From Gammaproteobacteria bacterium (GTDB lineage: Bacteria; Pseudomonadota; Gammaproteobacteria; JAADHS01), in NCBI GenBank assembly GCA_013151745.1, contig JAADHS010000259.1:1-37942 (forward strand): a DNA stretch of 37,942 nucleotides. The letters are read 5' to 3'. The notes beneath the pieces were generated by a model. That model saw only the letters and a program-made list of their open reading frames with translations, searched no databases and was not told the origin of the DNA. Positions 1-37,942 of this stretch are shown in pieces (position 1 is the stretch's first letter; each line of letters begins with the position of its first letter). A program made the translations under genes and the position numbers.

Positions 1-953
1 TCCAAATAGGCTCGGGTCAATGTGGGATGCCTTTGTGGTGCATTGAGAGCCATACCAAACACCAGGTTTTTTCTGATATCTTCGCTGGGTAAAATCAATG
101 TTCCGAACATGTAATCCCAAATAGCAAACACTTCGCCAAAATTACAATCCCGGTGTTCTATTCTGGCACTGTGATGGATTTGATGATGCGCAGGACTAAT
201 CAAAAAATAGTTAAGTATTGGGCCAAATGAAAACCAGATATGACTGTGGCGCAAACAGGAACCCGCGAGTAAAAAAACGGCGTGAAACATATTAACACCA
301 ATGATCGTTAACGGATCTACTTTGCCCATGAATAAAAAAATCGTCAACCCTTGCACTGCACCCAACAGGGGAGCGCGAATCAAAAATTTTATCACACCGT
401 AAATAGGATGCTTGCGATACACTGTTAAAGGCATCATCACTTCTGCGGAATGATGAACACTGTGGATGGGCCACAACAAAGATAATTTATGATGCAAGGC
501 ATGGTTCAAAAAGGTAACAAAATCCGAAGCCAGCGCATATAACAGGGTAAAACAAAGTATGGTCCATACATTGATCTCAAACCCTTGCCAGTTCGAACCA
601 AAAGATGAACTCAACCACTCACCCATATAGATGCCAATGGCCGCTGTACTCATAAATGCGGTTAATGCCGTGACGGGTCTGACGAAACGATTTACAATAA
701 ACAGTTTATAATCAACAATGGCTGAAGGATGAAAATAAATGTGCTTCGGCACCACAAATCGTATAAACGCTCGCAGCTCAAACGTACTGTTACTAATATA
801 ACGCCGGTAAGATAACGCCGCAAATAATAAGGAGGTTATCAAAAATAGCCAATAAACGCGGCTACCGGAATAAAAGAAAAAATTAACGATGGCATGTAGT
901 CGCCCAACAAACCAGTCGAAAAACTCCACACCATAGACTAATAACTCAGTCAT
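1..953 (-). CDS. Sterol desaturase / fatty acid hydroxylase family membrane protein (C-terminus cut by window edge)
   Basis: The reading frame opens at ATG 953-951 (MTELLVYGVEFFDW) and stays open to base 1, giving 317 codons without a stop, so the 3' end lies outside the window. The translation has several hydrophobic segments and the three histidine clusters of the fatty acid hydroxylase superfamily: NHALHHK, IHSVHHS and AHHQIHH. Such clusters bind a di-iron centre on the cytosolic face of the membrane and support O2-dependent hydroxylation or desaturation of lipids. The substrate cannot be told; bacterial members act on sterols, hopanoids, carotenoids and ether lipids. The start codon overlaps the stop codon of the upstream M14 peptidase gene (TGATG), so the two are probably translationally coupled. 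The family call is firm and the substrate is unknown. Confidence 0.88.
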   Translation of the reverse strand, partial: MTELLVYGVEFFDWFVGRLHAIVNFFFYSGSRVYWLFLITSLLFAALSYRRYISNSTFELRAFIRFVVPKHIYFHPSAIVDYKLFIVNRFVRPVTALTAFMSTAAIGIYMGEWLSSSFGSNWQGFEINVWTILCFTLLYALASDFVTFLNHALHHKLSLLWPIHSVHHSAEVMMPLTVYRKHPIYGVIKFLIRAPLLGAVQGLTIFLFMGKVDPLTIIGVNMFHAVFLLAGSCLRHSHIWFSFGPILNYFLISPAHHQIHHSARIEHRDCNFGEVFAIWDYMFGTLILPSEDIRKNLVFGMALNAPQRHPTLTRAYL

Positions 954-2566
954 CACTGATGCTCCTTGGCAAGATTAAGCTGAGGATCTAATTGCACCAC
1001 AAAAAAATCCTCACCTTCTCTTAACAATTCACCAAAGTGAGACCGCTGAAAAATGCCACTGGCAGAGCGTGGATCGAGAATTAACGGTACAATCCGTTCC
1101 GAAGGAAGGTCGAGATCGATACGCAAATCGCCCGGATTTTGCTCTATTTTTTGTATCCGGTCCGTCACTGAAATTTTCAAACTGCGACTCCCTTTGGCCG
1201 TGACCTCTGGATTTAAGGACTCAATACGCGATATTTTCCCCATGACCGTACTCGCTTTTTTGACCCAGGTGTAATCAACACCATGAAAATCGAGCAGTGT
1301 TGCAATGCGTTGCTGATGCTTTTTAATCAAATAACCTGCTGGGATTGTCAACGGTTCACCCGCGACAACACGTGGACGGTATTCAAAACGCTTGTTAATC
1401 AGCTTGCCCGTATTGCGCTGACGTAGCGGAATATGGATTGTCGGCTGCTGGGGGTCACCCACGTATTCTTCTGTAAGATAGATTGTTGAGTGAGTTAATA
1501 CCTGTAACTTTTCATCACGCGCCGCCGTAACCAGTTCAATAATTTTTTTCCGCTCAGCACTGACATTATCCAGAAAACCCTCGACACTGCGCCGCTGTTT
1601 ATCAACGCGTATTTTGATATTACGCGCCGTGGGATAATCCCCCTCTTTTGGGTCAAGCCGATTTTCCAGTAACATCGATAAGGCACCACTCATGCCTGCA
1701 TAATTTCTGAAGTTACGCATCGATATCCCCCCATGGGTAATCACCTGATTGATGTTCGTAATTTCGCCAATATAGTGGCCTGTTGGCACCCCTTTTTTTT
1801 TCACGGTTGCGAGTACGGCTGGCAAAAACTGAGAGCGAACAAAAGTCTGCAAATTGGACTCGACGTTAGGGTGATTGGCTATTTCAAACTGTGCTTCAAA
1901 ATCGGTGAGAAAACCTTGAGCGCCAAGGCTTTTTTTCTTGAGAATGGCCGATTCATGTATATCCAATACCACATGGGGCATAAAATGACGTAATGCCTTC
2001 GCCAGCAAACGTGTCTCGGGTTGGCTCAAGATCACATAATCGGTGCTCAGGTTCACGCCATTCTCATTAACACGTTTACGATTATCGCGCCCATCCGGAT
2101 TGGCATTGGGAATGATGACAAAATTCATGTGTTCAAGATAGTCGCTCATCTCACCATTGACGAGTTGCCGAGCAATCAACTGCAACACCTCGGCACCCGA
2201 CGGCTCGGTACCATGCTGCCCGCCGACCAGCATCACCGTGAGTTTTTCTCCCTCAAGCAATGTGTCACCACTCAGAAATTCGGGAGTTGTTGAAATCAAT
2301 AAGGCACGAACTTCACGACCTCCTGCAGAGCGTCCCAGTGACTGTTGCACCACTTGCTTGGAATTCGCGACCAGTCCATCAAAAAACTGGTTTATTTCAA
2401 GGGAGCTTGGCAGTTCAGCATATTTTTTTTCTTTTAACGGCCATTCCGGCAGTGCCGCATACAGTTGCACCGGTAAAAAAAACACCAACAACAATATGAA
2501 GCCAGTATAAAACGAAAGACGGGGCTCTCGGCGAAAGTAATTTGAAACTTTATCAACACCATTCAT
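953..2566 (-). CDS. M14-family zinc carboxypeptidase, secreted or membrane-anchored
   Basis: This 537-residue protein has an N-terminal hydrophobic segment (about residues 19-37, ending PVQLYA) that fits a signal peptide or anchor, so it should act in the periplasm. The M14 signatures are present: the zinc ligands H118 and E121 in GGQHGTEPSG, the substrate-binding stretch NPDGRDNRKR with GVNLSTD (about 157-176), the third zinc ligand H204 in LDIHES, and a candidate catalytic glutamate E301 in MLLENR. The C-terminal 200 residues match no domain I recognise. M14 enzymes trim C-terminal residues from peptides, including peptidoglycan stem peptides in some branches; the specificity here is unknown. 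The start has a good ribosome binding site (GAGAGG about 8 nt upstream). The downstream desaturase-like gene overlaps its stop codon. Confidence 0.87.
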   Translation of the reverse strand: MNGVDKVSNYFRREPRLSFYTGFILLLVFFLPVQLYAALPEWPLKEKKYAELPSSLEINQFFDGLVANSKQVVQQSLGRSAGGREVRALLISTTPEFLSGDTLLEGEKLTVMLVGGQHGTEPSGAEVLQLIARQLVNGEMSDYLEHMNFVIIPNANPDGRDNRKRVNENGVNLSTDYVILSQPETRLLAKALRHFMPHVVLDIHESAILKKKSLGAQGFLTDFEAQFEIANHPNVESNLQTFVRSQFLPAVLATVKKKGVPTGHYIGEITNINQVITHGGISMRNFRNYAGMSGALSMLLENRLDPKEGDYPTARNIKIRVDKQRRSVEGFLDNVSAERKKIIELVTAARDEKLQVLTHSTIYLTEEYVGDPQQPTIHIPLRQRNTGKLINKRFEYRPRVVAGEPLTIPAGYLIKKHQQRIATLLDFHGVDYTWVKKASTVMGKISRIESLNPEVTAKGSRSLKISVTDRIQKIEQNPGDLRIDLDLPSERIVPLILDPRSASGIFQRSHFGELLREGEDFFVVQLDPQLNLAKEHQ

Positions 2567-2656
2567 ATTAATCCTCTCTTAAAGTCTATTTTATATTTTA
2601 GCATTGTTAAAATGCCTTATTTTAGTCTCAAAAAAGAGACAGCAAACCCCAGTTGA

Positions 2657-3874
2657 TTAAGCCCATTTTTTAATTAAACCCCATGGCCTTCTCATTTGAC
2701 TGATTATTTTTTGCGCCACATCTTTCTTTTTTTCGGTGACATTACCCAACAACACAATTACGACCAAGGTTGAAACCAAGATTAAGAGATGGCGCAGAGG
2801 GTGATCCGCATCCATACCGTAAAACGCGGCGAAAAATTGCAACAAAGGATAATGAAACAAATAGATAGAAAAGGTGAGCCCCGCCCAATAGCGAATCGGT
2901 TTTTCAAAAAAAACTAAGCTGCTCTCAACTGCGGGTGCTATCGCTTTAATACCAATAAAGTGCATGGCAACCAGCGCACCGTAGACATAGCTGATTAAAA
3001 ATTCATCTGAAAATTTCAGTTGATAACGTACAAAATCTTCTCCCAACAACTGCATGGATAACGACTTGACATCGACATATATGCCTGTCAATTTGATCAA
3101 AGCGTAGATTATAATAGGAGAGATAAACAGCACCCACCCGGATGTAATCGATAAATGTGTGCGTTGATTAAAATGGAAAACCCAGACGCCCATTAACCAG
3201 ATAGGCAACAGTAGTATAATCTTGGGGCCAGCAATCAATAATACCAGTGCAACCAAAATGATACGGATATATCCGGTATAATAGAATGCCGCGCCAAACA
3301 GCACGTAATACCAAAATTCGTAGCTCAAAGACCAGAATGGTCCATTAGTAAAGGGGCGAATCGAAAAAAACCACAGTTCATTGATAAAAAACAAGTTGCT
3401 TAGAAAACGCCAGACAGGTTGATCTTGTTTGTACCACCACCCGTCATACAAAGCCGGATCCAATGCTTGCCCAATGTGATCCAACACCACGGTGAGCAGC
3501 AAGGCTGGAACCACCACTGAATACAATCGCGACAAACGGTTCAGGGCATAACGACCTACCGTGCGCTCCCTGGATGTACTGACATAGGCAATCACGTAGC
3601 CGGATAAAACAAAGAACAGAATTACGGCATCGCTGCCCACATTCAAGGTTCGGATATACGCATAATCCCCACCGGACAATCGGGTATAAGCAAAATGCGA
3701 AATCAATACCAGCAATGCAGCACTCAAACGCACGACATCAAGATATAGGGAGACCGATTTGTTCAAAGTCCTATACTGCGGCAACTTGGCAATACAATAT
3801 CGTATTGAAGGCTCATCTAAATACTTTATCCTTAACTCATAAAAAATCAGTCGAAAAACCTGTGTAAACGACAA
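2657..3874 (-). CDS. Acyltransferase 3 family membrane protein (OafA/YrhL type)
   Basis: This is a polytopic membrane protein of about 405 residues with many hydrophobic segments. It carries the acyltransferase-3 signature in its first membrane segment, VVRLSAALLVLISHF, with the presumed catalytic H60, followed by FFVLSGYVIAY. Family members move acetyl or other acyl groups across the inner membrane onto O-antigen, exopolysaccharide, peptidoglycan or small molecules. The start given is a TTG with no clear ribosome binding site. The conserved domain begins only near residue 42, so translation may instead begin at the TTG before NKSVSLYLD. It lies 90 bp upstream of the M14 peptidase gene on the same strand and is divergent from the TonB operon. 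The acceptor is unknown. Confidence 0.85.
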   Translation of the reverse strand: MSFTQVFRLIFYELRIKYLDEPSIRYCIAKLPQYRTLNKSVSLYLDVVRLSAALLVLISHFAYTRLSGGDYAYIRTLNVGSDAVILFFVLSGYVIAYVSTSRERTVGRYALNRLSRLYSVVVPALLLTVVLDHIGQALDPALYDGWWYKQDQPVWRFLSNLFFINELWFFSIRPFTNGPFWSLSYEFWYYVLFGAAFYYTGYIRIILVALVLLIAGPKIILLLPIWLMGVWVFHFNQRTHLSITSGWVLFISPIIIYALIKLTGIYVDVKSLSMQLLGEDFVRYQLKFSDEFLISYVYGALVAMHFIGIKAIAPAVESSLVFFEKPIRYWAGLTFSIYLFHYPLLQFFAAFYGMDADHPLRHLLILVSTLVVIVLLGNVTEKKKDVAQKIISQMRRPWGLIKKWA

Positions 3875-4017
3875 AATACAAACACGGACGAAGGTTTATG
3901 ATTTAGTGTAACAGGTACTGTCTGCACAAAGAATGCCACAATACAGGCTTATACCCCATTGATTTGTAATGAATTTCGAGATAACATACGCTAATACAAA
4001 TCCACCATAGCAACTAA

Positions 4018-4041
4018 AACGAATACGCAACCGTATTCGTT
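4018..4041. promoter_or_regulatory. Perfect 10-bp inverted repeat, candidate operator
   Basis: AACGAATACG (4018-4027) and CGTATTCGTT (4032-4041) are exact reverse complements separated by CAAC. The site lies in the 278-bp gap between the divergent acyltransferase gene and the serine hydrolase/TonB operon, about 110 bp before the first ATG of that operon. It is not followed by a T-run, so a terminator is unlikely. The symmetry fits a dimeric repressor or activator. The regulator is unknown, and the site does not resemble a Fur box. Confidence 0.5.
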
Positions 4042-4152
4042 AGAAACATTCCTCGTTACAAAAAGATACATTTCAACACACTCTGCTAACAGACCTATTC
4101 CGTTTTTTTCTCTAAAATATGTAATATCTAATTATGTTGGTAATTAAAAATT

Positions 4153-4242
4153 ATGAAAACGATTCTCTCCCGGCTGACGATCATGAGCACACTTGATACT
4201 GAGCGCTTGCACGATCAGTCCGCAACGCCCTGCTCAAATTAA
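4153..4242 (+). other. Displaced lipoprotein signal peptide start (frame 1), probable 5' end of the serine hydrolase gene
   Basis: The ATG at 4153 opens a 29-codon frame starting MKTILSRLTIMSTL and stopping at TAA 4240-4242. The next frame, entered at TTG 4193, begins (L)ILSACTISPQ. Joined by a one-base shift near 4189-4193, the two read MKTILSRLTIMSTLILSAC, a textbook lipoprotein signal with a basic start, hydrophobic core and LSAC lipobox. The serine hydrolase frame itself is closed upstream by TGA at 4184-4186. One extra base in ACACTTG therefore separates the signal peptide from its mature protein, by mutation, sequencing error or, less likely, recoding. Confidence 0.6.
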
Positions 4243-5938
4243 GGGCGACGACTACGCCTACACACGAGATTATCTACGGTGGTTGATCGATAAAAAAATG
4301 AAAAAAAATGACATTGTTGGTCTGAGTATCGCATTGATTGATGATCAAAAAATCATCTGGAGTGCGGGCTTTGGCTATGCTGATGAGAAGAAAAAAATAA
4401 AAGCGACATCTGATACGATTTATCGCGTCGGCTCCATCACTAAACTTTTCACTGCCACGGCAATAATGCAATTGGCGGAACAAGGCAAGCTGGATATAGA
4501 CCAACCCCTGCAACATTATCTGCCACAATTTTCTATCAAAAGTCGTTTCAAAGATAGCAAACCCATCACACCTCGTATGCTTATGACGCACCATTCGGGT
4601 CTCCCGTCAGATCGTATCAATCGCATGTGGGGTGATAAAACGGCACACTTCACCGATATCGTTACCCTACTGAAGGATGATAACGTCGCGACGCCTCCCA
4701 ATACTATTTTTTCCTATTCCAATCTCGGTTTTACCTTGCTTGGTCATTTAGTCGAAGAAATAAGTGGCACACCTTATTCCGACTACATTGAACAGCGAAT
4801 CCTTCGCCCTGCTGGCATGAAACACGCTTACATTGATGCTAATTTACGTAATGATGAACACAGCTCAAAGGGATATTTCAAAAAGAAAGAGTATGCAACG
4901 CCTCATCTACGTGATACGCCTGCAGGTTCGCTTAATAGTAGCGTTGTTGATCTGGCGAATTTTGCCCGAATGCTCTTTGCCAACGGTGACAACAACGGGG
5001 CACAAATTATCAAACCTGAAACATTAATGAAGATGCAGAAATACCAGGATGGTGATGCCCCCTTTGACTTACAGAAATTTATCGGTCTGTCCTGGATTCT
5101 AAGTGATCGTTTTGGTAATGAAGCCGGTTTGATGGCCAGCCATAATGGAGGAACATTGATGTTTAAGAGTGAATTGCTGACCCTGCCAAAACATAAACTG
5201 GCTGTGGTCGTGCTGGCCAACAGCAACACCGCGAGCGAAGTGGTTAGCGACATCGCCGAAAAAGCGCTCAAACTGGCACTGGAAAGTAAAACAGGGATAA
5301 CAACCCCATTGTCGAGCAAACTCAAACAGACATCGCCCACATTGGCAGAAGATCTTGAGCGACTACCTGGCGTCTGGTCTTCAGAGATGGGTTTACTCAA
5401 AATAGATCGTCATAACAACCAGCTCAAAGTTAAACTTAATAATAAAAAACTCGATCTGGTGCGTCGAGAGGATGGCTTTTACCACCTGCAATATAAATTA
5501 TTAGGATTGCTACCTGTTGATTTAAAGGAACTGGGCAAACCCGGCTTTGGCTATATGAAAATCGAGGGACGTGAAGTCATCGTGGTCTATATCGACGGTC
5601 AACCTTTCTCTGTCGTTGCGGAAAAAGCCAGCCCACAGCCTTTGTCGTCTATTTGGGAACAACGTTTAGGTCACTATGAAAGCCTTAATGCCAAGGGCAA
5701 CGTGTTGCTGGAGAGTGTAGACCTGATTTACAATGAAGGTTTGTTGCAAGCGGAGTCCAAAATTAAAGTTGTTCCTGGTGATGAAGCAACCGCAACCACC
5801 ATCCTGCTACCCGTCAGTGAAAATAAGGCTGTGATTCACGGTTTGGGTCGAAACAAGGGGGACACCGTACATTTTTTTGAGCGGGACGGCGAATCACAGG
5901 TCAGTTATTCTGGTTTTCTGCTGCGTAAGGTTAAGTAA
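4193..5938 (+). CDS. Serine hydrolase (beta-lactamase class C / penicillin-binding-protein-like), probable lipoprotein
   Basis: The open frame from TTG 4193 gives 581 residues; the true start is probably ATG 4153 in another frame. The hydrolase domain (about residues 25-365) shows the S-x-x-K motif S81-ITK84, the Y-x-N motif Y175-SN177 and HNGG at about 317-320, in the order of class C beta-lactamases and DD-peptidases. The region after residue about 380 looks like a beta-rich accessory domain of the type that follows such hydrolases. Family members cleave D-amino acid peptides, esters or peptidoglycan stems; few are true beta-lactamases. A lipobox (LSAC) at the N-terminus suggests anchoring in the envelope. 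The gene is the first of a five-gene run with the receptor, exbB, exbD and tonB, so it may process the ligand taken up by the receptor. Confidence 0.85.
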   Translation: MILSACTISPQRPAQIKGDDYAYTRDYLRWLIDKKMKKNDIVGLSIALIDDQKIIWSAGFGYADEKKKIKATSDTIYRVGSITKLFTATAIMQLAEQGKLDIDQPLQHYLPQFSIKSRFKDSKPITPRMLMTHHSGLPSDRINRMWGDKTAHFTDIVTLLKDDNVATPPNTIFSYSNLGFTLLGHLVEEISGTPYSDYIEQRILRPAGMKHAYIDANLRNDEHSSKGYFKKKEYATPHLRDTPAGSLNSSVVDLANFARMLFANGDNNGAQIIKPETLMKMQKYQDGDAPFDLQKFIGLSWILSDRFGNEAGLMASHNGGTLMFKSELLTLPKHKLAVVVLANSNTASEVVSDIAEKALKLALESKTGITTPLSSKLKQTSPTLAEDLERLPGVWSSEMGLLKIDRHNNQLKVKLNNKKLDLVRREDGFYHLQYKLLGLLPVDLKELGKPGFGYMKIEGREVIVVYIDGQPFSVVAEKASPQPLSSIWEQRLGHYESLNAKGNVLLESVDLIYNEGLLQAESKIKVVPGDEATATTILLPVSENKAVIHGLGRNKGDTVHFFERDGESQVSYSGFLLRKVK

Positions 5939-5985
5939 CAGATCACCATATAAAAAATTACAAAAATACATTTAAGGATTGATGC

Positions 5986-8280
5986 ATGAAGACCGTTCCA
6001 CGTTATGTTGGCCTGCTATTGACAGGCGTGCTGCTGAGTATAAACAGCGCCCTTGCCGACAATATCACCATCATGGTTAAAACAAAAGGCAATGGTACCC
6101 CCATTGAGGGCGCAACCGTTGTTCTTGATGAAGGTCATGACTATGATGAAACAGGAAAAACCGGGCGTATTGAATTTTCCGATATAACCTGGCCCAGTAA
6201 AATTAAAGTACTGGCAACCGGGTTTGAGACGTTGGTAAAGTCCATTCCACAAGGCACCGAAGAATTCACCCTCTATCTGGAACCGCTCGCCATGGAAAAT
6301 GAAGGCCTGGAAGTCACGGCAGAGCGACTGGTCGAAAAAGCATCAAAGTTAACACTGTCTACCCCCGAGCTGATTAAGGCGGCGGGCAGTGGTGGCGATC
6401 CACTCAAGGCGATTACGGCGTTGCCGGGCATTGTCGCGACCAGTGAAGGCTCTGCGGAAGTTTACATGCGCGGCAGCAACGGCAACGAAAACATCACTTG
6501 GGTTAATAATACACCGGTCGGTTATCTTTACCACTTTGGCGGTTTTCAATCAACGATCAACTCCGCGTTGATTGAAGATATTAATGTCTTTTTAGGGGGC
6601 TTTCCCGTTCAGTACGGTGATGCGCTAGGCGGGGTGGTAGATGTAAAGCTACGCACACCCAAAAATGATCGTATGCGTTATAAATTTGACATATCTACCA
6701 TCACCAGTTCATTTTTGGTGGAAGGCCCTGCGGGGAAATCGGGTGGCGACAGCTTTTTTGTGGCCGGGCGACGCAGCTACCTTGATCTAATTTTCTCACC
6801 CAGCGATGCCACTGATGCATTTGCCGAAGATGACGAGGATGATCCCGACCAAATCGTTCTGGTTCCTCGCTTCTACGATTTCCAGGCACTCTATCGCCAC
6901 CAGCTTGATAACGGATATCTGGACAGCTATTTATTTACCGCTGGCGATGAAATGGAGATGGAGTTGCGTAGTTCGGCCAAGTCCGACCCCCAGCTTGCCG
7001 GTGAAGCACGCGAGAAAAAGGAATACCAAACCGTGGGCCTGACTTGGCAACAACGTTGGAATGAGAAGTGGGATAGTCTTGCAACACTGGCTTATATTCG
7101 CGAAAAGGGAGTCAACCGCCTGGGCCGTGATGAGCAAGGAGACGCTTTTTTTTCTCGTGTTGAAGAGAAAACATTTTTCCTGAAAGAAGAACTACGTTGG
7201 CACCCTCAAACTGATTTACAGTTTAGCTTTGGTTTTGAAAGTGGTTACGCAAATATCCCCGTTGACGTCTATCGACCCCGAAGTTATAGGGAGGATGACC
7301 CTGATTTCGATTTTACAACACAAAAAAAATATCGTCTTAAAAAAACGCTTAAAGCGAGTGAAATTTCTCCTTATGTAAAATATCGTCAACAGTGGACTAA
7401 CCGGTTAAGCACACAGTTGGGGCTGCGTCACACCAACATCGAATTAACGGGCGGATTCCATGCCCATAAATTTTCACCCCGCGCTACCTTGGAATATAAG
7501 TTGACCTCCGATACCTTATTAACGGCAACTTGGGGGCAGTACATCCAGATGCCAGCAGGTGAGGAGGTGGTTGAGTCTTTTGGTAATCCTTCACTATTGA
7601 TGACCGAAGCGGAACATCGCATTCTCGGCATTGAACATCAGCTCAATCCGCTTTACAGTATTAAGGCGGAGGTTTACCATAAACCAATGAAAAATCTGAT
7701 CATTTCCATCGATGAGAATGATCCACCCGATAACTTTGTGAATCGGGGCACAGGTGAGGCCTATGGCTTTGATCTGTTCATCAAACGCAAACCCAGCCAA
7801 GGCAAAATCGGCTGGCTGTCGCTCTCCTGGGCCAAGTCGCGCCGCACCAATGAAATTACCAGCATCACCCGAGATTTTTCGGGTGATCAACCGCTTACCG
7901 TTACGGCAGTGTGGGGGCAACCTTTTGGGGGCAGCTGGAAACGTTGGGACTGGAGCATCAAAGCTTTGGTACACTCAGGAAGACCCTATACCGCAGTGAC
8001 CAGCCGTAGCCGGGATGTGGCGAATAATCGCTGGATCGCCGAGTATGGCGAGCACAATGCCGAGCGCCTGCCTACCTATTACAAGGTGGATTTGCGTATT
8101 GGTCGCGACGTGCTGTTTAATGAATCCAAGTTAAAATTTTATCTTGATTTGCAAAATATTACCTTCGCTAAAAATATTATCGAATACGACTACGGCAATG
8201 AATACGAAAAAATTGACAACCCTACCGAAATCACCGGCATGTCATTTTTTCCTTTTTTCGGCGTAGAGATGGAGTATTAA
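5986..8280 (+). CDS. TonB-dependent outer membrane receptor with N-terminal carboxypeptidase-regulatory-like domain
   Basis: This 764-residue protein has a Sec signal peptide (MKTVPRYVGLLL...SALA). Residues about 27-100 form a beta-sandwich domain of the carboxypeptidase-regulatory type. Next comes a stretch resembling a TonB box (EGLEVTAER, about 106-114), a plug domain (about 125-225, with AITALPGIVATSEGS, YMRGSNGNE and VQYGDALGGVVDV) and a long beta barrel ending in an aromatic residue (Y764), as is usual for outer-membrane insertion. An acidic loop (AEDDEDDPDQ, near 280) lies early in the barrel. The ribosome binding site AAGGA sits about 8 nt before the ATG. The ligand is unknown: I see no siderophore- or vitamin-specific signature. 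It lies 47 bp after the hydrolase and 3 bp before exbB. Confidence 0.9.
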   Translation: MKTVPRYVGLLLTGVLLSINSALADNITIMVKTKGNGTPIEGATVVLDEGHDYDETGKTGRIEFSDITWPSKIKVLATGFETLVKSIPQGTEEFTLYLEPLAMENEGLEVTAERLVEKASKLTLSTPELIKAAGSGGDPLKAITALPGIVATSEGSAEVYMRGSNGNENITWVNNTPVGYLYHFGGFQSTINSALIEDINVFLGGFPVQYGDALGGVVDVKLRTPKNDRMRYKFDISTITSSFLVEGPAGKSGGDSFFVAGRRSYLDLIFSPSDATDAFAEDDEDDPDQIVLVPRFYDFQALYRHQLDNGYLDSYLFTAGDEMEMELRSSAKSDPQLAGEAREKKEYQTVGLTWQQRWNEKWDSLATLAYIREKGVNRLGRDEQGDAFFSRVEEKTFFLKEELRWHPQTDLQFSFGFESGYANIPVDVYRPRSYREDDPDFDFTTQKKYRLKKTLKASEISPYVKYRQQWTNRLSTQLGLRHTNIELTGGFHAHKFSPRATLEYKLTSDTLLTATWGQYIQMPAGEEVVESFGNPSLLMTEAEHRILGIEHQLNPLYSIKAEVYHKPMKNLIISIDENDPPDNFVNRGTGEAYGFDLFIKRKPSQGKIGWLSLSWAKSRRTNEITSITRDFSGDQPLTVTAVWGQPFGGSWKRWDWSIKALVHSGRPYTAVTSRSRDVANNRWIAEYGEHNAERLPTYYKVDLRIGRDVLFNESKLKFYLDLQNITFAKNIIEYDYGNEYEKIDNPTEITGMSFFPFFGVEMEY

Positions 8281-8283
8281 TCG

Positions 8284-8916
8284 ATGACTATTAAACATGA
8301 TTTTTTGTCTTTGATGAACAGCGGTGGCCCCATCATGTGGGTGATATTTTTCGTCGCCAGCATAGCTATGGTGTTGTTGATATGGGAAGGCTTGCGAGGC
8401 ATCACTCTGATGAAAAGTGCACGCCAGGATTACCAGCAGCTACGCACTGATAATAGTTACTTGCCCACGGTCATAACCAGTGCGAGTCCTATTGCCAAAT
8501 TGCTGGCAGCGACTCATTGGCCAGACGTTGAATCGAAAGAGGATATGGCCAAAGAATTTAATATTCATCTGGCAGAGATTACACCCAAAATGGAGGGCAG
8601 TCTTGCTACCATCGCCATCCTTGGGTCGCTGTTGCCGATGCTCGGACTGCTCGGGACGGTAACAGGAATGATCAACGTTTTTGAAGTTATTGCCCTGCAA
8701 GGCAATGGCAAACCGAATGAAATGGCCGACGGTATCTCCCAGGCTTTGCTCACCACGGCCAGTGGGTTGATCATCGCCATTCCGGTGATCTTCCTTCACC
8801 ATTTACTGTCGCGCCGCGTCAATGCCTTGATGACGATGACCCATCAAGCGGTTCAGTTGATTCTTCACCGCGATATCACGGTATTGAAAGAGGCGCATCA
8901 CCATGAGCACAAATAA
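8284..8916 (+). CDS. exbB: ExbB/TolQ/MotA-family proton channel subunit
   Basis: The 210-residue protein has the three-helix layout of ExbB: a first membrane helix at about residues 17-37 (GPIMWVIFFVASIAMVLLIW), a cytoplasmic stretch, then two helices in the conserved region LGSLLPMLGLLGTVTGMINVF and GISQALLTTASGLIIAIPVIF. ExbB forms a pentamer around ExbD and uses the proton motive force to drive TonB. It starts 3 bp after the receptor stop codon and overlaps exbD by 14 bp, so the genes are surely co-transcribed. TolQ is the main alternative, but the receptor upstream and tonB downstream favour ExbB. Confidence 0.92.
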   Translation: MTIKHDFLSLMNSGGPIMWVIFFVASIAMVLLIWEGLRGITLMKSARQDYQQLRTDNSYLPTVITSASPIAKLLAATHWPDVESKEDMAKEFNIHLAEITPKMEGSLATIAILGSLLPMLGLLGTVTGMINVFEVIALQGNGKPNEMADGISQALLTTASGLIIAIPVIFLHHLLSRRVNALMTMTHQAVQLILHRDITVLKEAHHHEHK

Positions 8917-9319
8917 CCTCTGCCCCATACCTACGCTGAATACAGGGAAACCTGAAATCAGTATGGCTCCGCTGGTGGATATCGTCTTCCTGCTTCTGAT
9001 TTTTTTTATGGTCACCACCGTTTTCCCAGAAAACGATGGCCTGGTAATCGAAAAACCCAGCTCGGAAAATGCAGCGGCGCTGAATGATGAAAAAATCATC
9101 ATCAAATTGAGCCAGCAGGGTATTGCCTACCTGGATAATCGTGCTGTGACGATGGATGATATAGAACGACTACTGAAAATCGAACTGGCCGAAAAACCGC
9201 AACAGATGGTCACCGTTCATGCCGATCGCCGTGCCACCACCGAAGCACTTATCAACGTTATCGATGCAGCCAAAGCGGGGGGAGCCAGACAGTTGGGCAT
9301 TGCCACCGATGCTAAGTAA
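8903..9319 (+). CDS. exbD: ExbD/TolR-family energy-transducing subunit
   Basis: This 138-residue protein has a short cytoplasmic tail, one membrane helix with the family signature MAPLVDIVFLLLIFFMVTTVF, whose aspartate carries protons, and a periplasmic domain with the usual VTVHADRRATTEALINVIDAAKAGG ending. It overlaps exbB at the start and tonB at the end, which points to coupled translation and fixed stoichiometry. It works with ExbB in the inner membrane to power TonB. Confidence 0.92.
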   Translation: MSTNNLCPIPTLNTGKPEISMAPLVDIVFLLLIFFMVTTVFPENDGLVIEKPSSENAAALNDEKIIIKLSQQGIAYLDNRAVTMDDIERLLKIELAEKPQQMVTVHADRRATTEALINVIDAAKAGGARQLGIATDAK

Positions 9320-9998
9320 AATCACTGTTTTTAGTTTTAGCCTGACAGCCGGTATAATCGCAACATTGACTTTGTTGCTTGCTATTGATTTTTTGGCAAG
9401 CTATCGTGCGCCCGCCAAAGAGCAACGCCCATTACTGGTAGTCGATTTGACGACATGGCCTATGCCAGAACAGCAACAAAAAAGAGAAAAGCCAAGTAAA
9501 CCCAAGCCCGCTTCTTTACCCCAATCTGAACCACAAAAGAAAGTGACAAACAAAACCTCTCCCCCATCTGAACAGAAACGCCCCCCCCTTACCAAAAAAA
9601 ACATACCAGAAAAACCACTAGAACCAGTAAAAAAAGAGCCTGTTCAAGAAAGAACAAAAACGGCGGTCAAAGCGGTCAAGGAAATACCCACACACCCTGC
9701 CCTGCCTATCCCTGTGCCCTTCTTTCAACTTACACAAGCGCCACGTTTTTTGCATAGAGAAACTCCGGTCTATCCTGATAAAATGCGGATTCAAGGTATC
9801 AGTGGTATCGTCAGGCTGGAAGCCTTGATTGATAAAAAAGGGCACGTTAAAAAAGTAAACATATTACAATCCGCCGGTGAACATTTTGATGAAGCAGCCA
9901 AACGCGCTATTCTCGCTTCAAGCTTTTACCCCGCAAAAATAAAACACAAACCCGTAGCGGTGTTATTGCGCCTACCCGTCAAATTTAACTTGTTATAG
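9309..9998 (+). CDS. tonB: TonB energy transducer protein
   Basis: I chose ATG 9309, which overlaps the end of exbD by 11 bp, because the protein then begins MLSKITVFSFSLTAGIIATLTLLL with an inner-membrane anchor. An in-frame ATG at 9219 would only add 30 residues translated out of frame inside exbD. The 229-residue protein continues with a long Pro/Lys-rich periplasmic spacer (about 50-130, many KP, PK and EP steps). It ends in a TonB C-terminal domain (about 145-229) with the YP motif (VYPDKMRIQGISGIVRL) and the SSFYPAKIKHKPVAV region. It links ExbBD to the receptor encoded upstream. The gene set is self-contained, suggesting a dedicated rather than housekeeping TonB. Confidence 0.9.
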   Translation: MLSKITVFSFSLTAGIIATLTLLLAIDFLASYRAPAKEQRPLLVVDLTTWPMPEQQQKREKPSKPKPASLPQSEPQKKVTNKTSPPSEQKRPPLTKKNIPEKPLEPVKKEPVQERTKTAVKAVKEIPTHPALPIPVPFFQLTQAPRFLHRETPVYPDKMRIQGISGIVRLEALIDKKGHVKKVNILQSAGEHFDEAAKRAILASSFYPAKIKHKPVAVLLRLPVKFNLL

Positions 9999-10004
9999 CA
10001 TTTA

Positions 10005-10174
10005 TACCCGTGGCGTCTGGGATTTAGGTGTAATTGCATGTCCTCTTCATTCCATGGCGGCGTTAAAATTCCTCGCAATAGCCAGCTATTACTCGTCATT
10101 TTGCCTTACCATGAAATGAATTGAACGCATGAATTGAACGCGCACTAACACCTAAATATCAAACGCCACGGGTA
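10005..10174. repeat. Palindromic intergenic repeat, copy 1 (170 bp, MITE-like)
   Basis: The left end, TACCCGTGGCGT followed by ATTTAGGTGT, is matched in inverted form by the right end, ACACCTAAAT followed by ACGCCACGGGTA, over about 35 bp with few mismatches. A smaller palindrome, AATAGCCAGCTATT, lies at the centre. The element is related along its length to 27396-27557. This copy carries a 13-bp tandem duplication, ATGAATTGAACGC twice, at 10116-10141. It sits between the convergent tonB and rluE genes, encodes no protein and could also serve as a two-way terminator. Confidence 0.75.
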
Positions 10175-10275
10175 GATTGGTCAGAAATCAGAATGCAATC
10201 CCTTTCCGGGTTGAATTTATATTCGTTCGTTGTACATTTATTTTTTCAGATGCATTGTGATTAAAACTTTAAAAA

Positions 10276-10821
10276 TTAATCATCCTTTTCAAACCGCCAT
10301 TGCCCAGGTTGCAGATCGTCCAGTGAAACATCACCAATTGAGTAACGAATCAGGCGTAAGGTAGGCAAGCCAACTGCTGCGGTCATTCTGCGAATTTGTC
10401 GATTCCGCCCTTCTCTAATAGCGAGAGACAGCCAATTTGTTGCAATTGTTGCACGATAGCGAATCGGTGGGTTTCTTGACCAAAGTGCTTTTGGTTCAGC
10501 GATGACTTCAACTTTTGCGGGTTTGCTCATGCCCTCTTTCAAAGCAACACCCTCTGTTAGTTTAGCCACCGCGGCAGAAGTAATGTCACCTTCGACCTGT
10601 ACCCAGTAAGTTTTCCACACTTTAAAACGGGGGTGAGTAATTTGATCTTGTATACGACCATCATTAGTCAGCAGCAGCAAACCCTCGCTATCTTTGTCCA
10701 ACCTGCCCGCAGCATAATATCCAGGATTTTTAATATAATCTGCCAAAGTAGGTCGTTGTGATGGATCTGTAAATTGACAAAGCACATTAAAAGGTTTATT
10801 AAATGCAATTATCTTCTTCAT
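10276..10821 (-). CDS. rluE: 23S rRNA pseudouridine(2457) synthase RluE
   Basis: The 181-residue protein matches RluE closely: FNKPFNVLCQFTD at the start, the catalytic motif AAGRLDKDSEGLLLLTNDG with the active-site aspartate (about residue 62), then RNPPIRYRATIATNWLSLAIREGRNRQIRRMTAAVGLPTLRLIRYSIGD. RluE converts U2457 of 23S rRNA to pseudouridine during ribosome maturation. Like E. coli RluE it lacks an S4 RNA-binding domain. It is divergent from ycbL with only 38 bp between the two starts, so the promoters must overlap. Confidence 0.93.
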   Translation of the reverse strand: MKKIIAFNKPFNVLCQFTDPSQRPTLADYIKNPGYYAAGRLDKDSEGLLLLTNDGRIQDQITHPRFKVWKTYWVQVEGDITSAAVAKLTEGVALKEGMSKPAKVEVIAEPKALWSRNPPIRYRATIATNWLSLAIREGRNRQIRRMTAAVGLPTLRLIRYSIGDVSLDDLQPGQWRFEKDD

Positions 10822-10859
10822 TATACGCTTTGGCTATAAAATTTCGGATTTTGTAAAAT

Positions 10860-11495
10860 ATGAACTACACCATTATACCGGTTACGGCATTTCAGCAAAA
10901 CTGCACTATTTTAACCTGCCCTGATACAAATGAAAGTGCTATTGTTGACCCAGGTGGAGATTTAGAACTTTTACTGGAAAAAATAGAAAAAAACAATATC
11001 TATCTAACTAAAATACTCGTTACCCATGCGCATCTTGACCATGTGGGTGCCGTTGCAGAACTTGCTAAACAATTTAATATTCCCATCGAAGGACCACACC
11101 AAAGCGACCAATTTTGGATTGATCAACTTGAACAACAGGCACAAATGTTTAATGCACCTAAAGTACCTGCTTTTACACCCACACGCTGGCTAAAACAAAA
11201 TGATATCATCACATTTGGGAACGTTAAACTACAAGTGCTACACTGCCCTGGCCATACGCCTGGGCACGTTGTTTTTTTCAATAAAAAAAGCAAACTTATA
11301 TCAGTCGGCGATGTGTTATTCAAAGGGTCAATTGGACGCACAGATTTCCCCAGGGGAGATCAAACAACACTGATTCAGTCGATCAAACAGAATCTCTGGC
11401 CATTGGATAATGAAGTACAATTCATCCCAGGGCATGGGCCTATGTCCACCCTTGGCTATGAAAAACGAACGAATTCATTTTTGCTTGATATATAA
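10860..11495 (+). CDS. ycbL: MBL-fold hydrolase, YcbL-type glyoxalase II
   Basis: The 211-residue protein has the metallo-beta-lactamase fold motifs: THAHLDHVG (metal ligands), LHCPGHTPGHVVFF, SVGDVLFKGSIGRTDFPRGD and FIPGHGPMSTLG. The opening MNYTIIPVTAFQQNC and the overall order match E. coli YcbL, a small type II glyoxalase that hydrolyses thioesters such as S-lactoylglutathione. It lacks the C-terminal helical domain of classical GloB. The end (TNSFLLDI) is a little shorter than in E. coli. It is transcribed divergently from rluE. Confidence 0.9.
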   Translation: MNYTIIPVTAFQQNCTILTCPDTNESAIVDPGGDLELLLEKIEKNNIYLTKILVTHAHLDHVGAVAELAKQFNIPIEGPHQSDQFWIDQLEQQAQMFNAPKVPAFTPTRWLKQNDIITFGNVKLQVLHCPGHTPGHVVFFNKKSKLISVGDVLFKGSIGRTDFPRGDQTTLIQSIKQNLWPLDNEVQFIPGHGPMSTLGYEKRTNSFLLDI

Positions 11496-11669
11496 CTGCG
11501 CAACCAGGTTTGCTCCCATTACAACGTAATTTCCGTGCTTAGGGCCTGTAGAAATAACCTCTCCTTGATACCCCCTGGGTTCCGATTCTGGCCAGTATTT
11601 ATATATTATCGGGTTATAGTTATAGCTACTATCTAACCTGAATTCAACCCAAATAAAGTTAAAAATGTG

Positions 11670-13022
11670 ATGCTGGATCCTGACATTTGCAAAAAGGCCA
11701 GACTGTCTCGAGATTCACGTTTCGATGGAAAGTTTTTCACGGCAGTTAAAACTACGAAAATTTATTGTCGTCCTATCTGTCCAGCAACCCCTCCCAGAGA
11801 AAAAAATGTCCTTTATTTTCTCACCGCCATAGAGGCCGCTGGCGCGGGCTATAGACCATGTTTACGTTGTCGTCCTGATAGTGCTCCCGGCTCACCCGCG
11901 TGGAAAGGGGTTAATGTAACATTGGAGAGAGCCATCCGGTTGATTGGAGAAGGCGCTTTGCAAAATAGTACGTTGCAAATATTAGCTGAACGATTGGGTG
12001 TCAGTGATCGTTATCTACGACAACTCTTTAAAAAACACCTCGGTATTTCAGCCAAAATCTACGCACTTTATCAGCAATGTCTATTTGCCAAACAATTGCT
12101 TCACCAGACAACACTACCGATTACCCAAATCGCCTTAGCCAGCGGTTTTAATAGTGTTCGTCGGTTTAATGATTGTTTTCAGTCACAGCTTGGCTTGACA
12201 CCTTCTCAAGTTCGAAAATCAAAAAGCACGACAGCGCAGACTTTACAGCTCCAGTTGTCTTATCGACCACCTTATGATTGGTCATATATGCATCATTTTT
12301 TTAAACTCAGAGCGATTCCGAGCCTGGAATGGTGTGATAACCAACATTACGGTCGAACATTCGAATGGTCAGGCAGTACAGGATATTTCACCGCTCAACA
12401 CATTGCAGATAAAAACCGTTTCAATGTTACAATTGAATTGAGCGATGTCAAAAATTTAAAACCCATTGTTAATAACATCCGGCGTCTTCTGGATCTTGAC
12501 GTTGATATACAAATGCTTGAACAAGATTTACAGCCACATATTGAACTCAAAACCGGATTGCGTCTGCCGGGAATATGGAATATGTTTGAAGCTGGAATAC
12601 GGGCTATTCTAGGACAACAAATTTCTGTTATTGCAGCACGTCATTTAATGACGACCCTGGTTGCTGTATTAGGTCAATCTACCAGAAAAAATAAATTATT
12701 TCCCTTACCTCAATCTATCGCCAATAATGAACTTGATTTTCTAAAAATACCAACATCACGTAAACAAACCTTGCGTAATCTCGCACAACATTACATGAGT
12801 CACGATAACCCTGACGGCCCCCAACAATGGTTGAAACTAAAAGGAATAGGCACCTGGACAGTAGATTATGCACGGTTACGGGGACTCAGTGACCCGGATA
12901 TTTACCTTGGTAGCGACCTGGGCGTTAAAAAAGCCCTGATAAAATCAGCACCTGATTTTAATTCTGATCGGGCATCGCCCTGGAGAAGCTATTTAACACT
13001 ACAACTATGGAGCCAACTTTGA
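11670..13022 (+). CDS. Ada-type methylphosphotriester sensor / AraC regulator fused to AlkA 3-methyladenine DNA glycosylase
   Basis: The 450-residue protein has three parts. Residues about 1-80 are the Ada zinc domain, with four cysteines in YCRPICPATPP and YRPCLRCRPDSAPGSPAW; one of these accepts methyl groups from DNA phosphotriesters. Residues about 85-185 are an AraC-type helix-turn-helix pair. From about 195 on it is AlkA: an N-terminal domain, then the helix-hairpin-helix region (LKLKGIGTWTVDYARLRG) and a candidate catalytic aspartate in YLGSDLGVKKAL. The fusion lacks Ada's own O6-alkylguanine domain, which the next gene supplies. I start at ATG 11670; a GTG lies directly before it. The protein probably both senses methylation and excises alkylated bases. 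The last 16 bp overlap ogt. Confidence 0.92.
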   Translation: MLDPDICKKARLSRDSRFDGKFFTAVKTTKIYCRPICPATPPREKNVLYFLTAIEAAGAGYRPCLRCRPDSAPGSPAWKGVNVTLERAIRLIGEGALQNSTLQILAERLGVSDRYLRQLFKKHLGISAKIYALYQQCLFAKQLLHQTTLPITQIALASGFNSVRRFNDCFQSQLGLTPSQVRKSKSTTAQTLQLQLSYRPPYDWSYMHHFFKLRAIPSLEWCDNQHYGRTFEWSGSTGYFTAQHIADKNRFNVTIELSDVKNLKPIVNNIRRLLDLDVDIQMLEQDLQPHIELKTGLRLPGIWNMFEAGIRAILGQQISVIAARHLMTTLVAVLGQSTRKNKLFPLPQSIANNELDFLKIPTSRKQTLRNLAQHYMSHDNPDGPQQWLKLKGIGTWTVDYARLRGLSDPDIYLGSDLGVKKALIKSAPDFNSDRASPWRSYLTLQLWSQL

Positions 13023-13483
13023 TATATATTGATTATATGAGCACCCCCATCGGCATAATAGAAATTCAAGCCTCTACCCAAGGCGTCACCCAGGTTTTTT
13101 TTCCTGACTCAGAAAAAAAGACCGTTAATACCAATGAAATAACGCATTGTTGCAAACAACAATTAATAGAATATTTTGCCAGTAATCGAAAAAAATTTGA
13201 TTTGCCTCTGGATCAACAAGGCACCCTCTTTCAAAAATCTATTTGGGCTTGTCTTGAAAAAATACCCTTTGCTCAAGTTGTTTCTTATAAAGACATTGCC
13301 TGCATGATTGATAATCGAAAAGCCGTTCGCGCCGTCGGTGCGGCCAACGGTAAAAACCCGATTAGTATTATTGTGCCATGCCATCGAGTGATTGGCAGCA
13401 ATGGCACATTAACCGGATATGCAGGAGGTTTAGACCGTAAAGCCTGGTTATTAAAGCATGAAGGTATCACTATCCAAAAATAG
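13007..13483 (+). CDS. ogt: Methylated-DNA--[protein]-cysteine S-methyltransferase
   Basis: This 158-residue protein has the active-site motif PCHRV with the alkyl-accepting cysteine (in SIIVPCHRVIGSNG), preceded by the DNA-binding stretch IPFAQVVSYKDIA and KAVRAVGAANGKNPI. It ends with the usual LTGYAGGLDRKAWLLKHEG. It removes alkyl groups from O6-alkylguanine by suicide transfer. It overlaps the upstream Ada-AlkA fusion gene by 16 bp, so the two form one alkylation-repair operon and together cover all activities of classical Ada plus AlkA. No strong ribosome binding site is seen, in keeping with coupled translation. Confidence 0.94.
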   Translation: MEPTLIYIDYMSTPIGIIEIQASTQGVTQVFFPDSEKKTVNTNEITHCCKQQLIEYFASNRKKFDLPLDQQGTLFQKSIWACLEKIPFAQVVSYKDIACMIDNRKAVRAVGAANGKNPISIIVPCHRVIGSNGTLTGYAGGLDRKAWLLKHEGITIQK

Positions 13484-13681
13484 CGATCGTAGCAAAGGCC
13501 AGTGCTGTTAATTTAAAAAAAGCTGATATGTTACACTTGAGAAAGTGAAAGAAAAACAGTTTACTTAGGGGCTGTAAATAAGTAACTTTACATTATGGCG
13601 CTTTTTCAAAAAACACCGCTTGAAGAGCGGATAGTGTAACTTGCATTTAATTGAAAACGCCCTCCTGAATAAAAACAAGAT

Positions 13682-14716
13682 ATGAAACCGCCTCATTACT
13701 CATTTTTTTTTCTGCTCTTCCTGATACTCGGCTGCGAACAAACAACCGCCATCCATCGCGAGCAAATTGTAGCAATGGGTACGATTGTTGATATCACGAT
13801 TGCCAATACGTCCGAAGAAAAAGCACACCTCGCTATTAAAACCATTGCCGGCATACTTAATGAGCAAAATAAACGTTGGCATGCCTGGCAACCCAGTACG
13901 CTCAGCTTGCTCAACCAGCAATTGCAACAAAAAAAAACCATAACGGTTGACCCAGAAACCGCCGAACTGTTAAGTAAAGCCAAAACGCTCTCTCTTGCCA
14001 GCCACAGCTTGTTCAACCCTGCAATCGGCGAACTGGTTGCGCTTTGGGGCTTTCACAGTGATGATAAAACACCAACTCAACCCCCCCGTCGCCAAGCAAT
14101 ACAAGCCCTCACTAAACAAAATATTTCTATGGCTAATCTATCCATAAAAAATCAGAATATAAGCAGTAATAACCCCCTGCTCAAACTAGACTTAGGAGGC
14201 TTTGCTAAAGGTTATGCCGTTGATAAAGCGATTGAGGCACTGAAACAACAGGGTATTAATAATGCCATCATCAATGCAGGTGGTGATCTCAAAGCAATAG
14301 GAAATAAAGGCTCAAGACCGTGGCGAGTAGGCATTAAAAACCCAAAAACGAACGGGGTGATTGCCTCTCTGGAGACCCATCAAGAAGAAAGCGTAATCAC
14401 CTCAGGCGATTATGAACGATATTTTGAATATAAGGGGCAACGTTACGCTCATCTTATCGACCCCAGAACGGGCTATCCTGCTAATGAAGTCACTGCTGTA
14501 ACGGTTATCCATAACGATGCCGCCACCGCCGATGCCGCCGCCACTGCACTGTTTATCGCGGGACCAACTCAATGGAAAAAAATTGCCAAGGCGCTTAACA
14601 TCACCTTGGTCATGATGATTTTTGCTGATAACCGTATTATCCTCACCCCAGATATGGCTCAACGCATACGCATGGAAGGTCAACCACCCGCTGAGTATAT
14701 TGTTGAGAAATTGTGA
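13682..14716 (+). CDS. apbE: FAD:protein FMN transferase (ApbE), lipoprotein
   Basis: The 344-residue protein has a short signal with a lipobox-like LILGC (cysteine near residue 18), then the ApbE domain: MGTIVDITI, NKRWHAWQPSTLSLLN, LDLGGFAKGYAVDKAIEAL, NAIINAGGDLKAIG, WRVGIKNP, and the metal/FAD-binding end HLIDPRTGYPA with DAATADAAATALF. ApbE attaches FMN to threonine in periplasmic or membrane proteins such as RnfG/RnfD, NqrB/NqrC and other flavinylated electron-transfer proteins. No such target gene lies nearby, so its partner is encoded elsewhere. It stands alone on the plus strand, 198 bp after ogt. Confidence 0.93.
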   Translation: MKPPHYSFFFLLFLILGCEQTTAIHREQIVAMGTIVDITIANTSEEKAHLAIKTIAGILNEQNKRWHAWQPSTLSLLNQQLQQKKTITVDPETAELLSKAKTLSLASHSLFNPAIGELVALWGFHSDDKTPTQPPRRQAIQALTKQNISMANLSIKNQNISSNNPLLKLDLGGFAKGYAVDKAIEALKQQGINNAIINAGGDLKAIGNKGSRPWRVGIKNPKTNGVIASLETHQEESVITSGDYERYFEYKGQRYAHLIDPRTGYPANEVTAVTVIHNDAATADAAATALFIAGPTQWKKIAKALNITLVMMIFADNRIILTPDMAQRIRMEGQPPAEYIVEKL

Positions 14717-14772
14717 TTATTTGGAACAAAAATAGATAGGGAGAGGCAGCATACAAACTATGCTTTTTTTGG

Positions 14773-14805
14773 ACAAAAAAAAGGGGTGAGAACATCACCC
14801 CTTTT
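14773..14805. terminator. Strong intrinsic terminator, best on the minus strand
   Basis: AAAAGGGGTGA (14779-14789) pairs perfectly with TCACCCCTTTT (14795-14805) around the loop GAACA. Read on the minus strand the stem is followed by eight T residues (plus-strand A run 14775-14782), a canonical terminator placed 20 bp beyond the stop codon of the 31-codon ORF. On the plus strand only four T residues follow the GC part of the stem, but it may also stop transcription coming from apbE. Confidence 0.82.
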
Positions 14806-14825
14806 ACATAGTGCTCTAAAAAAAA

Positions 14826-14921
14826 TCAGAAAGAAACACCAACAAAACCTAAAATAGCAAGAATAACGGTAATCGCGATAACAAAAGTATTATCTTGCTT
14901 ACAAATTAATTCAGATCCCAT
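14826..14921 (-). CDS. Predicted 31-residue single-span membrane peptide
   Basis: ATG 14921-14919 opens a 31-codon frame, with the N-terminal part MGSELICKQDN and then a hydrophobic helix of about 20 residues (TFVIAITVILAILGFVGVSF) running to the C-terminus. A good ribosome binding site (AAGGGG, 8 nt before the ATG) precedes it. A sigma-70-like promoter (TATACT at 14997-15002, TAGACT at 15021-15026, 18-bp spacer) lies about 75 bp upstream, and a canonical minus-strand terminator follows. This arrangement argues for a real, separately transcribed small gene. I do not recognise the peptide. Size and hydrophobicity fit either a small membrane-complex subunit or a type I toxin. It has one cysteine (C7) and is not NqrM, the four-cysteine small protein often found near apbE. 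Confidence 0.6.
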   Translation of the reverse strand: MGSELICKQDNTFVIAITVILAILGFVGVSF

Positions 14922-14996
14922 CGTTAAAACCCCTTATTTAAAATAACTCACTAAAAAAAACACTATTTTTATTGTTGAGGAAAACCCTCAGGCTTA

Positions 14997-15026
14997 AGTA
15001 TACCCATACCTGATAAAAAAAGTCTA
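14997..15026 (-). promoter_or_regulatory. Candidate sigma-70 promoter for the 31-codon gene
   Basis: On the minus strand TAGACT (15026-15021) and TATACT (15002-14997) are separated by 18 bp, matching the -35 and -10 consensus at four and five of six positions. Transcription would start about 70 nt before the small ORF. The leader contains a short hairpin, TGAGG/CCTCA around GTTTT. Confidence 0.45.
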
Positions 15027-15058
15027 GTATTCATTGACCCTTTATTAAATTGGGAATA

Positions 15059-15179
15059 AAACACAATAACTTATGTAAGTGACGCACAAATCTAGTGGGC
15101 TAAAGTGAGTATTTTTTGATTGAAGAACATTTAAAGAGGAGCCGAAGTTATGATGCTAAATGTATAAGTTATTGTGTTT
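15059..15179. repeat. 16-bp perfect inverted repeat bracketing 89 bp at the yceH 3' end
   Basis: AAACACAATAACTTAT (15059-15074) is the exact reverse complement of ATAAGTTATTGTGTTT (15164-15179). The right arm includes the last codons and stop of yceH. The 89 bp between the arms contain no convincing ORF. The structure may be a long terminator-like hairpin after yceH, a small inverted-repeat element, or a duplicated gene end. Confidence 0.55.
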
Positions 15180-15843
15180 CATTCCTTAGATTCAAATGTG
15201 CCTTCACTTGTTCCAGCTCTTGGCGCAACATCGTCACATCCTGACGCAGCAATACAATCTCTTTTTCTGTAGACAGAGCTAAGCTTTCAGGTTCATTTGA
15301 AAGCACAACTTCTGGCGAAATAACCCTACCCGCTTCCTCCGATAACAAATGCATAAAACGAGATTCTCTGCGACCAGGTTCTCTGGGTAATTTCGCGACA
15401 AAAGCTTGGTCTGAGTGCGTCATTAAAACCAATAACGCCATTTCAACTTCCTGCACGTCAGCAAAACCCGCCAAACGAGCAGTGCGAGTACGGAGTTCTC
15501 CTGGAGTCTGTGCACCTCGCAAAAATAAAACGCACAGCAATGCTAGTTCCTGTTTTGATAACTGTAGAGCACTAAATTCAGTGTTAGCAAAACGATGTTG
15601 ATATTTTGGAACACGACTACCTGCACCGGTAGACTCGATAATAAAGTGCTTTTTAACCAGCGCATCAACGATGGCTTGAACTTCGCTTTCATCAAACGCA
15701 ACGACGGGGTCTCTATTTGATTTCTGATTACAGCCTAGCATCAAAGCATTCAATGACAGCGGATACTGATCAGGGGTCGTGCTTTCTTTTTCAAACATCA
15801 CACCTAAAACACGTGTTTCGTTAAAATCCAATTCAATTTTCAC
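15169..15843 (-). CDS. yceH: YceH/UPF0502 family protein (DUF480)
   Basis: The 224-residue protein begins MKIELDFNETRVLGVMFEKESTTPDQYPLSLNAL and contains CNQKSNRDPV and LLCVLFLRGAQTPGELRTR, all typical of YceH. The fold is two winged-helix domains, but a cellular role is not established. The C-terminus has a short heptad-like helix (about 190-220). It is the last gene of the minus-strand run, 14 bp after uup, and its stop codon lies inside a 16-bp inverted repeat. Confidence 0.9.
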   Translation of the reverse strand: MKIELDFNETRVLGVMFEKESTTPDQYPLSLNALMLGCNQKSNRDPVVAFDESEVQAIVDALVKKHFIIESTGAGSRVPKYQHRFANTEFSALQLSKQELALLCVLFLRGAQTPGELRTRTARLAGFADVQEVEMALLVLMTHSDQAFVAKLPREPGRRESRFMHLLSEEAGRVISPEVVLSNEPESLALSTEKEIVLLRQDVTMLRQELEQVKAHLNLRNETQ

Positions 15844-15857
15844 TCGGAGTCCTTATT

Positions 15858-17741
15858 TCAATTATCCAACTCTTCCCATCGAGCATAGGCTTTTTCTAAG
15901 ACCTTGCTCACTTCAGCTAGACGCTGATTAACCTCGTCTACCATGTTATGACTTTGTTGATAGAAATCTGGCAGCAGCATCTGCGCATTGATTTGCTCTT
16001 GTTCTACTTCTAGCTGTTCTATTTTCTTTGGCAAGTGGTCTAACTCTCGCTGATCTTTGTAAGAAAGCTTTTTTTTATTCCTGATATCAATAACCGATGC
16101 GGCCTTGACTTCTCGCTCGATCAATGGCGTTGTTTTTTCTCCAGATTTTTGCGTTGGACGCTGCCTTAGCCAATCGTCATACCCTCCTACATATTCATTC
16201 ACTTGTCCCTCAGAGCCTTCAAATACTAACGAAGAAGTGACGACATTGTTCAAAAAAGAGCGATCATGACTGACTAGCAACACCGTTCCGTTATAATCAA
16301 CTAACAATTGCTCTAGCAATTCCAGGGTTTCTACATCCAGATCATTGGTCGGTTCATCCATCACCAATAAATTGGCTGGCTTGGTAAACAGCTTAGCCAA
16401 CAGCAAACGGTTCCGCTCTCCCCCGGATAAGGCTTTGACAGGCGTTCGCGCCCGATCAGGGCTAAATAAAAAATCCTGCAAATAGCCAATAATATGCTTA
16501 GACTGACCATTGACAGTAATAAAATCCCGACCTCCGCTGACATTATCCAAAACACTTTGTTCCTTATTGAGTTGCGCTCTATGCTGATCAAAAAAAGCAA
16601 CTTCGATATGGGTTCCAAGCCGTATACTTCCTTTCTGTGGTACAAGCTGATCTAAAAAAATTTTTAATAGCGTACTTTTTCCGGCACCATTAGGGCCAAT
16701 CAAACCTACTTTATCACCACGTAAGATAACCGTTGAAAAAGAATCAATTATAATTTGGTCATCGTATGCATAGCTGACATTTTTGGCTTCAATCACTATT
16801 TTTCCAGACTCATTCCCTTTTTGCGTTTGAATATTCGCTTGACGTGAACGTTCTCTACGTCCCTGTCTTTCTCTGCGCATTTTTTGCAAGGCTCGCACCC
16901 GACCTTCGTTGCGTGTACGTCTGGCCTTAATACCCTGGCGGACCCAAACTTCTTCTTGAGCCAGTTTTTTATCAAAGTTGGCATTTTGTTTTTTTTCAGC
17001 ATCCAATAGTGCTTCTTTGCCTTGCAGATAAGCATCGTAATTTCCAGGCCAGCTCGTCAAATGGCCTCTATCCAGCTCGATAATTCTTGTCGCAAGTTTT
17101 TTTAACAAGGTTCGATCATGGGTAATAAATAACACCGTGCCCCTATAGGACAATAAAAATTCTTCTAACCATGTGATAGAAGCCATATCAAGATGATTGG
17201 TCGGCTCATCTAAAAGTAGTAAGTCAGGTTCAACGACGAGTGCCCTGGCCAATAATACTCGCCGTTTTTGACCGCCAGACAAGGCAGAAAACTGATCTTC
17301 AGGAGAAAGTTGTAATTTGGACAAAACTGTATCAATACGTTGCTGTACTAACCAGCCATTATGAGTATCAATTTCCTGATAGAGATACTCCATACGACGT
17401 AAATCGGTATCATCATGCTCCCTAACCTCGTTGAGGGCATAATATTCAACCAAAAGTTGACCTTGTTCATCACCCCGGGCAACCACATCAAACACACTAC
17501 CATTTAAAGAATCCGGCACATCCTGCTCTAATTGAGCTATTTTTAAACCTTGACGAGTGACAACTTCCCCGCCATCCACGGCAAGATCAGCTAACAAGAC
17601 CTTCATTAACGTTGACTTACCTTCACCATTTCGTCCGACCAGACAAATTCTTTCTCGCGGCTCAATACGCAAATCAATCGACTGTAAAATAGCCGGGCCG
17701 CCAAAACTGACATTTACTGCACGTAGCGTAAGAAGAGACAC
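15858..17741 (-). CDS. uup: ABC-F ATPase Uup
   Basis: This 627-residue cytosolic protein has two ATP-binding cassettes and no membrane segments. The first has Walker A GRNGEGKST, signature LSGGQKRRVLLARAL and Walker B LLLLDEPTNHLD. The second has GPNGAGKST, LSGGERNRLLLAKLF and LLVMDEPTNDLD. A basic linker rich in Arg and Lys lies between them (about 240-310), and a C-terminal coiled coil (about 550-625) marks it as Uup rather than EttA or YheS. ABC-F proteins act on ribosomes; Uup is linked to precise excision of transposons and to ribosome and branched-DNA handling. It starts 3 bp after the NfeD-like gene. Confidence 0.92.
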   Translation of the reverse strand: MSLLTLRAVNVSFGGPAILQSIDLRIEPRERICLVGRNGEGKSTLMKVLLADLAVDGGEVVTRQGLKIAQLEQDVPDSLNGSVFDVVARGDEQGQLLVEYYALNEVREHDDTDLRRMEYLYQEIDTHNGWLVQQRIDTVLSKLQLSPEDQFSALSGGQKRRVLLARALVVEPDLLLLDEPTNHLDMASITWLEEFLLSYRGTVLFITHDRTLLKKLATRIIELDRGHLTSWPGNYDAYLQGKEALLDAEKKQNANFDKKLAQEEVWVRQGIKARRTRNEGRVRALQKMRRERQGRRERSRQANIQTQKGNESGKIVIEAKNVSYAYDDQIIIDSFSTVILRGDKVGLIGPNGAGKSTLLKIFLDQLVPQKGSIRLGTHIEVAFFDQHRAQLNKEQSVLDNVSGGRDFITVNGQSKHIIGYLQDFLFSPDRARTPVKALSGGERNRLLLAKLFTKPANLLVMDEPTNDLDVETLELLEQLLVDYNGTVLLVSHDRSFLNNVVTSSLVFEGSEGQVNEYVGGYDDWLRQRPTQKSGEKTTPLIEREVKAASVIDIRNKKKLSYKDQRELDHLPKKIEQLEVEQEQINAQMLLPDFYQQSHNMVDEVNQRLAEVSKVLEKAYARWEELDN

Positions 17742-17744
17742 GGC

Positions 17745-18218
17745 TTAATACTCCTGGGTAGCTTTCTCTACAACCAATAAATCACGCTCAATACCATCTA
17801 CAGTAATAATGCGTATTTCCTCACCGATGAGAGCATCTTCTCCTCTGAGTTTCCAAACATTACCCTCTATGGTTAACGTACCCGCTCCGTTCACTATGGG
17901 TGATTCAAGCTTGAAAATCTGATTCATAAAGAGTTCGCCCCGAGGATGATTTTGTGGCTCTTTTTTTTCTTCGGTGATAATAGACTTTGTTTTTCCACCC
18001 ATTAAAAAATTTATTAACAATATCAGGATAAAAGTTATAGTTAAAAAAATACCCAACTGAAACATGTTATTCAAACTAGGATCGTTCCACGATAACGCGC
18101 CAACAATGGCCGTTGAAATAGTCATCGCCATCCAAATTGAACCCCGCAGAACCGCAGCACAGACCACAAACGCTAAAGTCAAAGCCCACCAGTGCCAATG
18201 CTCAAGAATAAAAACCAC
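17745..18218 (-). CDS. NfeD-like membrane protein
   Basis: The 157-residue protein starts with hydrophobic segments (WHWWALTLAFVVCAAVL, IWMAMTISTAIVGAL and MFQLGIFLTITFILILLINFLM). It ends in a small beta-rich domain (about 95-157: ESPIVNGAGTLTIEGNVWKLRGEDALIGEEIRIITVDG) typical of the NfeD OB-fold, as in E. coli YbbK. Such proteins usually pair with a stomatin/QmcA membrane protein, but none is encoded next to it here. It sits between lptG (33 bp upstream) and uup (3 bp downstream) on one likely transcript. Confidence 0.82.
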   Translation of the reverse strand: MVFILEHWHWWALTLAFVVCAAVLRGSIWMAMTISTAIVGALSWNDPSLNNMFQLGIFLTITFILILLINFLMGGKTKSIITEEKKEPQNHPRGELFMNQIFKLESPIVNGAGTLTIEGNVWKLRGEDALIGEEIRIITVDGIERDLLVVEKATQEY

Positions 18219-18251
18219 AACTCACTCCCTATAAAATCAAAAATAACGACA

Positions 18252-19328
18252 TCAAAATACTTTACGCATCATGTGTATAGCTAAAGCAAAAAATAATACC
18301 GTAGGTAGGACTGAAACAAAAAATGGATTCCAGCCATAAACCAACCCAATAAACCCAACCCCTTGATTCAAAATATGAAACCCGACACCAACCAGAGTAC
18401 CAATAAAAACACGCTGCCCAACGGGTACTGTTCTCAGTGTACCAAAAACAAAAGGTACAGCGAGAAACACCATGACAGCCGTTGCTATCGGTGCAACTAA
18501 CTTTTTCCAAAAAAACTGCTCATAGCGATCCGCCTCTAACCCATTATTTTTAAGATAACGTATATATTTAAACAAGCCCCACGCGGACAAAAATTCCGGA
18601 TTAACCGCAACGATTGAAACCAAATCTGGACTCATTAAAGTTGGCCAACTCAGTTCATCTACTGTTTTTACTGAAACTTGATCTTTTTTAATTGAACTTT
18701 TGACAACTTGCTGTAAAACCCATTCACTATTTAAAAAAATAGCGTGCTTTGCTTGTACGACTTCAGTAAGCTGATGATTTTTATTGATATTATAGATTGC
18801 AATACCGCCCAAGCTACCATCTGGGTACATATCGCGAACATGAACAAAATATTCACCATCTCTGGCCCAAAATCCGTCTCGTTTATGCAGAGATAATTTT
18901 TCACTTTGATTGATGGCTTGAGAACGCATATTTTGCGCATACTGTTCTGTCACAGGAGCAACCATTTCGCCTAGAAGGGTCATCAGTAAAACAAAAATGA
19001 AACCTGTTTTCATTACCGCCGAAATAATACGTAACAGGGAATAGCCAGATGCGCGGAAAACCAATAACTCACTATTACTCGCTAAAACACCCAAGCCAAT
19101 AATACTGCCTAATAAGGCGACGGAAGGAAACAACTGATAAGCCAATCTTGGCAAAGTCGCGCTCACATAAATAGCGGCTTCTTTTAATCCATAACTTCCT
19201 CTTCCCACATCTCCCAACTCATTAATAAAGGTCGAAAAAGTAAAAAGAGCTAGAAAAACCAACATAACAATGGCTGTTGTCGAAGCAACCGCAAGCCCGA
19301 TGTATCGATCTATCAACTTTATACTCAT
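18252..19328 (-). CDS. lptG: LPS export ABC transporter permease LptG
   Basis: I start at ATG 19328 (MSIKLIDRYIG), the usual LptG beginning; a TTG eight codons earlier gives a less likely start that overlaps the previous gene. The protein of about 358 residues has the LptF/G layout: N-terminal helices (VASTTAIVMLVFLALFTF), the conserved FPSVALLGSIIGLGVLASNSELLVFRASGYS, a periplasmic beta-jellyroll (about 130-260) and C-terminal helices (VAPIATAVMVFLAVPFVFG, VGQRVFIGTLVGVGFHILNQG). With LptF and the LptB ATPase it extracts LPS from the inner membrane. LptF normally sits directly before LptG but is not in this window; here lptG follows the exopolysaccharide phosphatase gene. Confidence 0.9.
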   Translation of the reverse strand: MSIKLIDRYIGLAVASTTAIVMLVFLALFTFSTFINELGDVGRGSYGLKEAAIYVSATLPRLAYQLFPSVALLGSIIGLGVLASNSELLVFRASGYSLLRIISAVMKTGFIFVLLMTLLGEMVAPVTEQYAQNMRSQAINQSEKLSLHKRDGFWARDGEYFVHVRDMYPDGSLGGIAIYNINKNHQLTEVVQAKHAIFLNSEWVLQQVVKSSIKKDQVSVKTVDELSWPTLMSPDLVSIVAVNPEFLSAWGLFKYIRYLKNNGLEADRYEQFFWKKLVAPIATAVMVFLAVPFVFGTLRTVPVGQRVFIGTLVGVGFHILNQGVGFIGLVYGWNPFFVSVLPTVLFFALAIHMMRKVF

Positions 19329-19348
19329 CGTTTCATAACAGCTCAACT

Positions 19349-20074
19349 TCAAATATTTAACAATTTTTCTGGATGAGTCGTAACGAGTGCCAGGGATTTT
19401 TTTTCGCCAATAAGTTTGCTTGCCGCTTCTACACCCTGCTTTAGTTTTGGTGGACGATATTGCAGGTTGTGACTATCGGTGGCTATGAAAGTTGCCGTTT
19501 GGTTTTCCAGTAGTAATTTTGCTGTATCGAAAGCGGCTCTGCCAAATTGACCAGTGATGCTGCTGGCCGTAATCTGGAGAAGACAGCCTTCATCGACAAA
19601 GGGTTTGAGTTTGCGGATATCTCGTTGCAACTCCCGATTACGTTCGGGATGAGCAATAACGGGACATACGTTGTGTTTAGTCAGCCACTTGATTATATTG
19701 ATACTTCCCACTGGAACGTTGCTGTGGGGTAGTTCCAGTAAAATAACGTTGGCACCTTGCCACTTACCCAACCAAGGCATGTGTTCATCGCTGATCATTT
19801 GCATAATTTCAGGACCAATACGTACTTCTGCAGCGAGTTTAAGCTTTATATCAATATTTTCTTTTTTTACTATGGTTACAAATACGTTGAATATTTTTTT
19901 AAGTGACGCTCCGGTGTTAGGGTAACGTCCTGCTTCTATATGAGGGGTAAGAATTTGTGTTGTCACGCCCTCGGCTACAGCCAGACGAAGCATAGCGAGG
20001 GCTTGATGAATATCTGCTGCGCCATCATCGACGCCGGGAAGAATGTGACTATGTATGTCTATCATAAGCATCAT
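19349..20074 (-). CDS. CpsB/CapC-type PHP-domain tyrosine phosphatase
   Basis: The 241-residue protein opens MMLMIDIHSHILPGVDDGAAD, the metal-binding motif of the PHP family, followed by ILTPHIEAGRYPN, VIAHPERNREL and FIATDSHN. These are the usual metal-ligand segments of CpsB/YwqE manganese-dependent phosphatases. In capsule and exopolysaccharide operons such enzymes remove phosphate from the tyrosine-rich tail of the partner kinase. Here the kinase gene lies directly upstream (55 bp), a standard kinase/phosphatase pair controlling polymer export. It is cytosolic, with no signal or membrane segment. Confidence 0.9.
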   Translation of the reverse strand: MMLMIDIHSHILPGVDDGAADIHQALAMLRLAVAEGVTTQILTPHIEAGRYPNTGASLKKIFNVFVTIVKKENIDIKLKLAAEVRIGPEIMQMISDEHMPWLGKWQGANVILLELPHSNVPVGSINIIKWLTKHNVCPVIAHPERNRELQRDIRKLKPFVDEGCLLQITASSITGQFGRAAFDTAKLLLENQTATFIATDSHNLQYRPPKLKQGVEAASKLIGEKKSLALVTTHPEKLLNI

Positions 20075-20129
20075 GCTCGATTCATAAAGACAAAAAAATC
20101 AAGAAAAATATCTTTTGCTGTTCTGTTTT

Positions 20130-22367
20130 TTACGCTTTGGCATTTTCTCCGTAGTGTTTTCCGTAATAGTTACCATAATAATTGCCATAATAGCGATTAC
20201 CATAGTAGCTTTTAACTTTTTTCATATCGACCACAGAAAGGACGGCACCCAAAGGTTCAATATTGTTAGCACGAAGACGTTTCACCGTTTCTTTTGCCAG
20301 TGGATAGGTGGTGCTATCGAATTTTATAGAGAGTATAACCCCATCTACGATGTTACCGAGCACCAGAGCATCACTCACCGGAAGTACGGGGGGTGTGTCG
20401 ATGATAATGTATTCAAAATCAGCTTTGAGTTTTTCAAATGCCACTTTAAATGTTTTGGATGAGAGCAACTCTATGGGATTAGGCGGTATGGTACCCGTCG
20501 TCATAATAAACAAATTTTCACATTCTTTATCTCGTCGGTAGCACGCTTCCACTGGATTGGTGCCAGCTAGCCATTCTGAGAAACCAGGACCTTTCTCAAG
20601 CCCCGTCACGCGACGAATATCAGGGTGGCGCATATCACCGTCAATTAATAATGTACGACCTAGATGACTGAATGAAATAGCAAGGTTACTGGATAAGGTG
20701 GTTTTACCCTCTCCCGGCTGAGGCGAGGTTACCATAAGCGTTTTGATCGGATTGTCAAGATTGGAAAATATAATGCCTGTACGAACGTGACTGACTGCTT
20801 CCGCAAAGGCAGAACGCGGTTCACTGAGCAGATAGCGCTCTGCAATGCGTTGTTCATTTTTGTGTCGTGGTAACTTAGGGAATTCAGCCATGGTAGGAAC
20901 CAGCAAACGTTCTTCAATGTCTTGACTTCGTTTAAACGTGTTATCAAGTCGGTTACGCAATAACGCCAAAGCAATGCCCGCAAAGAGCCCTAAAATAAGA
21001 GAAATTAACACCATACGTTTTTTATTTGGTTTATAAGGCATGTCTGGTGCCTGAGCGGTGTCAATCACTCGCACGTTGGTGATATCGCTATCTCGTTCCG
21101 TATTCACTTCTTTGAAACGGGCTAAAAAAGTATCATAGAGTTGTCGGTTCGTTTCAACTTCTCGCTCGAATTTGACCAACTGAAACCCTTTACCAGTCAG
21201 GGTTCGCATTTCTCTTTGCTGTTGATCCATTGCCCGCTGAGCTTCTTCTTCTTTGGCGATCGCAGCTTCATAGGCTTTACGAATACTGGTGCTAACGTGT
21301 CTTATTTCTTGCACAATACGGCTACGCGCTTCTTCCAGATCAGCTTTAGCAGCAATAATTCTAGGATGTTTGCTCCCATAGCGCTCCAAAAGTTCAGACG
21401 TTTTTCTTTCCAAGTTGGCCAGGTCATCCATCAGTCGTTCGACGAGCTCACTTTCTAACAAAGGCACAACAACATCATAAGACTGCCCCTCTTGTAAAGC
21501 TTTACTGACTTGGCGAAGTTGAATTTCAACCTCTATTTTTTTTGTTTGTGCCGCCACTAATTTAGAGGCCAGGCTTGACATTTTGGTGCTAACCAATTGT
21601 TTTCGGTTTTCTGTATCCACCATGGACTCCCTAGTCTGGAAGGCCTCGAGGTTTGTTTCTGATTGTTCAAGTTGTTGACGTAAATCATCTAAACGGCCAC
21701 GTAACCAGGACGTCGCGTCTTTCACAGTAGAGAGACGGGATTCCATGCCATATTCAGTATAAGCTTTGGCAACACCATTAACGATTTCTGCCGCTGATTT
21801 TGAATTTGGTGATTCATAATTAATTACGACAATTTGACTCTTTTGTCCACCTTGCACAGTGAGATTTTCTTGAATTATTTTTATCGCCAGAGAGCGTCGC
21901 TGTTCAGCAGTCAATCTCTCTTCCTCGCCAAACCATTCCTGTATATTGTCAGGTAACAGTGCTCTATAACCCGCATTACCTTTCCCATCTAAACCAAGAA
22001 AAATATCACGATCAGCCAGTTTCAGGCTATCAACAACGGTTTCAGCAATAGCACGACTACGGATGATTTCATATTGAGTTTCGTAGAACAGCATTAGTGG
22101 TGCTGCCCCTTCTATGGATTGAACATTGACTAATTTTGGTTGTGCAGGCTCGACTAATAATGTGGCATTGGCCTTATAAATTGGCACGGCAGTAAACGCG
22201 GAAAGACTCCCAATGAGCGTACCGATGAGAGTCAGGGCTAAAATACCCCATTTGTTGCGCATGACAATACGCCAATAATCAGCAAGAGTATGTTCATCGC
22301 CCAGCTCTTCTTCAACATTTTGGTAAAGCTCGTCAGCTTCCATTTGGGGCGTGAGTGATCTATTCAT
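20130..22367 (-). CDS. Wzc/GumC-type polysaccharide co-polymerase and BY-kinase
   Basis: The 745-residue protein contains an N-terminal membrane helix (about 40-60), a Wzz-type periplasmic region with a long coiled coil (about 220-420), a second helix (about 452-470, with the PYKPNKKR motif just before), and a cytoplasmic tyrosine kinase. The kinase has Walker A PQPGEGKTTLSSNL (about 550-562), Walker A' LLIDGDMRHPDIRR (about 573-586) and Walker B IIIDTPP (about 654-660). The tail (719-745) carries nine tyrosines in YYGN-like repeats, the expected autophosphorylation cluster. The protein governs chain length and links the polymerase to the outer-membrane exporter. Its phosphatase partner is encoded just downstream and the Wza-type exporter just upstream. 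Confidence 0.92.
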   Translation of the reverse strand: MNRSLTPQMEADELYQNVEEELGDEHTLADYWRIVMRNKWGILALTLIGTLIGSLSAFTAVPIYKANATLLVEPAQPKLVNVQSIEGAAPLMLFYETQYEIIRSRAIAETVVDSLKLADRDIFLGLDGKGNAGYRALLPDNIQEWFGEEERLTAEQRRSLAIKIIQENLTVQGGQKSQIVVINYESPNSKSAAEIVNGVAKAYTEYGMESRLSTVKDATSWLRGRLDDLRQQLEQSETNLEAFQTRESMVDTENRKQLVSTKMSSLASKLVAAQTKKIEVEIQLRQVSKALQEGQSYDVVVPLLESELVERLMDDLANLERKTSELLERYGSKHPRIIAAKADLEEARSRIVQEIRHVSTSIRKAYEAAIAKEEEAQRAMDQQQREMRTLTGKGFQLVKFEREVETNRQLYDTFLARFKEVNTERDSDITNVRVIDTAQAPDMPYKPNKKRMVLISLILGLFAGIALALLRNRLDNTFKRSQDIEERLLVPTMAEFPKLPRHKNEQRIAERYLLSEPRSAFAEAVSHVRTGIIFSNLDNPIKTLMVTSPQPGEGKTTLSSNLAISFSHLGRTLLIDGDMRHPDIRRVTGLEKGPGFSEWLAGTNPVEACYRRDKECENLFIMTTGTIPPNPIELLSSKTFKVAFEKLKADFEYIIIDTPPVLPVSDALVLGNIVDGVILSIKFDSTTYPLAKETVKRLRANNIEPLGAVLSVVDMKKVKSYYGNRYYGNYYGNYYGKHYGENAKA

Positions 22368-22419
22368 CTTGCACTTTTTTCCCGTGGATTTTATGGTTAT
22401 TTTTTTGTTTTTTGTTCAA

Positions 22420-22935
22420 TTAAAAAAATGATTCCCCTACATTTAGGATATCACCCGGACCTAAGGGACTATTTAATTTAACATTTACCGTTTCTGTGTT
22501 CGACTTTTCAGGTATTTTGATCATTTTACCTTTTGAACCACGGATGGTGAAACCACCCGCGATGGCAATAGCTTTACGGACGGTGAGGCCATTAATGTAA
22601 TTATAACCACCAGGATTTTTGACCTGACCCGTAACATAAAACAGGCGATACTCAAGAATCGAAACAGTTACTTTGGGTTTTTTAAGATATCCATCCAATA
22701 GCAAACCAGCGAGTTTTTTTTCGACATCACCGACAACGAGGTCACCAATAAAAACTTCGCCTAACAAAGGGAATGATACCGTTTCTTCTGTTCCAACACG
22801 GACTTGAGGCAGGCTTAAATCGGGCTCACCATAAACAATGATAGCCAACAAGTCACCCGGCCCAATAAGATAAGGCTCAGCAGCATGGCTGTTGATATTC
22901 ACAAGCAAAAAAAAAGTGAAAGCGATATATTTCAT
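22420..22935 (-). CDS. Short polysaccharide export protein (Wza/OPX family)
   Basis: The 171-residue protein has a Sec signal (MKYIAFTFFLLVNINSHA), the Poly_export domain (YLIGPGDLLAIIVYGEPDLSLPQVRV to KPKVTVSILEY, about 22-103) and one SLBB-type domain (about 104-170: VTGQVKNPGGYNYINGLTVRKAIAIAGGF). It has no lipobox cysteine. It ends at residue 171, so it lacks the further domains and amphipathic helix that let E. coli Wza cross the outer membrane. Short OPX proteins of this type elsewhere are thought to work with a separate outer-membrane barrel; the gene directly upstream encodes one. Confidence 0.88.
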   Translation of the reverse strand: MKYIAFTFFLLVNINSHAAEPYLIGPGDLLAIIVYGEPDLSLPQVRVGTEETVSFPLLGEVFIGDLVVGDVEKKLAGLLLDGYLKKPKVTVSILEYRLFYVTGQVKNPGGYNYINGLTVRKAIAIAGGFTIRGSKGKMIKIPEKSNTETVNVKLNSPLGPGDILNVGESFF

Positions 22936-22965
22936 AATATTTCATAGGATACAGATTCGGAAATA

Positions 22966-22992
22966 ACAAAGCGAAAACTCTCTTCGCTTTGT
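22966..22992. promoter_or_regulatory. 10-bp perfect hairpin in the leader of the OPX gene
   Basis: ACAAAGCGAA (22966-22975) pairs with TTCGCTTTGT (22983-22992) around a 7-nt loop. It lies in the 146-bp gap between the barrel gene and the OPX gene, about 30 nt before the OPX start on the minus strand. No T-run follows on that strand, so it may be an mRNA-stability or attenuation hairpin, or a protein-binding palindrome. Confidence 0.4.
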
Positions 22993-23081
22993 CGCTAAAC
23001 AGTGCAATGCTGTGTTCCATGACGATGATATGGTATGTCAAATAAACCTGGCTTTATAACAGCAACATTAGGTGAGACCTA

Positions 23082-24353
23082 TCAACGAAAACTCCTGGTA
23101 CTGTTGATACCAGGTTGCAAGGTTAAGGTAATCATTAATTCATTAGTTTTATAATCTGCATTGGAGATATTGGAATCTCTTTCTCTATAAGTATACCGCC
23201 CTGAGAGACTGATGCGCTCCGATAAACTGTAATTCGTGCCCAAATTGAAAAAAAGCAGATCATCTTTGCGATTGTCGCTATAGTCGTCCTCCTGTGCGTG
23301 GGCACCTGCATACAAGCTCCATAGCGAAGTTAAGGAATGATACCAAGTTGCGCCAATACGGGTCATTACAAAATAACTCGCCGTTGCAGCTTCAACCGCT
23401 ATACTCTCTCTAGGTGTGCGAATTAAGGAAAATACAAACAAGTCTGTCGCCAATGGGGTCCATTCAAGTTCGCCTTCCACACCAACCCCATTAAAATCAT
23501 CCAGGTTGGCTTGATCCAGGTCTTTGTTAACATAACCCAGACGAATTTCACCTCTTGTCAGTTCCGTTGCTTCCCAACGTGCACCAACAAAATAACGTTG
23601 TTCCTGACTGTCCAGATTCACTGCCAAGGGGTTAATTGAAGTATTCACATAATCAATGTCGGTTAAACGCGCCTCGAATAACCAGGACGTTTTCCCTGTT
23701 ACGTTGTAATAAAACGTGCCAGAAAAATTAAGTTGATCACGATCACGCACTTCTTGCTGATTATTCGTATAATCGAGCCCTTTTGCTTCGACACTAAACT
23801 CGAATTGCCCCTGGTTTGTTCTACGACCATAGAGAGCGCCTGCAAATAAACGAGACTCTTCCCACGTATCAGGTTTAATTGAGGTCTCTAAACGAGCCCG
23901 AGATGCACCGCGTAGATCGTGTGACCATCGATACCCCCCCTCCAGGTTGACATCTATTTTTTCGGTGAGATCCAAAGCCAGAACAGCGTCGACGTTATGA
24001 TCATCAAAATTTTCATCGTCGTTATCCAGATAGAACCCATAGGCACCTTGGTAGCCAATATCCAGACTATGCTTGCTAAATAAATTGCGATAATTCAAAT
24101 TCGGCTCTAAAGTAAAAATCTGATCGTCTACTTCGTTCGTTTCGTCTCGAAAAATATTGTCATTTTGTGTTGCACTGATTGCCAGATCACCATAAAATCC
24201 AGGCGCTTGCTCCACACTACTGTTTCTAAATTGTGTTGTCGTTATCTCCGTAAAGAGTGATGCTCTAAGCTGTGCTTGGGTTACGCCCGTAAGTGCTGCG
24301 CATAAAAGCACACCACACACAGTTTTTGTGTGCATGTCTATTTTATTCGTCAC
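23082..24353 (-). CDS. Outer-membrane beta-barrel protein of exopolysaccharide export
   Basis: This protein of about 423 residues starts at GTG 24353, supported by AAGGA about 7 nt upstream; ATG 24335 is an alternative. A signal peptide (TKTVCGVLLCAALTGVTQA) precedes a chain of alternating hydrophobic/polar strands with many aromatic residues (for example FLDNDDENFDDHNVDAVLALDLTEKIDVNLEGGYRW), typical of a large barrel. It resembles the beta-barrel porin 2 / EpsL-like proteins found in polysaccharide clusters. The position between Wzy and the short OPX protein suggests it forms the outer-membrane channel for the polymer. The last residues (STRSFR) do not show the usual terminal aromatic, though F422 is close. 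Confidence 0.78.
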   Translation of the reverse strand: MTNKIDMHTKTVCGVLLCAALTGVTQAQLRASLFTEITTTQFRNSSVEQAPGFYGDLAISATQNDNIFRDETNEVDDQIFTLEPNLNYRNLFSKHSLDIGYQGAYGFYLDNDDENFDDHNVDAVLALDLTEKIDVNLEGGYRWSHDLRGASRARLETSIKPDTWEESRLFAGALYGRRTNQGQFEFSVEAKGLDYTNNQQEVRDRDQLNFSGTFYYNVTGKTSWLFEARLTDIDYVNTSINPLAVNLDSQEQRYFVGARWEATELTRGEIRLGYVNKDLDQANLDDFNGVGVEGELEWTPLATDLFVFSLIRTPRESIAVEAATASYFVMTRIGATWYHSLTSLWSLYAGAHAQEDDYSDNRKDDLLFFNLGTNYSLSERISLSGRYTYRERDSNISNADYKTNELMITLTLQPGINSTRSFR

Positions 24354-24587
24354 GCTACCATCCTTAGCTTAGAAAACTTTCTTTTTGTCCTAAAATTACA
24401 AGGCTTATTTATTTTTTTAATGCCTCATCCTCGTTACCTTTACAATCGTAGCCATTCAACCCCCTTCCGAAATTCGTCAGTTCAAGGCGAAAAAATGTGT
24501 TACGCCGTATTTAAACATCCTGTTTCGCATAACTGATCATTCTTTAAACTAGAAATAGCGGATTTCAGAGAGAATCTGAACGATGAC

Positions 24588-25079
24588 CTACGATCCACTC
24601 ATTACCAGCCCTCCGCCAGCACCATTATTCGGAATGACGGCCGAACCTCGAGTTCGAACACGTTGTACTTCTTGCCGCGCAGCTTGAGACAAAACAAAGG
24701 GGGCTCGTCCAGCCGCCGCCGCGGCCGTCACCGTAGCAGGATCAATATCTGCAGCAATGGCAGCCTGAACGATATTAGTTTCGCATGCTGTACGCCAAGC
24801 GTTCGTACTTAAATTACTTTCTACATTGCGACACGCTGTACTCGGCAGCTCGGTTAATAAATTAACTGCGGCCGTCACGACATCCCCCGCGCGCTCTTCA
24901 GGGTATAGTTGAATGACCTCTACTGCGGCCTCACTAATGGATTGACCGTTGGTTACTGCATTTTTCAATACGGCATCCAGGCTAAGACCCGCTGTAATAT
25001 CACTTTGAACATCAGCGATTGCTACGCTGATTGACAAGGTAGATATCACTATAAAAACAGATATTTTTTTATGCAACAT
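24588..25079 (-). CDS. Secreted alanine-rich protein of unknown function in the polysaccharide cluster
   Basis: I do not recognise this 163-residue protein. It has a clear Sec signal (MLHKKISVFIVISTLSISVAIA) and a good ribosome binding site (AAGGATG about 10 nt before ATG). The mature part is largely helical and alanine-rich, with repeated motifs of the form G-S/D-x-x-x-V-x-x-A (GLSLDAVLKNAV, GQSISEAAVEVI, DIDPATVTAAAAAGR). Two cysteines 17 residues apart (ACRNVES...RTAC) could form a disulfide. The C-terminus is glycine-rich (NNGAGGGLVMSGS). It lies between the polymerase and the barrel genes on the same strand and so probably works in the periplasm with the exporter. Confidence 0.7.
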   Translation of the reverse strand: MLHKKISVFIVISTLSISVAIADVQSDITAGLSLDAVLKNAVTNGQSISEAAVEVIQLYPEERAGDVVTAAVNLLTELPSTACRNVESNLSTNAWRTACETNIVQAAIAADIDPATVTAAAAAGRAPFVLSQAARQEVQRVRTRGSAVIPNNGAGGGLVMSGS

Positions 25080-25169
25080 GGGCTAATCATCCTTATGTGA
25101 GTAGATGTATTAGAAATTAGTGACTCTCTAGCTGACAGCATAGCATGTTAAAGCTTTTTTCGTGTGGAA

Positions 25170-26624
25170 TCAACAACGTTTTTGCCTGTGACCCAGGGTT
25201 GAAGCGCAGACTCCAATCGCCAATAAGACAAAAAAATAAGCCATATTGGCTGGAATCTGGAAATTAAAATCAACAAAGGCATGAAGTAATTGTGCAGTAA
25301 CTGCCGTACTGGCAGCAAATAACATCGCTCGAAAAAAGCGATCTCGCCTCTTAAGATAGGCTCGTAAATTACTGACAAATATCAATAACAAGGCGCCAGC
25401 TAAAAGAGTAAAACCAACTAGGCCACTTTCCGAAAGCACTTCCACATAATCATTGTGGGCATGATCATTGTAGCCCGCACCCGTTTCTGCTCCGCGATAA
25501 AGCGGGTTCATCCACTGAAAAGTACCTCCGCCGGCACCGGTTATAGGGTAATCTTTAAAAATTTTATAACCCGACTGCCATACCAGGATACGATTATTAT
25601 CCAACGTTCCATTAGCCAGCTTGTCGACTAAACCCGCAGCGCCAACCCAGCCAATCGCCGCGATAATCAGTAAAGCGATCCAAGGGAATAAGCGAACCTC
25701 TGGTGCTTCTGAACCAGAGGCAATACGTACAAACAATATAATGACAAGAAGTGAAACAACCATGGCTAACGCCCCGCCTCGTGAGGTGGACAGAAATAGA
25801 GCACCAAACATAATAATAACGGACAGCACGATCAAGTTACGCCTAGCCAAGCAGCTTTGAGCCATACTACGCAGCCGCGATTTCCAATTTACGTGAATCT
25901 GCGGTGCTTGCATGCGATAGAACATTAGACCGAGACCAATCGGGATCGTCATCTCCATCAAGCCCGCAAAATGGTTCCGGTTTATATAGGTTCCTGATAA
26001 GCTACTAGGAGAGGGATTCCAAAAAATAGTTAAATAGGGCGCGACAAAGGCCATAAGACCATAAAGTGCTTCAAATAAGCCAACAAAAAAAAGTACCCAA
26101 GCCAGCGTTTTTAAACGTGAGCGGCTATGTATTAATTGCAAAACTAAAAAAAACAGGCCAACATAAGCCGCCGCCTTAAAAGCAGCCACTAATGTCGCAC
26201 CAGGATCATTACTGAGACTACTCCCTTCACTCAATAAAACACCCAGCGTATAGTCTTTAAGGTTATAACCTACAGGGCTTAAAGCTTGCAATAGAGAACT
26301 TGAAACCGGGAAGGCTTGCAAAAAATTAAATACAACCCACAAACTAAAAAGCAATAACGGAATGCGCGCTTTGATGACTGCGGATGAAAGCGCTTTGGGA
26401 ACCAACATTTGGCTAAGCAACCAAAGAATAAAAATACTAAAAACGATGACTTCCATTAGCCCCCAAGACCAGGGGCGATTACTCCCCAAAGGAATGGGTA
26501 ACCAAACAAGGAGCACCAATAAAGCATAAAATGCAATGGCATTGAGCATCCGTGCTACCGTTTGCACGCCAGACTCATGATGACCGATCACTTCTTTATC
26601 CGTCGCTGAATATGACTGAGGCAT
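25170..26624 (-). CDS. O-antigen ligase / Wzy-type polysaccharide polymerase
   Basis: The 484-residue protein is polytopic, with about 10-12 hydrophobic segments. The Wzy_C / O-antigen ligase signatures are present: GTYINRNHFAGLMEM, LSTSRGG, a large loop containing KDYPITGAGGGTFQW, and YNDHAHNDYVEVLSESGLVGF. Such proteins join lipid-linked repeat units in the periplasm. In this context a polymerase for an exopolysaccharide is more likely than an LPS ligase. Its ATG overlaps the stop codon of the upstream VpsP-like gene (TAATG), so translation is coupled. Confidence 0.88.
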   Translation of the reverse strand: MPQSYSATDKEVIGHHESGVQTVARMLNAIAFYALLVLLVWLPIPLGSNRPWSWGLMEVIVFSIFILWLLSQMLVPKALSSAVIKARIPLLLFSLWVVFNFLQAFPVSSSLLQALSPVGYNLKDYTLGVLLSEGSSLSNDPGATLVAAFKAAAYVGLFFLVLQLIHSRSRLKTLAWVLFFVGLFEALYGLMAFVAPYLTIFWNPSPSSLSGTYINRNHFAGLMEMTIPIGLGLMFYRMQAPQIHVNWKSRLRSMAQSCLARRNLIVLSVIIMFGALFLSTSRGGALAMVVSLLVIILFVRIASGSEAPEVRLFPWIALLIIAAIGWVGAAGLVDKLANGTLDNNRILVWQSGYKIFKDYPITGAGGGTFQWMNPLYRGAETGAGYNDHAHNDYVEVLSESGLVGFTLLAGALLLIFVSNLRAYLKRRDRFFRAMLFAASTAVTAQLLHAFVDFNFQIPANMAYFFVLLAIGVCASTLGHRQKRC

Positions 26625-27325
26625 TATTGCTCTTTATTTTGAGTCTTTAACAAGCTGGCCAAATAATTCAAATCATCTTCATCATTTAATAAAGGTTTAA
26701 TACGCTCTACCCAAGCTTGCTGTACCGCCTGTTGAATCATCGCTCGCGGCTGAAGTTGTACTGCACGTTCTAACTCTCGAGAAAGCTGTTGTTGCATATC
26801 TTCTGATAAATTAGGCCACAGTGTTAAGCCTATACTAATCACTTTACTTTGCACACCAATTTCCCATGGCGCAAGTACCATGGCTTTTTCTAATGCCGCT
26901 ATGGCTTCCTCGTCTAATTCTTGATTACTTATTTTACTTTGTACCAAATGAGCCCAAGCAAAACCCCAGGAAGGACGAAGCTGTGTTGCTATACGAAAAT
27001 AATAAATGGCTTTTTTGCGATATTGGTGGGCGTGCTGAGTCCAACGTCGTTGCTGTAATGCCTGCCATTCATTTAAACGCCCCAAATCCATTGCGTAATC
27101 GGCACTTAAGGGGTTCAACTCAAAAGCAGCTTGCAGGCGAGTACTTGCCCGCTCCCATTCTTCAATATTTTCAATATGCAGAGTTTTTTCCCATTGACTC
27201 ATTACATTCCGCACGGGCATGGCCTGAACATCGGCCCACATAAATCGTGCCGACCAATACAGCAGACATACCGAAAGGGTCAGTGCGCTGAATATGAACA
27301 ACCTGTGAAGCAGTTTATTTTTCAT
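26624..27325 (-). CDS. Membrane-anchored TPR-like protein, similar to VpsP-type polysaccharide proteins
   Basis: The 233-residue protein has one N-terminal membrane helix (about 9-27: LFIFSALTLSVCLLYWSARF) and a helical periplasmic part with TPR-like units (LQAAFELNPLSADYAMDLGRLNEWQAL, IATQLRPSWGFAWAHLV, LEKAMVLAPWEIGVQ, LERAVQLQPRAMIQQA). Layout and position before a Wzy gene resemble the VpsP family of exopolysaccharide clusters; this is recall, not a search result. It is the first gene of the cluster, has ribosome binding site AGAGG, and is coupled to the polymerase gene by TAATG. It may be an assembly or scaffold factor for the synthesis complex. Confidence 0.65.
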   Translation of the reverse strand: MKNKLLHRLFIFSALTLSVCLLYWSARFMWADVQAMPVRNVMSQWEKTLHIENIEEWERASTRLQAAFELNPLSADYAMDLGRLNEWQALQQRRWTQHAHQYRKKAIYYFRIATQLRPSWGFAWAHLVQSKISNQELDEEAIAALEKAMVLAPWEIGVQSKVISIGLTLWPNLSEDMQQQLSRELERAVQLQPRAMIQQAVQQAWVERIKPLLNDEDDLNYLASLLKTQNKEQ

Positions 27326-27395
27326 ATACCTCTAGAATATAACATTTACGTCTAATTTGTTCGCAAACAAGGTGAAAAAAACGTAACGCTATGAA

Positions 27396-27557
27396 TATAC
27401 CTGTAGCGATTAAAATTTAGGTGTGATTGCACGCCCTCTTCATTCCCTGACTACGTTGAAACTCCTCTCAATAGCCCGCTATTATTCGTCATTTCGCCTT
27501 GCCAGGAAATGAATAGGACGCACATTCAACACTTAAATCTCAAGCGCTATGGGTATA
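27396..27557. repeat. Palindromic intergenic repeat, copy 2 (162 bp, MITE-like)
   Basis: The ends TATACCTGTAGCG...ATTTAGGTGT and ACACTTAAAT...CGCTATGGGTATA are inverted copies with some mismatches. The centre, CCTCTTCATTCC to AATAGCCCGCTATTATTCGTCATTTCG, matches copy 1 at 10005-10174 closely. It lies between the divergent VpsP-like gene and xseA and encodes no protein. The 13-bp internal duplication of copy 1 is absent here. The rest of this 343-bp gap holds no convincing gene or promoter. Confidence 0.75.
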
Positions 27558-27668
27558 TATTATTTCTAAAATCAAAAATAAGAATAAAAAGGTCAAGTAA
27601 TACAATAAATGATATCAATATAGCTGTAGCTATTTCTTATCTTTTTAGCAGGCGCTATTATATACATT

Positions 27669-29009
27669 ATGAGTGAAAAAACTTACACCGTTTCTCAATT
27701 AAATGCGACAGCACGTCTGGTTTTGGAAGAAGGTTTTCCACGGCAAGCTTGGGTAGAGGGCGAACTCTCTAATCTGGCACGACCCGCTTCGGGTCATTTT
27801 TATTTTTCATTAAAGGATGCCAAGGCTCAGGTTCGCTGCGCGATGTTCCGCATGCAAACAGGACATCTCAACTTTCGTCCCGAAAATGGCATGCAAATCT
27901 TAGCACGAGCAAAAGTAGGGCTTTATGAAGGCCGAGGGGAATTTCAGCTTGTTGTTGAATATATGGAAGAGTCGGGACACGGCGCATTACGTCATGCGTT
28001 TGAAGTTTTGAAAAATAAACTCGAAATTGAAGGTTTATTTTCATCTGAAAACAAACAAAAAATTCCTGAGTATGCCCAAACTATAGGTGTGATTACTTCA
28101 CCCAGTGGCGCCGCCATCCAAGATATATTGAGTGTCTGCCACCGCCGTTTTCCTGCAACTAAAATCATTATTTATGCTGTGCCTGTACAAGGAAAAAACG
28201 CGGCTGAAAAAATAGCAAAAATGATAGCCTGTGCTGACCGTCGTCAGGAATGTGATGTTTTATTAATCGCTCGTGGAGGCGGCTCACTAGAGGATTTATG
28301 GGCTTTTAATGAAGAGTGTATTGCGCGCGCGCTGGCTGCGTGCAGCTTGCCTGTTGTCACGGGAATCGGTCATGAGACCGATTTCACTATTGCCGATTTT
28401 GTTGCTGATCAACGTGCACCCACCCCCTCAGCCGGAGCCGAACTACTCACACCAAACCAGGAAGACTGGCAACAATATTTACAATATCATCAACAACAAT
28501 TGGTTCAAGCTATCACTACAAAAATAGCCACTCAACAACAAAACCTCTCATGGCTAAAAAAACGTCTTGATGTACAACACCCGGCACAACAACTTAACCA
28601 GCAGGTGCAACGCCTCGATGAATTGGAAACACGCCTGAGTCGTGCTCACGATATTAAAATACGAGAGACACGATCTCAGCTCAAGTTATTACAAGCGCGT
28701 TTAAGCCAACAGACACCTGCACTATTGATCAACATTCTGCGTAACAAACAACAACAACTCAGCCAACGCCTGAAATATGCCATGCAAAGTCAACTGGACG
28801 GTTTGAATGCCAATTTAGCACGTTTAGCGACAACGTTGGATATCACCAGTCCGCTTGCAACTTTATCTCGAGGATATGCGATCGTGAGTTATCGTCAAGG
28901 AAAAACTGAACTCATCTTAAAAAAAATACAGGATGTGCAAATCGGCGATGAAATAAAAACACAACTTAAAGAAGGACACCTTATTTGCACAATCAAGAAA
29001 AAGAGCTGA
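27669..29009 (+). CDS. xseA: Exodeoxyribonuclease VII large subunit
   Basis: The 446-residue protein starts with the OB-fold domain (TYTVSQLNATARLVLEEGFP, WVEGELSNLARPASGHFYFSLKD). The catalytic core follows (GVITSPSGAAIQDILSVCHRRFP, LIARGGGSLEDLWAFNEE, VVTGIGHETDFTIADFVADQRAPTPSAGAEL), then a long coiled coil (about 260-390) and the conserved end LSRGYAIV. With several XseB small subunits it degrades single-stranded DNA to oligonucleotides. XseB is not encoded in this window. The next gene starts 5 bp after its stop. Confidence 0.95.
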   Translation: MSEKTYTVSQLNATARLVLEEGFPRQAWVEGELSNLARPASGHFYFSLKDAKAQVRCAMFRMQTGHLNFRPENGMQILARAKVGLYEGRGEFQLVVEYMEESGHGALRHAFEVLKNKLEIEGLFSSENKQKIPEYAQTIGVITSPSGAAIQDILSVCHRRFPATKIIIYAVPVQGKNAAEKIAKMIACADRRQECDVLLIARGGGSLEDLWAFNEECIARALAACSLPVVTGIGHETDFTIADFVADQRAPTPSAGAELLTPNQEDWQQYLQYHQQQLVQAITTKIATQQQNLSWLKKRLDVQHPAQQLNQQVQRLDELETRLSRAHDIKIRETRSQLKLLQARLSQQTPALLINILRNKQQQLSQRLKYAMQSQLDGLNANLARLATTLDITSPLATLSRGYAIVSYRQGKTELILKKIQDVQIGDEIKTQLKEGHLICTIKKKS

Positions 29010-29014
29010 AACTG

Positions 29015-29854
29015 ATGACCAGACTATTTTATTTGATTTTTTCAATTTTATTATTTTTACTGAGTTCCTTTTCATTGGCAGTAACGTTACCCCCACATAC
29101 GCCGGTTCCTGGCGGTATTGCCGTCATTCCGCTACAGGAACTGGCGGCTCCTCGCATGACCGCTGTTCAGTTTAATAACAAACCCGTTCTCACCATTAAA
29201 AATCAGCAGCAGTGGTACGCTTTGGTTGGCCTGCCTCTTTCTATCAAAACCGGGGAGAAAAAAGTTGAACTCACCACCATAAAAGGCGATCAACTCAGTA
29301 TTCCATTTTATATCAAGGATAAAAAATATGAAGAACAACACATCACGATAAAAGATAAACGCAAGGTTAACCCCGATAAATTAGACATGAAACGTATTAT
29401 TCAGGAAAAAAAAAGGATCACCGACGCCTTTCAACATTGGAGCGACCGCCATAACAACAATGTAAACTTTATGTTACCAGTGGAAGGCCGTCAAAGCAGT
29501 TCGTTTGGTTTACGACGTTTTTTCAATGGCCAAGCCCGGAGACCCCATAGTGGGTTAGATATCGCCGCACCACAGGGCACCCCAATCCTCGCCCCGGCCG
29601 CAGGTCACGTTATTCTTACCGGAGACTTTTTCTTTAATGGTCAGTCCGTTTTCATCGATCACGGTCAGGGGTTGATCACAATGTACTGCCACCTTTCTAT
29701 CATCACCGTCAACGAAGGAGATGAAGTAAAGCAAAGCGATAAAATTGGCGAAGTTGGACAAACTGGACGGGCTACCGGACCTCATCTACATTGGAGCGTC
29801 AGTTTAAACAATGCACGGATTGACCCTGCCCTATTTTTGACAGAAAAGAAGTAA
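29015..29854 (+). CDS. M23-family (LytM-type) metallopeptidase, secreted
   Basis: I start at ATG 29015, which yields a clean signal peptide (MTRLFYLIFSILLFLLSSFSLAV); an in-frame TTG at 28985 inside xseA is less likely. The 279-residue protein has a small beta domain (about 28-115, PGGIAVIPL) and a C-terminal LytM domain. Zinc ligands are visible at H178 and D182 (RPHSGLDIAAP) and H259 (PHLHW), with H226 (YCHL) as the further active-site histidine. All catalytic residues are kept, so it is probably an active peptidoglycan endopeptidase rather than an EnvC/NlpD-like activator. It lies 5 bp after xseA and is convergent with der. Confidence 0.88.
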   Translation: MTRLFYLIFSILLFLLSSFSLAVTLPPHTPVPGGIAVIPLQELAAPRMTAVQFNNKPVLTIKNQQQWYALVGLPLSIKTGEKKVELTTIKGDQLSIPFYIKDKKYEEQHITIKDKRKVNPDKLDMKRIIQEKKRITDAFQHWSDRHNNNVNFMLPVEGRQSSSFGLRRFFNGQARRPHSGLDIAAPQGTPILAPAAGHVILTGDFFFNGQSVFIDHGQGLITMYCHLSIITVNEGDEVKQSDKIGEVGQTGRATGPHLHWSVSLNNARIDPALFLTEKK

Positions 29855-29888
29855 AAACATCAATTCTGACAAAACGAAGGAATTGCTA

Positions 29889-31277
29889 TTATTTATATTT
29901 CGAAGTTTTTTTCAAGCGTCTTTTTTTTGCGAGCTGTCGTTCAGCAAGCGTACCTCGCTTACCCGCATAGGGGTTTTCACTGGCACCGCGAAACTCTACT
30001 TTAACCGGCGTACCTTCCAGGCGTAATGTTTTACGAAAGGCATTAGCAAGATAACGCTGATAATTTTGCGGTACCTCTTTAGCCTGATTACCATGAATAA
30101 TAATAAGAGGAGGATTTTTTCCACCTTGATGAGCATAACGAAGCTTGATACGCCGCCCCCTGACCATAGGCGGGGGATGTTGAACCTGAGTGTGCTCGAG
30201 AAAACGGTTCAGCTCTGAGGTAGAAAACTGTTTGGTGGCGGATTGATATGCCTTGTTAACCGAGGTAAACAGATGACCAACACCACTGCCATGTAAGGCA
30301 GAGATATAATGTGTTTTTGCAAAATCCAGAAAATGCAACTTTCGACCCACATCGTCTTTCACTTTATCTTTCTGGTCTTGATCCAATCCATCCCATTTAT
30401 TCAGCGCAATAAGCAACGCTTTGCCACTTTCCAAAATAAATCCGGCCAAGGTGAGATCTTGATCTGTCACACCGATTTGAGAGTCAATCACCAACATCAC
30501 CACATGAGCAGACTCAATAGCTTGCAAGGTTTTTGCTACACTGAATTTTTCGACCTTATCAGAGATTTTATAACGCCGTCTAACCCCTGCTGTATCAATT
30601 AAGGTATACCGCTCATCATCACGTTCGAAAGGAATATAAATGCTGTCGCGAGTGGTTCCCGGCTCATCATAAACCAAGACTCGCTCCTCACCTAACATGC
30701 GATTGACTAACGTAGATTTACCGACATTTGGCCTACCCGTAATCGCGAGTTTAATGCTCGTATTTTCTTCAGCTTCCTCTTCTGTGGGCGCAACATGTTG
30801 CAGAGCCTGCTGCATCATGCTTTTGACGCCCGTACCATGAGCTGATGAAATAGTATATAAATGACTTATGCCAAGACTATAAAACTCCGCACTGGCTATC
30901 TCTTTTTGCAAGCCTTCTGTTTTATTGACCAGCAACAAGACAGGCTTGGCGCTTTGTCTGACCCAATTTGCAATTTGCTCATCAGCCGCTGTTAACCCGC
31001 CCCTGCCATCGACTAAAAACAAGATCACATCTGCTTCCGACAAAGCTTGTAATGACAACTCTGACATCAATCCATGAATATCTTCTTCTTCTTCACCTAA
31101 CCCTGCCGTATCAATAACAATAAACGCATTATGACCGATTTTCCCTGTCCCATAGATACGATCACGCGTTAAACCAGGCTGATCAGCAACCAATGCCTGT
31201 CGAGATTGAGTTAAACGATTAAATAACGTCGACTTACCAACATTGGGACGCCCAACCAGAGCAATAATGGGTTTCAT
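29889..31277 (-). CDS. der: Ribosome biogenesis GTPase Der (EngA)
   Basis: The 462-residue protein has two GTPase domains in tandem, each with GRPNVGKST (about residues 9-17 and 180-190). The G3 motifs are DTAGLGEEEED and DTAGVRRRYK and the G4 motifs NKTEG and NKWDG. A KH-like C-terminal domain follows (RIKLRYAHQGGKNPPLIIIHGNQ, FRKTLRLEGTPVKVEFRGASENPY). Der is needed for maturation of the large ribosomal subunit. The first G4 motif has Glu where Asp is usual, a mild substitution. It is the last gene of the ndk-to-der block, 11 bp after bamB. Confidence 0.96.
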   Translation of the reverse strand: MKPIIALVGRPNVGKSTLFNRLTQSRQALVADQPGLTRDRIYGTGKIGHNAFIVIDTAGLGEEEEDIHGLMSELSLQALSEADVILFLVDGRGGLTAADEQIANWVRQSAKPVLLLVNKTEGLQKEIASAEFYSLGISHLYTISSAHGTGVKSMMQQALQHVAPTEEEAEENTSIKLAITGRPNVGKSTLVNRMLGEERVLVYDEPGTTRDSIYIPFERDDERYTLIDTAGVRRRYKISDKVEKFSVAKTLQAIESAHVVMLVIDSQIGVTDQDLTLAGFILESGKALLIALNKWDGLDQDQKDKVKDDVGRKLHFLDFAKTHYISALHGSGVGHLFTSVNKAYQSATKQFSTSELNRFLEHTQVQHPPPMVRGRRIKLRYAHQGGKNPPLIIIHGNQAKEVPQNYQRYLANAFRKTLRLEGTPVKVEFRGASENPYAGKRGTLAERQLAKKRRLKKTSKYK

Positions 31278-31288
31278 TGTTTATCACT

Positions 31289-32443
31289 CTATTGCGCAAG
31301 TAAGGTGACGGCATCAAGCACGCCTCCTCGGGTACTCAAAAAAAGAACATCATCACTGACCACGGGCGAAGCGTCAATTTCAGCGTGATCATGGCGCATA
31401 CGATGGACGAATAACCCAGTACGACGATCCAGCCAATGCACATACCCGGCAGCATCACCAACTAATAAATATTTTTGATACGCAACTGGCGCAGTAATAC
31501 CACGGTTCAATAAATCAGCCTGCTTCCAATTCGTTTTCCCCGTCAAACGATTGATAGCCCAAATTACACTTTCATTATCCGTCACATAAACATGATCATC
31601 ATCAACCACCATCCCTAAAGAAGATGATATTTCTTGTGACCACAGCAAACGTCCTGTTCGTAATTTCAATGCAACTAAACGCCCTTGATAACTGACGGCA
31701 TAGACAACCCCTTTCTTCACTACCGGGCGAGCATCCACATCAACCATGCGTTCCAACTCAGTACGACCACTGGGCGTTCCCACTTCGACTTGCCATCGGG
31801 GTTGTCCATCCCAGAGATTCAAAGCCACTAACTTTCCATTCGATAAACCCAAAAGTACGGTTTCATCAATAATGACCGGAGATGAGGTGCCACGCAAACT
31901 CAACAACGGGACTTTGGACTCATAACGCCATAATTCATGACCGTCTTCTAAGTTTAACGCAAACAACTTACCATCAACACAATGTACAATCATAATGCTG
32001 TCCGTCATCACTGGAGCGGTGATAATTTCACTCGACAGTTTTTTCTTCCAGACTAGATTTTGCTTTTCTTTTTTGAAATAAACGACACTTGCATCGCGCG
32101 TCCCAACAGCAACAGCCTCTTGATTTAAACCCACAGCACTACTAATCGGTGCATCCGCAATATAGCTCCAAACACTTTTCCCATTAAATTTATTCTGAAC
32201 TTGAAGGCGATCAAAACGATCAACCCAATAAAAAAACTGGTCATCCGTAACCACCGGCAACACTGGGCCTGTGCGCCGATCCTCAAGTAACATAGTTCGA
32301 GTCCAGACTCGTGAAATGGGTAACACACTATCCAGTGGTTTTAATTCAGCAGGTTTTAATGCAGTATCTTTAGAACTACAACCAGACAATCCCATGAGCG
32401 CACTTAATAACATCACAGCGTATACGTTGCTATTCAATCGCAA
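31289..32443 (-). CDS. bamB: Outer membrane assembly lipoprotein BamB
   Basis: The protein is a beta-propeller of PQQ-like repeats (for example FNGKSVWSYIADAPISSAVGL, NLEDGHELWRYESKVPLLSLRGTSSPVI, LWDGQPRWQVEVGTPSGR, RLTGKTNWKQADLL). It has a lipoprotein signal with lipobox LSGC (cysteine 22). I place the start at TTG 32443 because AGGAGG lies 8 nt upstream of it and this gives a compact signal peptide. An ATG at 32467 would add eight polar residues and overlap yfgM by 20 bp. BamB helps BamA fold outer-membrane proteins. Order and spacing with yfgM and der are as in other gammaproteobacteria. Confidence 0.93.
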   Translation of the reverse strand: MRLNSNVYAVMLLSALMGLSGCSSKDTALKPAELKPLDSVLPISRVWTRTMLLEDRRTGPVLPVVTDDQFFYWVDRFDRLQVQNKFNGKSVWSYIADAPISSAVGLNQEAVAVGTRDASVVYFKKEKQNLVWKKKLSSEIITAPVMTDSIMIVHCVDGKLFALNLEDGHELWRYESKVPLLSLRGTSSPVIIDETVLLGLSNGKLVALNLWDGQPRWQVEVGTPSGRTELERMVDVDARPVVKKGVVYAVSYQGRLVALKLRTGRLLWSQEISSSLGMVVDDDHVYVTDNESVIWAINRLTGKTNWKQADLLNRGITAPVAYQKYLLVGDAAGYVHWLDRRTGLFVHRMRHDHAEIDASPVVSDDVLFLSTRGGVLDAVTLLAQ

Positions 32444-32447
32444 AGAA

Positions 32448-33083
32448 TCAGCCTCCTGTCGCGGCATCGCCAGGAAGGTCGTCCAGTTTCATCTGCTGAA
32501 TACTGGAATCTCCCTTTGCGGTGCTGACTGCAACCGTATAGGCTTGCCTGGCTTTTTCATAGTGGGCTAAAGAAACCTGGATATCACCGCGTAGTTCTTC
32601 ATACTGTGATACAAATGCACCCGGATCAACGCTATCAAGCAACGCTAAAGCCTCTTCACCTTTTTCTTGATCCAAGGTGACTAGGGCAAGACGAAGACGT
32701 GCAATATGCAGCATCGCCATATCGTCACTATGATCCAAAACCCACTTAAGATAAGTCTGAGCAGCCTCAAGATCGTCAGCTTCATGCTTTACTTTGGCTA
32801 AGGCAAAAGCAGTGAGTACAGCATAAGGTGAATGACTATACTCTGCAAGCACAGGACTCCCACTTTCCATTACTTTTTTTGCATCACCCTCCTCCACACC
32901 TGACAGAACGGATGTAAAAAGCGCCGAAGCCGCTTCTTGTTCCGTACTTTGAGAGCTCCTCCAATATTGAGTCGCAAACAATGCGGTCACCCCAAACACG
33001 ATCCCTATAATAAGAGTAGAGCCATTGTTCTTCCACCACGTTTTGATTTTTTCGACCTGCTCTTCTTCTGTTTCAATGGCCAT
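32448..33083 (-). CDS. yfgM: YfgM-family ancillary SecYEG translocon protein
   Basis: The 211-residue protein has a short basic/acidic N-terminus (MAIETEEEQVEKIKTWWKNNG), one membrane helix (about 21-38, STLIIGIVFGVTALFATQYW) and a periplasmic helical TPR-like domain (DLEAAQTYLKWVLDHSDD, LRLALVTLDQEKGEEALALLDSV, GDIQVSLAHYEKARQAYTVAV). This matches YfgM, which joins PpiD at the Sec translocon in E. coli and helps hand over exported proteins. The position between hisS and bamB is conserved. Confidence 0.92.
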   Translation of the reverse strand: MAIETEEEQVEKIKTWWKNNGSTLIIGIVFGVTALFATQYWRSSQSTEQEAASALFTSVLSGVEEGDAKKVMESGSPVLAEYSHSPYAVLTAFALAKVKHEADDLEAAQTYLKWVLDHSDDMAMLHIARLRLALVTLDQEKGEEALALLDSVDPGAFVSQYEELRGDIQVSLAHYEKARQAYTVAVSTAKGDSSIQQMKLDDLPGDAATGG

Positions 33084-33124
33084 GACTTTTTCGTTTCCTT
33101 ATTCAGAATTTTAAATTTAATTCG

Positions 33125-34396
33125 TTAGGCTTTAATCAGTTGTTCGATAAACAAAGTCAAGTCATTCATTGCAACGGGTTTTTGCTCGCATTTTTTTCGC
33201 AAATACTTGATCGTGACTACATTTGAATTAATTTCATTGTCACCAAGAATCAACGCAACAGTAGCCTGGCTTTTATCTGCTCGCTTCATTTGTGACTTAA
33301 AGCTACCACCACAATTAACAACCAGACGCAATTCAGGAAACTGATCACGCCATTGCTCTGCTAACATAATGCCCTGCTTCACAGCCAGCTCACCCACCAA
33401 CACCAAGCAACCGTGCGGTGTCAGCGGATCAGGTAAAGCCGACTCTTCTTCCAACAAAGCCAGCAAGCGTTCCATCCCCATAGCAAAGCCCATGGCGGGG
33501 GTCGCCTTGGCACCGAGCTGTTCAACCAAACCATCATAACGCCCCCCCGCACAGACCGTTCCTTGCGCGCCCAATTTGTCTGTCACCCATTCGAACACCG
33601 TTTTACTATAATAATCCAGACCCCGCACAAGACAGGGGTTGACCTCGTAAACCAATCCGGCCGTGTCTAGTATTTGCCTGAGTTGCTGAAAATGCGTTTC
33701 TGACTCTTCATCCAGGCAATCAATCAATTTCGGCGCCCCTTCAATCACGGATTTCAGAGCCGCATTTTTACTATCTAATACCCGCAATGGATTGCTTGTT
33801 AAGCGACGCTTGCTTTCTTCGTCCAAACTACGTTCATGCTGTTTAAGATACGCAATCAATTTTACTTTATAACGTTGCCGAACGACGGCCGTACCTAAAG
33901 AATTAAGCTGCAAGGTCAACCCAGTTAAACCCAGGGTTCGCCATAATCGTGCCGTCATCAGGATCAGCTCAGCATCAATATCCGGCCCAGCAAACCCATA
34001 GGCTTCAACACCAAACTGATGAAATTGCCGATAACGACCTTTTTGTGGCCGCTCATAACGAAACATCGACCCGCTATACCACATTCTTTGCGTTTGATTG
34101 TAAAGCAAACCATGCTCCACACCGGCTCTAACGCAACCCGCAGTGCCTTCGGGTCGTAGCGTTAAACTCTCGCCATTGCGGTCATCGAAGGTATACATTT
34201 CTTTTTCGACAATATCTGTAACTTCTCCAATAGTGCGCTTGAACAACTCTGTTTTTTCCACGATGGGAAAGCGGATTTCCTTATAGCCGTACTGTTGCAT
34301 CAACTGCCGTAAGGTTTGTTCTAAATACTGCCAACGCGCGGTAGCCTCAGGCAGCAGGTCATGCATGCCACGAATGGCTTGTATACGTTCTGTCAT
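33125..34396 (-). CDS. hisS: Histidine--tRNA ligase
   Basis: The 423-residue protein is a class II synthetase of normal length. It shows motif 2 ([26 protein letters not shown]), the histidine-specific motif [16 protein letters not shown], a glycine-rich [17 protein letters not shown], motif 3 ([13 protein letters not shown]) and a C-terminal anticodon-binding domain (LVLVGELAV...[20 protein letters not shown]). It charges tRNA-His in the cytosol. The gene follows rodZ after 24 bp; in many relatives ispG lies between them. Confidence 0.96.
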
Positions 34397-34420
34397 ATAA
34401 ATAATTGTTGAGACGAAACC

Positions 34421-35428
34421 TCAGTCCAGATTTGCTTTTCCAATTTGTAAACGTGCCACATTTCCCTGTGTACGCGATAATACATCTACATTTTCACCAT
34501 TATATTTAACGCTGACCCCTGGTGCAAAACCCAGCACCAAACTAAACGGCGGCACACCTTCTATCGTGGCAGTTGAACCTGCCTTTCCTATCCGTGAAAC
34601 TAATCTTGCTTGTTCGGCATCATAGACTTCTGCCCATGAATCGGAAGAAAAATGCAAGGTCATCACTCCCGTATGTTCACTAATAAAGTGTTCTTCGCTT
34701 TTTTCGACTTTATGGCTTTCCGCCTTAGCCGATTCATTATTTTTTGATATTTGGGCAACAGCTCGGATTGATTCAGCGGAAATAGCTGCAAGCTGCTCTT
34801 CTTTTATCGGTTTTACGCTCGAGAGCAAAACAACGGAATCCTTTGTTGTCGTATTAGCCAAGCCATTTTCAGTCACTCTTGCCTGCTCCGCTTCGCCCGA
34901 AACAACAGAAGCAAGCGACGTATCCAGTACATTTGAAGAGTTCTCTGTTGGTAAATTAATGTCTGATCCAGCTGTACTTTCCATGGCTAAATAGTACATC
35001 CGCTCACCAACGAAACCCAGTATAGCCAAGCCAATGACGACGGCTACGCCCGTTAAAATACCACTTATGGGTATGGACGATCTTTTGCCATGCTTGCCAT
35101 CTGATGAGTGCAAGGCATCGCTTAACGAGGCTAATGCAGGTGATTGTATTCCCCCTTTGTCTATAGCCGTAATTAATGGCGTTGGATCCAGACCCACCAA
35201 GCGTGCATAATTCCGGACATAGCCCTTTACAAAAACGGCACTAGATAAGCCTTCGTATTGATTGTTTTCAAGGCCCTGCACCTGTTCTAAATCAATACGT
35301 AATTCTTGTGCGATTTCTATTTCTGATAAGCCAACTTTTTTTCGTCCCGCTTTTAATTCTGCACCCACATCAAGATCACTTGCAACAGGAGGCGCATCGC
35401 CTGCTAACGAGGGTCCACATTCGTCCAT
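34421..35428 (-). CDS. rodZ: Cytoskeleton protein RodZ
   Basis: The 335-residue protein has a cytoplasmic helix-turn-helix domain (about 22-90: VGAELKAGRKKVGLSEIEIAQELRI, VFVKGYVRNYARLVGLD), a basic patch and one membrane helix (about 119-142). A long low-complexity periplasmic linker rich in Ser, Glu and Ala follows (about 150-255), then a C-terminal DUF4115 beta domain (FSSDSWAEVYDAEQARLVSRIGKAG, VPPFSLVLGFAPGVSVKYNG). RodZ binds MreB and links the cytoskeleton to wall synthesis, which suggests a rod-shaped cell. Its place between pilW and hisS is usual. Confidence 0.93.
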   Translation of the reverse strand: MDECGPSLAGDAPPVASDLDVGAELKAGRKKVGLSEIEIAQELRIDLEQVQGLENNQYEGLSSAVFVKGYVRNYARLVGLDPTPLITAIDKGGIQSPALASLSDALHSSDGKHGKRSSIPISGILTGVAVVIGLAILGFVGERMYYLAMESTAGSDINLPTENSSNVLDTSLASVVSGEAEQARVTENGLANTTTKDSVVLLSSVKPIKEEQLAAISAESIRAVAQISKNNESAKAESHKVEKSEEHFISEHTGVMTLHFSSDSWAEVYDAEQARLVSRIGKAGSTATIEGVPPFSLVLGFAPGVSVKYNGENVDVLSRTQGNVARLQIGKANLD

Positions 35429-35470
35429 TCTCTTCTCCTCTCCCGTTAATTAATTATTATTTATTTTAAT

Positions 35471-36232
35471 TCACTCTATGCGTAATGCTTCTTTGGCTTG
35501 CATGGAACGGCCAAATCGTTCAGATAATAAATCCTTATAGTATTCCATCATTTTATGATCTCCCAGTTGCTTTTCAGTTTTTACACCAAGCAATAACATT
35601 TCAGGAGTATATGTTTCAAACGCCATAAATCGTTCCAGATAGGCTCTGGCTTTGAAATAGTCACCTTTTTTAAAGTTGATTTCTGCCATTCTCGATAAAG
35701 ACACCTTCAACTTTGGATTATAAGCCAACGCTCGCTTGAAATAAGATTCTGCCCGTATCTGCTGCGCTGGAGACGTCCCCCGATAAACACAATTGCCAAG
35801 GTTTTCGAATAATAAGTGCGGCACCGAATAATTCACATTTTCCGAGAGTTTTAAAAACCATTGCTCAGCATCATCTATCTTACCCGTATTACACAGAAAA
35901 ACAGCATAATTATTTTGCAAAAAAGGATCCGTAGCATCCAGTTCCAAGGCTCTGTCATAGTGGCGTTGCGCTTGCTGCATATTGTCAAGCCGGGAATAAA
36001 CTTGAGCTAAATAGTGATGTGCTGGCGCATAATCAGGATTACTTTCAATAGATTTAAGCAGGCGATTTTCGGCAGCCTCATATTTTTTATTACGCAAATA
36101 TTCTAGACCCATATTCGCATAGAGTTGCGCCAATTCAGCCTTGTTTTCTTTCTCTTGAGTACTCACACAACCGCTGAGAACCCCTAGTATAATGAACCAC
36201 AGCATCATATATTGTTTATAGTTACAAAACAT
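35471..36232 (-). CDS. pilW: Type IV pilus biogenesis/stability protein PilW (PilF), lipoprotein
   Basis: The 253-residue protein has a lipoprotein signal (MLWFIILGVLSGC, cysteine near residue 22) followed by TPR repeats (AQLYANMGLEYLRNKKYEAAENRLLKSIESNPDY, APAHHYLAQVYSRLDNMQQAQRHYDRALELDATD, LQNNYAVFLCNTGKIDDAEQWFLK). This is the PilW/PilF pilotin, which brings the PilQ secretin to the outer membrane. Its presence implies type IV pili. The rlmN-pilW-rodZ order matches Pseudomonas-type gene order. Confidence 0.92.
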   Translation of the reverse strand: MFCNYKQYMMLWFIILGVLSGCVSTQEKENKAELAQLYANMGLEYLRNKKYEAAENRLLKSIESNPDYAPAHHYLAQVYSRLDNMQQAQRHYDRALELDATDPFLQNNYAVFLCNTGKIDDAEQWFLKLSENVNYSVPHLLFENLGNCVYRGTSPAQQIRAESYFKRALAYNPKLKVSLSRMAEINFKKGDYFKARAYLERFMAFETYTPEMLLLGVKTEKQLGDHKMMEYYKDLLSERFGRSMQAKEALRIE

Positions 36233-36252
36233 TCGTTGTTGTCATCCGGTTG

Positions 36253-37368
36253 TCATTGAAAAGAAAACTGCAATACGTGCTCTTTTTTTTGTAATCGTTT
36301 CGTTTTATCTACAACCTTCCCCGCCAGTTGCCCACATGCCGCATCGATATCGTCACCGCGCGGACGACGTGTGATCACCGTCAAGCCCTGTGCAGCCAGT
36401 ATCTCACAAAATTTCGAAATCGCAGCATCAGACGAACGCGCATAAACTGATCCGGGAAAAGGATTAAAGGGAATCAAATTAATTTTAGCGGGCATGTCAC
36501 GTAATAATTTCGCCAGGTCACGTGCTTGTTTTGGTAAGTCATTAACGCCATCCAGCATTACATATTCAAAAGTAACAGAACGATGTGCCTGACCGGCAAT
36601 GTAACGACGACATGCTGGCAACAAGACTTCTATTGGGTATTTTTTATTAAGCGGAACTAATTTATCTCGTAAACTATTATAGGGCGCGTGCAGCGATACG
36701 GCCAAGCTCACATCGCTGACTTCTCCAAGACGATCGAGCGCAGGCACGACACCCGCAGTGCTCAAGGTGACTCTTCGTTTGGATAAACCGTAAGCGTTAT
36801 CTTCCAGCATCAGGTTTAAAGCTTTAACGACAGAGTTAAAATTAAGTAAAGGCTCACCCATGCCCATTAAGACCACATTGCTCACAACCCGTTTTTTGCC
36901 AAAGGCATCATGACCCAATTTATCAGACAAGCGACGGATCGCAATATGTAACTGGGAAATGATTTCAGCGGTCGATAAATTACGATTAAAACCCTGCTGA
37001 GCTGTAGAACAAAAGCTACAATCCAAAGCACAACCCACTTGAGATGAGACACACAGCGTACCTCGATTAGCTTCAGGAATATAAACCATTTCAATGGAAT
37101 TTCCATCATCAACCCGTAACAACCATTTAATCGTGCCATCTGCAGATTGTTGCTCTAAAACGATATCAGGTATCACAATTTCAGCCTCTTCATGCAACCA
37201 GGCACGAAGTGACTTACTGAGATTCGTCATCGCATCAAAATGGGTCACACCCAACTGGTGTATCCATTTTATAACTTGCGTCGCACGAAAAGCCTTTTCG
37301 CCTCGCGAGACGAAAAAGGCTTCCATACTCTTTCGATCGAAATCGAGAAGATTGACCTTGGCTGACAT
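36253..37368 (-). CDS. rlmN: 23S rRNA/tRNA adenine-C2 methyltransferase RlmN
   Basis: I start at ATG 37368 ([15 protein letters not shown]); an in-frame TTG six codons earlier directly abuts ndk and is less likely. The 371-residue protein has the radical-SAM motif CALDCSFC (C113, C117, C120), QVGC before it, and MGMGEPLLN and [12 protein letters not shown] in the core. The C-terminal [17 protein letters not shown] contains the methyl-carrying cysteine. RlmN methylates A2503 of 23S rRNA and A37 of some tRNAs. It lies just after ndk on the same strand. Confidence 0.95.
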
Positions 37369-37386
37369 AACAGATTGTATTCTCAA

Positions 37387-37818
37387 TTACCGAAGGCGAT
37401 CACACAGATCACTGACGTCGAAAAAGAAACGTATTTCTTCCTGTGCTGTGGCCACTGCATCAGAACCGTGACATGCATTTTCATCAATAGATTCAGCAAA
37501 TTTAGAGCGAATGGTACCTGGTTCCGCCTCTTTGGGGTTTGTTGCGCCCATAATTTCACGATGTTTGGCAACGGCATTTTCACCCTCAAGTGCTTGAACC
37601 ATGACCGGCCCTGACGTCATAAAAGCAACCAAATCATTGAAAAATGGACGTGTTTTATGCACTGCATAAAAACCTTCCGCTTGCTCTTTAGTTAATTGCA
37701 TCATACGAGCGGCAACAACACGTAAACCCGCCGACTCAAAGTGACTGTAAATCTCGCCTATCACATTTTTTGCCACTGCGTCTGGCTTAATAATAGATAG
37801 AGTGCGCTCAATAGCCAT
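37387..37818 (-). CDS. ndk: Nucleoside diphosphate kinase
   Basis: The 143-residue protein has the family's normal length, the N-terminal [18 protein letters not shown], the nucleotide-binding [36 protein letters not shown] with the phospho-accepting H117, and EEIRFFF near the end. It equilibrates nucleoside triphosphate pools using ATP. It is the first gene of the ndk-to-der block, with a candidate promoter just upstream. Confidence 0.96.
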
Positions 37819-37879
37819 ATTTTCTCAACCTCATAACCGTAAACATAACCCCCCGCGTGGATACGCGAGCTAACCCACT

Positions 37880-37909
37880 ATTTTACATTATTGACTCCAA
37901 GCTAAGCAA
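37880..37909 (-). promoter_or_regulatory. Candidate sigma-70 promoter before ndk
   Basis: On the minus strand TTGCTT (37909-37904) and TAAAAT (37885-37880) lie 18 bp apart, close to the -35 and -10 consensus, about 60 bp before the ndk ATG. A short GC hairpin (CGCGT/ACGCG around GGAT) lies in the leader. Confidence 0.4.
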
Positions 37910-37942
37910 TTTCTACTGAATAAAAAATATAAACACTTGATT

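What the first reader, a model, noticed from the sequence alone, without database searches (positions are those of the whole stretch)
14773..15026. Stand-alone gene for a 31-residue membrane peptide
A promoter-like TAGACT-18 bp-TATACT, an AAGGGG ribosome binding site, an ATG, 31 codons ending in a 20-residue hydrophobic helix and a canonical terminator follow one another on the minus strand. Such a complete unit is unlikely by chance. The peptide matches nothing I know. It could be a type I toxin (about 70-nt leader with a hairpin), a stress peptide, or a small subunit of a membrane complex.
Basis: partly seen in the sequence, partly recalled or inferred. Interest (0 to 1): 0.6.

Follow-up and report, generated by a model that had tools for sequence, protein, structure and literature searches.

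The report
Tiny membrane protein tied to respiration
The 31-residue membrane peptide is a real, conserved gene from an unannotated multi-copy family found almost only in bacteria that carry one uncharacterised protein pair (an ion-channel-like protein and its partner), often beside an unusual oxygen-respiration gene cluster; it is probably a small helper subunit there, and very unlikely to be a toxin.

Summary
ORF 14826-14921(-) encodes MGSELICKQDNTFVIAITVILAILGFVGVSF with a ribosome-binding site, a sigma-70-like promoter and a terminator. The signals alone are near chance level; conservation makes the case. The genome has two diverged paralogs, and a genome of another genus in the same family has an ortholog with a similar promoter and leader.
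Profile searches recover an unannotated family (Pfam, NCBIfam, PHROGs: no accepted hit) of about 30-41-residue single-helix peptides: strong ribosome-binding sites, an Asp just before the helix in nearly all, and 1-5 paralogs per genome. Orthologs in another family are under purifying selection (dN/dS about 0.17).
In 369 genomes of the class, the peptide occurs in 25 of 33 genomes that carry a vWA protein partnered by a MotA/ExbB-like protein, and in 0 of 336 without it. One subtype lies directly upstream of that pair in nine genomes. In several families, and on contig C274 of this genome with a paralog, the pair sits beside a divergent cbb3-like oxidase cluster.
Best reading: a paralog of a small accessory subunit or maturation helix of this oxidase/vWA system. 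The window copy's own function is inferred. Type I toxin is disfavoured. No expression data exist.

The parts
14826..14921 (-). ORF for the 31-residue peptide MGSELICKQDNTFVIAITVILAILGFVGVSF (stop codon included)
   Evidence: paralogs and ortholog; single helix 8-30 predicted
14930..14935 (-). AAGGGG ribosome-binding site, 8 nt before the ATG
   Evidence: strong Shine-Dalgarno sites in nearly all family members
15021..15026 (-). -35 hexamer TAGACT (AATACTAGACT; the G001 ortholog has AATACTGGACC in the same register)
14997..15002 (-). -10 hexamer TATACT, within a 17/20 identical block GGTATACTtAAgCcTGAGGG shared with the G001 ortholog
14976..14990 (-). predicted 5'-end hairpin TGAGG-GTTTT-CCTCA of the transcript, about 55 nt before the ATG
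   Evidence: similar TGAGGGAAATCCCCTA in G001
14779..14805 (-). intrinsic terminator hairpin AAAAGGGGTGA-TGTTC-TCACCCCTTTT followed by T's; possibly shared with convergent apbE
13682..14716 (+). neighbour: ApbE family (PF02424), convergent
15169..15843 (-). neighbour: DUF480 / YceH-like protein, upstream

Best explanation
The window gene encodes a small single-helix inner-membrane protein, one of at least three paralogs in this genome, made from its own short mRNA (about 215 nt). Family members most likely work as accessory subunits or maturation helpers: the helix packs against a larger membrane complex, with the nearly invariant Asp at the membrane edge as a contact. The complex most likely involved is an uncharacterised system of a divergent cbb3-type (CcoN/CcoO-like) heme-copper oxidase, CcoG, c-type cytochromes and a MotA/ExbB-like + TM-vWA protein pair. 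In this genome that system is on contig C274, where one paralog lies inside it; the window copy is a separately expressed paralog, perhaps an alternative version for other growth conditions. Shown: gene and family reality, co-occurrence, adjacency; the helix is predicted. Inferred: expression, binding to the complex, and the role of the window copy.
For: Paralogs and ortholog; family profile with Asp invariant in all 45 aligned members (one later f22 member appears to fit the motif less well). dN/dS about 0.17 in eight orthologs of another family with conserved promoter, ribosome-binding site and terminator. Co-occurrence: short-frame peptide in 25/33 genomes with the vWA protein and 0/336 without (Fisher p 3e-32 uncorrected for phylogeny). 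A profile built only from the window's family (A1) already found nine other genomes with short-frame hits, all vWA-positive. In family f75, G305 has both and G076/G203 have neither. Codirectional peptide -> ExbB-like -> vWA order in G206, G082, G309, G171, G024 and G374-G377. In this genome the C274 paralog lies between the spermidine-synthase-like gene of the oxidase cluster and the ExbB/vWA pair; in G206 another paralog lies directly upstream of the cytochrome half. CcoN-like, FixO-like, cytochrome c, FGE-sulfatase domains; 4Fe-4S protein read as CcoG, and MotA_ExbB domain. vWA fold, with PDB matches including the NorQD complex. Oxidases are known to carry tiny subunits, e.g. the 36-residue CcoM of the P. 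stutzeri cbb3 oxidase (PMC10433244).
Against: The window copy is not near the oxidase cluster. Most paralogs in other genomes are at unrelated loci. Co-occurrence may partly reflect shared ancestry; eight vWA-positive genomes (f64, f101, f34, f2, one f52) show no detectable peptide, and G379 (66% complete) has the peptide without a detected vWA gene. No expression or interaction data.
Confidence: 0.42

Rival explanations
1. Small membrane regulators of several different complexes. The family has diversified, each paralog modulating a different transporter or enzyme; the link with the vWA/oxidase system holds for one subtype and is otherwise shared ancestry.
For: Paralogs at many unrelated loci with their own promoters; the adjacent subtype has its own N-terminal motif W-[IQVM]-D-[IV]-S in most cases, which the window peptide lacks.
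Against: No short-frame member in 336 genomes without the vWA protein; the f75 contrast; two different cluster positions in G206.
Confidence: 0.33
2. Subunit of the MotA/ExbB-like + vWA ion-driven machine itself rather than of the oxidase.
For: The tightest conserved order is peptide -> ExbB-like -> vWA; the vWA protein keeps an Asp in its N-terminal helix as ion-channel B subunits do.
Against: The G206 C155 paralog is beside the cytochrome half, not the ExbB half; the C274 paralog is not in the ExbB operon.
Confidence: 0.15
3. Type I toxin: a membrane-damaging peptide held down by an antisense RNA.
For: Size, one hydrophobic helix, stand-alone short mRNA with a structured leader; several copies per genome.
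Against: Strong ribosome-binding sites in most members and the site unpaired in the centroid fold here; no promoter on the opposite strand within 14650-15200; diversified paralogs at conserved loci under purifying selection; no hit to Rfam antitoxin RNAs.
Confidence: 0.04
4. A free stress peptide acting on the bilayer, like E. coli YohP, without a fixed partner.
For: Own promoter and terminator; many small membrane proteins are stress-induced (PMC12719787).
Against: Specific Asp and helix conservation and genome co-occurrence argue for a protein partner.
Confidence: 0.06

Closest known systems
CcoM / CcoQ / CcoS, small proteins of cbb3-type cytochrome c oxidases
   Same: Tiny membrane proteins serving a C-family heme-copper oxidase; CcoM is 36 residues (PMC10433244)
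   Different: No detectable sequence similarity in PDB profile searches; this family is multi-copy per genome and mostly outside the oxidase cluster
CydX / CydH of cytochrome bd oxidase
   Same: About 30-37-residue single-helix accessory subunits (own knowledge)
   Different: No accepted family hit; a cbb3-like, not bd, oxidase is in the neighbourhood of family members
ZorA/ZorB and MotA/MotB-type ion-driven complexes (for the co-occurring pair)
   Same: MotA_ExbB domain; B subunit with N-terminal helix, Asp and long coiled helix; weak ZorA/ZorB hits
   Different: C-terminal vWA domain and oxidase neighbourhood; scores far below the NCBIfam ZorA cut-offs
NorD of the NorQD complex
   Same: vWA-domain protein linked to a heme-copper-oxidase-superfamily enzyme (PDB match 9qhe/9qhg)
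   Different: The protein here is membrane-anchored and paired with an ExbB-like protein; a MoxR/NorQ ATPase was not looked for
LH1 gamma polypeptide (8k5o chain v)
   Same: 29-residue single helix; similar over 21 residues including D and VILAILG
   Different: E = 0.52, not significant

Membership tests
Type I toxin | Antisense RNA gene on the opposite strand | tested here: not met
   Consensus scan of 14650-15200 found one promoter, on the minus strand only; a weak or non-sigma-70 promoter would be missed
Type I toxin | Translation start hidden by mRNA structure in the primary transcript | tested here: inconclusive
   Ribosome-binding site unpaired in the centroid, paired in the minimum-energy fold
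Type I toxin | Toxic when overproduced | not testable with these tools
   needs an expression assay
cbb3 oxidase small subunit (CcoM/CcoQ) | Single helix of about 30-60 residues | tested here: met
   helix 8-30 predicted
cbb3 oxidase small subunit (CcoM/CcoQ) | Sequence similarity to CcoM, CcoQ or their families | tested here: not met
   no hits in Pfam, NCBIfam, PDB
cbb3 oxidase small subunit (CcoM/CcoQ) | Copurifies with the oxidase | not testable with these tools
   needs biochemistry
MrpF/PhaF | Pfam PF04066 above gathering score | tested here: not met
   17.1 bits versus cut-off 23.3, one member of 17 only
New small-protein family (this work) | About 30-41 aa, Asp directly before one C-terminal helix, strong ribosome-binding site, short open frame | tested here: met
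   window peptide E 1.4e-10 with A7 (it is in the seed); ortholog E 0.004 from the single sequence
ZorAB defence (for the co-occurring pair) | ZorA above the NCBIfam cut-off | tested here: not met
   24.0 bits versus 500

The most novel reading that the evidence does not exclude
A previously unnoticed respiratory system in a group of bacteria of this class: a divergent cbb3-like oxidase matured or driven by an ion-powered ExbB/MotB-type machine with a vWA head, served by a set of interchangeable 30-41-residue helix subunits, of which the window peptide is one.
Probability: 0.25. Interest if true: 0.82.

Novelty: new variant of a known kind. Interest (0 to 1): 0.52.

Why it matters
It turns an isolated tiny ORF into a testable family of at least 45 members that annotation libraries do not hold, and points to an uncharacterised oxidase neighbourhood with an ExbB-vWA pair. 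If the link holds, it gives a rare case where a set of paralogous micro-subunits can be matched to one respiratory complex.

Tried and rejected
Known families: Pfam MrpF 17.1 bits, below its 23.3-bit cut-off; NCBIfam EYxxD small protein E 1.1; PHROGs none for the window peptide. LH1 gamma E 0.52: not significant. Rfam sraA at 14722-14813(+) is 31.6 bits against a gathering score of 56: probably the terminator hairpin. Upstream regions of the two paralogs share nothing detectable with the window promoter. In 200 genomes drawn from the phylum, one weak long-frame hit apart from this genome. Long-frame hits (G045, G089, G204, G283) and G040 (matches the helix part only, no N-terminal Asp) were set aside as false positives. 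The scan of genome contigs gave only the G001 locus, titled 'uncultured Chromatiaceae bacterium'. No paper found on the oxidase cluster with ExbB/vWA.

Full report
1. Observation. On the minus strand the window holds TAGACT-18-TATACT (15026-14997), AAGGGG (14935-14930), an ATG at 14921, 31 codons and a stop ending at 14826, then a hairpin with T's (14805-14779). The peptide is MGSELICKQDNTFVIAITVILAILGFVGVSF; AlphaFold2 on the family alignment gives one helix, residues 8-30. The signals alone are not statistically remarkable: one promoter where shuffles give 2.6, one terminator where shuffles give 0.3. The terminator lies between convergent genes and may also serve apbE. Neighbours are ApbE (+), and on the minus strand a DUF480/YceH-like protein, an ABC-F-like ATPase and a protein with a weak NfeD match.

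2. It is a gene. With the single peptide as query, the same genome yields two paralogs, C264:578-649 (MSKQRGAATDDTFSVIAITVILAILTFVGMSF) and C274:9987-10058 (MANREASADDNFVVIAMTVIIALLYFVGMSF), and a genome of another genus in the same family (G001) yields MDLICKHDGVYVLAIAAIFGICYAVGISFA. G001 is titled an uncultured Chromatiaceae bacterium. Window and G001 share the promoter and leader in one ungapped register, AATACTrGAC...GGTATACTnAAnCnTGAGGG (31/54, 11 of 1000 shuffles as good); local alignment without the register is weaker (71 of 1000). Window and G001 coding regions are too diverged for a firm ratio (pS 0.56, pN 0.33).

3. It is a family. A profile of those four found distant members in other families (E 2.5e-7 for G201), and iteration gave 45 aligned members. 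They are 29-41 residues, mostly with an ATG and a strong ribosome-binding site; an Asp precedes the helix in every aligned member. One later f22 member (MKSATKGDILIP...) fits the motif less well. Genomes carry one to five copies, sometimes in tandem. In family f71 eight orthologs of one copy show conserved promoter, ribosome-binding site, coding frame and terminator and dN/dS about 0.17. No Pfam, NCBIfam, PHROGs, PADLOC or PDB entry matches significantly.

4. Genomic partner. Several members lie directly upstream of a MotA/ExbB-like gene (PF01618) and a gene for a protein with an N-terminal helix bearing an invariant Asp (SFSDVA), a long coil and a vWA domain (vWA fold by structure search, from a model of moderate confidence, pLDDT 69). 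In 369 genomes of the class, 33 have this vWA protein. The improved peptide profile finds short-frame members in 25 genomes, all among these 33, and none in the other 336 (Fisher p 3e-32). That p ignores shared ancestry. The profile was iterated on these genomes; the first profile, from the window's family only, already gave nine other genomes with short-frame hits, all vWA-positive. In f75 G305 has both, G076 and G203 neither. In f71, 17 of 20 have the peptide and 18 of 20 the vWA protein; all ten good-quality genomes have both. Exceptions: G379 (66% complete) has the peptide without a vWA hit; eight vWA genomes in the class sample (f64 three, f101 two, f34, f2 and one f52) show no peptide. 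In the vWA tree most peptide-lacking genomes form one group.

5. The cluster around the partner. In f23, f81 and f71 the ExbB-vWA pair is followed by a 4Fe-4S protein read as CcoG, and nearby in the clusters read here are a COX1/CcoN-like subunit, a FixO/CcoO-like subunit, c-type cytochromes, a COX1-like fragment, an FGE-sulfatase-domain protein, a fused spermidine-synthase-like membrane protein and a second small helix protein of about 42 residues. The CcoN-like protein matches solved cbb3 CcoN chains (E 5e-61) but scores far below the NCBIfam ccoN cut-off (222 versus 583 bits). In this genome the cluster is on contig C274 and the C274 paralog lies in it. In G206 one paralog precedes the ExbB gene and another precedes the cytochrome part on C155. 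In G242 the vWA gene has no oxidase genes in the 19.5 kb read around it, so presence of the oxidase in all 33 genomes was not established.

6. Interpretation. The simplest reading is that family members are accessory single-helix subunits or maturation helpers of this oxidase/vWA system, as CcoM, CcoQ and CydX are for other oxidases. The vWA protein next to an oxidase recalls NorD of NorQD, a maturation factor of NO reductase (own knowledge). For the window copy this is inference by homology: it is stand-alone, of the LICK subtype, and its nearest ortholog in G001 lies about 2.8 kb upstream of the ExbB gene with other genes between. The toxin reading is weak for the reasons given under rivals.

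7. Limits. All evidence is sequence-based.

Noticed in passing
window 15050-15091 (core), 11 further places in the genome: Dispersed repeat (consensus about AAATTTGTGCGTCACTTgCATAAGTTATTGTGTTTCATTCC), 83-93% alike to the window copy, just upstream of the peptide promoter.
   Followed up: partly
L012:1946-2074 (+) (G000:C274): Second small helix protein, MVEEIGINVIVPILVFLVIIVGAYMISNEALVDVLERRAADK, with relatives in the oxidase clusters of G374, G375, G377, G082, G171 and near the vWA gene of G305.
   Followed up: partly
L255 and L125 (G000:C274); L246, L249, L252, L253: Uncharacterised cbb3-like oxidase cluster with CcoN-like and CcoO-like subunits, a separate 171-aa COX1 fragment, FGE-sulfatase-domain protein, fused spermidine-synthase-like protein and ExbB-vWA pair.
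   Followed up: partly
L125:4839-5285 (-) and counterparts in L118, L119, L127: Small lipoprotein-like protein conserved beside the vWA gene, no Pfam hit.
   Followed up: no
window 5986-9998 (+): TonB-dependent-receptor-like, ExbB-like, ExbD-like and TonB-like genes in a row, by reading the translations.
   Followed up: no
window 19349-27325 (-): Exopolysaccharide-type gene cluster (Wzc-like tyrosine kinase, Wza-like export protein, O-antigen-ligase-like protein), by reading the translations.
   Followed up: no
window 14722-14813 (+): Sub-threshold Rfam match to sraA (31.6 bits, gathering 56), overlapping the terminator; probably chance.
   Followed up: no
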